Shown here: one piece after another, positions 1 through 64,000 of the stretch
Position numbering within the stretch: the stretch's first letter is position 1
How the letters are laid out: each line of letters begins with the position of its first letter
Assembly (NCBI GenBank): GCA_012837715.1
Contig: DUQR01000031.1
Location: 1 to 64,000 of the forward strand
Reading direction: 5' to 3'
DNA from: Bacillota bacterium
GTDB taxonomy: Bacteria; Bacillota; UBA4882; UBA10575
DNA: 64,000 nucleotides
Made by a program: the position numbers and the translations under genes
The notes under the pieces: generated by a model
Databases searched by the model: none
Told to the model about the DNA's origin: nothing
What the model saw: only the letters and a program-made list of their open reading frames with translations

Positions 1-43
1 GGAAGAGGATTCCCACTAAAGAAAAGAGGATTATTTTTTTCAT
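1..43 (-). CDS. 5' fragment of an exported flagellar gene, possibly flgH
   Basis: Only the first 14 codons lie in the window. The ATG overlaps the TGA of flgA as ATGA, and a GGAGGTGA stretch inside the flgA end serves as ribosome site, so the two genes are translationally coupled. The peptide begins MKKIILFSLVGILF, a typical signal-peptide start. In flagellar operons of outer-membrane bacteria flgA is often followed by the L-ring gene flgH or the P-ring gene flgI. The identity is inferred from position only. Confidence 0.45.
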   Translation of the reverse strand, partial: MKKIILFSLVGILF

Positions 44-999
44 TCTAAAGTCACCTCCACCATGCCGGGTCCAGTCACCGTTGCCGTCAACTTTTGGTTA
101 CTACCCAGATTGGTAACGGTAATCCGGTCGCCCAACCAGCCATGCTCTTCGGCTTGGGCGGTCAGTTCCACCTGGACCGGCCCGGACTCGAGTACTAACC
201 GGACTTTACTTCCTTTAAAGATCACGGGTTTTTCCTGTAGATCTTCACTCGTTAACACCTTACCGGCGGGCAGATCCCGAATCACCCAATATGCTTCCAC
301 CGGCAACGGAGTCAACCATTCTTTCCCCGTCACCAGCGCCCGCACTTCCCGGCTGAGACGATCGGCGGAAAGCTCGGTATACCGCTCCAGCTTTTGCGTA
401 GTGACGTAAACCGGGGCTTCAATCGTCAACTGAATGGTGACCGGCAGCGTAATAAAGACTGCACCGTCCACGACCACCCGGATACGGAAGGTGTTGCGGC
501 CAGGTTTTAAAGGGCTTTGCTCCCCTTCAATTTTTAACTCAAGCTCGCCGCAGGGGAGCGGCCGCTCTTGGAGGCGGCTGGGCTCTACCCGCCAGGCCGT
601 CCAGTGAGGAGAGGCCTCTGCCCGAAGGTACGCTTCCACCGCTGCCAAGATTTGCCCGGCGGTTAAAAGTTGGCCGGCTCTGCCCACCCGTACTTTGGTC
701 GGCATCTCCAGGGTACAGTCGCTTGCTAAGCCCGTGCGCTCCAAGGCGTAAAGCACATTCGTCCGGTAAAGCCAAGCTGTATCGCCAAACCGGGGCGCCC
801 GGCCCAAGTTAATGCGGGCAATCTTCTCCCGCTGCTCCGGGGGGGCAGTAATCTCCGCCAGCTCCCCCAGGATCATCTCGTCCCCCGCCACTTCAACCGC
901 AGATGGCACGGTAATGACGATCTCCGTTTCGGCGGCGGTGACCGGGAGAAATCCGGCCAGGAAAAGAAAGCTAAGCAAGAAGATCCAGCAGGGTTTCAT
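40..999 (-). CDS. flgA: Flagellar P-ring assembly chaperone FlgA
   Basis: The 319-residue product starts with a signal peptide (about residues 1-22, ending TAA before ETE), so it acts outside the cytoplasmic membrane. A SAF-type domain lies around residues 200-265 and a ChapFlgA-type beta domain ends the protein. FlgA chaperones FlgI during assembly of the P-ring around the flagellar rod. It follows flgG by two bases and overlaps the next gene, so it belongs to the same operon. P-rings belong to flagella that cross a periplasm and outer membrane, so the gene in a spore former suggests a diderm Firmicute. Confidence 0.9.
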   Translation of the reverse strand: MKPCWIFLLSFLFLAGFLPVTAAETEIVITVPSAVEVAGDEMILGELAEITAPPEQREKIARINLGRAPRFGDTAWLYRTNVLYALERTGLASDCTLEMPTKVRVGRAGQLLTAGQILAAVEAYLRAEASPHWTAWRVEPSRLQERPLPCGELELKIEGEQSPLKPGRNTFRIRVVVDGAVFITLPVTIQLTIEAPVYVTTQKLERYTELSADRLSREVRALVTGKEWLTPLPVEAYWVIRDLPAGKVLTSEDLQEKPVIFKGSKVRLVLESGPVQVELTAQAEEHGWLGDRITVTNLGSNQKLTATVTGPGMVEVTLE

Positions 1000-1001
1000 T
1001 T

Positions 1002-1790
1002 TTACCGTCTTAGATTATTCGCTGTCTGCAGCATTTCATCGGCCGCTTGGATAGCTTTCGAGTTCACCTCATAAGCCCGCTGGGCCACGATCATATTAAC
1101 CATTTCTTCCACGATTTTCACATTGGACATCTCCAGAAAGCCTTGGGTGATCCGGCCAAAACCATCCAAACCGGCGGTGCCGTACTGTACTTCACCGGAA
1201 GCAAAAGAAGGGCGGACAATGTTCCCGCCGATGTTCACCAATCCTTCCGGGTTCAAAAAGCGGACCAGTTCAATCCGGCCGATCTCCTGTGCGCTTTCTT
1301 CCCCGGCAATCTTCACACTCACGGTTCCGTCGGTGCTAATATAGATCTCGGTGGCGTTTTCCGGGAGCCAAAGCTCCGGTTGGAGCACATAACCGTCGTT
1401 ATTCACGATCCGGCCTTCACCATCCACTTTGAAATTACCATCCCGGGTGTAACCGATGGTGCCATCGGGGAGCAGGAGCTGGAAAAAGCCATCCCCTTCA
1501 ATCAGTAAATCCAAAGCGTTACCGGTCTGAATCACATCTCCTTGTTCATAGGATCTGCTGGAAGAAATCATACGCACCCCGTGGCCCACCTGTAAACCGT
1601 TGGGGTTCATATTCCCCTGGGCGGTGGTGCTCCCAGCGGCCCGAATGGTTTGGTATAACAAATCTTGAAACTGGGCGCGGGATTTTTTGAAACCTACTGT
1701 ATTTACGTTGGCTAAGTTATTAGAGATAATATCAATATTGGTCTGTTGGGCATTCATCCCCGAACTGGCTGTCCATAAAGCTCTAATCAA
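1002..1790 (-). CDS. flgG: Flagellar basal-body rod protein FlgG
   Basis: The protein has 262 residues, the normal FlgG length. It has the N-terminal rod signature (SSGMNAQQTNIDIISNNLAN, then VNTVGFKK) and the C-terminal coiled segment (MVNMIVAQRAYEVNSKAIQ, then ADEML) shared by axial flagellar proteins. It forms the distal rod of the flagellar shaft and is exported by the flagellar type III apparatus, so it has no signal peptide. The start is TTG with GGGAGGGAG upstream. It lies between flgF and flgA in one minus-strand operon. Confidence 0.95.
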   Translation of the reverse strand: MIRALWTASSGMNAQQTNIDIISNNLANVNTVGFKKSRAQFQDLLYQTIRAAGSTTAQGNMNPNGLQVGHGVRMISSSRSYEQGDVIQTGNALDLLIEGDGFFQLLLPDGTIGYTRDGNFKVDGEGRIVNNDGYVLQPELWLPENATEIYISTDGTVSVKIAGEESAQEIGRIELVRFLNPEGLVNIGGNIVRPSFASGEVQYGTAGLDGFGRITQGFLEMSNVKIVEEMVNMIVAQRAYEVNSKAIQAADEMLQTANNLRR

Positions 1791-1879
1791 TATTCTCCCT
1801 CCCTGTTTTCTTCAACCGTCTCTGTCGTTCAACGGTTGTCCAGGGGACCTCCTATACAGGTCCGGCCCCCGTCTTCTTT

Positions 1880-2614
1880 TTACACGCGACCGATTTCATT
1901 GGCGATCTTATTCATTACTTCATCCTCAACGGCAATCACTTTCTGGTTACTCTCATAGGCTCTGACCACCGCGATCATCTTGGTCATCTCTTCAATCGTA
2001 TTCACATTGGAATTTTCATAGGCGCCTTGCTGCACCACGGGATAGTCTAATCTTGTCCATCCCCCGGCAAAGAGCAAACGGCTGTGCCCCTCTTTGACCA
2101 AAGAAGCTTCATCATTCGGGGTCACCACCAACAAACTATCTACCACCTGGTCGTTTACCCTGACTTCCCCATCGGCGCTGATCGTAACCGGTCCATCTAG
2201 CCGAATGGCGCCATTTACGCCCATGACCAAATCACCATTGTCGGTTGCCAAATAGCCTTCGGCGTTTCTGGTAAAATGGCCGTTCCTGGTCAAATACTGA
2301 TTGACACCATTGTCGACGACAAAATAGCCTTCACCGATGATCGCCAGATCTAATGGGTTTTCCGTGGTGATAATCGACCCGGGGGTAAAATAGGTGTAAC
2401 TTTGGTCGGTTTCCACCCCAAGGGGCGCGGTCCCAATCGGTTGGACCTGCCGCCGGTTTACAGCGTAATACAATTCTTCCTGAAAAGCGGCACCGATCAG
2501 ATCGTCCTTTTTAAAACCGGCCGTATTAATATTGGCTAAATTGTTGGCGATGGCATCTTGCCGTTTCAACTCATGATTCATCCCGCTTGCTGCCGTATAA
2601 AGTCCTCTCAGCAT
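1880..2614 (-). CDS. flgF: Flagellar basal-body rod protein, FlgF/FlhO type
   Basis: A 244-residue axial flagellar protein related to the downstream FlgG. It has the N-terminal SGMNHELKRQDAIANNLANI motif and the C-terminal EEMTKMIAVVRAYESNQKVI segment. It most likely forms the proximal rod. In Bacillus the equivalent pair is flhO-flhP, located after spoIIID and mbl exactly as here. The start ATG is preceded by AAGGAGGTGATGC. Its closeness to flgG is clear, but whether to name it flgF or flhO is a matter of convention. Confidence 0.88.
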   Translation of the reverse strand: MLRGLYTAASGMNHELKRQDAIANNLANINTAGFKKDDLIGAAFQEELYYAVNRRQVQPIGTAPLGVETDQSYTYFTPGSIITTENPLDLAIIGEGYFVVDNGVNQYLTRNGHFTRNAEGYLATDNGDLVMGVNGAIRLDGPVTISADGEVRVNDQVVDSLLVVTPNDEASLVKEGHSRLLFAGGWTRLDYPVVQQGAYENSNVNTIEEMTKMIAVVRAYESNQKVIAVEDEVMNKIANEIGRV

Positions 2615-2640
2615 TGCATCACCTCCTTGTCCATAAATTG

Positions 2641-2665
2641 AAAAAAGGCAGTGAGTTCCTCTGCC
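2641..2665 (-). terminator. Intrinsic terminator after mbl
   Basis: On the minus strand a GGCAG/CTGCC hairpin is followed by six T. It lies between the mbl stop and the flgF start, so it should separate the mbl transcript from the flagellar operon. Confidence 0.6.
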
Positions 2666-2700
2666 CTGTTTTCAATGGATACCGCTGTGTTTTCGTCCGC

Positions 2701-3717
2701 CTAAACGGAACGGCTTCCGACAATCAAGTTGCTTTTCTCGATATTCTCCAGGAGCTTGCCGGTGCCCAAGACAACACAGGAAAGAGGGTCCTCTGCTAAA
2801 TGTATCGGTATCCCGGTCTCTTCCTTTAATAGTTTTTCAAAACCATTAAGCAAGGCGCCACCGCCACTGAGCACCAACCCCTTGTCCACTATATCGGAGG
2901 CCAGCTCCGGAGGGGTACGCTCCAACACGGATTTGATCCCATCAATCACATTATTGATCGGCTCGGCCATGGCCTGGAAGGAATCGGCGGAAGTAAAGGT
3001 GATTGTCCGCGGTAAGCCGGTAACTAAATCCCGCCCGCGAATCTCCATACTTCTCCCTTCTCCTTCTGGATAGGCGGAACCAATTTGGATCTTGACTTCC
3101 TCGGCGGTGCGCTCACCGATCATCAAATTATACATTTTCTTGATATATTTAATAATGGCTTCATCAAATTTGTCGCCCCCAATCCGTAAGGATTGGCTGA
3201 CCACAATCCCACCCAGGGAAATAATGGCAATATCGGTTGTCCCGCCACCGACATCGACCACCATATTACCACTGGGTTCGTAAATGTCGATTCCGGCGCC
3301 AATCGCCGCGGCCATCGGTTCTTCAATCAAATAGGTGTTTTTGGCGCCGGCTTGTAGCGCCGCTTCTAAGACGGCCCGTTTTTCCACACTGGTCACTCCG
3401 GAAGGGATGCAGACGACAACCTGCGGCCGGAACAATCTTGGTTTGGGGCTTACCTTTTCAATAAAGTATTTCAGCATCGTTTCGGTGACATCATAGTCTG
3501 CAATGACCCCATCCTTCATCGGTCGGACGGCAATGATATTCCCGGGGGTACGCCCGATCATCCGCCGCGCTTCTTCGCCCACCGCCAGGATTTTCCCCGA
3601 CTCCTTATCTAAAGCCACCACCGAAGGCTCCCGGACCACAATGCCTTTACTCCGTACATAAACCAGGATATTTGCGGTTCCAAGATCAATTCCAATATCA
3701 CAAGAGAGATTCAACAT
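2701..3717 (-). CDS. mbl: Actin-like cell-shape protein Mbl/MreB
   Basis: A 338-residue actin-fold ATPase that organises elongasome cell-wall synthesis along the cylinder. Phosphate-1 motif [13 protein letters not shown] is at residues 9-21, the phosphate-2 region [13 protein letters not shown] near 155 and the adenosine motif [11 protein letters not shown] near 290. Its place directly downstream of spoIIID matches mbl of Bacillus and many Clostridia rather than the mreBCD operon, hence the name. The ATG is preceded by AAGGGGGC. Separate mreB copies, if any, lie outside the window. Confidence 0.93.
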
Positions 3718-3774
3718 ACTTGTGCCCCCTTACGGATGCCCCTTCCCGGAGTAATTATGAAATACTGATATTTT

Positions 3775-4065
3775 CTATACTATTTTGGAATATCCTCCTT
3801 TTTTTTCCCCTTTTTCTAGCTTAGTCTGGTATTTACGCCGGGTTGCTTCCCCCCCACGGATATGTCTTTCTGCTTTATTGGTCTCCAAAACCCGTTTGAC
3901 TTCCTTCGCCAATATTTTATTAATCCCAGGTAATCTCTCGGTTACATCCTTATGGACAGTGCTTTTACTGACGCCGAAATGTCCGGCGGCTTGACGCACA
4001 GTAGCTTTTTCATTCACAATAAACCTACTTAGGTCGAGCACGCGCTGTTGAATATAGTCTTTCAC
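3775..4065 (-). CDS. spoIIID: Sporulation transcription regulator SpoIIID
   Basis: The 96-residue DNA-binding protein matches the usual SpoIIID length. It has a helix-turn-helix around residues 21-45 (VRQAAGHFGVSKSTVHKDV) and a basic C-terminus rich in Lys and Arg. SpoIIID acts in the mother cell after sigma-E to switch genes on and off before sigma-K. It starts with GTG after GAGGGTGGGGGA. The neighbours spoIID, the SpoIIQ-like gene and mbl are its classical neighbours, so assignment is secure. Confidence 0.95.
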   Translation of the reverse strand: MKDYIQQRVLDLSRFIVNEKATVRQAAGHFGVSKSTVHKDVTERLPGINKILAKEVKRVLETNKAERHIRGGEATRRKYQTKLEKGEKKGGYSKIV

Positions 4066-4158
4066 TCCCCCACCCTCTCCCGTGATTTATCAATAAATTA
4101 TATGGGTGGAAGAGGAACATTATTACCTGGACTCTTACTCTACCGACCAGGCCTGGAT

Positions 4159-4908
4159 TTATTCGGACGGAAAACTAATCACCGCCAACGGATTGATCGG
4201 GTTTTCTTGTTGATAAAGGTTAAAATGGATCCCCGGTTCCGGACCGCAACTCTGCGGGGAACTATAGCCTAAAATCGCGCCTTGGGTGATATCCTGTCCG
4301 ACGGTCACTTGGACCCCGGTAAGGTGGCCGTATAATGAACGCCAATCGCCACCATGGTCGATGGTGACCACTGTCCCCAACGCCCCCTCGGTCTTAATTG
4401 CCACCACCTTACCGGCAGCGGCCGCCAACACTTTGGCGCCGGCGGGAACAGCCAAATCAATCCCGGAATGATACCGCCATTCATCCCCCTTCTTTTCCCA
4501 ACCACTATTCCGGACGACCTTCCCGGCGACCGGAGGAATCCACTGAATCGGGGAAACCGGTTTCTCCTCTTCTTCCCCGTCCTGCGAAGGCCGGTTCGTC
4601 TCCGCGATCCGTTGTCGTAATAGGGATAAGTCCTGCTGTAACTCACGCACCACCGCACTCAAATCCGCCGTTTCCGCCGCCGGTCCGCTTTCTTCCACCT
4701 GTAGAGGGGGAGAGGCTACCGGCGAACTAATCTGTCGGCCAATCCACCAACCAATGGACAAGAAAAGCAGAAAACCGAAGATCGCCACCAATAACCGCCA
4801 CCGGGGATCAAAACCGGTCCCGCCCAGACCTCTGCGGCGGAAAACTTGGGTCACCCGTTGTTTCCATCTTTCCCAACCAAGGTTAAAGTTGAATTTACCT
4901 TGTTTCAT
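4159..4908 (-). CDS. spoIIQ: SpoIIQ-like M23 (LytM) domain membrane protein
   Basis: One transmembrane helix lies near residues 38-58, followed by an acidic Pro/Glu-rich stretch and a C-terminal LytM/M23 domain. Position between spoIID and spoIIID matches SpoIIQ, which spans the forespore membrane and pairs with SpoIIIAH during engulfment. The first zinc motif is intact (H147-x3-D151) and YGHL is present, but the final HxH motif reads G226-I-H228, losing its first histidine, which is catalytic in active LytM enzymes. It may therefore bind rather than cut peptidoglycan. ATG 4908 is chosen because AGAGGTGA precedes it. An upstream ATG at 4935 is also open. Confidence 0.82.
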   Translation of the reverse strand: MKQGKFNFNLGWERWKQRVTQVFRRRGLGGTGFDPRWRLLVAIFGFLLFLSIGWWIGRQISSPVASPPLQVEESGPAAETADLSAVVRELQQDLSLLRQRIAETNRPSQDGEEEEKPVSPIQWIPPVAGKVVRNSGWEKKGDEWRYHSGIDLAVPAGAKVLAAAAGKVVAIKTEGALGTVVTIDHGGDWRSLYGHLTGVQVTVGQDITQGAILGYSSPQSCGPEPGIHFNLYQQENPINPLAVISFPSE

Positions 4909-5008
4909 TTTTCCCTTGTCACCTCTGTTGCGCATCGTAATACTGCGCTATGATATACTAGTTTTCCCAGTTGATCCTGATTTATCCTGATGATAAAGGA
5001 AAAATGAT

Positions 5009-5038
5009 CAAAAAAAACCGGCCAAAAATTATGGCCGG
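5009..5038 (-). terminator. Intrinsic terminator overlapping the spoIID stop
   Basis: A CCGGCC/GGCCGG hairpin is followed on the minus strand by eight T. The stem is built from the last codons of spoIID and its TAA lies in the loop. It should end a spoIID transcript before the SpoIIQ-like gene. Confidence 0.75.
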
Positions 5039-5967
5039 AGTTTCCTGATCTCCACGTCCTGATAGTAATAGTGGAGAATCTCCCGGAATGTTTTGCCCGC
5101 TTTCGCCAAACCATCCGCCCCATATTGGCACAGCCCAACCCCGTGTCCATAGCCGATTGTCGTAAAAATAACCTTACCGCCCTCAAGGCGAACGGTAAAA
5201 TTGGTGGAGGCCAACCCCAACCGGAAACGGAGGTCTACTCCCTGGTATACTTGATCCCCAATCTGAAGCGTATTCACCCTTCCGCTGGCGGTCCGGTCGA
5301 TAATTCGCAAGGGAAGACCGGTAGCGGGTAGTTTTTCACCCATCCCTAGAGCCGAAAGAAAAGCCGCGACGGTAAAAGCCTGCTCTTGACGGTAGCGGGG
5401 AGAATGTTGCCCAAAGGAACAGGGCACACTCTTTAAATAAGGGACCGGTGTCCCCCAGACTTCCTCCGCATTCGCGGTCCGGGGACCGCTGGTCGAATGG
5501 TACAAAGCATCAATGGGTTGCCCGTGATAAGTCAATACTAACCCCGCCGTCCCTTCCACGGCGGCCGTAATCTTCTGCCAGTTCCGGTAGTATCCCCAGA
5601 GGCCCCATTTGGCAATTAGTTGTTTTCTGTTACACCAGGCTTGGGAGTCGTGTACATCGTTACTTAGATCGGCGTCCGTGCCCGGGTAACCGGCGCCCCC
5701 GTAACGTTTCAAGCGGCGGACCGCTACGGTCCGGGCCGCCACCGCCTGGGCTTTTAAGGCCTCCGGATGGAAATTAGCCAGCATTTCTCCGGCAACGACC
5801 CCTTTAATATATTCTTCCAAACCTAAACTGATGGTTTTCTTCTCCTCTTTTAAATAGAGCCGGACCATAATCGGTGGTTGGCTGGGAAGACATTTTACCA
5901 AAAACAGGGGTAATAAACACAGCAGGATAAAGAAGAAAAGAAAAAAAATACCGATCGCCTGTCGCAT
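5029..5967 (-). CDS. spoIID: Stage II sporulation protein D, lytic transglycosylase
   Basis: The 312-residue protein has an N-terminal membrane anchor (residues 5-27, almost all Phe, Leu and Ile) and a SpoIID/LytB domain. The domain starts LEEYIKGVVAGEM, and Glu61 of that motif is the expected catalytic acid. The conserved AQAVAARTVAVRRL and GYGHGVGLCQYGADGLAK segments follow. With SpoIIM and SpoIIP it degrades septal peptidoglycan to drive engulfment. GGAGG precedes the ATG by six bases. It is transcribed with or just before the SpoIIQ-like gene, separated by a terminator, and is probably sigma-E controlled by analogy. Confidence 0.95.
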   Translation of the reverse strand: MRQAIGIFFLFFFILLCLLPLFLVKCLPSQPPIMVRLYLKEEKKTISLGLEEYIKGVVAGEMLANFHPEALKAQAVAARTVAVRRLKRYGGAGYPGTDADLSNDVHDSQAWCNRKQLIAKWGLWGYYRNWQKITAAVEGTAGLVLTYHGQPIDALYHSTSGPRTANAEEVWGTPVPYLKSVPCSFGQHSPRYRQEQAFTVAAFLSALGMGEKLPATGLPLRIIDRTASGRVNTLQIGDQVYQGVDLRFRLGLASTNFTVRLEGGKVIFTTIGYGHGVGLCQYGADGLAKAGKTFREILHYYYQDVEIRKLRP

Positions 5968-6082
5968 CCCGTTCCTCCGTTGCCGGTTGATCTTCTAAGT
6001 TTTCCGAAAAAAACCCACTCTACCCTATGCCCGGAAAGATCAGATTATGCCGGAAGGTCGGGATTGTTCAAACAAGAGCAAC

Positions 6083-7315
6083 TTATACTTGAAATCGACG
6101 CAACCGTTCAAACCAAACTTTAGGGAGTTCGGCTTCAAGATAGACCCCACTTGCGCGGTACTCTTCCGTATAGACTTTTCCCTTTTCGTGGAGCAAGGCT
6201 AAGTAGTTCCCCTCAGTAAAGGGAATAAAAAACGCCCCGCGGTGGAGATAGGCGGAGAGGGCAAGCACCACTTTGTCTTTCAACTGATCAAGGCCCAGCC
6301 CGGACCGGGCTGAAATCGCCACCGCCTGTGGAAACTGGCGCTCGGCACGGAGGACGGTAAATTCATTCTCGACTAAATCCCTTTTGTTCAAGACCGTAAT
6401 AAAGGGTTTCTTTTCCAGCCCCAGCTCCCGAAGGAGTTCCACCCCGGCCAGATACTCTTCATCCTTATAGGGACTGGCCAAATTCACCACATGCAACAAG
6501 AGGTCGGCCTCTTGCAGCTCTTCGAGAGTGGCACGGAAAGCATCAACCAACTGGTGGGGGAGTTTGCGGATCAAACCCACCGTATCAATGAGCAAAGTCT
6601 CCAGTTGGTTGGGGAAGGTCAAACGACGATAGGTCGGATCCAAAGTTGAAAAGAGGCGATCTTCCACCCCCACCTCCGCCCCAGTCAGGAGCCGAAAAAG
6701 CGTGGATTTCCCCGCATTCGTATAACCGACTAAGGCCAGCACCGGCCAGGCCAGCCGACGGCGGGGCGCCCTTTGTAGCCGCCGGTTGGCTTTAACCTGT
6801 TTAAGCCGTCGGCTTAAAACGGTAATCCGGGCCCGGATCCGCCGTCGATCCGCTTCTAGTTTGCTCTCCCCCGGCCCGCGCGTACCGATCCCACCGGCCA
6901 AACGGGAGAGGTTAACCCCTTCCCCGGCCAACCGGGGCAAGAGGTATTCCAATTGGGCCTTTTCCACCTGCAATTTAGCCTCTTTAGTCTGGGCCCGTAC
7001 CGCAAAGATATCCAAGATTAACCCGGTCCGGTCCAGGACTTTAATCTCCAGTTCCTCCTCGAGGTTCCTGGCTTGCACCGGAGTAAGTTCATCATCGAAG
7101 ACCACCAGCACCGCTTGCTTGGCGCTGATCACGCTCTTTAGCTCCCACACTTTACCCTCACTTAAGAAAAAAGCCGGATCAGGTTTGTTCTTTCGCGGGA
7201 TCACCTTCCCCACCACCTGACCACCGGCTGAATCGACCAAGGCTTCGAGCTCTTCCAGACTCCCGCCTTCTTCATTTCCTACGACAATTACCTTTTCCCG
7301 TAGGTTTTTCTTCAC
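6083..7315 (-). CDS. hflX: Ribosome-associated GTPase HflX
   Basis: The protein carries an N-terminal HflX glycine-rich domain (VVGNEEGGSLEELEALVDSA) and the GTP-binding-domain motif GGIGTRGPGESKLE. A long Arg/Lys helical stretch follows, then a G domain with G1 GYTNAGKSTLF, G3 DTVGLIRKLP and G4 NKRD. HflX rescues stalled or stress-damaged ribosomes by splitting 70S particles. The start is chosen at GTG 7315, six bases after GGAGGG. Two in-frame TTG codons at 7318 and 7321 abut the ribosome site and are less likely. It sits 30 bases downstream of the Nif3-family gene, likely one transcript. Confidence 0.93.
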   Translation of the reverse strand: MKKNLREKVIVVGNEEGGSLEELEALVDSAGGQVVGKVIPRKNKPDPAFFLSEGKVWELKSVISAKQAVLVVFDDELTPVQARNLEEELEIKVLDRTGLILDIFAVRAQTKEAKLQVEKAQLEYLLPRLAGEGVNLSRLAGGIGTRGPGESKLEADRRRIRARITVLSRRLKQVKANRRLQRAPRRRLAWPVLALVGYTNAGKSTLFRLLTGAEVGVEDRLFSTLDPTYRRLTFPNQLETLLIDTVGLIRKLPHQLVDAFRATLEELQEADLLLHVVNLASPYKDEEYLAGVELLRELGLEKKPFITVLNKRDLVENEFTVLRAERQFPQAVAISARSGLGLDQLKDKVVLALSAYLHRGAFFIPFTEGNYLALLHEKGKVYTEEYRASGVYLEAELPKVWFERLRRFQV

Positions 7316-7345
7316 CAACAACCCTCCATTGTTCCCCCTTCGCTC

Positions 7346-8107
7346 CTAACTTTCGATCCCCGGATAGAAAGAGGCCATTTGATAGTTTACCGCATACAAG
7401 TCCGGATAAAAACCGACCTCACAATGGAAAATTTTTAGCCGGGTCTTGAGCGTGTAAGTCAAATGCTCCATCCCCGGACGGGCCATTGCGCTATGGCCTA
7501 AATCGATCAATTTAATATCCTGTCGGGTCAGATAGGAAAGGGCAAAGCGACCCAGTTCGGCCGAGAGAAAAGTGTCACACCCGAGGGCAATGTATTTATC
7601 CCACTGTTCTTGATAAAAAGGGGCAAACCCCGCTCCGGAGATGATCAAAACTTGGCTTGTCGGGGCATTTAAATCACCGGCATAGGGCAAGAGCGGTGTC
7701 TGCAAAAACCGTTGGCAGGAGATGAGAAGATCCCGTAAACTCATTTCCAGGCGGCCATAGATCAACTCACCGTCTTGGACCGGATCCTTCAGGTTTAAGA
7801 GCCGGGCCAAGGTCGAGGTGTTTCCTTCCGGCGCTTTATTCCAGACACTATGGAGAACCAAGACACCCATTTCCCCATTAGCAACCAATTCTTCGTCTTG
7901 TTCCGCACAGGGATGATGGGAAATCAGCAGGTCGATGCCATCCTCTTGTGCCTTCCGGAGATTTAGCGGGGTGGGATCGACACAAACCCCAATTTTCTGT
8001 AGTTGAGCAACGGGATTCCGCCAGAAAAACGGGGAGTCGTATTTGTCCGCAAGAGCTGCCGGGGCTATCTCTTCAATAATCGCCTGGAGCTTTTCTAATT
8101 CGATCAA
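7346..8107 (-). CDS. Nif3-like dinuclear metal centre protein
   Basis: A Nif3/DUF34 family protein of about 253 residues. Visible are the metal-ligand motif ISHHPCAEQDE near residue 74 and a C-terminal region with a conserved Asp-Leu-Gly-His segment (LIDLGHSAMARPGMEHL). Family members form toroidal hexamers with two metal ions per site. Some are annotated GTP cyclohydrolase I type 2, but their true substrate is unsettled. A TTG at 8107 with GAGGTGATC just upstream is the best start. A longer reading from 8140 lacks a good ribosome site. It is probably cotranscribed with hflX. Confidence 0.82.
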   Translation of the reverse strand: MIELEKLQAIIEEIAPAALADKYDSPFFWRNPVAQLQKIGVCVDPTPLNLRKAQEDGIDLLISHHPCAEQDEELVANGEMGVLVLHSVWNKAPEGNTSTLARLLNLKDPVQDGELIYGRLEMSLRDLLISCQRFLQTPLLPYAGDLNAPTSQVLIISGAGFAPFYQEQWDKYIALGCDTFLSAELGRFALSYLTRQDIKLIDLGHSAMARPGMEHLTYTLKTRLKIFHCEVGFYPDLYAVNYQMASFYPGIES

Positions 8108-8713
8108 AAGATCACCTCGCGATGGACCTCCTCCACCCAACCGGATCGTGTCAACTAAACATAAGTGTATATTCTCAGTTGGTGTCGGATTTTCCTTCCT
8201 GTCTTCATTTTCTACTGAGAAAATACGTCTCGCCGCTCAATAAAGGTCACTCCGCGCGCGGGTGAATAATTGGCTTTGCTTGCGTCTCCCCAGTCGGAGC
8301 CGGAGACACGTGTCCCAGCTTGCTGCGGCGGGCGACTACTGAGAAAAAATAATATCTTGTATAGTTTCCATAATTATTCCCCCTTAACAACATATTCTAC
8401 TGGTCAAAGCCATTGGAATGTGATAGTTATAAAGTAATGATCAATCAAGCATCTACCAACCTTTTTCTTTTGTAACCCTTAAAATGGATTGCGGCATAAT
8501 AGATTGGAGTTTGATCTGAAGAAATTAATCAATATAATATTGTTTTGGGAGATTAAGGCAGAGGGAACGCAAAAACCGTTCAGAAAAGAAAGGGCAAAAG
8601 CGGCCCTCAGCAAAGAAAGGAACATTATTTTGGCGTATATTTCCTAAATTGGACGCAAAATATAAACAAAAGAATCAACAAGAACTAATTTATTCGAGTA
8701 CGGAGATGATAAC
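8108..8713. other. 606-base divergent intergenic region with a structured core
   Basis: This stretch separates the minus-strand Nif3 gene from the plus-strand PBP gene and contains no convincing ORF. The part at 8213-8345 is GC-rich and palindromic, as described in the next entry. From 8346 to 8713 the sequence is AT-rich and purine-rich, with no terminator or clear promoter that I can support. GGAGATGATAAC just before 8714 is the ribosome site of the PBP gene. Confidence 0.6.
8213..8345 (+). ncRNA. Candidate structured RNA (unassigned)
   Basis: Two direct copies of TACTGAGAAAA bracket a region that can close on itself. GTC-CGCCGC (8227-8236) pairs with GCGGCG-GAC (8325-8336). Inside, GTCTCC (8284-8289) pairs with GGAGAC (8302-8307), and a CAC/CCG-CGG/GTG hairpin lies near 8248-8263. 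A closed outer stem with an open middle recalls 6S RNA, but I do not see the conserved 6S core sequence. The same stems can form on either strand, so the strand shown is a guess. Confidence 0.3.
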
Positions 8714-11104
8714 ATGGGTCGCAAAAAGCACAAGCGCTTTCCCACTTATTATTATATCCTTTTCTTCCTTTTCGTTTTGGCCGGTTTTCTCTTTGCCACC
8801 GTCACCTTGCCGAAGGACCTGCGGAGCAAAGTGGAGAGTATGCGTTATGTTTCAAAAGTATATGATCGTAACGGGCAACTGATTGGTAACCTGTTTTCCC
8901 ACCGCAAGATCTGGGTCCCTTCGGATAAAATATCACCCTATCTGAAAAAAGCAGTGGTCGCCACGGAAGATGCCCGTTTTTACCGACATTTTGGCTTGGA
9001 TCCGATCGGCATTGCCCGGGCCGTTTACCAAACCATCATCCCGGGTGGGCTCCGCCAGGGGGGAAGTACCATCACCCAGCAGCTAGCTAAGGTCTCCCTC
9101 TTAACTTTTGACCGGACCATCACCCGGAAGTTACAAGATATGTTTTATGCCCTCTTAATCGAGCGGACCTATACCAAAGATGAGATCCTCGAGCTTTACC
9201 TGAACAGTATCAACTTGGCCCATGGCAACGTGGGGGTGGAAGCCGCCGCCCGTTACTATTTTAACAAAGCCGCGGCTCAACTTAACTTGGTAGAAGCCGC
9301 TTTACTAGCCGGGATTATCCAAAGCCCGGAAAACTATTCCCCCTACAAACACCCGGAAGCGGCCAAAGGCCGACGCAACCTGGTCCTCCGTAAAATGTGG
9401 GAACAGGAGTATATTACGGAGAAACAGTACAAAACGGCAATTGAACAAGATTTAGGGGTTAAGCCTCAACAGGAGCGCTCTTCCGTCGGCGCCTATTTCC
9501 TGGATTACCTCCGTGATTACCTGACCACAACCGAAAAGTATTCGGAAGAAGAATTACTCTGGGGTGGTTACCAGATTTACACCACTTTGGATCTGGCCTG
9601 CCAACAAGCGGCGGAAGTTACGCTCAAGAACATTCCCCATTATTCGGCGGAAGTTCAGCCGGAAGCAGCCCTCGTAACGCTTGACCCAAAAAACGGCGCC
9701 ATCCTGTCGATGGTCGGTGGGCGCAACTACCCTACCAGTCCCCTAAACCGGAGTGTTAAGGCGTACCGCCAACCCGGTTCGGCTTTGAAACCTTTTGTCT
9801 ACGCCACTGCTTTGGAGCAGAATTTTACGGCTGCGACCATCCTCTACGATCAACCTTTAGAGATCCATTTAGAGAATGGGCAGATCTGGTCGCCGGAGAA
9901 TAGTAACCGGGAGTATCAAGGAAAGATTACCCTCCGTCAAGCTTTAAGGGATTCCGTCAATACCATTGCTGTCCAACTTGTCCAAACCCTCGGCGTTTCC
10001 ACCGTCGCGAGCCAGCTGGAACAGATGGGGATTAAAAGTCTGGTCCGGAATGGACAAGTTAACGACTTAGGCTTTGCCCCACTGGCTTTGGGCGGATTAA
10101 CAAAAGGAGTCACTCCGTTAGAGCTTACGGCAGCTTATACTGTCTTTGCCAACCAAGGTAAATACCTTGAACCATATGCCGTCGTCCGCATCGCCGATTA
10201 TCAGGGCAAGACCCTCAAAACCTTCAAACCAAAAGCAGGGCGGTCGGTAATTAGCCCGCAAACCGCCTATATCATGACTGTGCTTTTACAAGATGTGGTC
10301 GCCCAAGGCACCGGGCGACGGGCGCAGCTCCCCGATGGACGGCCGGTCGCCGGTAAAACCGGAACGACCACCGATTACACGAACGCCTGGTTTGTCGGGT
10401 ACACCCCCGAATATCTAACCACCGTGTGGATTGGTAATGACCGGCAGGAAGACCCGATGCGCTACAAAGAAGGAGTAGTCGGCGGTGGTACCGCGGCTGC
10501 CGTCTGGAGTGACTACATGGACGAGATAACCGCCGGTTTACCAGTAACAAACTTTACCGAACCGGAAGGGATCGTCTGGGCGCATGTGGATCCGGCAACC
10601 GGCCAAGCCATCCCGGCTTGGGCTAATAAAGACTCCTACCTGGAGGTTTTTGCCGAAAACAAAGTACCGGAAAGCGCTTCCTATAAGATCTGGCGTTGGT
10701 TTACAACCTGGCCAAAAAAGCTAAAGGGCGAAGACCCTCCGGAGCAGGAGTCTGAACCGATTCCGGGGCAAGAATTCCATCCCCAGCCTGGGCCAGAGCA
10801 GGAGTGGTCTGCGGGACAAGAGGGGGACGAGCATCCAGGCCAAGGTTGGGAGGCGTCTCCGGAAGAAACTCCCGATCAGAACCGGGAACAAGGAAGCACC
10901 CAAATCCCAGAACAGACCCAAACCCAACCGCCGGCGCCGTCTTGGGAACATCCCGCCAAGCAGCCTTCGGCCAGTCCGGGGAACTTCCCCCAGGGCAACC
11001 GCCCAAACAACAATAATCCACCCCAGCCGGCAGAGGCTGGCTGGGGTGGAGGGTCGGCCCAAAACCATAGGACCGTTATTTATAGAATTGATGGTTTCCA
11101 ATAG
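8714..11104 (+). CDS. Class A penicillin-binding protein (PBP1A type)
   Basis: A bifunctional peptidoglycan glycosyltransferase/transpeptidase of 796 residues. An N-terminal transmembrane helix (about 12-33) precedes a GT51 domain with catalytic Glu85 in ATEDARFYRH and GGSTITQQLAK. The transpeptidase domain has Ser356 in PGSALKP, SVN at 414-416 and KTGTT at 548-552. After about residue 660 the protein becomes a long low-complexity tail rich in Pro, Gln, Glu and Gly, rather like those of Firmicute PBP1s. The ATG follows GGAGATGATAAC. The end overlaps the convergent hydrolase gene by 29 bases. Confidence 0.95.
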   Translation: MGRKKHKRFPTYYYILFFLFVLAGFLFATVTLPKDLRSKVESMRYVSKVYDRNGQLIGNLFSHRKIWVPSDKISPYLKKAVVATEDARFYRHFGLDPIGIARAVYQTIIPGGLRQGGSTITQQLAKVSLLTFDRTITRKLQDMFYALLIERTYTKDEILELYLNSINLAHGNVGVEAAARYYFNKAAAQLNLVEAALLAGIIQSPENYSPYKHPEAAKGRRNLVLRKMWEQEYITEKQYKTAIEQDLGVKPQQERSSVGAYFLDYLRDYLTTTEKYSEEELLWGGYQIYTTLDLACQQAAEVTLKNIPHYSAEVQPEAALVTLDPKNGAILSMVGGRNYPTSPLNRSVKAYRQPGSALKPFVYATALEQNFTAATILYDQPLEIHLENGQIWSPENSNREYQGKITLRQALRDSVNTIAVQLVQTLGVSTVASQLEQMGIKSLVRNGQVNDLGFAPLALGGLTKGVTPLELTAAYTVFANQGKYLEPYAVVRIADYQGKTLKTFKPKAGRSVISPQTAYIMTVLLQDVVAQGTGRRAQLPDGRPVAGKTGTTTDYTNAWFVGYTPEYLTTVWIGNDRQEDPMRYKEGVVGGGTAAAVWSDYMDEITAGLPVTNFTEPEGIVWAHVDPATGQAIPAWANKDSYLEVFAENKVPESASYKIWRWFTTWPKKLKGEDPPEQESEPIPGQEFHPQPGPEQEWSAGQEGDEHPGQGWEASPEETPDQNREQGSTQIPEQTQTQPPAPSWEHPAKQPSASPGNFPQGNRPNNNNPPQPAEAGWGGGSAQNHRTVIYRIDGFQ
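11018..11049 (-). terminator. Hairpin in the PBP tail, likely terminator of the hydrolase gene
   Basis: A perfect 11-bp stem (CCACCCCAGCC with GGCTGGGGTGG, loop of 10) lies 27 bases past the stop of the minus-strand hydrolase gene. On the minus strand it is followed by ATTATTGTTGTTT. It is embedded in the coding sequence of the PBP C-terminal tail. The T-tract is imperfect. Confidence 0.5.
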
Positions 11105-11927
11105 TCACGGTCGGTTTTAGCTTAGCCGTGTTAAAAAACCGGGCTCCTTCCCGGGAGGCAAGTCTGGGGTTGTAATAAAATAAAGCGCCCCGGGAAGGAT
11201 CCCGGCCGGCAAGGGCCTCCCGCGCTGCCTGTAAAGACTGGGCGTTCGGTTCTATGGTGGCCAGTTTTGGCAGACAACTAAACTGGCCGGGTTGGTAAAT
11301 CACATCATAAATCGTATTGGGAAACTGGGGACTTTTCACCCGGTTTAGCACCACCGCCCCAACAGCTACCTGTCCCTCAAAGGGCTCGCCTTCTGCTTCC
11401 GCCCGGATCAGTTTGGCCAGTAAGTAAAGGTCCTGATCGGTATTTCTTGGCCTCCGGGAAGAGACCGGAGTATATCCATAGTGGAGAGCAAGGCCAAGAA
11501 AGGGCGCCAACCGGTTCTGTTCTCCAACTAGGTTAGTCGGGACCAGTCGGCCTTCCACCGCCGTCGAAAGACCTTTAATCAGCCAATCCAAATGGAGTTC
11601 CAAACCGACGGTTAATTCGATTCTTTGGTCGAGCGGCAACTGGCTGAGCGCCAGGGTGTCCCGTACCCCCAAACCAACGTAGGAGTGAAAATGGGTGCCT
11701 GATTGTGGAATATAGAGGACAGCTAAACCCAGATCTTCCCCTTCCCAGGCATAAACGGAACGTAAACCCCAGTTAGGCGTAAACCACCAGTTTAGTTTCA
11801 AAGCCTCCGGAGCAATCCCCTCTTTTATTTCCCAATCCAAACCAAACTGCCAGGAAGCAGCCATCGACGGTGAAGTGGTCAACAGGACGGATAAAACAAT
11901 AACTATAATCGTAACCTTTCTCATCAT
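11076..11927 (-). CDS. SleB-type cell wall hydrolase with N-terminal beta-barrel-like domain
   Basis: The 283-residue protein has a signal peptide (1-23, ending SMAA). Residues 24-155 are a run of alternating polar/hydrophobic strands rich in Trp, Tyr, Leu and Gly, about eight in number, like a small outer-membrane barrel. A linker (SSRRPRNTDQ) leads to a Hydrolase_2/SleB domain at about 165-283 with LIRAEAEGEPFEGQVAVGAV, VLNRV and YYNP. SleB-like enzymes are lytic transglycosylases that cut spore cortex or wall, and the Glu in RAEAEGE is the likely catalytic residue. The barrel reading is inferred from pattern only. GGAGGTGG precedes the ATG. It is convergent with the PBP gene. Confidence 0.75.
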   Translation of the reverse strand: MMRKVTIIVIVLSVLLTTSPSMAASWQFGLDWEIKEGIAPEALKLNWWFTPNWGLRSVYAWEGEDLGLAVLYIPQSGTHFHSYVGLGVRDTLALSQLPLDQRIELTVGLELHLDWLIKGLSTAVEGRLVPTNLVGEQNRLAPFLGLALHYGYTPVSSRRPRNTDQDLYLLAKLIRAEAEGEPFEGQVAVGAVVLNRVKSPQFPNTIYDVIYQPGQFSCLPKLATIEPNAQSLQAAREALAGRDPSRGALFYYNPRLASREGARFFNTAKLKPTVTIGNHQFYK

Positions 11928-12065
11928 TCCACCTCCAGCGGGAGATAGTCCGCTAGAGATTAGAATTAGGCGCCGCTTAGGTAAACTCCTCTTTTCTTCC
12001 TTAAGAGCTTTTTATGTTGTCATTAGGAGGGTTATAAAGCAAAAAGCTTTATCAGGATTCGTCTT

Positions 12066-12821
12066 TTAGAAATAACCGGGTAACGCCGGTGAAGCCAGGA
12101 GGATCCGGGTTAAGTTCTCCGTTTCCTCGTACCGGTAACCGAATTCCAGATTGATGTTTCTGCCCTCCCGGACGACTTTCCCCTCAAGCAGATTGCTCCA
12201 GGCCGACCACCGTCCGTAGAAGGAATCAGCCCCGCCGTTACTCCCGGTTACCTGTAACCGCTTGAACGCGCTTTTCATTAAATGATAAGCTTCTCCTTCC
12301 GTCAGTTTCCCGGGCTTAACTCCACCCAACATGACTGCCAGTGGAAACTCCCCCGTTACCGGCTCGAAAGCCCGCTTCAGCCGGAGCATCGTCTCCGCCA
12401 GCACTTCTTTGCGGTCAGGCAAGACAATGACTCCACAAAAAGTCTCCGCCTGATCGATCTCATCACGAATCGATTGCAAGGTAATCACCACTTGTGCCTG
12501 CTCTTCTAAACTACCTTCCAGGGTTAGATAGCTGAAATCAAGCTCTTCTCCAGTCAAGGGCGGCGCCACCTTTTTCAGTTTCAACCGTTTCTCAAGGTCA
12601 TTCCCAATTTTCATCAGTTGGGTAGTCGCCATAAATTCGTTATTTAGCTTCTTCCAACCTTCAATCTGGATCTCGGTCAAGGGAACCCCCATTTCTTCCC
12701 ATCCGGTTAATAAATGATGGTCATGAATGGGCACACTAAAAGTCAGATCAACGTAACGCATCGTAAAGAGGAATAAAAAGCAAAGTGAAAAGAGGATTTT
12801 CCGTAGTAAAGAACGGAACAT
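12066..12821 (-). CDS. ywmB: YwmB-like protein
   Basis: A 251-residue secreted or membrane-anchored protein with an N-terminal hydrophobic segment (about 7-22) and the overall layout of the YwmB family (PF08680). This includes the central LTLEGSLEEQAQVVITLQSI region and the conserved end with GADSFYGRWSAW. YwmB occurs in spore formers, in Bacillus beside spoIID and spoIIQ. Its function is not established. Here it lies next to the SleB-type hydrolase gene but is spaced from it by about 140 bases. GGAGGGAGAGAA precedes the ATG. Confidence 0.75.
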   Translation of the reverse strand: MFRSLLRKILFSLCFLFLFTMRYVDLTFSVPIHDHHLLTGWEEMGVPLTEIQIEGWKKLNNEFMATTQLMKIGNDLEKRLKLKKVAPPLTGEELDFSYLTLEGSLEEQAQVVITLQSIRDEIDQAETFCGVIVLPDRKEVLAETMLRLKRAFEPVTGEFPLAVMLGGVKPGKLTEGEAYHLMKSAFKRLQVTGSNGGADSFYGRWSAWSNLLEGKVVREGRNINLEFGYRYEETENLTRILLASPALPGYF

Positions 12822-13274
12822 TTCTCTCCCTCCGGAACAGTATTTGTAATCAGTATTTACTATTCCGGGTAATTATATACATCATTTTGGTGATTATTTT
12901 CTGCAAAGCAACGGTTCAAGCTCCGCTTCGTAATGAATTTCACCCAGGAATTCAAGACAGGAGAACACCATCCACTCCTAGCTGGGGAATACAGGCAAAG
13001 GCAAGTCATTCAGCCAGCGGCGAGATGTATTTTCTGAGTATTCGTCCACAAAAAAGAAGAGAAAAAGCTGATCTTCACCATTGCGAAATTGTTTATTACT
13101 TGGTATAATTAGTTGGTCCTAATTTTATGTTATATTAGAGAGAATTCCTTCTCTCCAAACTACTGAAGATGGACATTATCATCAAAAAAAATATTTAAAT
13201 CCAAAGCACCCGAGTTGGACAAGGCTTTTCTCTTCGAAAGGGCTTTCCCGTTCGGGACGGAAAGGAGACTGATC
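12822..13274. other. Intergenic region before the acyl-CoA ligase gene
   Basis: About 450 bases between divergent genes. It holds the degenerate repeat copy described at 12917-13043 and an AT-rich stretch at 13090-13200. AAGGAGA at 13261-13267 is the ribosome site of the ligase gene. I see no RNA gene or terminator. Confidence 0.5.
12917..13043 (+). repeat. Degenerate copy of a sequence also found near 54861
   Basis: The segment beginning AAGCTCCGCTTCGTAATGAA resembles 54861-54975, which reads AATCTCCGCTTCGCAACGAA. Both continue with GGAG.ACACCAT and later AATACAG.CAAA. Read in one frame both give peptides of the form F-x-LRF-x2-N followed by FK-x2-EH, and both end in Phe-stop. This suggests relics of related coding sequence. 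Similarity fades in the second half, so homology is only probable. Confidence 0.35.
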
Positions 13275-14891
13275 ATGTCTAACGGTTCTGTACCCAAGTG
13301 GGTAAACCATTACGAACACGGAGTCTCGTCCCATTTAAAATACCCCAAGTTAACCCTGGGACAAGTTCTTCACCAAACCGCCGACAAATATCCGGATCAT
13401 ACCGCTTTTATTTTCTTAGAGCAGGAATGGACTTATCGACAATTTAACGAGCTCGTATCCAAGATGGCCAATGCCCTCATTGAGCTAGGTCTGAGCGTTG
13501 GCGATCCGGTGGGTATTTATCTTCCCAATTCACCCCAATTTCTCATCGCCTATTATGGTATTCTGCGTTCCGGAGGGATCGCGGTTCCGATCAACCCGAT
13601 GTTGACTGGAAATGACCTCGCGTTTGTCATCAAAGACGCCGGGATGAAGATCTTAATTACCAGCACCGACACGTTAGACCCGATTGAACAGGCAAAGACC
13701 AGTGATTTACAGATCATTACGACGGTATTAACCGGTCAGTTGGATCCGGAATGCAATCAACCGACGGCCAGCGGCCTCCTCGCCTTGGAGAAACTGTTGG
13801 CGACGGCAACCGGCACTGATCCGCAGGTTCCCATTGGGCCTGAGGCCATTGCCAATTTGCAATATACTGGAGGAACAACCGGCCGGTCGAAAGGGGCCAT
13901 TCTTTCCCATGCCAATTTACTGGCCAATGCCATTCAGTTCCGGGACTGGTTCAAAAATGTGTACACCGATGGAGACGGTCGCTTTTTGGGTGTAATCCCC
14001 TTCTTTCATATTTACGGGTTAACGACCACAATCAACGGTCCGATCTTGACCGGTTCATCCATCATTCTCCATTCCCGGTTCGATATTAACGAAATTATGC
14101 AATCCATCAACAAATATAAACCCAACCTCTTTATGGGCGTGCCAGCCATGTACGCGGCCATTGCCATGCGTGACAGCCAGGGTTACGACCTCAGTTCGAT
14201 TCGGGCCTGCGTCAGTGGTTCTTCCCCGCTCCCGCCGGCCGTCCAGGAACGGTTTGAACAAGTAACTGGCGGCAAACTGGTGGAAGGTTACGGGCTCTCC
14301 GAGTGTTCACCCATTGTCACCGTTACTCCGATTTACGGAACGGTTAAACCGGGCAGCATCGGTATTCCGATTGCCGATACGAAAATCAAGATTGTCGACC
14401 CGACCACCGGCGAAGAGATCACCACAAGCGGCGAGATCGGCGAACTACTGGTGCAAGGCCCCCAAGTGATGCAGGGCTATTGGAATAATCCGGAAGAAAC
14501 CGAGTTGGTTTTGGTCGATGGTTGGTTACGCACCGGAGATTTGGTCTATATGGATGACGACGGTTATATCTTTATCGCTGACCGGTTGAAAGATATGATT
14601 ATCATGGGTGGCGAAAAAATTTACCCCCGGGAGCTCGAGGATTTTCTCTACACCCATCCGGCCGTCAAAGAAGTGGCGGTCACCGGAATCCCCCACCCGC
14701 TCCGGGGCGAAGTCCCGAAAGCCTTTGTTGTTTTAAAGGAAGGCGTTGAGACCACGGAAAAAGAACTAAGGCATTATTGTCTCGACCACCTCTCCCGGTT
14801 TAAAGTCCCCAAGATTCAGATTATCGATGCTTTACCCCGGAACGCCGTCGGTAAAGTCTTACGCCGGCTTCTCCGGGAAAACCAGGAATAA
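13275..14891 (+). CDS. Long-chain fatty acyl-CoA ligase (AMP-forming)
   Basis: An ANL-superfamily adenylating enzyme of 538 residues. The P-loop motif YTGGTTGRSKGA lies near residue 195. YGLSECSP is near 340 and GDLVYMDDDGYIFIADRLKD near 435, with the hinge Asp-Arg-Leu-Lys. The C-terminal catalytic Lys is in NAVGKVLRRLL. It should activate fatty acids to acyl-CoA via acyl-adenylate in the cytoplasm. ATG 13275 is selected because AAGGAGA lies seven bases before it. The frame is open 20 codons further upstream without a ribosome site. It is followed by an intrinsic terminator, so monocistronic. Confidence 0.9.
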   Translation: MSNGSVPKWVNHYEHGVSSHLKYPKLTLGQVLHQTADKYPDHTAFIFLEQEWTYRQFNELVSKMANALIELGLSVGDPVGIYLPNSPQFLIAYYGILRSGGIAVPINPMLTGNDLAFVIKDAGMKILITSTDTLDPIEQAKTSDLQIITTVLTGQLDPECNQPTASGLLALEKLLATATGTDPQVPIGPEAIANLQYTGGTTGRSKGAILSHANLLANAIQFRDWFKNVYTDGDGRFLGVIPFFHIYGLTTTINGPILTGSSIILHSRFDINEIMQSINKYKPNLFMGVPAMYAAIAMRDSQGYDLSSIRACVSGSSPLPPAVQERFEQVTGGKLVEGYGLSECSPIVTVTPIYGTVKPGSIGIPIADTKIKIVDPTTGEEITTSGEIGELLVQGPQVMQGYWNNPEETELVLVDGWLRTGDLVYMDDDGYIFIADRLKDMIIMGGEKIYPRELEDFLYTHPAVKEVAVTGIPHPLRGEVPKAFVVLKEGVETTEKELRHYCLDHLSRFKVPKIQIIDALPRNAVGKVLRRLLRENQE

Positions 14892-15259
14892 AGCTCAACC
14901 TACCACGGGCTCCGTCGATGACGGGGCCCAATTTTTTCGCCCAATGTGCGCAAAGGGAATTGAATTGAAGAAGCACCCAGTTTATATATGGAATTTCCTG
15001 CAAAGGGGTATAACGCAAAAAGCTTTAAACATGGAAAAAACGGAAACTTTAGAGGTAAACCGGGAATAATATGTTGTCGTTCGCCGCTTTTCCGGGTTGC
15101 TGCCCCTTTTTTTCTTCTCGCGATCACCAATTTCCGCCTCCACCCCAAAAAGAGGAAATTACGTAACTAATCGGGAGATTCCTACCATCTTATGGAAAGG
15201 AGTTCCTTCCACGAACACGAATAGTTTTATGACTGAGAGCATAAACGGGGTGATAAAAT
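14892..15259. other. Intergenic region after the acyl-CoA ligase gene
   Basis: About 370 bases. It opens with the ligase terminator and contains one copy of the short motif AACGCAAAAAGCTTTA at 15013-15028. Otherwise it shows only AT-rich sequence. GGGGTGAT at 15247-15254 is the ribosome site of the CheC-like gene. The small ORFs inside show no protein-like composition. Confidence 0.5.
14907..14937 (+). terminator. Intrinsic terminator of the acyl-CoA ligase gene
   Basis: Stem GGGCTCCGT with ACGGGGCCC (one U-G pair), loop CGATG, then AATTTTTT. It starts 15 bases after the ligase stop. Confidence 0.8.
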
Positions 15260-15913
15260 ATGGCAGTCGAAATCCGAAAGGGTCTTTTTTATTCTCCACT
15301 CCTCATTAACGAACGAGGTGTCAACAAATTAGAGAAACTTTACCAAGCAGGTGTGCGTTCCCTCAGCCAAAAACTTTCCTCTCTCTTCCCGCACCCGATT
15401 GAAATGGAACTGACCGGTTTCTTCTTTCTTCCTTTTTCCTGGTTAGTCCAGAACCTGGAACATGTCCCCACCGCAGAGATGGGGTTCCATTCCCGTGTCA
15501 CCGGTGACCTCAAAGGTGAATTATATCTATGTTTCTCCCGTGAAACGGCAATGGAACTGATCAGTATGGAAATGAAAAAACAACGGACCATCCGGAAGTT
15601 TTTCCTTTCAAAAGTTGATGAATCCTTTTTAAGTGAAATCACCAACATCCTCATCAATACCTTCTGGCATTCTCTCCACCAGGAACTACCGACCCGATGG
15701 TGGTTGACCCCGCCCTGCCCCATTCATAATGTTTTAAAATCAATCCAATTGGCCAGTAAAATCTATTCCTTTGACCGCCGGGTCTTAATGGCGGAGATCA
15801 CCGCCTATAATCCCGAGTTTAAGATGGAATTAATCTTTATTCCGGTCGGAGAAAGCCTCAATCTATTCTTGTCCCGCCTTGAAGAACTTTTATCTTCCGC
15901 CGATCAGAATTAA
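15260..15913 (+). CDS. CheC/CheX-like protein with an intact phosphatase motif
   Basis: A 217-residue cytoplasmic protein. I recognise the CheC-type active-site pattern D/S-x3-E-x2-N-x22-P: SFLSEITN, beginning with the Ser of DESFL, and then Pro exactly 22 residues after Asn. Preceding text (GFHSRVTGDLKGELYLCFSR, then ETAMELI) matches the CheC/CheX fold, where a Gly-rich strand leads to a helix. CheC and CheX dephosphorylate CheY-P. Only one motif copy is seen, as in CheX. No chemotaxis gene is adjacent, so its response-regulator partner is unknown. The N-terminal 60 residues are not typical of the family. Confidence 0.65.
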   Translation: MAVEIRKGLFYSPLLINERGVNKLEKLYQAGVRSLSQKLSSLFPHPIEMELTGFFFLPFSWLVQNLEHVPTAEMGFHSRVTGDLKGELYLCFSRETAMELISMEMKKQRTIRKFFLSKVDESFLSEITNILINTFWHSLHQELPTRWWLTPPCPIHNVLKSIQLASKIYSFDRRVLMAEITAYNPEFKMELIFIPVGESLNLFLSRLEELLSSADQN

Positions 15914-15982
15914 GCAATTCTCCCTGATCCATAAATTCTTGCGGAGAGGAGCATAATAGAGATAAGGAAATGGGGAGGAACA

Positions 15983-16162
15983 ATGAGCGTTAAAAGAAAA
16001 AATTTGCATGTAAGAATCGAAGAAGACACCTATGAAAAGCTTCGTCATTTAACCTTTTATGAACGGTCAAGTATTTCAGAGGTGGTCCGTCGTTTGATCA
16101 CTGAATATTTGGAAGAAAAAGCCATCGACGAACCGGACTTTGTGGTGCCACCACGGCTTTAG
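15983..16162 (+). CDS. Small ribbon-helix-helix DNA-binding protein
   Basis: A 59-residue protein starting MSVKRKNLHVRIEEDTYEKL. It has a short basic beta strand followed by two helices (EKLRHLTFYERSSISEVVRR and LITEYLEE), the CopG/Arc/MetJ layout. Such proteins dimerise and repress, often as antitoxins or copy regulators. The ATG is preceded by GGGGAGGAACA. It lies 70 bases after the CheC-like gene and may be cotranscribed. No toxin gene is adjacent, so an antitoxin role is not supported. Confidence 0.8.
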   Translation: MSVKRKNLHVRIEEDTYEKLRHLTFYERSSISEVVRRLITEYLEEKAIDEPDFVVPPRL

Positions 16163-16163
16163 C

Positions 16164-16189
16164 AAAATAAAAACCCGCCAAATGGCGGG
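16164..16189 (-). terminator. Intrinsic terminator of the ferredoxin gene
   Basis: A CCCGCC/GGCGGG stem with loop AAAT is followed on the minus strand by TTTTTATTTT. It lies 25 bases past the ferredoxin stop. Confidence 0.8.
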
Positions 16190-16214
16190 GTTAGTTCCAA
16201 AGAATCGGCCGGTA

Positions 16215-16385
16215 TTATTCGGGTTGGGGAGCTCCTACCGGACAAACATCGGCGCAGGCGCCACAATCAATACATTTTTCGGCATCAATCTCGTATTTAT
16301 CTGCGCCCTCACTGATCGCCTCTACCGGACACTCAGGAGCACAGGCCCCACAACTAATGCATTCATCGTTAATTTTGTAAGCCAT
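16215..16385 (-). CDS. 2[4Fe-4S] ferredoxin
   Basis: A classical clostridial ferredoxin of 56 residues. It has two CxxCxxCxxxCP cluster motifs (CISCGACAPECP and CIDCGACADVCP) in a nearly symmetric fold. It is a low-potential one-electron carrier for fermentative and redox enzymes. ATG 16385 is chosen because AAAGGAGGTGTCGAG precedes it. The frame is open far upstream but that stretch is not protein-like. Monocistronic, with its own terminator. Confidence 0.96.
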   Translation of the reverse strand: MAYKINDECISCGACAPECPVEAISEGADKYEIDAEKCIDCGACADVCPVGAPQPE

Positions 16386-16641
16386 CTCGACACCTCCTTT
16401 ATTATCTATCCCACCACTCCAACACAGAGAACGGATCGGCTTTTGCCGAACGGTGGAGGGTGATGATCCCAAACAAAATAAATATATTCGCGTTGAAAAG
16501 AAAACCCCCTTCTTTTTTTGAAGATTATTTACTAGATCTTTATTCCAGAGGCGAAAGCGGGTGTAACTCATCAAAGGTTCAACCAACAGAAAAAGCCTTG
16601 GTAAAGTAAGTCAACGCAAAGAGCTTTGGTAAAAGTTGTGC

Positions 16642-16670
16642 TTGACTTTTTCCCTCAATTATCATAAAAT
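16642..16670 (+). promoter_or_regulatory. Promoter of the tRNA-Gly/tRNA-Thr unit
   Basis: TTGACT, a 17-base spacer and TAAAAT form a sigma-A type promoter. The -10 box ends 12 bases before the first tRNA. Confidence 0.7.
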
Positions 16671-16682
16671 AAAAAATGCTAA

Positions 16683-16757
16683 GCGGGCGTGGCTCAGTGG
16701 TAGAGCATCGGCTTCCCAAGCCGAGGATCGCGGGTTCGAATCCCGTCGCCCGCTCCA
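16683..16757 (+). tRNA. tRNA-Gly (anticodon CCC)
   Basis: The 75-base cloverleaf has a seven-pair acceptor stem (GCGGGCG/CGCCCGC) and an anticodon stem TCGGC/GCCGA with loop TTCCCAA, giving anticodon CCC. A GGTTCGAATCC T-arm and an encoded CCA end follow. Confidence 0.96.
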
Positions 16758-16768
16758 TTTACTCTCAT

Positions 16769-16844
16769 GCTGGCGTAGCTCAATCGGCAGAGCAGCGGTA
16801 TCGTAAACCGCAGGTTGTCCGTTCAATTCGGATCGCCAGCTCCA
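16769..16844 (+). tRNA. tRNA-Thr (anticodon CGT)
   Basis: The 76-base cloverleaf has acceptor GCTGGCG/CGCCAGC and anticodon stem GCGGT/ACCGC with loop ATCGTAA, giving anticodon CGT. The T-loop is TTCAATT and CCA is encoded. It follows tRNA-Gly by 11 bases, probably one transcript. Confidence 0.94.
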
Positions 16845-16854
16845 GCTAAAAAAG

Positions 16855-16882
16855 AAATCCGGATACTCCGGATTTTTCTTTT
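16855..16882 (+). terminator. Intrinsic terminator of the tRNA unit
   Basis: Stem AAATCCGGA/TCCGGATTT with loop TAC is followed by TTCTTTT, ten bases after the tRNA-Thr CCA end. Confidence 0.85.
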
Positions 16883-17046
16883 GCCCGTAATTGGTCCTCT
16901 TCTTTTTCAACAATCACTCCCGCCTGGATTTTTAATTCTAGTTCTTTTCCCTAGATAAAATAACCAACAAGACTTTTTTTCGTTATCAAAATTATTTATA
17001 AGCCGTACACCTTCTTTTCGTCGTGTAAAAACTCAGTTCGATCTGT

Positions 17047-17075
17047 AAAGGACCCGGAAGTAAACCGGGTCCTTT
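17047..17075. terminator. Symmetric hairpin after the tiny membrane protein gene
   Basis: Perfect 11-bp stem AAAGGACCCGG/CCGGGTCCTTT with loop AAGTAAA. It lies 36 bases past the stop of the minus-strand mini-gene and could end its transcript. The T-tract is only three bases, so efficiency is uncertain. Confidence 0.55.
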
Positions 17076-17110
17076 CCTTGCCGAAAGTTAAATGATTAAA
17101 TCAATAAGGC

Positions 17111-17215
17111 CTAATATTTCTTGCCATTGTTGATCCCTAAAACCAACAGGATCAGGATTAAGAAAATTAAGAACGGCGCAAACCCTCCGCCGCCAACGGC
17201 ATCAACACTACCCAT
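17111..17215 (-). CDS. YjcZ-like tiny membrane protein
   Basis: A 34-residue peptide beginning MGSVDAVGGGGFAPFLIFLI, continuing with Leu/Ile/Val to about residue 28 and ending NNGKKY. A Gly-rich N-terminus ahead of one transmembrane helix is the hallmark of the YjcZ / tiny_TM_bacill sporulation family of Bacilli. AAAGGGAGGTG precedes the ATG. It is isolated, with a hairpin downstream and a structured leader upstream. Function is unknown for the family, although several members are found in spores. Confidence 0.65.
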   Translation of the reverse strand: MGSVDAVGGGGFAPFLIFLILILLVLGINNGKKY

Positions 17216-17436
17216 TCTCCGCCACCTCCCTTTCTACAGCACTACCACATAATATTGCGCCGTAGTGTGGTCCGTGTCGGGCTGAGAGAACTTTCCGGTC
17301 TTCCCCGACCCTCCCAGGGTGGGAACCCCCCCCGCGCGACTCTTCGTCAAGAAGGCGAAAGCCCCCGATAAAAACGGCGGATGGAGGAAGAATAGGATCA
17401 GCGCCCTTATTTTTTACCGCAAAAGGGGAATCATCC
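17216..17436. other. Structured region between the YjcZ-like gene and ubiE
   Basis: This divergent gap contains several stems: CACTAC/GTAGTG near 17234-17268, GTCGGG/CCCGAC near 17276-17310, and TCCCA/TGGGA near 17313-17324. A run of eight C and a GGC-GAAA-GCC hairpin follow near 17353-17364. Which transcript it belongs to is undecided. It does not match a riboswitch that I can name. Confidence 0.35.
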
Positions 17437-18153
17437 TTGCCACCTAACCACAAGGAAAAAAGGCTCAATTCCTATTTCCAAACCATCGCCCCCCATTACG
17501 ATCTCGTCAACAACCTGGTAAGTTTTGGCCTCCATCATTATTGGCGACGGTTTGCGGTGGAAAAAGCTCACCTCCATCCTGGTGCGAAGGTATTAGATGT
17601 CTGTTGCGGTACCGGCCAAATTACCCGCGCTTTAGCCCAAAAAGTAGGACCCCAGGGCTTTGTGGTCGGGCTTGATCTCTCCCCGTCGATGCTGAAGATC
17701 GCCGCCAAAAACTTAAGGGATCTTGATAACCCGCAACGAGTTCAACTCCTGGTGGGCAACGCCATGGATCTCCCTTTCCCCGATAATTCCTTCGACCGGG
17801 TTGTGATCGGCTATGGTCTACGGAATGTGGCAGATATGCGCCGGGCCCTCCATGAACTTTACCGGGTCCTGAAACCGGAAGGACGTGCCGTCTCGTTAGA
17901 ACTGGGAAAACCCCGTCACCGCCTTTTAAATAAGCTTTATGCTTTATATTCAGCGATCTTCCCCCCTTTAGTGGGTCTCCTGATCACCGGAGAACAAGAG
18001 CCTTACCGCTATTTACACCGTTCGGTCCAGGCTTACCCCAACCCCGCTGAAGTCAGCGCCACCTTTGAAAAGATCGGATTTACCGCCGTTAAATGTTATG
18101 AACTAAGTTGGGGGATCGCTACTGTGCACACGGCCGAGAAACCGCCTCGCTGA
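17437..18153 (+). CDS. menG: Demethylmenaquinone methyltransferase
   Basis: A UbiE/MenG family SAM-dependent methyltransferase of 238 residues. The SAM motif is VLDVCCGTGQIT near residue 49. The family signature follows in NSFDRVVIGYGLRNV near 111, and the C-terminal region (GIATVHTAEK) is typical. It methylates demethylmenaquinone to menaquinone, the last step of vitamin K2 synthesis, which implies a respiratory quinone. The start is TTG with AAAGGGG eight bases upstream. No other men gene is adjacent. Confidence 0.9.
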   Translation: MPPNHKEKRLNSYFQTIAPHYDLVNNLVSFGLHHYWRRFAVEKAHLHPGAKVLDVCCGTGQITRALAQKVGPQGFVVGLDLSPSMLKIAAKNLRDLDNPQRVQLLVGNAMDLPFPDNSFDRVVIGYGLRNVADMRRALHELYRVLKPEGRAVSLELGKPRHRLLNKLYALYSAIFPPLVGLLITGEQEPYRYLHRSVQAYPNPAEVSATFEKIGFTAVKCYELSWGIATVHTAEKPPR

Positions 18154-18195
18154 ACAGGCTGAGGACAACGGAAAAAGCCCGATCCCTTGTTTTCT

Positions 18196-19182
18196 CTAGC
18201 CGCATCTGGTTAAGATCCATGCGGTCAAATAGCCAATCAGGCAACAGACGGGGAAAGTAAAAAGCCAGGCGAGAGCCAGTTCTTTTACTATGCCCCAGTT
18301 CACCGCCGATAACCCCCGGGTCGTTCCGGCGCCCATAATTGCCGAATTAATGGTATGGGTAGTACTTAAAGGCACTCCCAAACTGGACGCAAACAGAATT
18401 GAAACCGCCGCGGCGGTCTGCGCGGCTAACCCTTGATCCGGTTCCAGTTTAACCATTTTCGTCCCGACTTTCTCAATGATCCGCCATCCCCCCACCGAAG
18501 TCCCGGCGCCCATCACCACTGAACATATGAGAATAACCCAGGGCTGAACCTGAAAAACCGGTAGCAAACCGGCTAAAACTAGACTTAGCGTAAAGATCCC
18601 GATAAACTTCTGTCCATCGTTACTGCCATGACTAAACGCCATCCCACCGGCGGCTATGATCTGCAAACCATTAATTACCCGGTTGGCTTTATTCCGCGGC
18701 GCCCCCCCGACCAGCATCTTCAAAACCCAACCGAAGGTAAAACCACCACCAGCGCCGAAGAGCACAGAGATCACAAGGCCAAGGAGGATCTTCTTCCACC
18801 CGGCGAGTAATAACGCCGCCGGTCCGGCCGTGGCTAAACCAGCCCCGGCCAGTCCGGCAAGTAAAGCATGGCTTTCACTGGTCGGGATACCAAAGAAGGA
18901 AGCAGCCGTCGACCAAATGATAATTCCGACTAACGCCGCCCCGAGGGTAACCAGGTTAATCGCTTCCGGGCGGATAATCTCCGTCCCGATGGTTTGCGCC
19001 ACCGCCCGGCCATAAAAGGCGCCGCTGATGTTCCCCAGAACCGCAAGGCATACTGCCGTTCTTGGTTTAACCGCTTTCGTCGCCACTACGGTTGCAATGG
19101 CATTTGGCGCATCGGTCCAACCGTTAACAAATTCAGCCGCTAGGATTAAAGTCACCACGAACAGCAAGGTCAAGTCGTCCAT
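18196..19182 (-). CDS. pit: PiT-family inorganic phosphate transporter
   Basis: A 328-residue membrane protein with about ten hydrophobic segments. It carries the duplicated PiT signatures near the ends of the two halves: GWTDAPNAIATVVATKA near residue 21 and GSNDGQKFIGIFTLS near 186. It should import phosphate with a cation. AAGGAGGCG precedes the ATG. The PhoU-like (DUF47) partner commonly found upstream of such genes is absent here. It is convergent with menG at a gap of 42 bases. Confidence 0.93.
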   Translation of the reverse strand: MDDLTLLFVVTLILAAEFVNGWTDAPNAIATVVATKAVKPRTAVCLAVLGNISGAFYGRAVAQTIGTEIIRPEAINLVTLGAALVGIIIWSTAASFFGIPTSESHALLAGLAGAGLATAGPAALLLAGWKKILLGLVISVLFGAGGGFTFGWVLKMLVGGAPRNKANRVINGLQIIAAGGMAFSHGSNDGQKFIGIFTLSLVLAGLLPVFQVQPWVILICSVVMGAGTSVGGWRIIEKVGTKMVKLEPDQGLAAQTAAAVSILFASSLGVPLSTTHTINSAIMGAGTTRGLSAVNWGIVKELALAWLFTFPVCCLIGYLTAWILTRCG

Positions 19183-19292
19183 TTTCGCCTCCTTGAACCT
19201 TCTCCGGTTGCCAGTTTTATCCGAATGAGGTTGCCCTCGCGATAGCTTAGGTGGCGGCTAACCGGAAAAAGAAAGTCAACTCTAGATTATGA

Positions 19293-19325
19293 AACAAACA
19301 CCCGGTAAATTACCGGGTGTTTGTT
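19293..19325 (-). terminator. Intrinsic terminator of the MATE gene
   Basis: A near-perfect 16-bp stem built on AACAAACACCCGGTAA and its complement lies 37 bases past the MATE stop and before pit. A T-rich run ends the minus-strand arm. Its symmetry means it could act in both directions. Confidence 0.8.
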
Positions 19326-19361
19326 GACTTCCTTTATCCAGCGGCTTGACCTGCCCGCGCC

Positions 19362-20744
19362 TCAACGGATCCGGGCTTTAACATATTTCCATTTCCCCGA
19401 ACGAAAACGCAAATAAACAATGGCCGAACGGGTATATTGGTCCATGACAAAAGCCGCCCAGGCGCCGATGAGACCCCAATGGAAGATGTGGACGAAAACA
19501 TAGGCGACCACGACCCGAAAAATCCAGATCCCGGTAGCGGAAGCATAGAGGGGATACATGGTATCCCCGGCTCCCCGTAAAGCCCCGGCCAACGAGAGCT
19601 GGGTTGATTGTCCCGGGAGGGACAAGGCTAAGATCTTCAGGATGGTTCCGGCCGCCTGCGCCACTGTAGCATCAGTGGTATAGAGGCGGGTGATGGGGTG
19701 AGAAAAGAAGATAAAGAGCAAACCGTTGAAAATCCCCACCAGCAGCGCTATTTTGTGCACAACATGGGCATACCTTTCCGCTTGATCCACCTTTTCTGCC
19801 CCCAGACTTTGTCCTACCAGTGTCGTCGAGGCGACGGAAAAGGCCATACTCGGAGCAAACGAAAGACCACTGATGTTCAGACCGATCTGATGGGAGGCAA
19901 AGCTCATCGTCCCGAGACCGGAAACGGTCTTCGCAAACAGCATCAACCCGCTGTGCAGGACAAACTGTTCAAGCGCCGCCGGTAGACCAATTTGGAAGAT
20001 CCGGCTCACCGTTGGCCGGTGCAGCCGATAGTCTGCTTTAACCTGGAGCCGAAGCAGAGAATGCCGGGAAAAATAGAGCACATAAAGCCCGGCCAGACAG
20101 CCGAGTAAGCGGGAAAAAGAAGTAGAAACCGCGGCGCCGGCCACTCCCCATTGGGGAAAACCCAGTTTACCGTAGATCAGAACATAATTACCGAACACAT
20201 TAAACAGGTTACTACCAACGTTATAAATCATCGGAATTTTAGTCTCACCGGCGCCACGAAGGGCTGCCGTAATCCCCATATTGATAGCTTGAAACACCAA
20301 CCCGGCCGCGACGATCTGAAAATAGGCAGTGGCGTCGGCAAAGATATCTGGTCCCGACCCCATAAACCGGACAACGAACGGCGCAACCAACACGCCGAAA
20401 CCACTCATCAAAGTCCCCAAAACCAGCCCAATGACCAGTGTCTGCCGGGTTACTCCCCGGGCTTCTTCCACTTTGCCCGCCCCGATTTTCCAGGCCACCA
20501 ACGTCGTTGTTCCGATGTTGACCGCAGCAAAGATGGCCAATAATAACATAAATGGTTGGTTCGTCAGCCCGACGGCGGTAATTGCCGCCGGACCCAGCCG
20601 CCCAACCATAACCATATCAACCATCCCAAAAAGCGTTGACATTACTAATTCAATAAAAGCCGGAATTGTGATCAAAAGAATCTCCCGCCACATCGGATGG
20701 GTCCGGGACGCCAACTTCTGTTGTAACCGGTTTGTAAAGGCCAT
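19362..20744 (-). CDS. MATE family multidrug/cation efflux transporter
   Basis: A 460-residue protein with twelve predicted hydrophobic segments in two related halves. The first half begins EILLITIPAFIELVMSTLFG, and the second repeat begins near residue 245 (IFQIGLPAALEQFVLHSGLM). It shows the NorM-like MVGRLGPAAITAVGL segment, which marks the MATE fold. It exports drugs or metabolites in exchange for Na+ or H+. The substrate cannot be told from sequence. GGGGAGGAAA lies a little far (about 10 bases) from the ATG. It appears monocistronic. Confidence 0.92.
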   Translation of the reverse strand: MAFTNRLQQKLASRTHPMWREILLITIPAFIELVMSTLFGMVDMVMVGRLGPAAITAVGLTNQPFMLLLAIFAAVNIGTTTLVAWKIGAGKVEEARGVTRQTLVIGLVLGTLMSGFGVLVAPFVVRFMGSGPDIFADATAYFQIVAAGLVFQAINMGITAALRGAGETKIPMIYNVGSNLFNVFGNYVLIYGKLGFPQWGVAGAAVSTSFSRLLGCLAGLYVLYFSRHSLLRLQVKADYRLHRPTVSRIFQIGLPAALEQFVLHSGLMLFAKTVSGLGTMSFASHQIGLNISGLSFAPSMAFSVASTTLVGQSLGAEKVDQAERYAHVVHKIALLVGIFNGLLFIFFSHPITRLYTTDATVAQAAGTILKILALSLPGQSTQLSLAGALRGAGDTMYPLYASATGIWIFRVVVAYVFVHIFHWGLIGAWAAFVMDQYTRSAIVYLRFRSGKWKYVKARIR

Positions 20745-21021
20745 TTGTTATTATTTCCTCCCCAGCAGCCACCGTAACGCTTTTTTATCTTATGATCTTT
20801 AATTGCCCATTACCCTTTGGTTTTCCTGCTAAACGCCCTTCGGAACTGTTAACAAACAGAAAACGCCTGTTTCCTTCTTCCATCTTCGCGCCTTTATGAT
20901 AAAATAAAGCTTAATCCGGCTATTTTTATCCTTTGCTTTGATCGAGCTTAATGTACTATTTTGTCTTGGCCTTCTTTTCCGTTAAGCCAACACAAAAATT
21001 TTAATCACAATCCGATCGGAA

Positions 21022-21933
21022 GTGGATCAACTCATGGCCCATCCATACCTTGCCGCCATCATGACCTCTTTCATCTTTGGTTTTTCCTTCATGTTCACCA
21101 AGGAGGCTTTGGACTATGTAACACCCCAGCAATTATTGGCCTTTCGCTTTCTGACCGCCGCCCTGACGATGACCGTCCTCCGCGTGCTTGGCATCATTAA
21201 AATTAACCTCCGCCACCGGCCCATAAGAAAAATTCTCCTCTTATCCCTCTTCGAACCGGTCTTATATTTTACCTTTGAAACCACCGGGGTTAACCTGACC
21301 ACCTCTTCCGAAGCGGGCTTGATGATCGCTTTGATCCCGGTCTTCGTTACCATCCTGGCTGTTTTTACGCTCAAAGAGATACCCCATCCTCTCCAGATCG
21401 TCTCGATCCTTGCCTCCGTGGCAGGGGTCGGTTTTATCGTCCTCGGAGGTGAGCGGCTTACCACGTCCGGGCATACCCTCGGCCTGCTTGCGCTGTTAAG
21501 CGCAGTCCTTGCCGCCGCCCTGTTCAATATCTTATCCCGTTGGTTATCACGGGAGTTCCGTCCGGTCGAACTGACCTATGTGATGATGTGGGTCGGCGCC
21601 CTTTTTTTTGGCGGCTCCGCCCTCCTGGAGACCCTCCAGCAACCGGATCCCCTTGGGGTCCTCGCCTTACTAAAAATCAAACCGGTTTGGTCAGCCGTTC
21701 TGTATCTAGGCATCCTCTCTTCGGTCGTGGCCTTTTTCGGCATGAATTATTATATTTCAAAATTGGGCGCTTCCCGTAGCGCCGTCTTTGTCAATCTTTC
21801 GACGATTGTCTCGGTGGCGGCCGGAATCCTTTTCCGGGGTGAACCCTTTTATTGGTACCATTTAGTCGGCGGGGTTCTAATTCTCGTTGGGGTCTGGGGA
21901 ACCAATCATATCGCCCACCGCCGTTCCCGTTAG
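21022..21933 (+). CDS. EamA/DMT family transporter
   Basis: A 303-residue protein of ten hydrophobic helices in two EamA repeats (about 8-140 and 155-292). It begins PYLAAIMTSFIFGFSFMFTK and has the ETTGVNLTTSSEAGLMIALI segment typical of the drug/metabolite exporters related to RhaT/YdcZ. The substrate is unknown. The start may be GTG 21022 or ATG 21034. GGAAGTGGA sits nine bases before the ATG. Its stop codon overlaps the convergent DUF2161 gene by four bases, with no terminator between. Confidence 0.88.
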   Translation: MDQLMAHPYLAAIMTSFIFGFSFMFTKEALDYVTPQQLLAFRFLTAALTMTVLRVLGIIKINLRHRPIRKILLLSLFEPVLYFTFETTGVNLTTSSEAGLMIALIPVFVTILAVFTLKEIPHPLQIVSILASVAGVGFIVLGGERLTTSGHTLGLLALLSAVLAAALFNILSRWLSREFRPVELTYVMMWVGALFFGGSALLETLQQPDPLGVLALLKIKPVWSAVLYLGILSSVVAFFGMNYYISKLGASRSAVFVNLSTIVSVAAGILFRGEPFYWYHLVGGVLILVGVWGTNHIAHRRSR

Positions 21934-22727
21934 GGTTTTCGCCCGTCGGGAAGAGCATCTTCCAGCGTTTCTGCCTTTTTCTCCGCTTCCGCCCCTTGGT
22001 CAAATTTAGCCTGAATCAAACTTGCATAGTAAGCCACCAATTCCGGATACTTGCTTAGTTGGTCCCGTCCTTCACTGGTTAGCTGGTAGCTCCCCCGCGC
22101 CACCCGGTGGAACCAGCCATAAAAATTCTTCTGTAAAATCGAGGCGGTCTTGGGACCAGTCCCCAATTGCTGCAAGGCTTTGGGCGACAGCGGTCCGTAC
22201 TTTTGGAGACAACAAGCAATATGGAGCGCATTTTCTTTATAAGCAGTCATAATTTTTTGACCGACACTACCCCCGGTATTATAGTTCCCGTGCCGACCGG
22301 CAATTTCCTGTTGGAGCCGGCTTTTCTTCCTCCGTGAGCCTCGCTTGCTTCGTGCTTGGTCAAAAGGACCAGGATGGAAAACCACCTCCACGCGCGGCTG
22401 GCCCGGAAGCAAAGCAACAGTGATTAACCCCAATTCCAACCGGCGAACAAGATAACACCGGTCTTTCCATTTCTTCGAATATATACTGTATTTTGGTTTT
22501 AAAATGGCAATATAGACTTGGGACGTTAAACGTTGACGTTTGGCTCCTTGTAGCAATAAATCCAGATTCAGGTTTCTTTTTAACTCAACGATAATGAGCT
22601 CGTCTTCTTTCGTCGCAGTTAAATCACAAGTTCCTACCTCACCATGGACTTCATAGCCCAACCCAGTGAAAAAATCACGGACCGGAGCAAACAACTGAGT
22701 TTCTTCGATTTTGGTGTTCTCCTTCAT
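21930..22727 (-). CDS. DUF2161 PD-(D/E)XK-like nuclease-fold protein
   Basis: A 265-residue protein. The N-terminal half carries the restriction-endonuclease-like core (GEVGTCDLTATKEDELIIVE, then LKRN), giving the D...ExK pattern of PD-(D/E)XK enzymes. A basic linker rich in Lys/Arg follows near residues 125-140. The C-terminal half (about 160-240) looks like a winged helix. This matches the DUF2161 family, whose members are predicted but not shown to act on nucleic acid. ATG 22727 follows GGAGGTTGCCG. It is next to sfsA, another nuclease-fold gene. Confidence 0.75.
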   Translation of the reverse strand: MKENTKIEETQLFAPVRDFFTGLGYEVHGEVGTCDLTATKEDELIIVELKRNLNLDLLLQGAKRQRLTSQVYIAILKPKYSIYSKKWKDRCYLVRRLELGLITVALLPGQPRVEVVFHPGPFDQARSKRGSRRKKSRLQQEIAGRHGNYNTGGSVGQKIMTAYKENALHIACCLQKYGPLSPKALQQLGTGPKTASILQKNFYGWFHRVARGSYQLTSEGRDQLSKYPELVAYYASLIQAKFDQGAEAEKKAETLEDALPDGRKP

Positions 22728-22787
22728 CGGCAACCTCCTTTCAACGACCATGAAACGGTTCAGGCGGAAAGATTACCGGTCGCAACA

Positions 22788-23513
22788 TTAATCCCCAGTT
22801 AAAACCGGTACCTCGCTCAGTCTCACCTGCTCTGCGCTAGGCTCTACGCGGTACGCATAAAAAGAGATCCCACTTTTCGCCGCTGTCGCCATCGCCGCAG
22901 CAAACTGAGGATCGGTTTCTGCATTGGCCTGCACACGGTCTCCTCCCGGATGTTGCAGAAAAAAGAAGACAAAGGCTTGTCCACCCTCCTCTTTCACACG
23001 GACCAGTTCCAGAAGATGCTTTCGGCCCCGTTCGGTGGGGGCATCGGGAAATAAACCCCTTCTTTCCCGCACCAAAGTGACACATTTAGCCTCCAGCCAA
23101 GCGGTGGCCAATTTTTCTCCGGTCTTCAAAGTTCCCTTTTTTTGTAAAGCCAGATCAAACCGGCTATTCCCCCAGGTTTTTTCCGGATAAGCCTGGTGAT
23201 AAAGGTTTAAGGGCGGGAGCTGCGGCCAATGCCGTGCCAGGATCCAGTTGGGCAAGCGGGCGTCGATAAACGCCCAACCAGCTTCGGTCTGGGCTTGCAC
23301 CAAAGTATACCTGGTTTTACGACCGGAATGACCCTCGTAATTCAGGCCTACCCGATTCCCCGGGAACAACAGTTCAGAGAGGCGGCCGGAATTGGGGATA
23401 TGCACTACCTCCCGTCCCTCCTCCGTCTCCACTTCCGCACCAAAACGGTGTAACCGACGATGAAAAACAGCCGGTACCAACCGGCTGTAAAATGTGTTGG
23501 GGATGATAATCAT
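22788..23513 (-). CDS. sfsA: SfsA family nuclease-fold protein
   Basis: A 241-residue protein with the full SfsA layout: an N-terminal OB-like segment (RRLHRFGAEVETEEGREVVH followed by IPNSGRLSELL), then a nuclease-fold core with ENTGxx-like FDLALQKKG and WLEAKCVTLV. The Glu-x-Lys of the core is the likely metal-binding site. In E. coli the name comes from sugar fermentation stimulation. The family has since been described as DNA/RNA nucleases. GGGAGATTATAG precedes the ATG. It is 60 bases upstream of DUF2161 on the same strand. Confidence 0.88.
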   Translation of the reverse strand: MIIIPNTFYSRLVPAVFHRRLHRFGAEVETEEGREVVHIPNSGRLSELLFPGNRVGLNYEGHSGRKTRYTLVQAQTEAGWAFIDARLPNWILARHWPQLPPLNLYHQAYPEKTWGNSRFDLALQKKGTLKTGEKLATAWLEAKCVTLVRERRGLFPDAPTERGRKHLLELVRVKEEGGQAFVFFFLQHPGGDRVQANAETDPQFAAAMATAAKSGISFYAYRVEPSAEQVRLSEVPVLTGD

Positions 23514-23596
23514 CTATAATCTCCCTTTATTCATCATTCGCACCAACCAGTACTCTATTGGCATTATGGATCATTGCCGAAATATAAGCGAATAAC

Positions 23597-24529
23597 CTAT
23601 TTACTCTCGCAGCTATAAGCCTTTTCCAGCGTTGTTAGCATCAACTGCAGACAAGCATTGACCGGCGTCGCCACTCCGTATTTTTCCCCTAAAGCCACCA
23701 CCGTACTGGCGAAGATATCCACTTCGGTTTTCCGGCCGGCTTCCACATCCTGTAACATGGAGGTCTTTCCCTCCGGGGCCAAGCCGTCGAGGTTCCGTAA
23801 AATAGCGGGGATATCATCCGCGGTGAGGTTGATCCCTACTTTTTCGGCGATTTGTACCACTTCCCGACAGGCGAGGACCATTAAATCCCGGGCTTCTTTG
23901 ACCTGTTGGAAGACCCCGTAGGGGGCCCTTAAGACCGCCGAAACCTGGTTGACCCCCACATTCAACATAAATTTCCCCCATTGTTCCCGCAGGATATCTG
24001 CAGGCAGCTCGTAGGGGACACCAGTCCGGTCAAAAAGTTCCTTGACCGCCTGGACTTTCGGAGAAAGAATTCCTCTTTCACGGTCGCCAAAGACAATCCG
24101 CCCAAGGGTGGAATAGCGAGTCGACCTTCCCTCCCGGGTAGCGTCGGTGGCCATCACAAAAGCGTGCAGAAGTTTCTCCGGGCCATAGAACCGGCCCAGT
24201 TCTTCTTCACTGCTGATCCCGTTTAATAAGGAAAGGATAATCGTCTTTTCGCCAACAAAAGGTCTAATCTCATTTGCCGCTTGCGCCAAGTGATACCCTT
24301 TAACGGCGATCAGGATTAAATCCGCCTTTTCCTTTGCCTCTTCCGGCGTCACTAAAGCAAACCGGTGGGTCACTCCGTTCACTTTTACCCCTTCACTTTG
24401 GTAGGAGACCCGGCGTTCTTCATCCACAATCACCTTAACTAAGCCGGGTTCGTGGGCGTTCATTTGTGCCGCGTATGCGCTGCCCACCGCCCCCAACCCG
24501 ATCAGATAAACCCTTTGGATCGTGCCCAT
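23597..24529 (-). CDS. panE: 2-dehydropantoate 2-reductase (PanE/ApbA family)
   Basis: A 310-residue NADPH-dependent reductase. The nucleotide motif GLGAVGSAYAAQM is at residues 12-24. The middle NGISSEEEL and the C-terminal helical domain with KTSMLQDVEAGRKTEVD, the family signature, are all seen. It reduces ketopantoate to pantoate for coenzyme A. Several paralogues in Firmicutes have lost that role, so the substrate is likely but not certain. GGAGTAGATC precedes the ATG. It is not in a pan operon here. Confidence 0.82.
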   Translation of the reverse strand: MGTIQRVYLIGLGAVGSAYAAQMNAHEPGLVKVIVDEERRVSYQSEGVKVNGVTHRFALVTPEEAKEKADLILIAVKGYHLAQAANEIRPFVGEKTIILSLLNGISSEEELGRFYGPEKLLHAFVMATDATREGRSTRYSTLGRIVFGDRERGILSPKVQAVKELFDRTGVPYELPADILREQWGKFMLNVGVNQVSAVLRAPYGVFQQVKEARDLMVLACREVVQIAEKVGINLTADDIPAILRNLDGLAPEGKTSMLQDVEAGRKTEVDIFASTVVALGEKYGVATPVNACLQLMLTTLEKAYSCESK

Positions 24530-24655
24530 GATCTACTCCTCTCGTCCTATGTATGAACTCTTTCGGGCTTTTTGCGTTGTCCTTTAATTTTAAGAAGGCA
24601 AACACTGTAGATTGTCGTGAAATCCTTGTTTAATGGTTGCAACGCAAAAGCTTCC

Positions 24656-25606
24656 TTAACGTTTCCCTTTATCGTAGGGCTCACCGGCCGCCCGGGGAGC
24701 CTGGGTGGTTTTAGAGAAGAAAACTAAAACCAGCAAGGTAACGATATAGGGGAAATTTTTCAGGAGAATTCCCGGGATCTTTGCTAAAGCGGGAATCGCC
24801 TGGGATACATTGGCAATAGTGCTGGCCAAACCAAAAAAGAAGGTCGCCCCGAGAATCCCCAAGGGTTTCCATTGGCCAAAGATCAAAGCCGCCAGGGCTA
24901 AAAAGCCCAGTCCAGCCACGCTCCCATTGAACTCGCCCGCATAAGTGACCAGAATCACAGCCCCGCCCAAACCGGCACAAGCCCCCGAGATCAGGACCGC
25001 AAGATAACGCATGCGGTAAACATTAATCCCGGCGGCATCAGCCGCTTGCGGATGTTCGCCACAGGCCCGGAGACGCAACCCAAAGGGGGTTTTATACAAC
25101 AAAAACCAAGAAACCAGGAGGATTGCCAGAACCACCCAGGTGGTCGCGTAAGTCTGGGTAAAAAACAACCGTCCCAGAATGGGGATTTTCGCCAAAACCG
25201 GAATGTTCCGCCGGACAAGACCGTGGACAATAAGGATATTGCCGCTTCCCGTCATATGGCGGGCTAAATAAACCGTCAGCGCCCCGGCGATCATGTTAAT
25301 CGCCGTCCCACTGATCACTTGGTTCGCATTAAGCGTCACACAAGCAAAGGCATGGAGCAGTGAGAATAATGCGCCGGCGATCATGGCCAACAAAAGACCG
25401 AGCCAGATGGCAGTCCCGGGAAGGATACTTTCCAGTTGGGAGATGACAAATGCACTGGTGAAGAAGCCGACGACCATTAATCCCTCCAACCCGATATTGA
25501 CTACCCCGCTTCTTTCACTATACAATCCACCTAAAGCAGTGATCAATAAGGGAACTGTATAAGCGATCGCATATGGAAAGATCTGTTCAATCAGATTCCA
25601 CCACAT
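24656..25606 (-). CDS. nupQ: BMP-family nucleoside ABC transporter permease (NupQ-like)
   Basis: A 316-residue membrane protein with eight or more helices. It begins IEQIFPYAIAYTVPLLITAL and has the BPD_transp_2 pattern, with the central GLRLRACGEHPQAADAAGIN motif of the YufQ/NupQ type. It forms the second channel subunit for uptake of nucleosides or related molecules. The ATG follows the nupP stop by one base. It is the last gene of the four-gene operon. The nucleoside assignment is by family, not from binding residues. Confidence 0.85.
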   Translation of the reverse strand: MWWNLIEQIFPYAIAYTVPLLITALGGLYSERSGVVNIGLEGLMVVGFFTSAFVISQLESILPGTAIWLGLLLAMIAGALFSLLHAFACVTLNANQVISGTAINMIAGALTVYLARHMTGSGNILIVHGLVRRNIPVLAKIPILGRLFFTQTYATTWVVLAILLVSWFLLYKTPFGLRLRACGEHPQAADAAGINVYRMRYLAVLISGACAGLGGAVILVTYAGEFNGSVAGLGFLALAALIFGQWKPLGILGATFFFGLASTIANVSQAIPALAKIPGILLKNFPYIVTLLVLVFFSKTTQAPRAAGEPYDKGKR

Positions 25607-26725
25607 TTAGCTCGCACCCCCCACTTTTTCCTTAATTTCCTCTTCCGCCACCAAGGGAGGTCCGGTCTTTTCCTTCTCGGCCAGGCGTTTCTGCAGGCGA
25701 CCCCAGTATTTTTCAATCAGCACACTGGTCGCCGAGAAGTAGATAATCGTCGCGATGATCGAATCGGCAATCTCCGGTGGCACTTGGGTCATGGCATTCA
25801 TAAAGCCCTTTCCGGAATGGAGCACACCAAAAAAGATGGCCGCCATAAATACACCCCAAGGGGAATTAGCGCCGAGGAGCGAGACCGCCACCCCGTCAAA
25901 ACCCTGACTGGGTAATACACCGATCTGCATGTTGGAAGCATAGCCCACATAGAAAGCGGCGCCTCCCAAACCGGCGCAAGCCCCGGCAATCATCATGGAG
26001 AGAATAATATTCCGGTTGGACTGAATCCCCGCATACTCCGCCGCATAACGGTTAAGGCCAACCGCCTTTAATTCATAACCGAGCGTCGTCCGCTCCAGAA
26101 TATAAGCAATGACAACCACCGCGATAATTGCGAGGAAAAAGCCTAGATTAATGTAGGAACCCCGAAAAAGGTCGGTTAACCACCCTACCTTTAAGGAGGC
26201 GGCTTCGGGAATCCGCCGGGATTCGGTCTCCAGGTAGGCCCCTTTAAAATAGGCGGGGATAATATAATAAACCGACCAGTAGGCAATCCAGTTCATCATG
26301 ATGGTACAGACCACTTCATGGACATTGAATTTGGCCTTCAGCCATCCGGGGACCAATCCCCAGAGCGCTCCTCCCAGCGCCGAGGCGATGATGATCACCG
26401 TCAAGAGCAGCGGTTTCGGCCAATTAAGGGTTAAACCGATCACCGTCGCACACAACCCGCCGATTAGCATCTGTCCGGCGCCACCGATGTTAAAAAGCCC
26501 GGTCTTAAAGGCAAAAGCCACCGATAACCCGGTAAAAATCAAAGGAGTGGCCGTCGCTAGCGTGTTCCCAATCCGTTCAATATTCATTAAACCGCCACTA
26601 ATCAGATAGATAAAACCGAGGATCGGATTATTCCCGGTCACCAGCATCAGAAGAGCGCCCGCCAGCAAACCAAGGCCAACGGCAACCAAAGCAATGGTAT
26701 ATTCCTTCCTCATCTCTTTCTTCAC
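25607..26725 (-). CDS. nupP: BMP-family nucleoside ABC transporter permease (NupP-like)
   Basis: A 372-residue permease with about ten helices. The N-terminal segment (TIALVAVGLGLLAGALLMLV) and the middle segments LSVAFAFKTGLFNIGGAGQM and GYELKAVGLNRYAAEYAGI mark YufP/NupP relatives. GTG 26725 overlaps the nupO stop in a GTGA arrangement, so the two are translationally coupled. A charged C-terminal tail of about 30 residues follows the last helix. It forms the channel with NupQ. Confidence 0.86.
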   Translation of the reverse strand: MKKEMRKEYTIALVAVGLGLLAGALLMLVTGNNPILGFIYLISGGLMNIERIGNTLATATPLIFTGLSVAFAFKTGLFNIGGAGQMLIGGLCATVIGLTLNWPKPLLLTVIIIASALGGALWGLVPGWLKAKFNVHEVVCTIMMNWIAYWSVYYIIPAYFKGAYLETESRRIPEAASLKVGWLTDLFRGSYINLGFFLAIIAVVVIAYILERTTLGYELKAVGLNRYAAEYAGIQSNRNIILSMMIAGACAGLGGAAFYVGYASNMQIGVLPSQGFDGVAVSLLGANSPWGVFMAAIFFGVLHSGKGFMNAMTQVPPEIADSIIATIIYFSATSVLIEKYWGRLQKRLAEKEKTGPPLVAEEEIKEKVGGAS

Positions 26726-28245
26726 GCGGTCTCCCCCCTTTGCACGCCGGCCATCATTAGACCGATCTCCTGTTCATTAGTGGCTTGCGCCTCCACGATC
26801 CCGATCAGTTCGCCATTGTAGATGACGGCAATCCGATCGGAGAGGGTCAGGATCTCATCCAACTCCAAGGAGACGAGAAGAACCGCCTTCCCTTTATCCC
26901 GTTGCTCCACAATGCGTTTATGAATATATTCGATCGCGCCCACGTCCAAGCCGCGGGTGGGTTGGACGGCAATGAGCAAATCCGGATCAATATCGATCTC
27001 CCGCCCGACAATGGCTTTTTGCTGGTTGCCACCAGAGAGCGAACGGGCTAAAGCAAGCGAACCTTGGCCGGAACGAACGTCAAACTCCTGCATCACCCGT
27101 TCCGTATGTTTCCGGATGGTCTCTCGGTTTAATAAACCTTTTTCGGCATAGGGAGGCTCATCATAGATTTTTAGGATCATATTCTCTTCCAACGTGTAAT
27201 CTAAGATTAGACCATGTTTATGCCGATCGGAGGGAATATGGGACATCCCCATCCGGATCCGTTCCCGAACCGAAAGGTTAGTGATGTCTGTTCCTTTCAG
27301 CATCACCCGGCCGTCTTCGGCCTTGCGCAGACCGGTAATGACTTCCACCAGTTCGGCTTGGCCGTTCCCTTCGACACCGGCCAGCCCCAAAATCTCCCCG
27401 GCTCGCACCTGTAACGAGAAGTTCTTCAAACCCATTACTTTCCGGTTGTTAAGGGCGGACAGGTTCTCCACCTGGAGCACCACCGCGCCCGCTTCCCGCT
27501 GGGTTTTCTCCACCGCAAACCGGATCTCCCGCCCCACCATCATCCGGGCCATCTCTTCTTCACTGGTCGATGCCACCTCAACCGTGCCGACCACCCGCCC
27601 CCGGCGAATGACGGTGCACCGGTCGGCAATGGCTTTAATTTCCTTTAGTTTATGGGTAATTAAAATGATAGATTTTCCTTCCTTAGCAAGGTTTCGCATG
27701 ATCCCAATCAGATCATTGATCTCCTGGGGAGTCAACACGGAAGTAGGTTCATCAAAGATCAGCACTTCCGCATCGCGGTAGAGCATCTTCATGATCTCAA
27801 CCCTTTGTTGCATACCGACAGAAATATCCTCGATTTTGGCATCGGGATCCACGTTCAAGCCATACCGCTTCGAAAGTTCCCTGATCTTTTCCGCCGCCGC
27901 CGTATGGTTAATGACTAACCCTTTGGTCATTTCCATGCCCAGCATGATATTTTCCGTAACGGTAAAATTATGAACTAGTTTAAAATGTTGATGAACCATC
28001 CCGATTCCGAGCTCATTTGCGACATTTGGGTCATTAATCTTCACTTCTTGACCGCGGACTTTTATCATTCCCGCATCCGGTTGATACAGACCGAAGAGGA
28101 TACTCATTAAAGTAGATTTTCCCGCGCCATTTTCCCCAAGCAAAGCATGGATTTCGCCCGGTTTCAACTGCAATGTAATGTCATCATTAGCGACAACGCC
28201 GGGAAATTCTTTCCTGATCTTTAACATCTCGACGACATATTCCAT
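26722..28245 (-). CDS. nupO: BMP-family ABC transporter ATPase (NupO-like)
   Basis: A tandem ABC ATPase of 507 residues. The first nucleotide-binding domain has Walker A GENGAGKST near residue 36, a degenerate-looking signature at ISVGMQQRVEI and Walker B VLIFDEPTSVLT. The second domain has the weak loop GVEGNGQAE and a good signature LSGGNQQKAIVGRE. Such two-domain sugar/nucleoside ATPases energise BPD_transp_2 permeases. AAGGAGCGATGTA precedes the ATG. It lies after the terminator that follows the binding-protein gene. Confidence 0.9.
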   Translation of the reverse strand: MEYVVEMLKIRKEFPGVVANDDITLQLKPGEIHALLGENGAGKSTLMSILFGLYQPDAGMIKVRGQEVKINDPNVANELGIGMVHQHFKLVHNFTVTENIMLGMEMTKGLVINHTAAAEKIRELSKRYGLNVDPDAKIEDISVGMQQRVEIMKMLYRDAEVLIFDEPTSVLTPQEINDLIGIMRNLAKEGKSIILITHKLKEIKAIADRCTVIRRGRVVGTVEVASTSEEEMARMMVGREIRFAVEKTQREAGAVVLQVENLSALNNRKVMGLKNFSLQVRAGEILGLAGVEGNGQAELVEVITGLRKAEDGRVMLKGTDITNLSVRERIRMGMSHIPSDRHKHGLILDYTLEENMILKIYDEPPYAEKGLLNRETIRKHTERVMQEFDVRSGQGSLALARSLSGGNQQKAIVGREIDIDPDLLIAVQPTRGLDVGAIEYIHKRIVEQRDKGKAVLLVSLELDEILTLSDRIAVIYNGELIGIVEAQATNEQEIGLMMAGVQRGETA

Positions 28246-28292
28246 TACATCGCTCCTTTATATTTTTTCCTCTTCTCCCATTATAATATATT

Positions 28293-28335
28293 TTTAAAAA
28301 AAGAAAAGAAGAGGATGGCTTCTGCCATCCTCTTC
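28293..28335 (-). terminator. Strong terminator between bmp and nupO
   Basis: A perfect 12-bp stem GAAGAGGATGGC/GCCATCCTCTTC with a four-base loop is followed by TTTTCTTTTTTT on the minus strand. TATAAT lies just past it (28281-28286, minus strand) and might serve a separate promoter for the permease genes. Confidence 0.9.
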
Positions 28336-28366
28336 CCACTGGTAACCGGAATAAACCATCCGGCTC

Positions 28367-29449
28367 TTATCTAATCAGATCGCCCTGGACATCAGCGACG
28401 ACAATTTCGCCGCTCTTTAGTTTAGCATAAACCTCGGCCACCTTGCTTTCGACGGCGGCGCTTAGATTCGGGTTGTTTTCCGGGATACCAACTCCGTCGT
28501 TGGTAGCGTCAAAGGTGAGTATTTGACCACCGGGGAATTTCCCTTCGGTTTCAAATTTAATCATATCGTAGGTGGCCTTTTTAATCTGTTTCATGGCGGA
28601 AGTCAAGATGATCGACTTCTCCCCATCGTAAATTCCCTCCGCATACTGGTCGACATCCACGCCAATAACCCACACTTCTTCCCCGGCTTTCATCCGGGAT
28701 TTGGCCTCGTTGATCGCGCCGATTCCGACGCCACCGGCCGCGGCAAAGATCGCTTTTACCCCGCGGTCATACATCTGAGCCGCCAGCTGTTGCCCAGCCG
28801 CCACATTATCAAAAGAGCCTTGGTAAATTACATTTTCCGGTCGAATCACCATTTTGGTGCCTAAATTTTCATTCGCATACTTTACGCCTTGTTGGAATCC
28901 CCAGTTAAACTTCTGCACCGCCGGGATCTCCATCCCGCCGATGTAACCAAGTTCGCCTTCCTTCAATTGTAAAGCCGTAGCCACACCAGCCACAAAACCG
29001 GACTCATGTTCCGCAAAGAAAATCGAAACGGTGTTTTCTTTAACCACCGGCACATAATCACCAGCATGGGGGTTTCCGTCGATAATCACAAATTTAGCAT
29101 CCGGATACTTGTCTTGAGCTTGGAAGATGGCTGTTTCAAACTTAAACCCGGGGCAGACAATAAATTTAAATCCAGCATCATAAAGATTGCCAATCTCCTT
29201 CATGTAGTCCGCTTCGGTGGTCCCGGCCGGTTTCAAATACTTAATTTCGAGGCCTAAATCTTCTCCGGCCTGTTTAACCCCTTCCCAGGTCCCCTGGTTA
29301 AAAGATTTGTCATCAATAGTTCCGGCATCGGTAACCATCCCGATCTTCAACCGACCCTTTTTGAGCACACCCGTTTTTTCGCCAACATTGAACAGAATCA
29401 GAGCGGCCACCACTAAGATGACCAAAACTACCAAGACTTTCTTCACCAA
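28367..29449 (-). CDS. BMP-family nucleoside-type substrate-binding protein
   Basis: A 360-residue periplasmic-type binding protein of the BMP/PnrA family. It has the signature KIGMVTDAGTIDDKSFNQGT near residue 36 and the DRGVKAIFAAAGGVGIGAI region near 230. BMP proteins bind purine nucleosides and similar ligands and pass them to NupOPQ. The N-terminus is one hydrophobic helix (4-25) with no Cys, so it lacks the lipobox usual for Firmicute homologues. It begins the operon and is followed by a terminator. An inverted repeat lies upstream at 29473-29498. Confidence 0.9.
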   Translation of the reverse strand: MVKKVLVVLVILVVAALILFNVGEKTGVLKKGRLKIGMVTDAGTIDDKSFNQGTWEGVKQAGEDLGLEIKYLKPAGTTEADYMKEIGNLYDAGFKFIVCPGFKFETAIFQAQDKYPDAKFVIIDGNPHAGDYVPVVKENTVSIFFAEHESGFVAGVATALQLKEGELGYIGGMEIPAVQKFNWGFQQGVKYANENLGTKMVIRPENVIYQGSFDNVAAGQQLAAQMYDRGVKAIFAAAGGVGIGAINEAKSRMKAGEEVWVIGVDVDQYAEGIYDGEKSIILTSAMKQIKKATYDMIKFETEGKFPGGQILTFDATNDGVGIPENNPNLSAAVESKVAEVYAKLKSGEIVVADVQGDLIR

Positions 29450-29622
29450 TTTTGGTGCCTCCTTTGTTTTATTTCAGCTCACCGAACTGAAATAAGATCT
29501 TCTCATTACTATTTTAGTTAATATTAGGATAAGTTGCAAGGTTTAGATGGGCGTTTTTGGCGACTACGTTGAAATAGCTCCCGTTGTTCATCCCCTCAAG
29601 CTGCACTACCCAGCGTGAGCGA

Positions 29623-32406
29623 CTACTTCGCGGCTACCTGCGCTAAAACCGCTAGAAGCTCTTTAATATGGTAAGGTTTACTGACGACCCCGGAGAATCC
29701 GTGTTTTTGGTAGTTGGCGATGATTGGATCCGAAGCATATCCGCTGGACACCACCGCTCTAATCTGCGGATTAAAACGGCGTAGTTCGGTGAGGACTTCC
29801 AGTCCCCCGATCCCACCGGGGATCGTTAAGTCAAGGATAACCACATCAAAGGGGTTGTTATTCTTCTCTGCTTCCTGATAAGCAGCAATAGTTTCCGCGC
29901 CGTTACGCGTGGTTACAATCTCATGGCCGAAGTTGCTCAACAGTTCAGCCACCGGTCGCGAGATCAATTCCTCATCATCCATCAAGAGAATACGCAACCC
30001 CCCTTCAAGGACCACCGGTTCCTTTTCTCTAACCACTTCGGCCAATTTCATGGTGTTGGCCGGTAAATATAGATAAAAAGTGGAACCGACATTCTTCTCC
30101 GATTCCACTTCAATCACTCCGTCATGCTGATGAATAATGGAAATAGCCGTGGCCAACCCTAACCCGTTCCCATTCGCCTTAGTGGTGAAAAAGGGGTCAA
30201 AAATCTTATCCATAATCGCCTGTTCAATCCCCGTTCCCTGATCGGCCACCGTCACTTTCACGTACTTCCCCGGCTTCAGTCTTTCTTTGGTCTTCACCTC
30301 CACATTTTCCCCACTGATCCTAATAACCCCACCCTGATGCATCGCCTGCTGGGCATTGAGAACCAAATTATGGAATACCTGGCTAATCTGGCCCACATCG
30401 ATCGAGACCGGCCAAAGATCGGCTGGCATCTGATACTCCGCCTTTATGTTGGAGCCACGCAGAACGAAATCGGTCGTCTCCCGGATTAAACCGGACAGGA
30501 CCGCGTTTTTGCGCACCGGCGCCCCACCTTTGGCGAAAGTCAACAACTGCTTCGTTAAGTTACTGGCCTGATGAGAAATCTCTACGGTCTCGGCTAAAGT
30601 AGGTAATATATTGATTTGCTTTTCATACTGAATACTTGCTAATTGCAAGTTGGAAATGATCGCCGCTAAAACATTATTAAAGTCATGAGCGATCCCCGCC
30701 GCTAAAACACCCAATGATTCTAATTTCGCCGCCTTCAAAAGCTCCCTTTCGGCTCGGCGTTTTTCTGAAATATCCTGAAAAACGGTGACCATCCCGATCT
30801 CCTTCCCGTTCGGCAGTTTCACCGGAGAATGTTCTAAGGTGATCGGGATTTTTCGCTGATCACCGGTGACCAGTACCGGATCGGTATAGGCTGACCCGGG
30901 GGTAAAGCTTGAGTACTTTTCCCCGGTTTTCCCATTGTAAACTGTCAGCAGGTTGCTCAAAAGTTGCTTACTGGTTCTTTCTTCCGTACATCCAATCAAC
31001 TCCCGCGCCGTGGGGTTAATCAGCACTACCCGACCGCTCCGGTCGGTAGTGATGACACCTTCATTCAATGAGTTCAGGGTGATCTTCAATAACTCCCGTT
31101 CCGAAGCGATATTCTCTTCCTCGATCCGTTTGCGTTCCGTGATATCCACATTGATCCCGATCAGTTCGGTAGTATGTTCGCCTTCCCGCATGGCCAGTCC
31201 TTTCGTGAGAAACCAGTATTCTTTTCCTCCCCAGAACATCCGGTATTCGGTTTCAAAATTCCGGCCGCTGGCGATGGCTTGCGCGAACAACTCTGTAACC
31301 CGGGGGCGGTCCTCGGGATGAATAGCCGCCAAACATTGGTCCTGATCTAAAGAGGCCGACTCGCCCCGCTTTTTTTCAACCAAATAGGTGACCCGGCCGG
31401 ACGCCAAATTCCACGTCCAACTACAGACCCCGGTCGTTGATAAAACCAAGCGAAAACGTTCTTCGTTCTTTCGTAATTTCCGTACCAGCAGGAGATTTTC
31501 ATAGACTAAGGCCACTTGTTTACTGAGGGCCATGATCATTTCTCCTTCTTCTTCTGTGAAAAAAGGAGCATTAACCCGATCGCGTAGTGCTAGCCAGCCG
31601 TAGATTTCTCCAGGTGAGGCCACCGGAACAACCAACAAAGAAGATTCCGCGCCAAGCATCGGTTCGGGTTGGCCGGGAAGGGCAGTAGATGTTGCAGGCC
31701 AGCGGAAAAGGATTCCTTCTTCCATTACCTGGCGGCAAACATCTACCGGTGGAAATATTTCTTTCACCGCCTCGCTGTTCTGTAATTCCGGATCAGTCCA
31801 GTAGTGCCGGGTCTCATCTTCCTCCATCACCAGCAGTACGGAACGGCAGTTTAGAAATTCTCTGGTTCCCCGGCAAAAGTTTCTTAATAAAGCATCCGGA
31901 TCACGCTGCGAAACCAGATTGACACTGAGATCCATTAAGACGGCAAGGCGTAATCCCGTTGCTTGACTGCACAACTTATCCGCCGGCGGCGGGGGATCCT
32001 TTTCCGCAGAAGCCGGTAGCAAGGGAGTCTGAGTTTCCCCGCAACTTAGCACCTCATTGATGGCCTCCAGAAGAAGGGAAGGTTCAGAAGGTTTCGGGAG
32101 CACGCGATAAGATTCATCAAGCTCATGCAGTTGAATAACTTCCGGCCACCGGTAGGTTGCCGTATAAAAGATAACCGGCGTAGAACGGAGGGTAGCTTCC
32201 TGCCGTAACCGGCGGACTAACTCCAAACCATCCATGCCCGGCATCAGAATATCGGAGATGATCAGATCCGGAACCACTTTCTTGGCATAATTTAAGGCTT
32301 GTTCCCCGTTGGCGGCCTTTAAAACAGTATGTCCCATATACCCCAGTAAGGTATCGAGCATCTGACGGCTGAGCGCATGATCTTCAATAATTAGGATTTT
32401 AGCCAC
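29623..32406 (-). CDS. Hybrid sensor histidine kinase with two receiver domains
   Basis: About 927 residues. In order: receiver domain (Asp52), GAF domain (about 160-310), two PAS domains (about 315-560), HisKA (His574 in GIAHDFNN), HATPase (about 670-790) and a second receiver (Asp859 in ILDLTIPGG). No transmembrane segment is seen, so it is a cytoplasmic sensor. GTG 32406 follows GGGGGGAG. Another in-frame ATG lies 14 codons upstream without a ribosome site. Downstream of the PAS kinase gene and probably cotranscribed with it. No output domain is present, so its target is elsewhere. Confidence 0.88.
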   Translation of the reverse strand: MAKILIIEDHALSRQMLDTLLGYMGHTVLKAANGEQALNYAKKVVPDLIISDILMPGMDGLELVRRLRQEATLRSTPVIFYTATYRWPEVIQLHELDESYRVLPKPSEPSLLLEAINEVLSCGETQTPLLPASAEKDPPPPADKLCSQATGLRLAVLMDLSVNLVSQRDPDALLRNFCRGTREFLNCRSVLLVMEEDETRHYWTDPELQNSEAVKEIFPPVDVCRQVMEEGILFRWPATSTALPGQPEPMLGAESSLLVVPVASPGEIYGWLALRDRVNAPFFTEEEGEMIMALSKQVALVYENLLLVRKLRKNEERFRLVLSTTGVCSWTWNLASGRVTYLVEKKRGESASLDQDQCLAAIHPEDRPRVTELFAQAIASGRNFETEYRMFWGGKEYWFLTKGLAMREGEHTTELIGINVDITERKRIEEENIASERELLKITLNSLNEGVITTDRSGRVVLINPTARELIGCTEERTSKQLLSNLLTVYNGKTGEKYSSFTPGSAYTDPVLVTGDQRKIPITLEHSPVKLPNGKEIGMVTVFQDISEKRRAERELLKAAKLESLGVLAAGIAHDFNNVLAAIISNLQLASIQYEKQINILPTLAETVEISHQASNLTKQLLTFAKGGAPVRKNAVLSGLIRETTDFVLRGSNIKAEYQMPADLWPVSIDVGQISQVFHNLVLNAQQAMHQGGVIRISGENVEVKTKERLKPGKYVKVTVADQGTGIEQAIMDKIFDPFFTTKANGNGLGLATAISIIHQHDGVIEVESEKNVGSTFYLYLPANTMKLAEVVREKEPVVLEGGLRILLMDDEELISRPVAELLSNFGHEIVTTRNGAETIAAYQEAEKNNNPFDVVILDLTIPGGIGGLEVLTELRRFNPQIRAVVSSGYASDPIIANYQKHGFSGVVSKPYHIKELLAVLAQVAAK

Positions 32407-32469
32407 AATTCTCCCCCCTCGGTTACCCTTTGTCCGTTTCGTTGCCACTGGACTATGTAAAAAGCCCGG

Positions 32470-34437
32470 TTAGCCTTGGACTTCAGCTGGTCTTAAACAG
32501 GCTTCCGCCCCTTGGCTCGCTTGTTCATCCGGTAAACTTTCCGGAAGCACCAGTGTAAAAGCACTACCCTTTCCATACTCACTTTCGATGAAAAGTTGCC
32601 CGCCCAGGAGCCGGGTTAGTTCTTTACTCAGCGATAATCCTAAACCAACCCCATCCCGAGAGTAGCCCCCCTCGTTCAACTGGGTAAAGCTTTCAAAAAT
32701 TTTCTCCTGATCCTCCCGTTTGATCCCAATTCCGGTATCTTTCACATTAATTCGAATCCAAAAAATTTCCCCGCTGCGTTCCTGGACTAATTCCACCCAC
32801 ACCCTACCCTCCTCGGTAAATTTAATGCCGTTCCCAACTAAGTTAAGTAGGATTTGACTTAACGCCCGGCGGTCAGTAAAAATCAGGACTTCTTCTTCAG
32901 GTAAACTACATTCCAGTTTTAACTGTTTTCTCTCGGCCAGGGGCAAGAGGGTGGAAAGCACCTCCTTAATTAGGGTACGGCAAGAGATGGTTTCGGGGTT
33001 AAATTGGACCTTCCCCGATTGGATCCTAACCAGATCAAGAAGGTCATCAATCAGCGCCAGTAGGTGTTGGGCACTGAGTAAAATGCTTTGCAGTTGTGTT
33101 TCCTGATCCGCGGTTAATGGCCCCGGCAACTTCATCAGCAACGTGCTGGTAAAACCAATAATCGCATTCAATGGTGTGCGCAGCTCGTGACTGATATTCG
33201 CTAGAAAGCGGTCTTTAGTCCGGTTGGCCTTTTCCAGTTCCGCATTTTTCTCCTGCAGCGCTTGCTCAAAAATTTTACGTTCGGTTACATCCCGGGCGGC
33301 AGCAAAGACTCCCTGTAATTTTCCGTTCCGGTCCGCAAAGGTAGTGGCATTATAAGAAACCACTTTTTTGGTCCCGTCTTTAGCACAGGCCGTCAGTTCG
33401 TAATCGATGACTTTACCCTTTTGGAGCACCAGTCGGATCCCCTCTTCCGCCCGGGCCGCATCAGTAAAGTAATTCTTAAAATGCGTGCCGATCAGTTCAT
33501 CCCGGAGAAGACCGGTCAGCTTCTCCATTTGCTGATTAACATCGGTGATATACCCCACGGGGTCGGTGGTAATTAAAGCGTCAATATTGGATTCTACCAA
33601 AGAACGGGTATAGTACTGCTGATCCCGCAATTGCTGTTCCAGGTTTTTTTGGTTGGTGATGTTCCGGACGGAAGCTAAAACTCCCGCCACTTTCCCATCG
33701 ACATCAAAGGAAATCGAGATATTACAAGAAACCGGAATCTTTTGTCCATCCTTCGTCAACACCGTCAACTCACAATTTCTCAACATTCCTTCCCGCAAGG
33801 TGGTCTGGACGGCCTTGTCTGCCTCTTCCGGATGGACAAAGCACTGCTTAAAAGGGCAACTAATCAGTTCCGTCCGGGCATACCCGGTAAGCGCGGACAT
33901 TTGTTTATTCAGGTCGGTTATTACCCCTAAAGGATTGGTCGTCACTAAAGCATCAATATTAGCTTCCAGTAAAGAACGGTTATAAAACTCTTTGGCCTTC
34001 AATTCTTCGGTTAACCGAATCTCGGCGGAAAGATCCTTGGCTAAAAAGAGATAACCCCGGATCTGCCCGGAAGAATTGAGCCACGGCAGTATAGTGCTTT
34101 GCGTAATAAAGACTTCACCATTGCGGCGCCGCTGATTGAAAAGGCCCTCCCATTTACCATCCCTTGAAATCGCGGCCTTAATCTCTTTTCGCTTCCCTTT
34201 TTTTACTTCTTCCGGGACAAATAACAAAGAAACATCTTGTTTGCCAACAACCTCTTCTGGTTTATAACCATAGCGTAGACGAGCCCCTTGGTTCCAAAGC
34301 CTAATTTTTCCTTCCGTGTCAGTACCAACCAAGATATATCCAGCCGAGGCTTTTAGGAGCGTGAAAAGAAAGTCATATACTTCCTGTTCTTCCCCAAACA
34401 GGGACGAATCATATAACAGTAATCCGGGTTGACGCAA
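32470..34437 (-). CDS. PAS-repeat sensor histidine kinase
   Basis: A soluble kinase of 655 residues with three PAS domains (about 20-145, 150-270 and 275-395), a HisKA domain with His417 in NISHELRTPLN, and a HATPase with N, G1 and G2 boxes (LVGNGIKFTEEG, VKDTGIGI and GVGLGLSLSK). No membrane segment or receiver is seen. The start is TTG, with AAGGAGGGGAGACGG before it. The hybrid kinase gene lies 63 bases downstream. A short hairpin terminator sits in the leader 48 bases before the start, so expression may be attenuated. Confidence 0.88.
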   Translation of the reverse strand: MRQPGLLLYDSSLFGEEQEVYDFLFTLLKASAGYILVGTDTEGKIRLWNQGARLRYGYKPEEVVGKQDVSLLFVPEEVKKGKRKEIKAAISRDGKWEGLFNQRRRNGEVFITQSTILPWLNSSGQIRGYLFLAKDLSAEIRLTEELKAKEFYNRSLLEANIDALVTTNPLGVITDLNKQMSALTGYARTELISCPFKQCFVHPEEADKAVQTTLREGMLRNCELTVLTKDGQKIPVSCNISISFDVDGKVAGVLASVRNITNQKNLEQQLRDQQYYTRSLVESNIDALITTDPVGYITDVNQQMEKLTGLLRDELIGTHFKNYFTDAARAEEGIRLVLQKGKVIDYELTACAKDGTKKVVSYNATTFADRNGKLQGVFAAARDVTERKIFEQALQEKNAELEKANRTKDRFLANISHELRTPLNAIIGFTSTLLMKLPGPLTADQETQLQSILLSAQHLLALIDDLLDLVRIQSGKVQFNPETISCRTLIKEVLSTLLPLAERKQLKLECSLPEEEVLIFTDRRALSQILLNLVGNGIKFTEEGRVWVELVQERSGEIFWIRINVKDTGIGIKREDQEKIFESFTQLNEGGYSRDGVGLGLSLSKELTRLLGGQLFIESEYGKGSAFTLVLPESLPDEQASQGAEACLRPAEVQG

Positions 34438-34484
34438 CCGTCTCCCCTCCTTTTTTGTCTCCTTTAAAAACTAATAAAATTCGA

Positions 34485-34509
34485 CAAAAAAAGGCGACTC
34501 TTTCGAGTC
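34485..34509 (-). terminator. Terminator-like hairpin in the PAS kinase leader
   Basis: GACTC-GAAA-GAGTC followed by GCC and seven T on the minus strand. It lies upstream of the kinase start with no other minus-strand gene before it, which fits transcription attenuation. The stem is only five base pairs. Confidence 0.5.
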
Positions 34510-34790
34510 ATCCCTTAATCCCATTTTATTACGCGATCCTTGAGGAACAGGTTAAAATCGCCCAAATCAGATCTCCTTTCTTCCAGGGTTAGTGGCCTGA
34601 TCTTCCTTCCGAAAAAACTTCCGTGTTAAGATTAATTTTATTCATCACATAATTTCGCTTTAAAAAAGGTTTTCCCTTCTTCCCGTTCTAATTTCCGCTA
34701 ATTCTTCCTTGACCTTCCTTCTATAATAATGTAAGATTACCCTATAATAAAAAACCATTATTACACCCGCCTTTTGTAACACAAATTCCC

Positions 34791-34819
34791 TTTACTAAAA
34801 TCGGGTTTTCGCGTATAAT
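34791..34819 (+). promoter_or_regulatory. Promoter of the amino-acid binding-protein gene
   Basis: TTTACT, a 17-base spacer and a perfect TATAAT, 30 bases before the ATG of the binding-protein gene. Confidence 0.6.
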
Positions 34820-34849
34820 TGCATATAAATACTTTAGAGGTGATTATTT

Positions 34850-35656
34850 ATGAAAAAAGGCATTGGTTTCATGCTGGCCTTGCTGTTGGTGTTTCTTTTA
34901 ATCGTCTCCGGGAACGCTGCCCCGAAAAAGGATACCTCCTGGGAAGAAATTGCGAAGAGAGGCTATTTTGTATTAGGCCTTGATGACAGTTTTCCACCGA
35001 TGGGATTCCGGGATGACAAGGGTCAAATTGTCGGTTTTGACATTGATGTGGCAAAAGCTGTTTGTCAGCGCCTGGGAATTGAATTAAAACTGCAACCGAT
35101 CAACTGGGATGCCAAAGAACAAGAACTGAACACAAAAAATATTGATTGTATTTGGAACGGTTTAACCATTACTCCCGAACGCAAGAAAAATGTGCTCTTT
35201 ACCAAACCATACATGGATAATCGGCAGGTCATCGTTGTCCGCGCCGATTCGGGTCTCGCTTCCCTTTCCGCTTTGGCCGGAAAAACCTTGGGTCTGCAGG
35301 CTGGCTCCAGCGCGAAAGATGCCTTAAATAACGTTCCCGACTTTGAAGCCTCCTTAGCGAATGTCATCGAATTTGACGAAAACATGACCGCCCTGATGGA
35401 TTTGGAATTAGGTGGTTTGGATGCGGTCCTGATGGATGAGATCGTGGCGCGTTATTACATTCAACAAAGGAACAAGAATTTTATGGTGTTAGATGAGGCT
35501 TTAGCCAGTGAAGAATATGGGATCGGTTTTCGCAAAAACGATCAGGCCTTAATGGAAAAATTCCAGAATACCCTTATCGCCATGGCTGAAGACGGCACGT
35601 TGGCCGCCATCTCCAAAGCATGGTTTGGCGAAGACATCACCGTGATTAACCGATAA
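34850..35656 (+). CDS. Family 3 amino-acid ABC substrate-binding protein
   Basis: A 268-residue binding protein with a signal peptide (1-24, ending GNAA). The SBP_bac_3 motif FVLGLDDSFPPMGFRDDKGQ is near 40, GFDIDVAKAVCQRLGIELKL near 66 and WNGLTITPERKK near 106. It binds polar or acidic amino acids. The exact ligand is not readable. No lipobox Cys is present, so the mature form should be soluble, as in outer-membrane bacteria. AGAGGTGAT precedes the ATG. A terminator follows before the permease gene. Confidence 0.92.
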   Translation: MKKGIGFMLALLLVFLLIVSGNAAPKKDTSWEEIAKRGYFVLGLDDSFPPMGFRDDKGQIVGFDIDVAKAVCQRLGIELKLQPINWDAKEQELNTKNIDCIWNGLTITPERKKNVLFTKPYMDNRQVIVVRADSGLASLSALAGKTLGLQAGSSAKDALNNVPDFEASLANVIEFDENMTALMDLELGGLDAVLMDEIVARYYIQQRNKNFMVLDEALASEEYGIGFRKNDQALMEKFQNTLIAMAEDGTLAAISKAWFGEDITVINR

Positions 35657-35695
35657 AATATCACAAAACGTGACAAGCACCCTATCATTACTAAC

Positions 35696-35742
35696 AAAAG
35701 GGTTATGGGTTCTGATTGACAGAACTTCATAACCCTTTTCCC
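35696..35742 (+). terminator. Terminator between binding-protein and permease genes
   Basis: A 12-bp outer stem AAAAGGGTTATG/CATAACCCTTTT encloses an inner GTTCTG/CAGAAC hairpin. The T's are part of the outer arm and are followed by CCC. It should reduce read-through into the permease. Confidence 0.75.
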
Positions 35743-35909
35743 TAATCTTCGCCGAATTTCCCCTCAGAAAACATTTTCAAGCGCCTTCCGGTGGCGACCC
35801 CCGAACTTTTTGCCGAACCGAAACCATCTTTTAAGAGGATTCCGGATGCATGCTGCGAATACATTCATAATGACCAAAAAAACAGCAAACTAATAAAAGG
35901 GGTTATATT

Positions 35910-36584
35910 ATGTTTATCTTTGAATACTTTGCACCGCTTCTGAAGCAAGTGATTTTGCTGGGCACCGGAGCCTTAACCACCCTGCGGATCTTCTTCTTGA
36001 CCCTTCTTTTTTCGCTCCCTTTGGGTTTATTGATTGCCCTGGCCCGCATGGCGCCACAGAAATGGTTGAGTGCACCAGTTAAACTCTTTATTCTGATCAT
36101 GCGCGGAACCCCTTTAATTTTACAACTGATCTTTTTTTACTTTGCTCCCTCCGCTATTTTACCGGAAGGGTTGAGATTCACCCTACCCCGTTTCTCCGCA
36201 GCCGTACTCGCTTTTTCCCTTAATTATGCCGCCTATTTCGCCGAGATTTACCGCGGTGGGATTGAATCAATTCCACAAGGGCAGTACGAAGCCGCCGCTG
36301 TTCTCGGTTTTACGAAAAGCCAGACTTTCTTCCGGATCATCCTCCCCCAGGTGATTAAACGGATTTTGCCCCCCGTCAGCAATGAAGTAATCACCCTCGT
36401 CAAAGACAGTGCTTTGATCACGGTGCTTGGCATCTCCGAGCTTTTCCGGGTCGCCAGAAATGAAGCCAACCGCCTCTTTTCTACTTCCCCGCTCTTTATT
36501 GCCGGTCTTTTTTATCTCTTTATGAACTGGATCGTGACCAAACTTTTTGATGCGGCCGAGAAGAAACTGAGTTATTATAGGTAA
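35910..36584 (+). CDS. Amino-acid ABC transporter permease (HisMQ type)
   Basis: A 224-residue permease of the glutamine/histidine type. It has four to five helices, with LLIALARMAPQKW near 43, the family EIYRGGIESIPQGQYEAAAV region near 112 and the C-terminal EAA-like loop LGFTKSQTFFRIILPQVIK. It forms a homodimeric or heterodimeric channel with the ATPase encoded 72 bases downstream. A GGGGTTATATT precedes the ATG. The lack of a second permease gene suggests a homodimer. Confidence 0.93.
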   Translation: MFIFEYFAPLLKQVILLGTGALTTLRIFFLTLLFSLPLGLLIALARMAPQKWLSAPVKLFILIMRGTPLILQLIFFYFAPSAILPEGLRFTLPRFSAAVLAFSLNYAAYFAEIYRGGIESIPQGQYEAAAVLGFTKSQTFFRIILPQVIKRILPPVSNEVITLVKDSALITVLGISELFRVARNEANRLFSTSPLFIAGLFYLFMNWIVTKLFDAAEKKLSYYR

Positions 36585-36656
36585 AGGAATTGAATAGGCT
36601 ACCAAAACTCGCCAAGACAGAATTATTCAATTCCGGAAAAAGAGGAGCTGAGCACA

Positions 36657-37433
36657 ATGGAAATTCTTAAGGTGGAAAACTTATATAAAAGTTTTGTCGG
36701 CGCCGAAGACGTGGTAACCGGGGTCTCCTTTCAGATTAACGAAGGAGAGGTCGTTGCCCTCATCGGACCTTCCGGTTCGGGAAAAAGCACCCTCCTGCGT
36801 TGCCTTACTCTCCTGGAAAAGATCGACCACGGCTCCATCTTCGTCGCGGGCGAGCCCATGGTGACCACTTCGCCCTCGGGCCGGGTTACCTATGCTCCTG
36901 ACGCCGAGTTAAGAAAGATTCGCTTACGCCTGGGAATGGTCTTCCAGAATTTCAACCTTTTTCCCCACTTCTCCGTGCTCCGGAACATTACGGAAGCACC
37001 GATCCGGGTGGCGCAAATGGCGCCCGCCGAAGCGGAAACCATCGCCCGCCAGTTGTTGGCGAAAATTGGACTGACCGATAAAGCCGATGCTTACCCCTAT
37101 CAACTTTCCGGCGGTCAATGTCAGCGCGTGGCAATCGCCCGGGCTTTAGCGATGAAACCCGATATCCTTTTCTTTGACGAACCCACCTCCGCTCTTGATC
37201 CGGAGTTAACCGGTGAAGTGCTCAAAGTAATCCGGAATTTAGCCGCAGAGCAGATGACGATGATGGTGGTCACCCACGAGATGGCTTTTGCCCGTGAAGT
37301 GGCCGACCGGGTCCTCTTTATGGATAAAGGCCAAATTGTGGAAGAAGGGAGTCCTGAAACGCTCTTTGGCACACCAGCCAATGAACGGACCAGAACCTTC
37401 CTGGGTAATTACAATTTGAACTCCGGTTCATAG
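36657..37433 (+). CDS. Amino-acid ABC transporter ATPase (GlnQ type)
   Basis: A 258-residue ATPase with Walker [10 protein letters not shown] near 37, Q-loop [14 protein letters not shown], signature [15 protein letters not shown] near 145 and Walker [15 protein letters not shown]. The D and H loops follow (TMMVVTHEM). It drives the polar amino-acid importer with the two upstream products. AGAGGAGCTGAGCACA precedes the ATG. The operon ends here. I see no clear terminator in the gap before the convergent HAD gene. Confidence 0.94.
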
Positions 37434-37572
37434 TTCCTTCTTTCTGATCAATCTCCTTGCTTCCACCGCCTATGGCTTAGTGCTAGGTTTGGTGCTCCGT
37501 TTTCTTTTACGAAAAACAGCCGCTGCCAAGGAATAGCAGCGACTACTTTATCTCCAATCAGGTGTTGCCTTT

Positions 37573-38220
37573 TTATGTCAACATGGCCAGCAGCTCTGGG
37601 ACCGTGTGCGCAAAGTAGGTCGGACCCGCTGCTTCAAGCTCGGCCCGCTCACCGTAACCAAAAGTGACCGCAATCGCGGCGATCCCGTTGGCCCGGGCCC
37701 CTTCAATATCAAACTTCCGGTCCCCCACCATCACCGTCTTTTCTTTTTCCGGCGGGAGCAAAGCAAGGGCGGCGGCGATTACTTCAGCCTTATTGGTCCG
37801 TCGTCCGTCCAGGTAACTACCGATCACCAATTTGTCGGCAAAGTAGCGGTCAATCTGGAAATGGGCGAGAACTTGCCGCGCGAAGGCGGTCGGTTTCGAA
37901 GTGGCCAAGACCAGCTTCTTCCCTCGTTCATCCAAGGTCTTTAGTAACTGGGGAATACCAGGGTAAACCTGGTTTTCAATGATCCCACTGGTCCGGTAAT
38001 ATTCCCGGTAGTACTCCACTGCTTCTCTGGCTTGTTCCTCGGTAAACCCGTAATACTCCATAAAAGAATCAATGAGCGGCGGACCAATAAACCGGCGCAG
38101 AAATTCGGGGTCGCCATCGAGCCCGTATTGGTGTAATGCATAACGCACTGAATTGATAATCCCGACGCCCGGATCGGTTAGTGTTCCGTCTAAATCAAAA
38201 AGGATGTATTGATATGACAC
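37573..38220 (-). CDS. HAD-family phosphatase, PGP/PpaX-like
   Basis: A 215-residue HAD hydrolase with motif I FDLDGTLTDP (nucleophile Asp10-like), a helical cap (about 20-85), motif II ATSKPT, motif III Lys region and motif IV MVGDRKFDIEGARANGI. It belongs to the phosphoglycolate phosphatase/PpaX/YcjU group, which dephosphorylates small sugars or pyrophosphate. The substrate cannot be fixed. The GTG 38220 start is favoured by GGAGTGATTAAG. The frame is open 35 codons further, but that peptide is basic and not domain-like. Confidence 0.82.
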   Translation of the reverse strand: MSYQYILFDLDGTLTDPGVGIINSVRYALHQYGLDGDPEFLRRFIGPPLIDSFMEYYGFTEEQAREAVEYYREYYRTSGIIENQVYPGIPQLLKTLDERGKKLVLATSKPTAFARQVLAHFQIDRYFADKLVIGSYLDGRRTNKAEVIAAALALLPPEKEKTVMVGDRKFDIEGARANGIAAIAVTFGYGERAELEAAGPTYFAHTVPELLAMLT

Positions 38221-38412
38221 CTTAATCACTCCATGTTCTAATCTGCCCTGGCGCCTCCCTCGTTCACCCCAGGATCGCCGATCTCGACTTGTCTCCCCGC
38301 TATCATCTCCCAAACGAAAGATCATAACTCCAGACCACCATAACCGATTATTACTTCGCTTTTCTCCCTCCCATTCCTTTTCTCTTCCTGACCGCTTTTC
38401 CGGAGAGATCTT

Positions 38413-38447
38413 AAAAAGGCCGTCACCTAAACAAGTGACGACCTTTT
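38413..38447 (-). terminator. Intrinsic terminator of the sugar ABC operon
   Basis: A stem of AAAGGTCGTCAC paired with GTGACGGCCTTT (one mismatch) and a T-run lies 56 bases past the malG-type stop. Confidence 0.7.
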
Positions 38448-38502
38448 CTCCGTTTTATCCGCGTTCGAATCCTCCACTAAACAGGATCCGTCTTTTTATA
38501 AG

Positions 38503-39378
38503 TTAGGCTTTCAAAGCACCAGCCAAAGTTCCCTGAATAATCCAACGATGGCCAATAATGTACAAGATAAGGGTCGGAGCCGAAGCGATGATCAGTGCCG
38601 CAGAATATCTTGGCATCCGATCAACTCCATAGGCATTAAGGAATTGGGCGACCCGCAATTGCATGGTGAAGAGCTTCTGATTATTCAGCAAAATTAGACC
38701 GAGCAAATAATCGTTCCAAGAGCCCATGAAAACCATTAAAATCGCTAATACCGTAGCCGGTCGCGCTAAGGGGAGCATTACCCGGAAGAAAGTAGCAAAA
38801 TGGCCAGCACCATCAATCCGGGCCGCCTCCGCCAATTCTCCAGGGAGACTCGTGAAAAAGGAACGATAAATGATGGTCCAAAAGGGGATTCCAAAAGCGG
38901 TCATCGGTAAAAACAAGCTAGGCAGGGTGTCACTGATCCCAAGACTCCCAACCAACTGATACAGGGGAATCAGACACATCTGCACCGGCACAAAATAACC
39001 GGCCATTACCAGATAGAAAACGACCTCCGTAACCCGATTCCGGTAACGGGCGAAAATATAACCCGCCATGGCAGCTGAAGGCACCGTACAAGCGACCGCG
39101 CCCAGACAAACATAGAGCGTATTAAGGAGACCCCTCCCGATATCAATGGCCACCCAGGCTTCCTTAAAATTATCCCAGTGAATTTGTTTCGGTAAAGTCC
39201 AGGGATTATAAGCAAATTCCAATTGGGTTTTAAAGACAGAAAACCAGGGGATCAGCAACGGGAAAACAACCGCGCAAGCCAAGATGATCAGGATAAAGGT
39301 GATTATTATGGAAGGAAGTTTGGCCCCAAACCCGGGCCGACCAATACTATGCCGAACAACTGTAGATTGCGCTTTCAC
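38503..39378 (-). CDS. Carbohydrate ABC transporter permease (MalG family)
   Basis: A 291-residue permease with six helices. The EAA loop is AEAARIDGAGHFATFFRVML near 190. This fits the second membrane subunit of CUT1 sugar importers. It overlaps the MalF-type gene by four bases (translational coupling). No ATPase gene is in the window, so it probably shares a common MsiK/UgpC-like ATPase, as in many Firmicutes. The sugar is unknown. Confidence 0.92.
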   Translation of the reverse strand: MKAQSTVVRHSIGRPGFGAKLPSIIITFILIILACAVVFPLLIPWFSVFKTQLEFAYNPWTLPKQIHWDNFKEAWVAIDIGRGLLNTLYVCLGAVACTVPSAAMAGYIFARYRNRVTEVVFYLVMAGYFVPVQMCLIPLYQLVGSLGISDTLPSLFLPMTAFGIPFWTIIYRSFFTSLPGELAEAARIDGAGHFATFFRVMLPLARPATVLAILMVFMGSWNDYLLGLILLNNQKLFTMQLRVAQFLNAYGVDRMPRYSAALIIASAPTLILYIIGHRWIIQGTLAGALKA

Positions 39379-40313
39379 ACGAATTCACCCTTCCTTTTTT
39401 GCATGGTAAAGAGCGTCACGGCAAAGAAGAGCGAGAGCAGGAAGATGACCACACCAATCGCCGCGGCCCGGCCATACTGCCAATTGACAAATCCTTGTTG
39501 ATACAGGTGGATAACAAGGGTGGTCGTGGCGTATCCTGGTCCCCCGTTGGTCAACAAGTAGGGAAGATCGAAAAATTTCAAACTGCCGACGATACTCGTC
39601 ACCGCAATAATCAGTATCGGGTAAGAAACCATGGGTAAAGCAATATGGCGGGCATACTGCCAACGGTTGGCGCCGTCCAACATGGAGGCTTCCTTAATTT
39701 CTACCGGTATCTGTTCGATATTAGCCATTAAGTAAACAATGTTAAATCCGGTATAAGCCCATGTCGCCACGGCAAAAATCGACCAAAAGGCCAGCTTGAC
39801 ATCGCCTAAAAAGTCAATATTCGCCAGCCACTGCCAATTTAGGGTCTCAGATAAAGTGGCCACCACACCGTAACGAGGAGCAAAAATCAACCGTCCAAGC
39901 ATTGCCGTAATCGCCGACGGCATAACGCTAGCCAGATAATAAACTACCCGTAAGGGGCCAGTAATCCGGTTGCGGTAGGTAATTAGCGAAAAGGCGATAA
40001 AGAAAGCCAGGGGAATTTGGATTACCACACTCCAAAAGGCCAAACGTAATACATTGAACAAAGCAGTTATAAACTTTTGATCAGCCAGTAAACGGCTGTA
40101 GTTTTGCAAACCGATATATGCAGGTTGCCCTAAACCGGTATACCGCATTAAGGAAAGGCGGAAAGTTTCCTCAATCGGATAAAACATAAAGACTAAGAGG
40201 AAAGCCGCTGCCGGGAGAAGAAAGAGCACCTGGAAAATGATGCTGCTCACGTCCCGCTTTTTTTTCTTTTCTTGTTGAGCGCCCATTTTCATAGGGGAAA
40301 GATTATTGATCAT
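39375..40313 (-). CDS. Carbohydrate ABC transporter permease (MalF family)
   Basis: A 312-residue permease with six helices and the EAA loop IKEASMLDGANRWQYARHIA near 205. This fits the first membrane subunit of CUT1 sugar importers. The N-terminus is a charged cytoplasmic stretch of about 20 residues. GGAGGTGGCTGGGC precedes the ATG. A terminator lies upstream between it and the binding-protein gene. Confidence 0.92.
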   Translation of the reverse strand: MINNLSPMKMGAQQEKKKKRDVSSIIFQVLFLLPAAAFLLVFMFYPIEETFRLSLMRYTGLGQPAYIGLQNYSRLLADQKFITALFNVLRLAFWSVVIQIPLAFFIAFSLITYRNRITGPLRVVYYLASVMPSAITAMLGRLIFAPRYGVVATLSETLNWQWLANIDFLGDVKLAFWSIFAVATWAYTGFNIVYLMANIEQIPVEIKEASMLDGANRWQYARHIALPMVSYPILIIAVTSIVGSLKFFDLPYLLTNGGPGYATTTLVIHLYQQGFVNWQYGRAAAIGVVIFLLSLFFAVTLFTMQKRKGEFV

Positions 40314-40694
40314 GCCCAGCCACCTCCATTTTTCATCAGCATTTTAGGAATTGCATAATTATTTGACAACACCGAAGGCCTTTGCATGTTGGTTAGATCA
40401 ATCCACCCGGCTTCATTTTTAACACATCTGATCCACAAGGCAGCCGGCACTAAAGACAAAATAATGATTGGCTAGGAATTAGAGAAAACTACCCTTTGGT
40501 AACTTCGTAAGGCCACCTTACTATGGAAAGTAACCCCAAATACTTAAGATGCTTAATTTCTGGGTTTGGGAGACCACCCATATTCTTAAATCTTTCCAGA
40601 AACTGCAGGCCCCCAAAAGGAAAAAGGCAGGGGCGGATGTTTCGACGCCCCCGCCGGCTCAATCAGTCATCCTTGAATTAGGCTTGTTACTAGC
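40314..40694. other. Gap between sugar permease and binding-protein genes
   Basis: About 380 bases. The part near the binding-protein gene holds its terminator (40616-40655). The rest (40314-40600) is AT-rich with no ORF or hairpin of note. It may carry a second promoter for the permeases, but I cannot point to one. Confidence 0.4.
40616..40655 (-). terminator. Terminator between binding-protein and permease genes
   Basis: A GGC-GGGGCG/CGCCCC-GCC stem is followed on the minus strand by TTTTTCCTTTT, 39 bases past the binding-protein stop. Confidence 0.85.
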
Positions 40695-41957
40695 TTATTT
40701 TGCTGGCCCTAAGTTCTCTTCGACCAATTCCTCAAACGCAGTCAATGCCTTCTTGACATCGGTATCCACGATGAAGAAGCTTTGGATTGTATCGTTCAAA
40801 GGTGTGGTTACCATCGGCGGTAAATCCTGATCCCACCAGAACTGGATCTCCTTCGCCTGACCGAAGACGGCAGCAGCCATTTCGGTTAAGCGGGAAGGCG
40901 CCGGAACACCAGGCACAGAACAGATCCGGCCGGGTTCTGCGGAACAAGCTTCAACACTCATGGCGTACTTCATAAACCGAACGACCGCATCTTTCTTATC
41001 CTTCGCAGCGATGGTCGCGGCAAAACCGATGTCGGTTTGTCCCATGATATCGGAGGCTTTCCCTTTTCCGCCCGGTAATTCGGGGAAGGCGGCAAAAGCG
41101 ATTGGTTGATCTGTCAATGTGGGGTCGGAATACTGGGCGCACATCCAGGAACCGGTTACGTGCATCGCCGCTTTTCCAACGTACATGGATTGTTGGGCAT
41201 CACCATAGGCTTCTCCTAACGGAGTGCGACCGAAGTACCCTTTCTTCACCCAATCTTGATATAATTGGGCAGCTTTGACAAAGGGTTCAGTATCAAAACG
41301 ACCGGCCCGGGCCTGAGCGTTATTAAACGCCTCAACCCCACCATAACGGTCAACTAGATACATATACATAGCCAAGGCAGGCCATTTATCCCGCACGCCG
41401 CAAGCGAAAGGTTGAATTCCTTTTGCCAACAGTGTATCGGCAATCTTCTCCATCTCAGCGATGGTCTTCGGCGGAGTTAGACCGTTTTCTTCAAAAATTC
41501 TTTCGTTATAGAAAATACCAGCAATCGCGAAGAACGGAGCAACCCCGTAAATCTTACCCTTCCAGGTCATTGCCGACTGGGCGGCAACGCTCCCCGGAAC
41601 ATCTTTTAATTCTTTCGTCAAGTCCAGTAAACGACCGGCATCGGCGTATCCACCCATCACGGAACCGCCCCAGCTTTGGAAGATATCCGGGAGATCCCGT
41701 CCGGAAGCCATAACGACTTTGGTCTTATCCATCAATCCCGGATCACCAAGCGCAATATACTCCAGTTCAATATCGGGATTTTTGGCCTGGAAACCTTCGA
41801 GCAACGCCTTTATGTAGGCATGAGACGGGTCATCATCGGGTAAATCCCGTCCCCACACAGTAAGTTTTACCTTACTGGCAGCAGCGGTTGATAACAGTCC
41901 GACACAGAGAGCCAACACCAAGAGCATCGCAACAAAAAGCTTTTTGTTTTTAAACAC
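40695..41957 (-). CDS. CUT1-type carbohydrate solute-binding protein
   Basis: A 420-residue family 1 extracellular binding protein. The signal peptide ends near AAAS (residue 24), and its only Cys is inside the hydrophobic core, not in a lipobox. It has the usual CUT1 features: KLTVWGRDLPDDDP at the start of the mature protein and a conserved WGGSVMGGYADAGRLLDLT near 100. It captures an oligosaccharide or sugar for the two permeases. GTG 41957 is chosen because AAGGGGGT precedes it. The operator-like palindrome at 42111-42130 lies upstream. Confidence 0.9.
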   Translation of the reverse strand: MFKNKKLFVAMLLVLALCVGLLSTAAASKVKLTVWGRDLPDDDPSHAYIKALLEGFQAKNPDIELEYIALGDPGLMDKTKVVMASGRDLPDIFQSWGGSVMGGYADAGRLLDLTKELKDVPGSVAAQSAMTWKGKIYGVAPFFAIAGIFYNERIFEENGLTPPKTIAEMEKIADTLLAKGIQPFACGVRDKWPALAMYMYLVDRYGGVEAFNNAQARAGRFDTEPFVKAAQLYQDWVKKGYFGRTPLGEAYGDAQQSMYVGKAAMHVTGSWMCAQYSDPTLTDQPIAFAAFPELPGGKGKASDIMGQTDIGFAATIAAKDKKDAVVRFMKYAMSVEACSAEPGRICSVPGVPAPSRLTEMAAAVFGQAKEIQFWWDQDLPPMVTTPLNDTIQSFFIVDTDVKKALTAFEELVEENLGPAK

Positions 41958-42110
41958 TAAAATACCCCCTTCTTCGTTATCCAAAATCTACCTGTCTCTT
42001 GGTCGCGGATGATACGACCATCTTCCGAATGAAAATCCCTACCCTCCCTGTGACCACCTCCTTAGCATCACATTGTCAATTTCTAGCCCTGGTAATTATT
42101 GGGATTGACC

Positions 42111-42130
42111 CTTCACAAACGTTTGTGAAG
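42111..42130. promoter_or_regulatory. 20-base perfect palindrome, LacI-family type operator
   Basis: CTTCACAAACGTTTGTGAAG is a perfect inverted repeat centred on CG, the shape used by LacI/CcpA-type repressors. It lies 154 bases upstream of the sugar binding-protein gene, which it probably controls. No LacI-type regulator gene is in the window. Confidence 0.6.
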
Positions 42131-42393
42131 TTAACTAAATAAAATAATGCTTTTTTTCAACGTGTTTGGGCCAAACCATTGCCGGTAAACTGTTCCTTTT
42201 GCTTATACCACATTTTGAAAATCATTTTCCGAATCTCCATTCCTCGAATGAGCTTTGATTTCCCAACCAATAATCCTTTGTTTTTTATTCTTCGCCATTC
42301 CTATTTAATATCCTTTTTTCGTTTAAGCATTTTTTGTTTTTTTTAACCCTATTTTAATTTTCCCAGTTAAAGACGGGGTTTCCCTTGACCGGT

Positions 42394-42434
42394 GAGCTAA
42401 AAAAAAGCGATTGGTTTAAACCCAATCGCTTTTT
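42394..42434 (-). terminator. Terminator of the MerR/TipA-like gene
   Basis: A stem of AAAAAGCGATTGG and its complement with loop TTTAAAC is followed by eight T on the minus strand, 40 bases past the gene. It can also act on the other strand. Confidence 0.85.
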
Positions 42435-42474
42435 CAGCTTTGGTAAATATTGCATAATGCAGTGTTTAACTTAA

Positions 42475-43242
42475 TCATTTCATCGTCCCGGTGTAAATTA
42501 GGATGGCATCCCTTAAAAACTCTGCCGCTCCCGTCCGAACCTGAGCGTCATAGTAAGCCGTAAAGCGGGGATCATCCACATACATCCGGGCCAGTCCGGC
42601 ATGGGCTTTTTGATCATAGTGCTTCCAAGTAAAGTTCAACCACCGCCGATGTAAATCGGCCGTCTTCTGAGCCAAGGCACTGGCCGGGTCCCCGGTCGCC
42701 ATCGCGGCTTTCAAGGTTTCCAGAACCGCCTCCCCCAACTGTTGCCACTCTTCATATTGCTCGGCCGTCATGTTTTTGAGCATTGCGTTGGCCTGATCGA
42801 TGGTTTCATCACCGTATTGCGCCCGGATTTCCGCTCCGTACTTCTCCTCATTCTGTACGATCATTTTTTGTTTGAAGGCTTCAAACTTCTCTTCATCTGT
42901 CATCGTTATTTTTCCCTCCTTTGAAGCAATCGTCTTTTCCACATTGGCGATTAAAAGATCGACCTGTCGTCTTTTCGCCAGCAGCTTGGTCCGGTGCTCT
43001 TTTAAGGTCGCCAGCTCGTCAAAGGACGGTGCGGAGATGAGCTGTTTAATCTGCTTTAATTCTACGCCAAGTTCACGGTAGAAAAGGATCTGTTGCAGCC
43101 GATCTACTTCCGCCTGTCCATATAGGCGGTAGCCGGCGGCGCTGACCTGCGCGGGCTTTAAAAGATCGATCTCATCGTAATAGCGAATCGTACGCGGGCT
43201 GATTCCAGCTAACCGTGCTAATTCCCGCACCGTATAGCCCAA
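42475..43242 (-). CDS. MerR-family activator with TipAS drug-recognition domain
   Basis: A 255-residue regulator. The N-terminal MerR winged helix (YTVRELARLAGISPRTIRYY then LKPAQVSAAGYRLY) is followed by a dimerisation helix (about 80-115). The C-terminal TipAS domain spans about 120-255, with WQQLGEAVLETLKAAMATGD and HRRWLNFTW as its conserved segments. TipAS proteins bind thiopeptide-like or other drugs and activate their own promoter. The start at TTG 43242 is preferred because AGGAGGTGAG lies just before it. An earlier GTG overlaps that site. It is autoregulated by the operator described next. Confidence 0.88.
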   Translation of the reverse strand: MGYTVRELARLAGISPRTIRYYDEIDLLKPAQVSAAGYRLYGQAEVDRLQQILFYRELGVELKQIKQLISAPSFDELATLKEHRTKLLAKRRQVDLLIANVEKTIASKEGKITMTDEEKFEAFKQKMIVQNEEKYGAEIRAQYGDETIDQANAMLKNMTAEQYEEWQQLGEAVLETLKAAMATGDPASALAQKTADLHRRWLNFTWKHYDQKAHAGLARMYVDDPRFTAYYDAQVRTGAAEFLRDAILIYTGTMK

Positions 43243-43265
43243 CTTCCTCACCTCCTGATAAACTC

Positions 43266-43296
43266 ACTATACACCTTTACGTTACGTCAAGGTCAA
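43266..43296 (-). promoter_or_regulatory. MerR-type promoter with 19-base spacer and dyad operator
   Basis: On the minus strand TTGACC (43291-43296) and TATAGT (43266-43271) are separated by exactly 19 bases. A near-perfect inverted repeat of 19 bases (43274-43292, CCTTGACGTAACGTAAAGG) fills the spacer. MerR-family activators use this long spacer and dyad to twist promoter DNA. It lies directly before the MerR/TipA gene, so autoregulation is expected. Confidence 0.8.
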
Positions 43297-43311
43297 GAGG
43301 TTTTTAACGTC

Positions 43312-44004
43312 TTATTCGACCATCCGCTTTAAAGCTTGCACATCGCTAATCTTCACCGAGGCACCGTGAAAATCAATGAGTCCTTCCGCTTTCATCTTGC
43401 CCATCTCCCGGGAGAGTGAGGGCCGGGCCACATTCAAAAAATCCGCCATCTCATTGCGGTTAAAGGGTAACATGAAAGTCGTCGCACCTGCTTGCTTTGC
43501 TTGCTCCAGCAAAAAAGTGGCGATTTTCCCCCGTAGACTCTTTATGGATAGTTGCTCCACCTTTCGATTTAAGGACATGGCTTTTTCCGAAACAATCCGC
43601 AGCATATTCGTGATCAACCGACGGTGGCTCGGACACTGCCGTGCACAGTTCCCTACAATTTTTTCGGGCGGTAGGAAAAAGACCTCCGTCTCCTGCTGGG
43701 CAATGACCGTCGCCGGCCATACTTTTAACCCGGAAAAGGCCGCCATCTCAGCAAAAAGATCCCCGGCGTGTATCGAGGAGATGATCACCCGGTTCCCGGC
43801 CACATTCTCCTTGGTCACAATCGCCTGTCCGACTAAAACCACTCCAACGCCTAAGAATTTTTCCCCGGCTCTCGTCACATATTCATTCTTCCGATAACGC
43901 CGGACCACCGGTTGGAGGCAGGCCAACATGATCCGAAGTTCGTCGGGCTCAATCCCGGTAAACAAGGGACAATGGGTTAATTGCTCTTTCCATTTGACAA
44001 ACAT
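43312..44004 (-). CDS. Crp/Fnr-family regulator, HcpR-like
   Basis: A 230-residue regulator with a cyclic-nucleotide-type beta-roll (about 10-120), a long C-helix and a HTH_Crp domain near 165-215 (EMADFLNVARPSLSREMGKM). It lacks the four-Cys cluster motif of Fnr. It is divergent from the ferredoxin-hcp genes, an arrangement typical of HcpR, which controls hcp in nitrosative stress. The GGTAACCATGGTTACC palindrome sits in the shared control region. ATG 44004 is chosen over 44031, which lies in that palindrome. AAGGTGGG precedes it. Confidence 0.8.
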   Translation of the reverse strand: MFVKWKEQLTHCPLFTGIEPDELRIMLACLQPVVRRYRKNEYVTRAGEKFLGVGVVLVGQAIVTKENVAGNRVIISSIHAGDLFAEMAAFSGLKVWPATVIAQQETEVFFLPPEKIVGNCARQCPSHRRLITNMLRIVSEKAMSLNRKVEQLSIKSLRGKIATFLLEQAKQAGATTFMLPFNRNEMADFLNVARPSLSREMGKMKAEGLIDFHGASVKISDVQALKRMVE

Positions 44005-44022
44005 TCCTGCACCCACCTTTTT

Positions 44023-44038
44023 GGTAACCATGGTTACC
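44023..44038. promoter_or_regulatory. 16-base palindrome in the crp-hcp control region
   Basis: GGTAACCATGGTTACC is perfectly symmetric and lies 19 bases upstream of the regulator start and 126 bases before the ferredoxin gene. It is a candidate HcpR operator. A related GTAACCTTGGTTAC is preserved in the relic locus at 54764-54777. Confidence 0.65.
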
Positions 44039-44163
44039 GCGCATTTGCCCTCATTTTATTACAATAAACTCAACAGCGCAAGAAGTGCGTAAAGCAATAA
44101 ATACTGCTTGCTACTGCCCAGTATTTTACTGGAAATAAATTCGAGCCAAGAAGGGGGATTAAA

Positions 44164-44907
44164 ATGAAAACCATGAGGAAAATTATTTCAATTGATGAAA
44201 AAAAGTGTAATGGTTGTGGGCTCTGTATCACGGCCTGTCACGAAGGCGCCCTGCAACTGGTCGACGGGAAGGCCAAATTAATCTCGGAATCCTACTGTGA
44301 CGGTCTGGGGGATTGTCTTCCGGAATGCCCGACCGGGGCGATCACCATTGAAGAAAGGGAAGCGGACCCCTTTGACGAAGCCGCCGTTCAAGAAAACATG
44401 GCCCGGATAGCGCAGGCCAAAGCGGAAGCCAACAACCCACCGGCACTGGCGTGTGGATGTCCGGGGACAGCCGCCCGCACAATCCGGCCCCAAACCCCGA
44501 CTGTTCAGGAGACCAATCACCCGCCCCAGGCCGCGCTGGCTTCCCAGCTTAGACAGTGGCCCTGTCAGCTGCAGTTGGTACCCGTAAACGCGCCCTATTT
44601 CCATGAAGCGAACCTGCTGATCGCCGCCGACTGCGCGGCTTATGCCTATGCCAACTTCCATCAAGATTACATGCGAAATAAAGTAACCTTAATCGGTTGT
44701 CCCAAACTAGATGCGACTGATTACAGCGAAAAAATCGCCGCTATTTTGGCTGCCAATCAAATTAAAAGTATTACTGTCCTCCGCATGGAAGTACCTTGCT
44801 GTAGCGGTCTGGTCCACGCCGTAAAAACTGCCCTAATGAAGAGCGGCAAACTCGTCCCCTGGCAGGTAGTGACCATTGGCACCGATGGTTCGATTGTTGA
44901 ACAATAA
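44164..44907 (+). CDS. Ferredoxin-like protein of the hcp locus
   Basis: A 247-residue protein. The N-terminal domain has a four-Cys cluster motif (Cys15, 18, 21, 25) and a second group C-x5-C-x3-CP (YCDGLGDCLPECPTG). The middle (80-115) has a CGCPG segment and a Pro-rich linker. The C-terminal half (about 125-247) has a CPKLDATDY segment and PCCSGLVHA. This layout is usual for the ferredoxin encoded next to hcp in Clostridia. It is probably the electron donor to Hcp. AAGGGGGATTAAA precedes the ATG. Confidence 0.85.
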   Translation: MKTMRKIISIDEKKCNGCGLCITACHEGALQLVDGKAKLISESYCDGLGDCLPECPTGAITIEEREADPFDEAAVQENMARIAQAKAEANNPPALACGCPGTAARTIRPQTPTVQETNHPPQAALASQLRQWPCQLQLVPVNAPYFHEANLLIAADCAAYAYANFHQDYMRNKVTLIGCPKLDATDYSEKIAAILAANQIKSITVLRMEVPCCSGLVHAVKTALMKSGKLVPWQVVTIGTDGSIVEQ

Positions 44908-45025
44908 ATAGCTCAACCCGGTAAAAGTCCCAACTGATGTTAAGACTACAGAACCACTTAAGCTTTCCCGGCTAAACAGCCGAAAGCCAAAACAGTCTGA
45001 ACGCAATATTAAGGAGGGTTAATCA

Positions 45026-46609
45026 ATGAGTAACATGTTCTGTTTCCAATGTGAACAAACCGCAGGGGGAAAAGGCTGCACCAAAGTGGGTGTCTGCGGT
45101 AAACAGCCAGATGTGGCCAATCTCCAAGATGAATTGACCGGGGCCCTGGTGGGGTTAGCTCGGGCGGCAGCAGGGAAAAAAACCGACCGCCGGGCCGATG
45201 ATCTAATGATGCAGGGCCTTTTTGCCACCATCACCAACGTTAATTTCGATGCCGCACGCATCGAAGAGCTTATCGCTGCGGTCCGCAGCGCAAAAGAAAC
45301 CCTGGGTGGCGCCGAAGACTTCGCCCCCGGCGCGCTCTGGAACGGCGACCCTGACCTGGTTTCCTTACGTTCCCTTCTTTTGCTCGGCCTACGGGGAATG
45401 GCCGCCTACGCTTGGCACGCCGCTGTCCTCGGGAAACGGGATGAAGAAGTTACCGCCTGGTTCTACAAAGGAATGCGGGCCATTGGCGAGGAGCACTCCG
45501 TTGACGAAAGCTTGGCCCTGTTGATGGAGTTTGGCGAAATCAACTTAAAATGCATGGCTCTCCTCGATGAAGCCAATACCTCCGCCTATGGACGCCCGGT
45601 CCCGACCAAGGTCACCACCATCATCGAAAAGGGGCCTTTCATCGTGGTCTCCGGCCATGATTTCCATGACTTAAAACAACTATTGGAACAGACCGAAGGG
45701 AAAGGAATCAATATTTACACCCATGGGGAAATGTTACCAGCCCATGCTTACCCCGAACTGAAGAAGCACCCGCATTTAAAGGGGAATTTCGGCACGGCCT
45801 GGCAAAACCAGAAAAAAGAACTGGATGGGATCCCCGGAGCGGTTCTCTTTACCACCAACTGCTTGATGCCGCCGAAGGATTCCTACGCCGACCGGGTCTT
45901 TACCACGGCTGTAGTTGGGTATCCCGGCTTGGTCCATATCCCGGAAGGAGAAAATGGGCAGAAAGATTTTACCCCGGTGATCAATAAAGCCTTAGAACTC
46001 GGCGGTTGGTCGGAAGACCATAAAATGACCGGAATCAACGGTGGAACTACCCTGACGACCGGGTTTGGCCACAACACCGTGCTGGGCGTGGCCGACCAAA
46101 TAATCGACGCCGTTAAAACCGGTGGGATTAACCACTTCTTCCTGGTAGGCGGTTGCGACGGGGCCCGTCCCGGCCGGAACTATTACACTGAATTTGTGAA
46201 ACAAACACCCAAAGACACGGTGATTCTAACCCTTGCTTGCGGGAAATACCGCTTCAATGACTTGGATTTGGGTGAAATCGGCGGCTTACCCCGTATTCTC
46301 GATATGGGACAGTGCAATGATGCTTACTCCGCCATCCAAGTAGCAGTGGCGCTGGCTAAAGCCTTCGATTGCGACGTCAACGCACTGCCCCTGACCCTGG
46401 TCCTCTCCTGGTATGAGCAGAAGGCAGTCTGTATCCTCCTCACATTGCTGGCCCTTGGGATCAAAAACATTTATCTCGGGCCAACCTTACCCGCTTTCGT
46501 CTCGCCTAATGTCCTGCAAGTACTGGTCGATAAATTCGGGATTAAACCCATCAGCACCCCGGAAGAAGACTTGAAAGCAATCTTGGACTTGCCAACTTCT
46601 CTTCGGTAA
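45026..46609 (+). CDS. hcp: Hybrid-cluster protein (hydroxylamine/NO reductase)
   Basis: A 527-residue Hcp. The N-terminal cluster cysteines are Cys6, Cys9, Cys18 and Cys24 (CFQCEQTA and CTKVGVCG). The hybrid Fe-S-O cluster ligands are in the conserved HGEMLPAHAYPELKKHPHL, TNCLMPP, GGCDGARPGRNYY and LACGKYRFN segments. Hcp reduces NO and hydroxylamine in anaerobes. AAGGAGGGTTAATCA precedes the ATG. It follows the ferredoxin gene and is divergent from the regulator. A partial copy of its own 3' end follows the stop codon. Confidence 0.96.
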   Translation: MSNMFCFQCEQTAGGKGCTKVGVCGKQPDVANLQDELTGALVGLARAAAGKKTDRRADDLMMQGLFATITNVNFDAARIEELIAAVRSAKETLGGAEDFAPGALWNGDPDLVSLRSLLLLGLRGMAAYAWHAAVLGKRDEEVTAWFYKGMRAIGEEHSVDESLALLMEFGEINLKCMALLDEANTSAYGRPVPTKVTTIIEKGPFIVVSGHDFHDLKQLLEQTEGKGINIYTHGEMLPAHAYPELKKHPHLKGNFGTAWQNQKKELDGIPGAVLFTTNCLMPPKDSYADRVFTTAVVGYPGLVHIPEGENGQKDFTPVINKALELGGWSEDHKMTGINGGTTLTTGFGHNTVLGVADQIIDAVKTGGINHFFLVGGCDGARPGRNYYTEFVKQTPKDTVILTLACGKYRFNDLDLGEIGGLPRILDMGQCNDAYSAIQVAVALAKAFDCDVNALPLTLVLSWYEQKAVCILLTLLALGIKNIYLGPTLPAFVSPNVLQVLVDKFGIKPISTPEEDLKAILDLPTSLR

Positions 46610-46661
46610 ATTCGGGAATAAACCCATCAGCGCCCCGGAGGAAGATTTAAAAGCCAGCTGA
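46604..46661 (+). repeat. Duplicated hcp 3' end (copy B)
   Basis: This segment repeats the hcp end (46529-46587) with few mismatches and, in frame, reads KFGNKPISAPEEDLKAS-stop beside KFGIKPISTPEEDLKAI in hcp. It starts at the hcp stop codon, so it looks like the remains of a second hcp copy fused to the first by unequal recombination. Confidence 0.75.
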
Positions 46662-46673
46662 GGCAATGAGGCG

Positions 46674-49085
46674 CTAATCGCTAATCTCCAGCTTAACCTC
46701 GGTGCTTCTCCCCCGGTCGTCCTGGCAGATTACCCGGTGACGACCGGGTTTCGGTAGATAAAAGAGGCGTTCTCCCGGTTTGGTGTGGCCGTAAAGCTCC
46801 CCGTCGATAAACCAGTAGAGGCGCTGCACATCATTGCCGGCCGCCGCTTCAAGGCAGATTTTCTGATACTCCAGGGGAATTCCGCGGCGGATTTGATAGA
46901 CATAATCCGGCGAGGGCGAACGGACCACCGGGGCGCCGCCCGGTAGGATCTTTTGCCACTCGGGCAGCAAAGGCGGGAGCTTTTCCACCGGTTGTCCATT
47001 CGCCTCAAGCCAGGCCGCGACCCGGGGCGGGTACTGCAAATAAACCTGCTCTACTGTGTCCCGGGCCGCCGAGTAGTAATGGGGCGGGAGGCGGTAACCG
47101 GTCGCCGGATCCAGCAGATAGGTCTGATGGAGCGTACACTCTACTTCGGGCGAACAATCGGTTAAATAATAATCGGTGCGTAACGGGGTACAGAACGGAC
47201 CGGGTGTTTGGCCGCTCAACGCGCATACTGCTCTCTTTTTGACGGTCGCCGGTGGCGAAAACCAGGAAACGGTGGTGTTACTGTTTAAATGGTTAAAGAT
47301 AGTAAAGAGGAGCGGGGCGGCCTTCTCAGCCCCGTTCAGTCCGGCCCGTCCCTCCCCGGAAAAGTTTCCGACCCACACCCCCACGGTATAGCGGGGATTA
47401 TAACCAATGCTCCAGGCGTCTTTATGGCCATAAGAAGTCCCGGTCTTCCAAGCCACCTTCGGTAAGGTGGTAAACTCCCAACAGGTGGGAAGGTCGGGTC
47501 GGCGTACCTCGGTCAGGATCTCGGTAATAATATAGGCTGCTCCCGGTGAAAACAACGGAAGCGGAGGTGAATTTCCTTGTTCAAGCCTGGTTTGTACCGG
47601 GTAGATCTTTCCGCCACTGGCCAGCGCGGCATAAAGATTGCTTAACTCAAGGAGGTTAACCTCACACCCGCCGAGCACCATCGGCAAGCCGTAGTGGTTT
47701 ACCGGGGTCAGCGTCGTGAACCCGGCTTTTTTTAACAGTTCGTAGAGGGTCTCACCCTCCAAAGCCGCCAGCAGATTCACCGCCGGCACATTGAGCGATC
47801 TTTGCAGCGCTTCCTGGGCAGAGACCAGGCCGGAATAGGTAGAGTCGTAATTCTGCGGGGTATAGCCGGAATACAGCACCGGAACATCTTCCACGTAATG
47901 GGCGGGGGTGATCAATCCTTTTTCTAAAGCAAGCGCATAAACGAAAGGTTTCAAGGTTGAGCCCGGCGAACGGGGGGCCAGATAACCATTGACCTGTCCC
48001 TGGTCTTGTTCATTAAAAAACGCCGCGGACCCAACCGCCGCCACCAGTTGGTGGGTGTGGTTATCAATCACCACCACCGCCCCATTGGTGATTCCTTCCG
48101 CTTTTAACTTCGCCACCTCCAGCGTGAGCAAATCTTCGAGAAAGACTTGTAAATCAGCATCAATGGTGGTATAGATACGGGCTTCCCCGGGATAACGTGA
48201 GACCAGCTCTTGACTGAAGTGGGGCGCCCGAAAGGGCCACTCCCGACGGGCGGTCGGAATCTCCTCCGCCAACGCTTCCCGGTATTCGGCTTCCGTGAGC
48301 AACCCGTGGTCAAAAAGGCGTTTTAACACCTTATCCCGGGCTTCACGCGCCCGCTCGGGGGCCAGATCCGGGCGGAACTGGGTCGGCGAGTTGGGCAGTA
48401 CGGTGAGTAGTGCCGCTTCCCCGGGGCTTAACTGGGTCGGTTCCTTCCCGAAATAGAGCCAAGCCGCGGCGGCCACCCCTTCAATATTACCGCCATAGGG
48501 AGCAATGTTAAAATAGATGGTCAAGAGTTCTTCTTTGGTGAACCGGTGTTCCAGTTGGAGGGCACGAAAGAGCTCGATCAACTTGTTCCGCCAGGTTCGC
48601 GCTTTCGGCTCCATCATCCGGGCAATTTGCATCGTCAAGGTGGACCCGCCGGAGATAATCCGCCCGGAGCGCAGGTTCTGTCCCAGCGCCCGGACTAAGG
48701 CCATCGGATTAACCCCCGGGTGGTAATAAAACCAACGGTCTTCATAGAAGACCAGGTATTTCTGGAGCAGTGGCGAGACCTGCCCGAGATCGGTCCGGAT
48801 CCGCCACATCCCATCGGCCGAGGTAAACGCCCGGAGCACCCTCCCCTCCCGGTCAAAGACCAAAGCCGAAGAGGGCCGTTCCAGCGCCACCCAAGGTAAT
48901 GGAATCAAATAAATAGCCAGCTCAAAAAGGATCAGAAGAAGGAGGAAAACCCCCAACCCCTTTTGCAGTCGGGGGTTCATCCGCGCCCATCGGGTGTATA
49001 GTTTGCGTAGCAAGGCCTTGAGCCGGTCACCAACAAAACCGGCGCCCTTGACGCAGCTTTCCTGTATTCGTCTAGCTAATTTCAT
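46674..49085 (-). CDS. pbpC: Penicillin-binding protein 1C
   Basis: An 803-residue bifunctional PBP of the PbpC family. An N-terminal transmembrane segment (about 42-65) precedes a GT51 domain with the EDRWFYYHPGVNPMALVRAL motif and GGSTLTMQIARM. The transpeptidase follows with PGSTLKPF, SLN and KTGTSYG. A BiPBP_C domain of about 95 residues ends the protein. ATG 49085 follows AGGTGAG. An in-frame GTG lies three codons upstream. The alpha-2-macroglobulin gene upstream is its usual partner in bacteria with an outer membrane. Confidence 0.93.
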   Translation of the reverse strand: MKLARRIQESCVKGAGFVGDRLKALLRKLYTRWARMNPRLQKGLGVFLLLLILFELAIYLIPLPWVALERPSSALVFDREGRVLRAFTSADGMWRIRTDLGQVSPLLQKYLVFYEDRWFYYHPGVNPMALVRALGQNLRSGRIISGGSTLTMQIARMMEPKARTWRNKLIELFRALQLEHRFTKEELLTIYFNIAPYGGNIEGVAAAAWLYFGKEPTQLSPGEAALLTVLPNSPTQFRPDLAPERAREARDKVLKRLFDHGLLTEAEYREALAEEIPTARREWPFRAPHFSQELVSRYPGEARIYTTIDADLQVFLEDLLTLEVAKLKAEGITNGAVVVIDNHTHQLVAAVGSAAFFNEQDQGQVNGYLAPRSPGSTLKPFVYALALEKGLITPAHYVEDVPVLYSGYTPQNYDSTYSGLVSAQEALQRSLNVPAVNLLAALEGETLYELLKKAGFTTLTPVNHYGLPMVLGGCEVNLLELSNLYAALASGGKIYPVQTRLEQGNSPPLPLFSPGAAYIITEILTEVRRPDLPTCWEFTTLPKVAWKTGTSYGHKDAWSIGYNPRYTVGVWVGNFSGEGRAGLNGAEKAAPLLFTIFNHLNSNTTVSWFSPPATVKKRAVCALSGQTPGPFCTPLRTDYYLTDCSPEVECTLHQTYLLDPATGYRLPPHYYSAARDTVEQVYLQYPPRVAAWLEANGQPVEKLPPLLPEWQKILPGGAPVVRSPSPDYVYQIRRGIPLEYQKICLEAAAGNDVQRLYWFIDGELYGHTKPGERLFYLPKPGRHRVICQDDRGRSTEVKLEISD

Positions 49086-49227
49086 CGTACTCACCTGTTA
49101 ATGTTCCAAAAGTCTTACTAGAATCCTTTACAAACCATAGCAAATCTAAATGATCATACCACCGCCGACAAGCGGCTAATCCTAATCTTGCTGTAAAGCT
49201 TGAAAACCCCAACGGCTGCTTTCAACC

Positions 49228-52200
49228 TTAATCGCGCACCACCCGGATGGCGCCGCTCGAGCTGAAACTGGCGATCTCGGGGGCATACATACATTCCGCT
49301 TTGATTGAAGGCAGGATAAACTCCCCGCAAGTCACCGCCCGCAGGGCGTAATAGAATTGATAGGTCCGGACCTTCGGAAAACTAAAGAAGAGGATCAAAC
49401 GGTCATCCCGGACATCCATATAATCGGGGCGCATCGCTTCCTGGGTCAGCCAGGAGATGCTTTCCCTACTCTCGATCCGGGGGTTTTCCATCTCCAAACC
49501 CGCCGGGAGCAGATCAATGATCCCCACATGCTCAAGGCCAGCTTGCTCCGGCTGGATCGTAATCCGGGCAATCAGCAAATCCCCTTGGCGGATCTGGTTT
49601 AGCGCTACCGGATTGCCGTGGCGGTCAAAGAACTCCCTGGTGACCTGGATGCCGTTACTCTCCTCCGACAGATCAGTACGGGTGGAAAGGCCGCTACTTT
49701 TCAGGTAATAGTAACACTCCCCGTCCCCTTCCAGTTTCACCGTTATTTTCCCTTCCGCCAGGCGCGGATCATTTAAAACCAAATCCTGTGCCGAGTCAAA
49801 CTCGGCAATCTTCTCTTTACCCAGGTACACTTCGCCCCAGTATGTCCCGTCACTCTTTTCTTGATAAAGCTTCCCTAAAGCCATCAGGGCAAAAGCATTC
49901 TCCTGGGTGGTTCCCCACCGTCCGCCCAGCGCCGCCTTGTTGAGCCGGTTCACCAACTGGTAAACGGCAGGATTATGGGGATCGACCTCCGCCAGCACAC
50001 TGAGGATAATCGCATCCGCGCGCACCGTGGAGTTGAAGTACCCCCCGCTTTCCCGCGGGAAGATCTGGACCGCAAAAGAAGTGGGGAGAATTTCCCGGGC
50101 AGTCACCCGGTCACCGGTGTAGAAGTAAGCGCCGGCCAAGAGAGCCCGAACGTCGTTACTGAGTTCCGAGGCGTACCGCCGCCAGTAGGCCATCGTCGAC
50201 AGGTCGGGACTACCGTTTAAACTTAGTACATAAAGGGCATAAATCTTCGCTTGCAGGCGATGAAGGGCGGTTTCCTTGCCCCGGACAGTTGCTTTTAGAT
50301 ATGAGATCATCCGGTTATAAACCCGGTCGGCCACCACGTACCCTGCCTTGCGCGCTTCCACCAGAAAGTGGGCGGCATAAATCGAGCTCCATTCGTTACC
50401 TCTGTTCCCCCCGGGCCAGTAAGCAAAGGAGCCGTCCCGGAGTTGCATCGCCTCGATTTTCTCGATCCCTTCCGTCACATAATAATCAGCCGTCCCCGTG
50501 AAGGTTCCCCCTTCCACCGCACTCAGCAACTGATCGAAGTAGAGCAGGGGAAATAGCTTCGAAACCGTCTGTTCCAGACAACCATGGGGGTAGGTTAAGA
50601 GGTATTCCAAACTGCCAGCCAGTTCCACCGTGGGGAAAGGTGAAAGCGCCAGGGTATAGGTGGCCGTCCCCGGCAGCCACCGGTCCTTTATGTTAAAAGT
50701 CAGCGGTTCAGTATGGGTAATTGTCCCGGAACTGATCTGATGGGTCACCGGCACCGGCGGCCGCAGTGCCAGCTCTTCTTCGAGCGCGCACAGCTCCCCA
50801 TTGCCTTCCACCTCCAACCGGAAACGGAGTTTCCCCATGCCTTGGCTGGCTTTCAACTGGAAGTAAGCAACCTGTTCCTCCTCAGGCCCAAGCTCAAGCG
50901 TGACCAAGGGCTTACTCTCTAAAGTCACCGGGCCTTCGGAGCTTAAACGGAGTTTAAACTCACCGGCCTGGCCGGTTCCGTTAAAGACCGCCACCGGCAC
51001 GGTGAAGCGATCCAGCGGCGCCACAAACCGGGGGAAGGTCGGAGTCATTACCAGCGGATCCCGGACAATGGTCTTCATTTCGGCCGAGCCGAAACGCTGC
51101 CCGTCAAAGGCAACCGCCATCAACCGCAGGGTCCCGTTGAACTGCGGGAGCGTGAATTTGACCATTGCTTCACCGCTGGCATCGGGAGAAACCAGCCCAG
51201 ACCATAAGGACACCGGCTTCACCCGGCGGAGGGAAACCGGATTTAAGTTTTGCTTCCGCACCCCGTCTAAGAAATCCCGGTCTCCACCAGGGGTGCTCTG
51301 GGTCTTCATTCCCTCGACTTCCGGGAGGAGTAAACCATACAAATCATGGCTAGTCAAACTCAAGCGCCGTTTACCATAGAAGAAGGCAAAAGGATCGGGC
51401 GCCGCATAATCAGTGAGTTGACAGATGCCTTCATCCACCGCGGCCAAGGTCAGATAGGTCCCGGGCCCGGAATTTTTAACCTGTACTTTAATCTCCACCT
51501 CCCGGTTGGGGCGGAGTTCAGCGGGCACCGTAAGGTCAACTCCCAAGCGGGCATTGTTATTGTCCACCATTAATGGAATCGTCCCAAAGGCGCGGGCCGG
51601 AGCTTGATCCTCGAGGCCATTAACGGAACGCAAGAGATGGACCGACAGATAAGCATTGGGTTTATACTCTTCTTTCACCGGGATCGAAACCACACCGGTA
51701 TTGGCTGCCAAGTCGACAACCCAATAATCATAAACCCTTTCCCGTTCGACCGTGACTAAAGCCTTCCCGGCAAAAGGCGCTTTAATCTGTAAGCGCGCTT
51801 CCTCACCCACTTGGTACCGGTCCTGTTCCAGATCTAATTCGATCTTATCCGGATCCTCCATGGCCCAGGGCGAGTACCCCCAGCCGCTGGCGTAGAAGGA
51901 ATGAGAAGCCTGGGCCTCTGTCTTTGGATCGCGCAGGACAATTTGGTAACGCCCATAATCCCGCGGCGTGTACGTGAATTCCGCTTCGCCCTGCTGAGGA
52001 GTTAGTTCTTCGTTATAAACTTTCCGTCGTTCTATTTCCGATACATAACGATAGCGCCCGTCGGTGTCCTTCCGGTAGATCGAATTCCAGGTCAGATGGT
52101 ATACTTCAGCCGTTAATTGCGCAGCCGGCGAGGGGTTCCCCGCGGGATCAAGGACCACATATTTCAGCGAAAATGGTTTTCCTAGTTCACAATAGTTACC

Positions 52201-54600
52201 GGTCAGCGCTTTCACCCCAATATAATTGGCATAGGGGTGAAAAGTCACCGCTTGGTAGTTACTGACCGCCCGGCCGCCATCTTCAATCACCGTCGCTTGA
52301 ATGATCGCGTTCAGTCTGGCCGGTGGGGTTAAACCCTGTGGAAAGCGGTAGGTGAAAGTCGCTTGGCCCTCGGTATCAAGTTTGTCCTCACCCAGCTCCT
52401 CTGTTTTCGCCACAAAACTACGGTCCGGGTCGCCAAAACGGTACGAAGCATAGGCGGGAGGCTTAAAGTCGGCGGCTTCCAAACGCAGCTTGACCTCGGT
52501 TCTCCGCCCCGCTGCCGGCGGGCCGAACAAGTTAACCCCTTCAACTTTAATCTGGCATTCTTCCCCCGGTTGATAAGTATCCCGGTCGGGCGTGACAGTG
52601 ACTTTGATCCGGTCCGGCATAAACTCTTCCACCTGGAAGGAGGTGCTGCCAATCACGTTCTCACCCACGATAATATGGGCCTGGTAATTCCCGGTCTGGG
52701 CGTAATCGGGGATTTCCAGTTTGAAGGCACAAGCCCCCCGGTCCGCCGTGTTCCCAACCAGCTCACGAAAGATCTGGCCGTCGGGCTGCCGAACTTCCAA
52801 CTTGACCGGGAACTCCGGCGGTAGAACCGCCCCCGGTCCGCGCACCACCGCTACCAAGTTACCTTCGTCCCCGGGGCGGAAAATGTCCCGGTCTAAGTAG
52901 GCAAAAGCCTCATACCCTTCTTCCAAATAATCACGGCCGCGCACATCAAAATCGGTGGTCGTGATCTGACTACTCTTTAGATGGACAAAGGAAAAGTCAT
53001 TCCCCGCTTCCGCCAGGATAATTAGGGGCTCGGCCGGATCGCCCGGCAGCTGATAACCGGTAAAGCGGGCAATCCCTTGCGCATCGGTCTCGGCTGTGGC
53101 CATAATCTGATTATTTTTACTGATCAGACTGACCTTCACCTTTGCTTTGGGCGCCAAGGTTTCCAGCGAATTGACCCAGACCAGCAGATCGTTTTTTCCC
53201 ATTTTTCCGACGATCCCCAGGTCGGTAATGATCACATACTTATAATCATTACGCCAGCGGCGTTCATAATCATAGACCGCGACTTGGAAAACACCCTTAA
53301 ACTCGGCGTCCATGTACTGACCAAGGTTGATCGCAGTGGTCACCACCTCGTTTTTGGCCCCGGCAATCTCCAGCTCTTCTTCCTTCACCAGCTTGCCTAG
53401 GTAGGGCAACTGCCAGCTATAAGCGTACTCGGACTGGGTGGAATCCAAGTGATTGAGAAAGGGAATCAGGTTGTTGGCGTAAATCTGATGGATCTCCAGC
53501 TGCACCCGTTCGATATTAACCGTTTCCAACCCCAAATTGAGGGCGCCTTGACTGTTCAGATACCGTCCACGGGAGGTAAAGCTGAGTCCCGGATCCAGAT
53601 CCCCCAGGGTGATCATGGCCGCAAAGTCCTTGGCCAGCGGTAAACCATTAACCGCCGGTAATCCGGCATTTAGACGGAGATGATAATTCTCCCCCCCTTT
53701 AAACTGGTCACTCTTAATGAAGAGCAGATCTTTATCGGTCTCAACGGTATAATTAACCCCCGGTTTAAGCTCAATGAAACCGGCCGCCGTTTCGGCATCC
53801 ACCGGCTCTGAACACTGCACAGTGATCCAGTATTTGCCGCCAGCGCCTTGTAAAGCCGCATTCAGGATCTGCAGCGGTTTTTTGGCGCCCACCGTGGTCT
53901 CGGCGCGGTAGGCAGCGGCCAGTCCCTTTTGCCCGCCGACACAGAGAAAGTCCTTGGGCAGCGTAATCGTTATTTTCTGTTCCTTCTCCTTAAAGGGAAC
54001 CGCAGCACTGACCACGGTCAATTCCCGGCTGTTTCCGGTCTCTCGCACGGTGTAGGCCAGTTCAGCGTTGGTTCCCGCCAGCTGGAGTTTAAGCGCCTTC
54101 TCAAGCTCAATGGGGGAAACCGGATAATTGAAATGAAGCCTCGCTTCCAAAATTACGCCTTCCCGGTCCTCAGAGGTGATAAAAGTAGTCGTGATCTTTT
54201 CTACCCGGAAACGGGCGGTGGAAAATTCCACGGTTCTTTTTCCGGAGACCGGTTTTCCCTGCACCGAAACGAGTCCACTGTTCACCTCCGCCTGGTATGT
54301 GGTGGACGGCAATAAAGGAACTTCCGGTAAAAAACGGAGTTCCCGTTTAGTAACCCAGCGGTACTTACCTGGAATCGCCGGGGTAAATTTGACGAATTCG
54401 GTGGAGAGGGTCACCCCCACCTCTTCTTCCTTGACCATATCCTCGGAAAAGGTGAAGGTCAAGTTGGTGTGGGGTTCCACCTCTCCCGCCGGTTCCATTC
54501 CCAATAAGCGCACGTTACCACCGGCATTGAGGATCCAAAACGAACAGCAGACAATAAAGATAAACAAAATTCCGTAAACGATCGGTTTCTTGTTACCCAA
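49228..54600 (-). CDS. Bacterial alpha-2-macroglobulin with thioester
   Basis: A 1790-residue protein of the YfhM/ECAM-like A2M family. One N-terminal hydrophobic segment (about 8-27) is followed by several MG-type beta domains, a bait-like region and a thioester domain. The thioester motif GCLEQ has Cys1341 and Gln1344. These proteins trap proteases in the periplasm and pair with PbpC, which repairs the wall. The start is TTG after GGGGGGTAGG. No lipobox is seen, so it is held by the anchor. It is the longest gene in the window and ends 143 bases before pbpC. Confidence 0.93.
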   Translation of the reverse strand: MGNKKPIVYGILFIFIVCCSFWILNAGGNVRLLGMEPAGEVEPHTNLTFTFSEDMVKEEEVGVTLSTEFVKFTPAIPGKYRWVTKRELRFLPEVPLLPSTTYQAEVNSGLVSVQGKPVSGKRTVEFSTARFRVEKITTTFITSEDREGVILEARLHFNYPVSPIELEKALKLQLAGTNAELAYTVRETGNSRELTVVSAAVPFKEKEQKITITLPKDFLCVGGQKGLAAAYRAETTVGAKKPLQILNAALQGAGGKYWITVQCSEPVDAETAAGFIELKPGVNYTVETDKDLLFIKSDQFKGGENYHLRLNAGLPAVNGLPLAKDFAAMITLGDLDPGLSFTSRGRYLNSQGALNLGLETVNIERVQLEIHQIYANNLIPFLNHLDSTQSEYAYSWQLPYLGKLVKEEELEIAGAKNEVVTTAINLGQYMDAEFKGVFQVAVYDYERRWRNDYKYVIITDLGIVGKMGKNDLLVWVNSLETLAPKAKVKVSLISKNNQIMATAETDAQGIARFTGYQLPGDPAEPLIILAEAGNDFSFVHLKSSQITTTDFDVRGRDYLEEGYEAFAYLDRDIFRPGDEGNLVAVVRGPGAVLPPEFPVKLEVRQPDGQIFRELVGNTADRGACAFKLEIPDYAQTGNYQAHIIVGENVIGSTSFQVEEFMPDRIKVTVTPDRDTYQPGEECQIKVEGVNLFGPPAAGRRTEVKLRLEAADFKPPAYASYRFGDPDRSFVAKTEELGEDKLDTEGQATFTYRFPQGLTPPARLNAIIQATVIEDGGRAVSNYQAVTFHPYANYIGVKALTGNYCELGKPFSLKYVVLDPAGNPSPAAQLTAEVYHLTWNSIYRKDTDGRYRYVSEIERRKVYNEELTPQQGEAEFTYTPRDYGRYQIVLRDPKTEAQASHSFYASGWGYSPWAMEDPDKIELDLEQDRYQVGEEARLQIKAPFAGKALVTVERERVYDYWVVDLAANTGVVSIPVKEEYKPNAYLSVHLLRSVNGLEDQAPARAFGTIPLMVDNNNARLGVDLTVPAELRPNREVEIKVQVKNSGPGTYLTLAAVDEGICQLTDYAAPDPFAFFYGKRRLSLTSHDLYGLLLPEVEGMKTQSTPGGDRDFLDGVRKQNLNPVSLRRVKPVSLWSGLVSPDASGEAMVKFTLPQFNGTLRLMAVAFDGQRFGSAEMKTIVRDPLVMTPTFPRFVAPLDRFTVPVAVFNGTGQAGEFKLRLSSEGPVTLESKPLVTLELGPEEEQVAYFQLKASQGMGKLRFRLEVEGNGELCALEEELALRPPVPVTHQISSGTITHTEPLTFNIKDRWLPGTATYTLALSPFPTVELAGSLEYLLTYPHGCLEQTVSKLFPLLYFDQLLSAVEGGTFTGTADYYVTEGIEKIEAMQLRDGSFAYWPGGNRGNEWSSIYAAHFLVEARKAGYVVADRVYNRMISYLKATVRGKETALHRLQAKIYALYVLSLNGSPDLSTMAYWRRYASELSNDVRALLAGAYFYTGDRVTAREILPTSFAVQIFPRESGGYFNSTVRADAIILSVLAEVDPHNPAVYQLVNRLNKAALGGRWGTTQENAFALMALGKLYQEKSDGTYWGEVYLGKEKIAEFDSAQDLVLNDPRLAEGKITVKLEGDGECYYYLKSSGLSTRTDLSEESNGIQVTREFFDRHGNPVALNQIRQGDLLIARITIQPEQAGLEHVGIIDLLPAGLEMENPRIESRESISWLTQEAMRPDYMDVRDDRLILFFSFPKVRTYQFYYALRAVTCGEFILPSIKAECMYAPEIASFSSSGAIRVVRD

Positions 54601-54723
54601 GATAACCTACCCCCCGTCCAAATTCCCAAAATCCGCTTGCTTAAGGTTTTATGGTATTCCTAATTTAATATTCGGTAAATGTTACTAGTATCCTCTATAT
54701 CTTGTAAAGTATGGAAACACAAG

Positions 54724-54832
54724 ATCTTTCCATTTGGTAAACATACCCGCCACCACTTTTTTTGTAACCTTGGTTACCGCGCATTGGCCTTCATTACATT
54801 ACAATTGACTTAGCAGCACAAGAAGCACAAAC
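54724..54832 (-). pseudogene. Relic of a crp-type regulator 5' end and control region
   Basis: This segment matches 43985-44093 over its length, including the start codon region. Read on the minus strand from 54744 it gives MFTKWKDL, like MFVKWKEQ in the intact regulator. The palindrome GTAACCTTGGTTAC at 54764-54777 corresponds to the 44023-44038 operator. The remainder of the coding sequence is absent. Confidence 0.75.
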
Positions 54833-54860
54833 CGGCACCGGGGCCGAATGGTATTTCCTT

Positions 54861-54975
54861 CAATCTCCGCTTCGCAACGAATACGGATGGCGAAAATTTT
54901 AAGATCGTGGAGCACACCATTCGACCCTGGCCCGCAAATACAGATCAAACGCGCGAAGAGCACTATTTCTAAAAT
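54861..54975 (+). repeat. Degenerate copy of the 12917 sequence
   Basis: Related to 12917-13043, as described there. In the plus frame it gives a run of 37 residues beginning FNLRFATNTDGENFKIVEHT and ending HYF-stop. No start codon or ribosome site is seen, so it is not an intact gene. Confidence 0.35.
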
Positions 54976-55028
54976 AAATACGATCTTTTGTCTTGAATCC
55001 TCTTTTTCGTTTGCAAGTCAAAAAGCTT

Positions 55029-55080
55029 GGTTTAACCAATTAGCACTCCGGAAGAAGACCTGAAGACCATCCTGGGTTGA
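55029..55080 (+). pseudogene. Relic hcp 3' end (copy C)
   Basis: In frame this reads STPEEDLKTILG-stop, matching STPEEDLKAIL of the intact hcp (residues near its C-terminus). The preceding bases still resemble the hcp coding sequence for a short way. Its own terminator follows at 55090. Together with the crp relic to its left it marks a second, deleted crp-hcp locus. Confidence 0.75.
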
Positions 55081-55089
55081 GTGAACGGC

Positions 55090-55118
55090 AAAGCGGAGAT
55101 GGGATTCATCTCCGCTTT
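55090..55118 (+). terminator. Terminator of the relic hcp copy
   Basis: A perfect 11-bp stem AAAGCGGAGAT/ATCTCCGCTTT with loop GGGATTC lies ten bases after the relic stop. The T-run is the end of the stem itself. Confidence 0.7.
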
Positions 55119-55189
55119 GATTGACTATATTTTACATATTTTCCCCAAAAGAGCTTTGTCAAGAAATTTTATAGATAAGGAGGGAGATT

Positions 55190-55609
55190 ATGAGCCGATT
55201 AACCAATTTTAAACGTCAACATCGGGAAATCAGAGAACTGATAAGCACGATCACCCCTTTACTGGATCGGGATCTACTTCTTATAGAGCCGACACAAGTC
55301 CGGTACCAACTCTCCGCCCTTTTAGGCAAACTGATGATGCATCTGGCGATGGAAGACCGGTTTCTTTATCCTCGCTTAATAAAGAGTAAGAACCGACAGA
55401 TCCAAACCACCGCAAACCGATTCAGTACTGAGATGGGCGACTTGGTCAAAGTTTTTAATGACTACTCCAAAAAATGGTTGAGCTCCAGTTCGATCAGGGC
55501 AAACCCGGACGCCTTTATCGAGGATTCCCACGACACTTTTCGGGCATTATTGAACCGGGTTGACCTTGAAGATCTAGAATTATATCCCCTTGTTGAGGAG
55601 GCAGGATAA
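55190..55609 (+). CDS. Hemerythrin domain protein
   Basis: A 139-residue all-helical protein. The hemerythrin/HHE pattern is seen as FKRQHREIRELI (His11) and MHLAMEDRFLYPRL (His near 51, Glu near 55). SHDTFRALLNRVDLEDLELY with Pro next (His near 114, Glu near 129) completes it. These residues bind a di-iron centre that senses or stores O2 or NO. It may function with the hcp NO-defence system, though it has its own ribosome site (AAGGAGGGAGATT) and terminator. Confidence 0.85.
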   Translation: MSRLTNFKRQHREIRELISTITPLLDRDLLLIEPTQVRYQLSALLGKLMMHLAMEDRFLYPRLIKSKNRQIQTTANRFSTEMGDLVKVFNDYSKKWLSSSSIRANPDAFIEDSHDTFRALLNRVDLEDLELYPLVEEAG

Positions 55610-55636
55610 GCTTTAACCCCCCTATATTATAGAAAG

Positions 55637-55671
55637 AGACTGTTTATGCTTGAACCGGAAACAGTCTTTTT
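55637..55671 (+). terminator. Terminator of the hemerythrin gene
   Basis: Stem AGACTGTTT/AAACAGTCT with a 13-base loop is followed by TTTTT, 27 bases after the stop. Confidence 0.85.
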
Positions 55672-55693
55672 CTGCTAACCCTGGCTACAACTA

Positions 55694-58600
55694 TTAGCTA
55701 ATAATCTTCGTTGCATTCTCCTTCAGTTCATTAATGATCCGTACAAACTCCTTCTGCCGTTTATGGTCGAATAGACGGACAAAACTCTGCGGTTTGTCAA
55801 AGGGCGGTTTGGTCAGCTCGGCCACACTCTCCACATAACCGTTTTGGACAACGTAATCGATGACTTTATCGACAAAGGCAATTTGGTCGGCATTCAAATT
55901 CTGTTCGTTGATGAAGGCGGAAAAAGCTTCATTCGCAGCTGTCCGCTCCAGTTTAGCAATTCGCCGTACCAGGAGCCCAAAGGGGGTGTCCTTGAAACTC
56001 CGCGCGTAATCCTCTTTTGTCCCCAATTCGCCGGTGAATATCCGCTCTAACATCTTATAGTCGGTCTCCGTCAAGGGAATATTGTTTCGCAACTTGTGAA
56101 TCGCAATGTTTTCTTTATTCTCTTCAATAAACTTATTAACTTTCCGCTTGTACTCTTCGAGAGAGTAGTCCAACCGGAAATCCTTGGCAACCGTCCGTTC
56201 GATTTCTTCATCCTGTAAATCAGTGTAGACCAGCACCGGGTCTCTCCCTTCGATAAACTTCATCAGCTCCCGCAGTTCCAACCGGATCGCTTCCCACCGT
56301 AAAAGATCCGGCTCCGCCCAGAATTCGTCCGCGGTTACCGCCTTCAGCACGGAAACCTTCGCTTTCACCTGCGGGATACTCGTCTGCTTCAGAAGATAAG
56401 AAGCCCGGTGGATAACATTACGCGTCAGGCCTTTCAAACTACCCGTTTCCCCTTCCAGTTGCGCCAGCATTAGCCCGTACATTAAGTTATCAAACTCCAG
56501 CGCCCGGTCGTCCTTTTCTGCCGTCGTGACCAGGTCGGCCAGATTGGTTATGAGCTCGCTCTTGTCCTGCTCGGACAGGCTGGTAAAAGCCCCTTCCCGG
56601 TTATATTTATCTACATACTTCCGCTTCATTTGCACGTCGATGCGCTCCGAGGACAACCCGGCGATCTGCCCTGTCACTTCAGCCACCAGCCGGTCGCGCC
56701 AGGCCTGGTATTCTTCGGCCGTAAAGGCCGCATCTTGCAAATGGAAAATGAGTTGAATGCGCTTGGCAAAGACCCTGGCTGTAGTCGAAACACTCGCCGC
56801 TGCTTCAATCCCATGCTTGTTTTCGCGGAAAAACTCAAAATTACCCAGGTAATCAAAGATATAAAAACACTCTTTATCTCTGCCCGGCCCGAACAAATCC
56901 GGCCTTATCCTGGTCCCCCGCCCGATCATCTGCCAGAACTTAATCTTCGAACGGACCCGTTTAAAGAAGACCAGGTTTACGATCTCCGGGACATCAATAC
57001 CCGTATCCAGCATATCAACGGAGACGGCGATATACGGTTCTTTTTCCGGATCTTTAAACTGGAGGATTAAATTCTGCACATAATCGTCGTCACAGACCAC
57101 CCGGCGGCAGAATGTCCCCTCGTACTCCGGGTAAAGGGTATTGAAGCGGTCGACAATATACTGGGCATGGTTCTTGTTCTGCGCGAAGATGATCGTCTTT
57201 CCCAGCCGGTTCCCGCTGGCGTCCCGCAGACCGTTGGTCATCAAGTCATTAATGACATGGTCTACTGTATCCTGGTTAAAGATGAATCGATTAATCTCCG
57301 GTGGTGGGATCTCCTCTGGCATCGTCCCGTCCTCATCCGTAAAATCCTCTTCGTATCTTTCTTGATCTTCCGGTGAAAGTTCATCATAGGTAATCCCGTG
57401 GGTCAGGAATTTGGTCTTCACCTCGATATTGCGGTACGGGACCAGAACCTGGTCTTGATAGACCGCCGTCTCATAATCATAGGCATAGGTCGGCACATCC
57501 TTCTCCACTTCAAAGAATTCATAGGTACTCCGGTGCACATCCGTCCGGGGCGTGGCGGTCAGCCCCACCAGATAAGCATCGAAATATTCGAAGATCGCCT
57601 TATACTTACGGAAGATGCTCCGGTGACTCTCGTCCACAATGATCAAGTCAAAATGGGCCGGTGTAAAGACGCGGCCACCATCCTCGTTCCGCTCGTTATT
57701 AATGGTATTCAACATGGTCGGGTAGGTCGAAAAGACCACCCGGGCGTTGCGGTCGTCTTTATTGGACAAAAGATTACAAAGGGACATCTCGGGCAACAAT
57801 TTCTTAAAAGCATCCCGCGCCTGGTGGACCAGGGCTGTCCGGTCGGCCAAGAACAAGGTATTCGTCACATAACCGCCCCGCGAAAGGACATCGGTCAAAC
57901 TCGCCGCCGTCCTGGTTTTCCCGATACCCGTCGCCATCACCAAAAGCGCCCGCCGGTGCCCCTTTTCAAAATGGGCGCAGACCGCCCGCACCGCCTGTTT
58001 CTGATAATAGCGATCGGTGATCCGGTCGTCGATCGGCACCGTACTCAGCTTCTTTCGGGAGGTCCGCTGGTTAACCAGCCTTTGCAGGTCATCCCGGGAA
58101 AATACGCTACTGACCCGGCGTTGGGGCCCGGTCTGGTCGTCCCAGATAAAATAGTCGTAACCATTGGTGTTAAAGATAATCGGTCGGCGACCAGTCATCT
58201 GCTCAAGGCAATCGGCGTACAACTGGGCTTGGTAGGTCCCCTGCCGCGCATCCTTAAAGGTCCGTTTGGCTTCGATTAACGCCAGCGGCAACCCGTCTTT
58301 CCCCCAAAGCACATAATCGACAAATCCCTCGCCGGAACCATGCTCCCGTGGCATCCCCACCACCGGCATTTCTTCCTCGACACAGTCCCGCCGGTCGCTC
58401 TGGGAGAAGCGCCAGCCCAGGAGTTTCAGGTCCACATCAATATATTTCTTCCTGGTCGCAAACTCCGACAGATCCTCCGGCGTGAAGGCCCTTTCCGCCT
58501 TATGCGCTTCCTTCTGGGCGGTCAGCTCCGCACTATTCTCCCGGAGTTCAGCCAGGAGCCGGGCGATCTGGCGGTCCTTTTCGTCAATAAGTTGTTCCGC

Positions 58601-59101
58601 ATGGGCTTTGAAGCGCTCATACTCTGCAGCTAACCGCGTTTCAAGCTTCCGCGCGACCTCCAGATCGCCGGCGGTTTCCGGAATCAGCCTTTCATCAAAC
58701 TTCCGCTCCTGATAATCGGCGCCGTAACAATAATCGATCCACTGCACAAACTCGAAGAGAATAGACAAAGAAAGAACGGCGTCATTCCGGGAGATCACTT
58801 TCCCCGTATGCACCGCCATGTTTCCCACTTTGATGATATACTGCAGTTTTGGCCAGGTTACCGGATCAACCGCATAGCGGAAACATTCCTCGTGGACCAA
58901 GGCCTGCAGGTTATCCCGGTACGGCAGCCGCATCGTGTGATCGGCCGAATAGACCCATTTCACCGCCAACTCAAAGGCTTTCCTGCTTCCCACCGCCGAC
59001 ATGGCCGGCGAAACAGGCAACACCTTCTCCGCCTCGATACAAGCCGTGGCAAAAAGACGGTAATCGGGTATACTCTTTAGAAACTCAAAATTACCGGCCA
59101 T
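55694..59101 (-). CDS. hsdR: Type I restriction enzyme subunit HsdR
   Basis: A 1135-residue DNA translocase-nuclease. The N-terminus (about 5-130) is a DUF4145-type helical domain. A coiled segment and a PD-(D/E)XK nuclease domain follow, with GFVDYVLW and ALIEAKR. Next is the SF2 helicase with Walker A ATGIGKT (Lys395), DESH (Asp490), LTATPRTD and the motif VI region RGTRIRPD. The EcoEI_R_C type C-terminus ends it. ATG 59101 follows AGGTGATCCC. HsdR cuts DNA only with HsdM and HsdS, and hsdM is broken here. It lies downstream of the other subunits. Confidence 0.94.
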   Translation of the reverse strand: MAGNFEFLKSIPDYRLFATACIEAEKVLPVSPAMSAVGSRKAFELAVKWVYSADHTMRLPYRDNLQALVHEECFRYAVDPVTWPKLQYIIKVGNMAVHTGKVISRNDAVLSLSILFEFVQWIDYCYGADYQERKFDERLIPETAGDLEVARKLETRLAAEYERFKAHAEQLIDEKDRQIARLLAELRENSAELTAQKEAHKAERAFTPEDLSEFATRKKYIDVDLKLLGWRFSQSDRRDCVEEEMPVVGMPREHGSGEGFVDYVLWGKDGLPLALIEAKRTFKDARQGTYQAQLYADCLEQMTGRRPIIFNTNGYDYFIWDDQTGPQRRVSSVFSRDDLQRLVNQRTSRKKLSTVPIDDRITDRYYQKQAVRAVCAHFEKGHRRALLVMATGIGKTRTAASLTDVLSRGGYVTNTLFLADRTALVHQARDAFKKLLPEMSLCNLLSNKDDRNARVVFSTYPTMLNTINNERNEDGGRVFTPAHFDLIIVDESHRSIFRKYKAIFEYFDAYLVGLTATPRTDVHRSTYEFFEVEKDVPTYAYDYETAVYQDQVLVPYRNIEVKTKFLTHGITYDELSPEDQERYEEDFTDEDGTMPEEIPPPEINRFIFNQDTVDHVINDLMTNGLRDASGNRLGKTIIFAQNKNHAQYIVDRFNTLYPEYEGTFCRRVVCDDDYVQNLILQFKDPEKEPYIAVSVDMLDTGIDVPEIVNLVFFKRVRSKIKFWQMIGRGTRIRPDLFGPGRDKECFYIFDYLGNFEFFRENKHGIEAAASVSTTARVFAKRIQLIFHLQDAAFTAEEYQAWRDRLVAEVTGQIAGLSSERIDVQMKRKYVDKYNREGAFTSLSEQDKSELITNLADLVTTAEKDDRALEFDNLMYGLMLAQLEGETGSLKGLTRNVIHRASYLLKQTSIPQVKAKVSVLKAVTADEFWAEPDLLRWEAIRLELRELMKFIEGRDPVLVYTDLQDEEIERTVAKDFRLDYSLEEYKRKVNKFIEENKENIAIHKLRNNIPLTETDYKMLERIFTGELGTKEDYARSFKDTPFGLLVRRIAKLERTAANEAFSAFINEQNLNADQIAFVDKVIDYVVQNGYVESVAELTKPPFDKPQSFVRLFDHKRQKEFVRIINELKENATKIIS

Positions 59102-59173
59102 GGGATCACCTGTCTTCCGTAAAACCACACCACTAATACAGTGTTTCTTACTGGGTATTGAAAGATCCCCGCT

Positions 59174-59213
59174 TAAAAAAAGAAAACCCTTGATTTCGAT
59201 TGCTTCTTCAAGG
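59174..59213 (-). terminator. Terminator of the antitoxin-like gene
   Basis: On the minus strand a CCTTGA/TCAAGG hairpin is followed by GTTTTCTTTTTTT, about 120 bases past the gene. The long loop lowers confidence. Confidence 0.5.
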
Positions 59214-59333
59214 ATTTAAATTTATATTACTGATGTTTCTAGAACCATGTATAATTTCAAGAATATAAATAAAATCCTATCGATTTTATATATAATCCTG
59301 TAGTTCATTAAGTTCAGTTCTCTTATGTTCAAG

Positions 59334-59522
59334 TCATTGATTTCCGGAACAACTTATCTTTCTTCTGACCTCTTCGTGAGATAAGACCTTTCCTTGCTCA
59401 ATTTCAGCTAAAGATTTGTCTGTTTTCTCTTTCGCATATAGTTGGTACATTATGTCATCCCAGGTAGCACCCTCCGGCAAGTTATCAATTATGTGCCTGG
59501 CTTCATCTTTGGCTAAACTCAC
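59334..59522 (-). CDS. Antitoxin-like protein, orphan
   Basis: A 62-residue protein. Its pattern NLPEGATWDDIMYQLYAKEK followed by SLAEIEQGKVLSHEEVRRK is typical of small antitoxins that pair with RelE/ParE toxins in many bacteria. No toxin-like ORF is found on either side. Such genes often sit inside type I restriction loci. GTG is the start, with a weak AGAAGAG ahead. It lies between hsdS and hsdR and is AT-richer than hsdR. Confidence 0.6.
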   Translation of the reverse strand: MSLAKDEARHIIDNLPEGATWDDIMYQLYAKEKTDKSLAEIEQGKVLSHEEVRRKISCSGNQ

Positions 59523-59660
59523 TTAAACTCTTCTCTTTTTTAAACTTAATAATATTATATCACTAGAGCCTGCAAAGGTATAATTCTCCCCCTCGGAATC
59601 TTAATGGATCGTACACCCATTAGTTTTGTATACATCAGTTCACGGAATACCTTCTCAGCT

Positions 59661-60821
59661 CTATTCAAAATACTCGCTCATCAGACTGTTGAAAAGTTGC
59701 TCACTTTCGGTAATAGCTTGTTTAACAAGGGTTTTTTGTTCTTCGATCTTGGTGACAATCTTAGTAAATTCCAATTGCAGATGTATAGGTGGTATGCAAA
59801 TAGCCAGTTGTAATAATTCTTTACTCCTTATGCCCCTCACCGTGCTTCCTGACGATCTTTTTAACATTTCTTTTTGGAATTGCTCGCTTGCTAATGCATG
59901 CTCAAGATATTCAGAAGTAACTAAATCCTTCTTGGGTTGCATTACTATTATTCTTTGTCCAACTGCAAACCTTGAAAAGACTTTAGGTATTCTACAAACG
60001 TTCCCCAAAGGTGCTTCTGTAGTAAAAATTACATCATTTGCTTTAGGAATTCCCCTCGTCATTACTTTATCGTAGTTTTCCTTAGGAATAAATTCACGTG
60101 GTTCTACCGAAAAAGTGTTATTCTTAATATTTTTCGCAGTAATAAGGGGAATTCCGCTATTTGATTTTTCCGGTGTTTTCCCCCTATAATCAATAAAAGT
60201 ACATATCTCGCGAAGCAATTTTTGCATTTTCTTATCATGATAATACTCCTGAAACATCTCATAAAAAACTGCCTTAATCAAATTATCAAGTTCTGCATGC
60301 TGTTTTTTATATCCGTCGATTATTTCTTGAGTTTTATCTAAGGTGTTAGCAATGTGTTTTTGAATATTGAATGGAGGAATTGGTATAACAGTTTTTTTAA
60401 TTTCTTTGAGGTGCAAATTGGGTACACCAATGCCTTTTAGTGATCTATCAAATTGTCTTTTCACATATGGACTATTTATTACAGCTAATAAATACGGTGC
60501 AAATATTCCTTTCTTGGGTCTTAACAATGCTAAACTCACATAAATATCAAATATTTCATCTCTATCAACTAAAGCCGCAACACCTGTGGTTCCGTTTTTT
60601 GCTAATAGTATATCTCCCTTTTTAGGCTTTAAGCGTTTATATAGCTCATTATGTAATCCTTCTGGAATATATTTTACATTATCCCAATCAATTTTTCCGG
60701 ATGTCACATTTTTGGAAGATAAAAATATATAACCTTTATCTGTATATTGAGGTGTTTGATGGGTTCCATCAGTTATTAACTCACACACTTCTTCTAACTT
60801 TACTTTATCCCACTTACCCAT
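59661..60821 (-). CDS. hsdS: Type I restriction specificity subunit HsdS
   Basis: A 386-residue specificity subunit with two target-recognition domains (about 1-155 and 200-345), each followed by a conserved helix (IANTLDKTQEIIDGYKKQHA near 165, and FTKIVTKIEEQKTLVKQAI near 355). The half-site regions start GKWDKVKLEEVCELI and KMQKLLREICTFID. It determines the target DNA sequence with HsdM and HsdR. Its ATG overlaps the hsdM stop. Composition is clearly AT-richer than hsdR and hsdM, as is usual for swapped specificity genes. Confidence 0.93.
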   Translation of the reverse strand: MGKWDKVKLEEVCELITDGTHQTPQYTDKGYIFLSSKNVTSGKIDWDNVKYIPEGLHNELYKRLKPKKGDILLAKNGTTGVAALVDRDEIFDIYVSLALLRPKKGIFAPYLLAVINSPYVKRQFDRSLKGIGVPNLHLKEIKKTVIPIPPFNIQKHIANTLDKTQEIIDGYKKQHAELDNLIKAVFYEMFQEYYHDKKMQKLLREICTFIDYRGKTPEKSNSGIPLITAKNIKNNTFSVEPREFIPKENYDKVMTRGIPKANDVIFTTEAPLGNVCRIPKVFSRFAVGQRIIVMQPKKDLVTSEYLEHALASEQFQKEMLKRSSGSTVRGIRSKELLQLAICIPPIHLQLEFTKIVTKIEEQKTLVKQAITESEQLFNSLMSEYFE

Positions 60822-62288
60822 TCCCCAACAACCCCCTCAGCTCTTCCATCTTGTTGCTAATATCCAGGGCCAGTTGGTCCAGGCGGGCCATGATGACTTC
60901 CGGTTTGTCGTACTCTACTTTCTCGTATTCAATCTCTTTGTAACGGTTGATCGAGAGGTCATAATCGTTCGCTTTGATCTCCTCTTTGTCCACCAGGAAA
61001 CTTTGTTCAGTGCGCTTCCGCGCTGCTTCTCCTTCGAGGTTATGGAACCGGTTAATAATATCGGGAATATCCCCTTCGTCGCCTAAAGCGGTCCGTTTAT
61101 CATCCAAGGAATAACCGTCGGACTGCATATCATAAAACCAGACTTGATCGGTGCCCCCGGCATCCGTCTTGGTGAAGACCAAAACAGCGGTCGAGACCCC
61201 GGCGTAGGGCTTGATACCCCGCTGGGCATGGAGATAACGGCCCGGAGGTGTTGGTTGTCCACCAGTTCCTGCCGCAGAGCTTTGTGTGCTTTGGTGGTAC
61301 CAAATAAAACTCCGTCCGGCACAATACAAGCAGCTTGGCCGCCCTTTCTTAACATCCGGAGGAAAAGGGCAACAAAGAGCAATTCGGTCTTTTTGGTGTT
61401 GCAGACTTTTTTCAAATTATCATGGATACTCTCGGCATCGATCGTTCCGGTGAAAGGTGGATTCGCCAAGATTATGCTAAACTTGCTCTCAATGTTGTTA
61501 TCTTTAGATACGCTGTCTAAGTAACTAATCTGCGGATTGGTCACGGAATGGAGCATCAGATTCATGGCGGACAAGCGCAGCATCGTCCGGTCGGTATCAA
61601 ACCCGGTAAACATCTCCCCAGTGAACCGCTCCCACTGCTCTGCCGTCATATCGCTTCCGTATTTTTCTCTGATATACTCGGCAGTAGAAACTAGAAAACC
61701 AGCAGTACCGCAGGCTGGGTCACAGATCAGATCATCGGGTGTCGGGTTGACCAGCCGCACCATCATGTCCCGGATGTGCTTTGGCGTCCGGAACTGGCCG
61801 TTCTGACCGGCTGTATTTAATTTACTGAGCATATACTCGTAAAGATCTCCCAGTGTATCTTTATCCTTAATGTCATGTTCATAGAGTTCTTCCAGCCCAG
61901 TAATTACTTTCTCCAATACCTGCGGGGTAGGCAGTAAAAAGAGCGCATCCTCCATGTACCGGGAAAAGGCGGACTCTCCATCACCGTTTAATGTTTTAAT
62001 GAAAGGAAAGACTTCATCCCTGATCAGAACAAAAATCTCCCTTGCATCCTTATCCTTAAACTTGGACCAGCGCATGGCTTGTCCCTCCGGCGTCTGCGGA
62101 AAGATCTTCTTTGGCGTTTCCACTCCCAGCGCCTCAAGACTCTCGTTTTCGATCTCTTTCTCATCCAAGGCACGGATAAACATTAAGTAGGTCAATTGCT
62201 CGATCACCGTCAGCGGTTGGGTGATGCCCCCCGCCCAGATGTCAGTCCAGATTTTATCGATCTTATTCTTGATCGCACCCGTAATCAT
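60814..62288 (-). pseudogene. hsdM: HsdM methyltransferase subunit, frameshifted
   Basis: From ATG 62288 the frame encodes the HsdM N-terminal domain, DPACGTAGFLVSTAEYI (SAM motif I), LANPPFTG (catalytic NPPF) and then VISMPSGV. At 61214-61215 one T is missing from the expected GTATTCAAG (V-F-K). The frame is lost, and the gene continues in a second frame from about residue 358 as KPYAGVSTAVLVFTKT to the end at 60814. Restored length is about 490 residues, normal for HsdM. The intact ends suggest a recent lesion or a sequencing error. GAGGAGATGTAACCG precedes the ATG. Confidence 0.85.
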
Positions 62289-62629
62289 CGGTTACATCTC
62301 CTCTCGGACTTATTACGTTGATCTTTGCTTTATCAATGCCAAGACAATTATTGAACGCTTAATTTAGTTAGATACAATGCAAAATGCTTCTCCAGGGCTT
62401 AATATTAAAAATGCGCCTATTTTCAGTAATATTCTACTGTTTTCCGAAATTCTCCTGCTTTGCTATAGTTTTAGGGATATCACGAGGATCGACTTAGCTA
62501 TCCAGCGCCATAATTTCACCAGTCAAGGAGCGCCTTCTTAAGGGTTATTATTCTGTTGCTTGCAGGTTATTTATGGCAAAAGCAGAATTAGTAATGGATG
62601 AAGATGGTTTTTTAAGGAGATGACGCGCG
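62289..62629. other. Gap between hsdM and the FMN reductase-like gene
   Basis: About 340 bases between divergent genes, AT-rich at 62320-62460. I see no terminator or RNA gene. The AAGGAGATGACGCGCG before 62630 is the ribosome site of the next gene. A 16-codon ORF at 62573 is too short to support. Confidence 0.5.
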
Positions 62630-63328
62630 TTGAAGATTGCTGTTATACATGGACAACAACATAAAGGTAGCACCTACAATATCACCAAGCTGTTCTTGAA
62701 CAAACTGGCCGGTGAAAACAGGGAAATCGTTGAATTTTTCATGCCCCGCGACACACCCCCTTCTTGTGTGGGTTGTTGCAATTGTTTCATGAAAGGGGAA
62801 CTTAAGTGCCCCCATGCGGAGATTGTGCAGCCGGTGGTCAGGGCAATTGAGGAAGCGGATCTGGTGATCCTGGACTCTCCGTGCTATGTTTTGGGGATGA
62901 CCGGCCAACTCAAAACCTTCCTTGACCATATGGGCTACCGTTGGATGCCGCACCGGCCTCATCCGCAAATGTTTAGGAAAATCGGGCTGGCGGTCTCGAC
63001 CGCAGCCGGCGCCGGAGCGAAAAAAGTCACGAAAGAACTGCGGCGGCACTTTTTTTACTGGGGAATCCCCAAAAGTTTTAGCTATGCGAAAAATATCAGG
63101 GCTACAAATTGGGAGATGGTCCCGGCTAAAAAGAAAGCCCGGATCGAAAAAGAAGTCACCCGTTTGGCAGCGAAGATTTTAAAAAGGCAAGGGAAAGTAA
63201 AGCCGGGAATGAAAACAAAAGCAATCTTTAAATTAATGGGCTTAATGCAAAAATCTAACGATTGGAATCCGGCCGACCGGGAACACTGGGTGAAAAACGG
63301 TTGGCTTAGCGGGAAGAATCCATGGTAA
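62630..63328 (+). CDS. NADPH-dependent FMN reductase/flavodoxin-like protein
   Basis: A 232-residue flavodoxin-fold oxidoreductase. The flavin phosphate loop HGQQHKGSTYNI is at residues 7-18. A cysteine-rich stretch follows (CVGCCNCFMKGELKCPH near 46-62), as in the iron-sulfur flavoproteins and clostridial NADPH-FMN reductases. The core continues with DSPCYVLGMTGQLKTFLDHM. The C-terminal 80 residues are basic. It starts with TTG after AAGGAGATGACGCGCG. Substrate is unknown. It may act in redox or detoxification. Confidence 0.8.
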   Translation: MKIAVIHGQQHKGSTYNITKLFLNKLAGENREIVEFFMPRDTPPSCVGCCNCFMKGELKCPHAEIVQPVVRAIEEADLVILDSPCYVLGMTGQLKTFLDHMGYRWMPHRPHPQMFRKIGLAVSTAAGAGAKKVTKELRRHFFYWGIPKSFSYAKNIRATNWEMVPAKKKARIEKEVTRLAAKILKRQGKVKPGMKTKAIFKLMGLMQKSNDWNPADREHWVKNGWLSGKNPW

Positions 63329-63363
63329 AGCCCATTTATAGCCGGTACAACACAAAAGCTTGA

Positions 63364-63399
63364 GAAAAAAATCGGGCGGGTTTACTCCGCCCGATCTTT
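63364..63399. terminator. Bidirectional terminator between the last two genes
   Basis: A stem of ATCGGGCGG/CCGCCCGAT with loop GTTTACT is followed by CTTTATTTA on the plus strand and by seven T on the minus strand. It overlaps the last codons and the stop of the DUF2935 gene. Confidence 0.8.
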
Positions 63400-63993
63400 A
63401 TTTAGTTGGCGCTCAATCATTGCCAGGTCTTCCAAGGCCATTTGCGCTTCTCTCAGAACATGGCTGGCCAATAAGGGGGAGATCAAACTTAACACCTGAC
63501 AACGCTCGATTAAGGCTAATGCCGTCGCTTTAAAGTCTCTGATCTCCATGGTCGCCCCGATTACTTCACCATTAAACCGTTGCAACCTGGGAATTACGAA
63601 TGGGTGCTGCAGGTTGCCAAAGCCCGGGGGCAACGGACACCCCATGATGTCCGCCGGTAAAAGATGATTTTCATAATCTCTGGGAACCAGCATGGATTGG
63701 AGATCTTCTCCTTGCAGACGCAGGGTTTCAAAACTCTTTCCGAATTGCTGTGCCTGCTTGACTAAGGGCCTTTCCGAAGGGTCCAACAGGTGAGCAATGA
63801 ATCTGGCGTGATCGCCCATAATCCTGAGCCAGAAGATCTCTTCTTCCAGCGCCATTTCGGCCAGGGGAGAACTGATCCCGTTATTTAATTCCAATAATCT
63901 AGCGCGAAAACGGATCGCCTCCCGCCGGATATGGTCCATGAGCAAAGGATAGTTAAAACCGCCGATTCGGCAGGTAATTGTCCGGTTTAACAC
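63382..63993 (-). CDS. DUF2935 protein, probably 5'-truncated by the window edge
   Basis: About 203 residues. It matches the DUF2935 helical family, with EIFWLRIMGDHARFIAHLL near residue 50 and a C-terminal EAQMALEDLAMIERQL helix. Family members usually contain two such repeats, so the N-terminal part probably lies beyond the edge. The frame stays open to 64000, and the GTG at 63993 is only a possible start. Function is unknown. It is found mainly in spore-forming Firmicutes. Confidence 0.75.
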   Translation of the reverse strand: MLNRTITCRIGGFNYPLLMDHIRREAIRFRARLLELNNGISSPLAEMALEEEIFWLRIMGDHARFIAHLLDPSERPLVKQAQQFGKSFETLRLQGEDLQSMLVPRDYENHLLPADIMGCPLPPGFGNLQHPFVIPRLQRFNGEVIGATMEIRDFKATALALIERCQVLSLISPLLASHVLREAQMALEDLAMIERQLNKDRAE

Positions 63994-64000
63994 GTTGGTT

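Follow-up and report, generated by a model that had tools for sequence, protein, structure and literature searches.

Ring genes in diderm Firmicutes are already in print, and the locus described here fits a known group and is not something new. In 2016, Antunes et al. reported the six genes flgF-flgG-flgA-flgH-flgI-flgJ in the Negativicutes and Halanaerobiales, and read them as the P- and L-ring genes of LPS-diderm Firmicutes (PMC5007114). They favoured inheritance of the ring genes and suggested that flgH, flgI and flgA were excised once in the monoderms, with flgJ kept in two of them (PMC5007114). An operon of the order mbl-flgF-flgG-flgJ has been described in Eubacterium, Roseburia and their relatives, and one of the order mbl-flhO-flhP in Bacillus, and the significance of the arrangement was called unknown (PMC3720852). 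Outer-membrane genes are likewise found as a set in the Limnochordia and related UBA genomes, which are further diderm Firmicutes; mud and digesters were the source of most of the 46 UBA genomes (Taib et al. 2020, as cited in PMC11456536). In Escherichia coli, flgF, flgG, flgH, flgI and flgJ are likewise consecutive, whereas flgA is separate and on the opposite strand.

The window analysed here is the first 64 kb of one contig (C14) of a draft genome of 2.44 Mb in 53 contigs, with a reported completeness of 98.7% and a reported contamination of 0.03%. A run of minus-strand genes occupies its left end, reading from position 5967 down to position 1. The run opens with spoIID, encoding an engulfment peptidoglycan enzyme (5029-5967; PF08486, 9.7e-22), continues with an M23 peptidase gene (4159-4935; PF01551, 1.6e-24), and reaches spoIIID, encoding a mother-cell transcription factor (3775-4065; PF12116, 1.9e-40). 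From its place between spoIID and spoIIID, we guess that the M23 peptidase is possibly SpoIIQ-like. Next come mreB/mbl (2701-3717; PF06723, 2e-150), the rod gene flgF, also called flhO (1880-2614; TIGR02490 at 2.1e-50, slightly under its own cut-off, with the Pfam rod domains above theirs), and the distal rod gene flgG, also called flhP (1002-1790; TIGR02488 at 3.1e-111, above cut-off). The last complete gene is flgA (40-999), whose product is a periplasmic P-ring chaperone of 319 aa with an N-terminal signal peptide. The preliminary description had named this gene from the letters alone, together with its ATGA coupling to a following gene, and both points hold: the protein is matched by Pfam PF13144 (ChapFlgA) at 1.4e-20 and by NCBIfam TIGR03170 (flgA_cterm) above cut-off, and the TGA of flgA overlaps the next ATG at bases 43-40. 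The gene that begins there (1-43, start codon 43-41) can be read for 14 codons, MKKIILFSLVGILF, before the remainder is lost at the contig end. It had been placed where flgH or flgI normally lies, and this position agrees with two close relatives, in which flgH stands there with a similar N-terminus; we therefore identify it as flgH, the gene for the L-ring protein. The spore genes that had been noted as neighbours are confirmed as well, and the window thus carries SpoIID and SpoIIID, two sporulation proteins expected of an endospore former. Further along the window (11076-11927, minus strand) lies a gene for an exported protein of about 150 aromatic-rich residues of unknown sequence followed by a SleB-type cell wall hydrolase domain; its AlphaFold model, computed from the single sequence, had a mean pLDDT of 34.7 and was not used.

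The relatives supply what the contig end has removed. A scan of genome contigs found flgA 74% identical over residues 1-319 in the first relative (L001) and 60% identical over residues 15-319 in the second (L002). Both have the order flgF-flgG-flgA-flgH-flgI-flgJ, with a complete FlgH of 190 aa whose N-terminus resembles the 14 codons of the window, so that flgA, flgH and flgI stand complete beside the rod genes in these two genomes. FlgI of the first relative is matched by NCBIfam at 5.9e-102, above cut-off. The best NCBIfam match of its FlgH is 2.1e-33, yet every NCBIfam FlgH model stays under its own cut-off; Pfam FlgH was matched over cut-off in three genomes of the same genus. A search of the window's own genome with the FlgH profile PF02107 found no FlgH. 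That genome has a FlgI tail at C8:60246-60419 of 60429, corresponding to the last 58 profile positions of PF02119 and lying 10 bases from the end of its contig, and next to it in reading order, also at the C8 end, is flgJ (L015:14854-15150, minus strand), in which only the rod-binding domain was found. In other words, flgA and the FlgI tail sit on two contig ends, and just 14 codons of flgH are left. Most likely, the larger part of flgH and of flgI is lost in a gap of the assembly that separates C14 from C8, and because the FlgI tail points to such a gap, the missing FlgH match no longer counts against the finding.

We therefore read the left end of the window, with a probability of roughly 0.94, as part of a ring-gene operon interrupted by the contig end, in an LPS-diderm Firmicute that probably forms spores. 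The operon would read spoIID, M23 peptidase gene, spoIIID, mbl, flgF, flgG, flgA, flgH (with the contig break), flgI and flgJ. If the assembly steps are carried over by analogy from the flagella of Proteobacteria, FlgA would most likely chaperone FlgI into a P-ring around the FlgF/FlgG rod, FlgH would then form the L-ring at the rod's passage through the outer membrane, and the growing rod would be capped by the short FlgJ, which has the rod-binding domain only. FlgJ of the window's genome has 98 aa, whereas that of E. coli has 313 aa. The remainder of the E. coli protein is a peptidoglycan-cleaving part, whose task another gene would take on here. The six flg genes are the same as in the cluster of the Negativicutes and Halanaerobiales; the upstream run spoIID-M23-spoIIID-mbl is seen here but is not mentioned for that cluster in the available part of PMC5007114. 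Likewise, mbl, flgF, flgG and flgJ follow one another in the same order as in the operon of Eubacterium and Roseburia, which the available part of PMC3720852 describes without flgA-flgH-flgI and without drawing a link to ring genes. The position of flgA between flgG and flgH separates the present cluster from that of E. coli.

How common this arrangement is can be seen in a sample of 398 genomes of the phylum. FlgH was matched in 85 of them and Omp85 in 102 (101 above cut-off), and the two occur together in 84 genomes, against about 22 expected without association; because the sampled genomes are related to each other, these counts are not independent events and a formal P value would be meaningless. 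The one genome with FlgH and no Omp85 match (G366, locus L136) is fragmented into about 320 contigs, and its case is possibly one of missing data. Conversely, Omp85 without FlgH is seen in 18 genomes, including the window's own, in which flgH is cut, and G246, which has a weak match; the others may be non-motile or incomplete. Adding the two close relatives to the 85 FlgH loci gives 87 ring loci, in each of which ten genes were searched for. Among these ten genes, the order flgF-flgG-flgA-flgH-flgI-flgJ is found in 82/87 loci, and the five exceptions consist of a split flgG or flgI frame in L002 (a masked stretch) and L083, and of a contig end in L060, L100 and L116. SpoIIID lies within the fetched stretch of 37/87 ring loci, in 25 of them together with mbl. 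Spore genes beside ring genes had been presented as an oddity of this DNA; the adjacency is real, but it recurs, and proximity of ring and spore genes is common in the group, since SpoIIID is in the stretch of 37 of the 87 loci.

The counterpart of the ring locus is found in genomes without rings. SpoIIID was matched in 327/398 genomes, and from those with SpoIIID but without FlgH or Omp85, 60 were selected manually from among the listed genomes with the strongest SpoIIID matches, the second 40 mostly as one per family; we infer that these 60 are monoderm. Their spoIIID stretches hold mbl in 54/60 cases, flgF and flgG in 27/60, and mbl, flgF, flgG and flgJ together in 23/60, and these counts of kept genes are lower bounds, some stretches ending early at contig ends. 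flgA, flgH and flgI were found in none of the 60 stretches. Between the flgG stop and the start of the flgJ match there are 50-135 bases in 21 of the 23 loci, and 302 and 390 in the other two. The ring-less cluster is thus the same cluster minus the three ring genes flgA-flgH-flgI, and the spore-gene neighbourhood is a gene order common to ring-bearing and ring-less Firmicutes. These counts agree with the excision that Antunes et al. (2016) put forward, and they join that proposal (PMC5007114) with the mbl-flgF-flgG-flgJ operon (PMC3720852).

It might be argued that the ring genes were not inherited but acquired horizontally by a monoderm lineage from a different, diderm phylum. Two quick, unrooted trees bear on this point. 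A FlgF+FlgG tree (85 ring rows and 27 ring-less) has one change of state, on a branch with a weak support of 41, and a tree of Mbl, SpoIIID and SpoIID (25 ring rows and 54 ring-less) also has one, with a support of 98. Because they are quick and unrooted, and because a strong SpoIIID match was the basis for choosing their ring-less genomes, which form a biased sample, the trees do not decide between one loss and several; being unrooted, they also leave room for transfer, since gain and loss are not told apart. Even so, flgG and flgJ flank the site whether the rings are there or not, a single order prevails throughout the ring loci, the ring genes go with Omp85 in 84/85 genomes, and Antunes et al. 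argue for inheritance (PMC5007114), so that we consider transfer very improbable and retain the operon of a diderm Firmicute as the reading of this locus.

The genome contains both the ring-related genes and the machinery of an outer membrane. For the synthesis of lipid A it has LpxC (2.7e-87) together with LpxA, LpxB, LpxD and LpxI. There are six Omp85 matches, four of them above the Pfam cut-off; two of the proteins, of 605 aa, combine POTRA and Omp85 domains and are of the BamA type, and of the two weaker matches, under the cut-off, one is ShlB-like and Pfam calls the other simply a peptidase. TamB, OmpH/Skp, LptA-like, LptC and two LptF/LptG proteins are also present. Many of these genes are clustered: one run on C16 reads TamB, BamA, OmpH/Skp, an unknown gene, LpxD, LptF/G, an LptD candidate, LptC and LptA-like, and another on C3 contains LpxB, LpxC, FabZ, LpxA, LpxI, an LptA-like protein and LptF/G, with TonB, ExbB and ExbD on C29. 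Because the genome holds genes for LPS, Bam, Tam and Lpt, the proposal of a diderm Firmicute made in the preliminary description is supported. It had been staked against an unrelated gene behind flgA in a genome without outer-membrane assembly genes, and that combination is not what the genome holds. As for the three proteins that it had suggested looking for, BamA is there in the two proteins just mentioned; LptD is represented by a candidate of 733 aa in the lpt cluster, weakly matched by PF03968 at 0.0044, below cut-off; and OmpM, a protein with SLH and porin parts, was not found, as the three proteins with SLH matches showed no match to a porin, in a search of a draft that could miss a divergent OmpM. 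The OmpM tether is usual in LPS-diderm Firmicutes and is not a requirement for being diderm. The only match to the OmpA family, about 11 kb away from fliF, is probably MotB; since FliF is present, a flagellar motor is encoded.

Against this background, flgA might be seen as a relic kept by a monoderm Firmicute, with an exported gene of non-flagellar function behind it. The 14 codons of the following gene and the empty PF02107 search leave some space for such a view, which is nevertheless extremely unlikely given the LPS, Bam, Tam and Lpt genes, the FlgI tail of the genome itself, and the complete flgH and flgI at the same place in close relatives. Hardly more credible is contamination, in which outer-membrane and ring contigs of another bacterium were binned with a monoderm spore former, as a draft of 53 contigs with its outer-membrane genes on contigs other than that of the window might suggest, for the reported level is 0.03%, flgA shares its contig and its gene run with spoIID and spoIIID, and all nine other genomes of the same family in the sample (9/9) have FlgH and Omp85, eight of them with the six flg genes in the same run as spoIIID and mbl and the ninth with a stretch that begins at a contig end. 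The interrupted ring operon of an LPS-diderm Firmicute is thus the reading on which we build.

Several other genes relate to the cell envelope. In the window, a gene for a PBP1C-type protein with Transgly, Transpeptidase and BiPBP_C domains (46674-49094, minus strand) adjoins one for a bacterial alpha-2-macroglobulin of 1790 aa (49228-54600, minus strand); we take this pair to be typical of diderm bacteria, and it would fit an outer membrane. Elsewhere in the genome, two small exported proteins, P0001 (C27:28658-29275; L024:8659-9279) and P0002 (C29; L025:8276-8974), have one SLH domain each, together with a stretch resembling a coiled coil and, in place of a porin, a hydrophobic helix at the C-terminus, the helix being judged by eye. 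P0001 carries W-x-Y and TRYE, as the SLH domain of OmpM does (PMC10628300). It has matches in 16/16 family genomes, strong in 15, and its gene is near a pyruvyl transferase gene and a WecG/TagA gene, one gene away. Both proteins are candidates for a putative cell-wall tether without a barrel. On C40, a very long open reading frame of 2136 aa (L020:148-9417) and a gene for a ShlB/FhaC-like transporter are separated by about 2 kb, and the two may form a two-partner secretion system in a Firmicute.

The L-ring protein itself appears to differ from that of the best-known flagella. FlgH of Salmonella is a lipoprotein, whereas FlgH of Helicobacter pylori is not, and the L-ring of the latter is positioned beneath the outer membrane (PMC11756786). 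The Lol pathway is required for FlgH in E. coli (PMC5105897), and its machinery has been described as restricted to the Gracilicutes (PMC10628300). The E. coli protein has the lipobox LTGC, whereas FlgH of the first relative has no Cys in its signal region. The window's own FlgH ends before the cleavage site, so the result rests on the other Bacillota FlgH proteins, in which we searched for the canonical pattern [LVI][ASTVI][GAS]C within the 30 residues that precede an S-L-W-like motif; 4 of the 87 were dropped from scoring, having no motif or no N-terminus. The canonical lipobox is present in 4/83 scored proteins (L002, L101, L107 and L123) and absent from 79/83, and in three of the four more hydrophobic residues follow the Cys, as judged by eye. 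The Bacillota set thus departs from the Salmonella/E. coli type of L-ring, in which FlgH is a lipoprotein. A looser pattern is found in 8/87 (L002, L078, L086, L101, L105, L107, L112 and L123). Because a Cys occurs anywhere in those 30 residues in 40/83 and within 12 residues of the motif in 17/83, a lipid anchor may still be present in individual proteins, for example L086 or L107. FlgI of the same loci served as a control: with 17 dropped, it has the canonical pattern in 1/71 and a Cys in 30/71.

The LolA profile PF03548 matched 9/398 genomes, three of them above cut-off, and none of the 102 Omp85 genomes of the sample. This absence applies to the present sample and model and is not general, because Antunes et al. 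report LolA in the Halanaerobiales (PMC5007114). Together, the 79/83 FlgH proteins without a canonical lipobox and the 0/102 Omp85 genomes with LolA suggest that the L-ring is lipid-free in most of these Bacillota diderm lineages. Its place may be beneath the outer membrane, the position reported in H. pylori, or protein-LPS contacts alone may hold it in that membrane. The literature searched, including the available parts of PMC5007114, PMC11756786 and PMC5105897, yielded no statement on FlgH lipidation in diderm Firmicutes, and one may exist elsewhere. We give even odds to the broader proposition that the diderm Firmicutes of this phylum have a lipid-free L-ring with nearly all FlgH exported unanchored, and that loss of the outer membrane removed exactly flgA-flgH-flgI from between flgG and flgJ.

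What emerges is a concrete, undated picture of one flagellar cluster that exists with or without three ring genes and tracks the outer membrane. Its value lies in the gene-level comparison of the cluster with and without rings and in the prediction for the L-ring, which raises the structural question of whether an L-ring that lacks a lipid anchor would be embedded in the outer membrane or not.

Follow-up and report, generated by a model that had tools for sequence, protein, structure and literature searches.

Remains of a frdX–hcp operon and probable reciprocal loss of its duplicates in sister bacterial lineages

What is left of an operon after its genes have been deleted, and how much of its history can the remains still tell? 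The question is raised by two loci in the window, the whole 64,000-nucleotide stretch of bacterial DNA analyzed here: one holds an intact crp-type regulator gene, fd and hcp (site A), and in the other, at 54724-55118 (site C), the start of a crp-type gene is followed by the last codons of an hcp gene. HcpR2-regulated frdX–hcp loci are known from Clostridia, Thermotogales and other groups (Rodionov 2005, PMC1274295; Clostridioides difficile, PMC12915319), the HcpR2 consensus being GTAACnnnnGTTAC and the predicted HcpR regulons including hemerythrin-like genes (PMC1274295). In C. difficile, NO raises the expression of frdX and hcp ~200-fold, and this induction depends on hcpR (PMC12915319). The loci studied here resemble these systems in having a Crp/Fnr regulator beside hcp and frdX, and the box GTAACnnnnGTTAC is present upstream of hcp/frdX; they differ in that a second copy of the operon lies across the pbpC–A2M gene pair and is reduced to its ends.

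Results

Anatomy of the Scar

According to the original prediction, the start and control region of a crp-type gene, palindrome included, stands here before the last hcp codons and a terminator, in the order and orientation of the intact locus at 43312-46609. Both BLASTN and matches to the corresponding junctions of relatives bear this out (Table 1). When 54600-55190 was compared with the whole window, 54725-54825 matched 43985-44085 with 83/101 identities (82%; E 6e-24) and 55031-55075 matched the hcp end at 46542-46586 with 36/45 identities (80%; E 2e-5), the order and strand of both matches agreeing with the intact locus. The crp stub, with an ATG at 54744-54742, approximately six codons and a ribosome-binding region, merges into the A2M promoter region, which matches site C of G005, G002, G004 and G007 (z 28-48), and the box region has its counterparts in the crp/fd control regions and at site C of G002 (z 31). 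Within the former leader, 54861-54985 aligns with its counterpart in G004 (83/126, z 16.8), and the last part with that in G006 (22/27). At the other end, the hcp tail and terminator (55029-55118) match the corresponding part of the operon in G007 (72/97; z 26.6 against shuffled sequences), G003 (z 22.3) and G002; the terminator hairpin is a 13-bp inverted repeat. The ~45 bp of the junction (54986-55030) had no match to the junctions of any relative compared, and between the scar ends there is no intact coding sequence, only a 71-aa ORF (54848-55063) without a Pfam match.

A similarity confined to the operator motif was the outcome that the original prediction had singled out as speaking against it. 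The operator is indeed the best conserved part, but the 101-bp segment, leader, hcp tail and terminator match as well; the probability that only the operator is shared, by chance or through convergent regulation, is practically negligible, and we rejected chance or operator-only similarity on these alignments. An assembly artefact, either a misjoin or a collapsed repeat, is very improbable, too: the assembly consists of 53 contigs, and its two control regions are similar, but the scar differs by 18-20% from the intact copy, has a decayed tail of its own and is flanked on both sides in the same order as the corresponding site of G007.

Table 1. Positions of features at the intact locus (site A) and at the scar (site C) of the window
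Feature	Position	Strand	Remarks
hcpR-like crp/fnr regulator	43312..44031	-	longest ORF
HcpR-type box and fd -10, intact copy	44024..44065	+	
fd (frdX-like ferredoxin), intact copy	44164..44907	+	
hcp (hydroxylamine reductase/hybrid cluster protein)	45026..46609	+	NF003658, 773.7 bits vs. cut-off 367
Second, partial hcp tail	46608..46660	+	directly behind intact hcp; 44/51 to first tail
crp (hcpR) start stub	54725..54762	-	within 101-bp match to 43985-44085
HcpR-type box GTAACCTTGGTTAC	54764..54777	.	fits HcpR2 consensus GTAACnnnnGTTAC of PMC1274295
-10 element TACAAT, former fd promoter	54800..54805	+	22 bp right of box
Former fd 5' leader	54806..54985	+	stops ~20 bp before expected fd start
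Deletion junction	54986..55030	.	~2.4 kb gone (fd and nearly all of hcp); size inferred from intact copies
Last hcp codons (~16) and stop	55031..55080	+	stop TGA in scar, TAA in relatives
Native hcp terminator hairpin	55089..55119	+	matches hcp terminator of G003, G002, G007
Hemerythrin-domain gene, intact	55190..55609	+	PF01814, E 1.9e-15; orphaned third gene of original cluster

The pattern of a box, 22 bp and TANAAT occurs twice in the genome of the window, at 44024 and 54764, in both cases at the loci considered here; it is also found at the fd promoters of same-genus relatives. With the transcription start placed by spacing near 54812, the center of the scar box lies ~41.5 bp upstream, where class II activators of the Crp type usually bind.

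The Intact Locus

The hcp gene of site A is the sole intact copy in the genome assembly (one match in its own genome). The start of the regulator beside it is likely the inner Met at ATG 44004 rather than ATG 44031, since the latter lies within the box, its own operator; alignments with several relatives begin close to this inner Met. The helix-turn-helix motif, considered with regard to Glu181 of E. coli CRP, reads ARPSLSR and was aligned with ARPALSR (chain 1o5l) and TRPSLSR (7t8o). Behind hcp, the tail is repeated with a period of 76 bp, and the end of the intact gene itself is altered to LDLPTSLR; together, these suggest recombination at the 3' end of hcp.

The Same Site in Related Genomes

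If an operon was deleted at site C, related genomes could retain it there, a check also proposed in the original prediction. In the same-genus relative G007, the site of the scar, between the A2M and hemerythrin genes, is occupied by a complete fd–hcp operon that has an HcpR-type box of its own. The gene order is merR, crp, pbpC and A2M on the minus strand, then fd, hcp and hemerythrin on the plus strand, followed by a restriction-like gene; it is the order of the window except that fd–hcp stands to the right of A2M and not to the left of pbpC. The flanks of the scar are those of G007, with A2M on the left and the hemerythrin and restriction-like genes on the right. G004, G002 and G005 agree with G007 as far as their contigs extend, and part of this arrangement is seen in them, too. 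As the sisters carry intact fd–hcp at the site and the window only its two ends, we agree with the prediction that a duplicated locus lost one copy by deletion.

What the deletion removed was, however, less than a whole crp–hcp locus. The fd–hcp middle is gone, but in G002 and G005 the intact site-C operon has only a crp-start stub and a box upstream of fd; the loss of a second crp gene, as implied by the prediction, is therefore rejected. Because these two genomes carry the stub, too, that of the window is probably older than the deletion. The deleted unit is frdX–hcp, and the hemerythrin gene survived; a homologue of it stands directly behind hcp in G003, G006 and G007.

The loss also appears to be reciprocal, the sisters having no fd–hcp beside crp and mostly a decayed fd promoter there. 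In the outgroups G008, G013 and G010 and in the basal G001, one box is common to crp and fd, as at site A of the window; G001 further has crp, fd–hcp and pbpC as on the left side of the window, and its contig stops before site C. At the crp-side box of the sisters, the 22-bp spacer is kept, with a -10 of TACAAC in G002, G003, G005 and G007 and of TACACC in G006; among the fd promoters in use that were listed in the comparison, all -10s end in T. We read the sisters' element as what probably remains, in decayed form, of the promoter of an operon once present at site A, a relic found in five of the six sisters; the exception is G004 with TACAAT.

The arrangement differs in G003 and G006, where crp adjoins fd–hcp–hemerythrin and close homologues of pbpC and A2M are missing, as though these two genes had been cut out together, probably independently in each; in both (G003, L063 9641-13490; G006, L064 175-4314), crp stands beside fd–hcp with two boxes. 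In other genera of the family, A2M–pbpC occurs without crp–hcp (G011, L080 1819-10652; G012, L081 8153-16866), which suggests that the hcp cluster entered the pbpC–A2M neighborhood within the genus of the window. In G012, A2M–pbpC adjoins a HAD-type gene similar to one that lies close to merR in G003. A search of the contig collection with fd retrieved only one contig from the genus of the window, apparently that of G004.

Gene Trees

The rpoC tree joins G000 with G006 (100/99), and since the crp and merR trees disagree with it on this pairing, the neighborhood has probably recombined. Two old paralogue groups did not emerge from the trees of the operon genes: in that of hcp, the branch grouping G006 with the sisters has support of 58/64, and that of fd is unresolved (p-AU 0.134). 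A recent relocation, transfer or gene conversion is thus compatible with the trees.

Discussion

The scar, whose anatomy can be read piece by piece, and the intact operons that sister genomes hold at site C call for an explanation, and the simplest is duplication followed by reciprocal loss, as the sisters bear a decayed promoter beside crp and the window a scar at site C. We consider it probable that an ancestral two-copy frdX–hcp operon lost its site-C copy here and its site-A copy in the sisters. The genus ancestor would have had two HcpR-controlled frdX–hcp operons, one beside hcpR at site A and the other beyond pbpC–A2M at site C, the latter with the hemerythrin gene behind it; that they coexisted in the common ancestor, we infer from their present distribution. 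In the lineage of the window, the site-C copy would then have lost ~2.4 kb, from just ahead of the fd start to a point ~16 codons short of the hcp stop. The box, the promoter and the leader would have stayed behind, as would the hcp tail with its terminator and the hemerythrin gene; the deletion was presumably tolerated since one copy sufficed. The sister lineages would have taken the opposite course and lost the copy at site A. Besides the gene trees, two observations sit less well with this history: site C of G001 lies off its contig, and G004 keeps TACAAT at site A.

We favor duplication and reciprocal loss over a recent move of the operon, in which the scar marks the original site, the operon beside crp arrived recently and the redundant original was then deleted. 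The newcomer could have come by recombination between similar control regions within the genome or from a relative with the order crp–fd–hcp–pbpC; taken jointly, these routes are unlikely, though they deserve serious attention. The fd and hcp of the window are approximately as close to the sisters' site-C genes as expected of orthologues, the control regions at sites A and C are 82% alike, and the LDLPTSLR end with a second tail behind it looks as if a new hcp had been joined to an older tail. Such a history, however, requires a move away from site A in the ancestor and then back in the lineage of the window, and at site A one box is shared and the -10 is intact, as in the outgroups and G001. 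That the scar is simply ancestral and the intact copy a newcomer was in fact our first idea; it was weakened by the shared box of the outgroups and G001 and by the sisters' decayed promoter, and we keep it as a rival.

The case is one of ordinary gene duplication and loss, unusually clear. It is like the divergent resolution of duplicates in that sister lineages keep opposite copies, each with a relic of the other; the published examples that we found are mainly eukaryotic, whereas the present duplicate is an operon of bacteria and its relics are of two kinds, a decayed promoter in the sisters and the scar of a gene deletion in the window. It thus shows in legible form how the duplication of a nitric-oxide-stress operon was resolved in opposite ways by sister species of bacteria, the relics of both copies being still in view.

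Whichever history is correct, reciprocal loss or recent arrival, the scar may be more than debris. The putative relic promoter is probably still HcpR-responsive, reading toward the terminator and the hemerythrin gene, and a seemingly orphan hemerythrin gene may still follow an HcpR promoter, a warning for annotation. A stronger reading, that the promoter is under selection as an HcpR switch for this gene or as the source of a ~300-nt HcpR-controlled RNA, the gene loss having rewired the operon, strikes us as rather doubtful. The promoter has kept its box, its 22-bp spacer and its TACAAT, and the genome has only one other site of this kind; the terminator closes the stretch, and an HcpR-linked regulatory RNA locus is reported from Bacteroides thetaiotaomicron (PMC13370916). 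Against this, the scar is known from one genome only, and the predicted RNA does not fold more stably than shuffled sequences (z -1.05), giving no support for a structured RNA in the scar; an Rfam scan of the window found only a tRNA. The hemerythrin gene is the only coding gene behind the promoter, but it lies beyond the old hcp terminator. In addition, a ~90-bp intergenic element (TTCAA.CTCCGCTTCG.AA.GAAT...) is present in two copies, at 12915-13002 and 54859-54952, with weaker relatives in G003:C2 and G000:C27.
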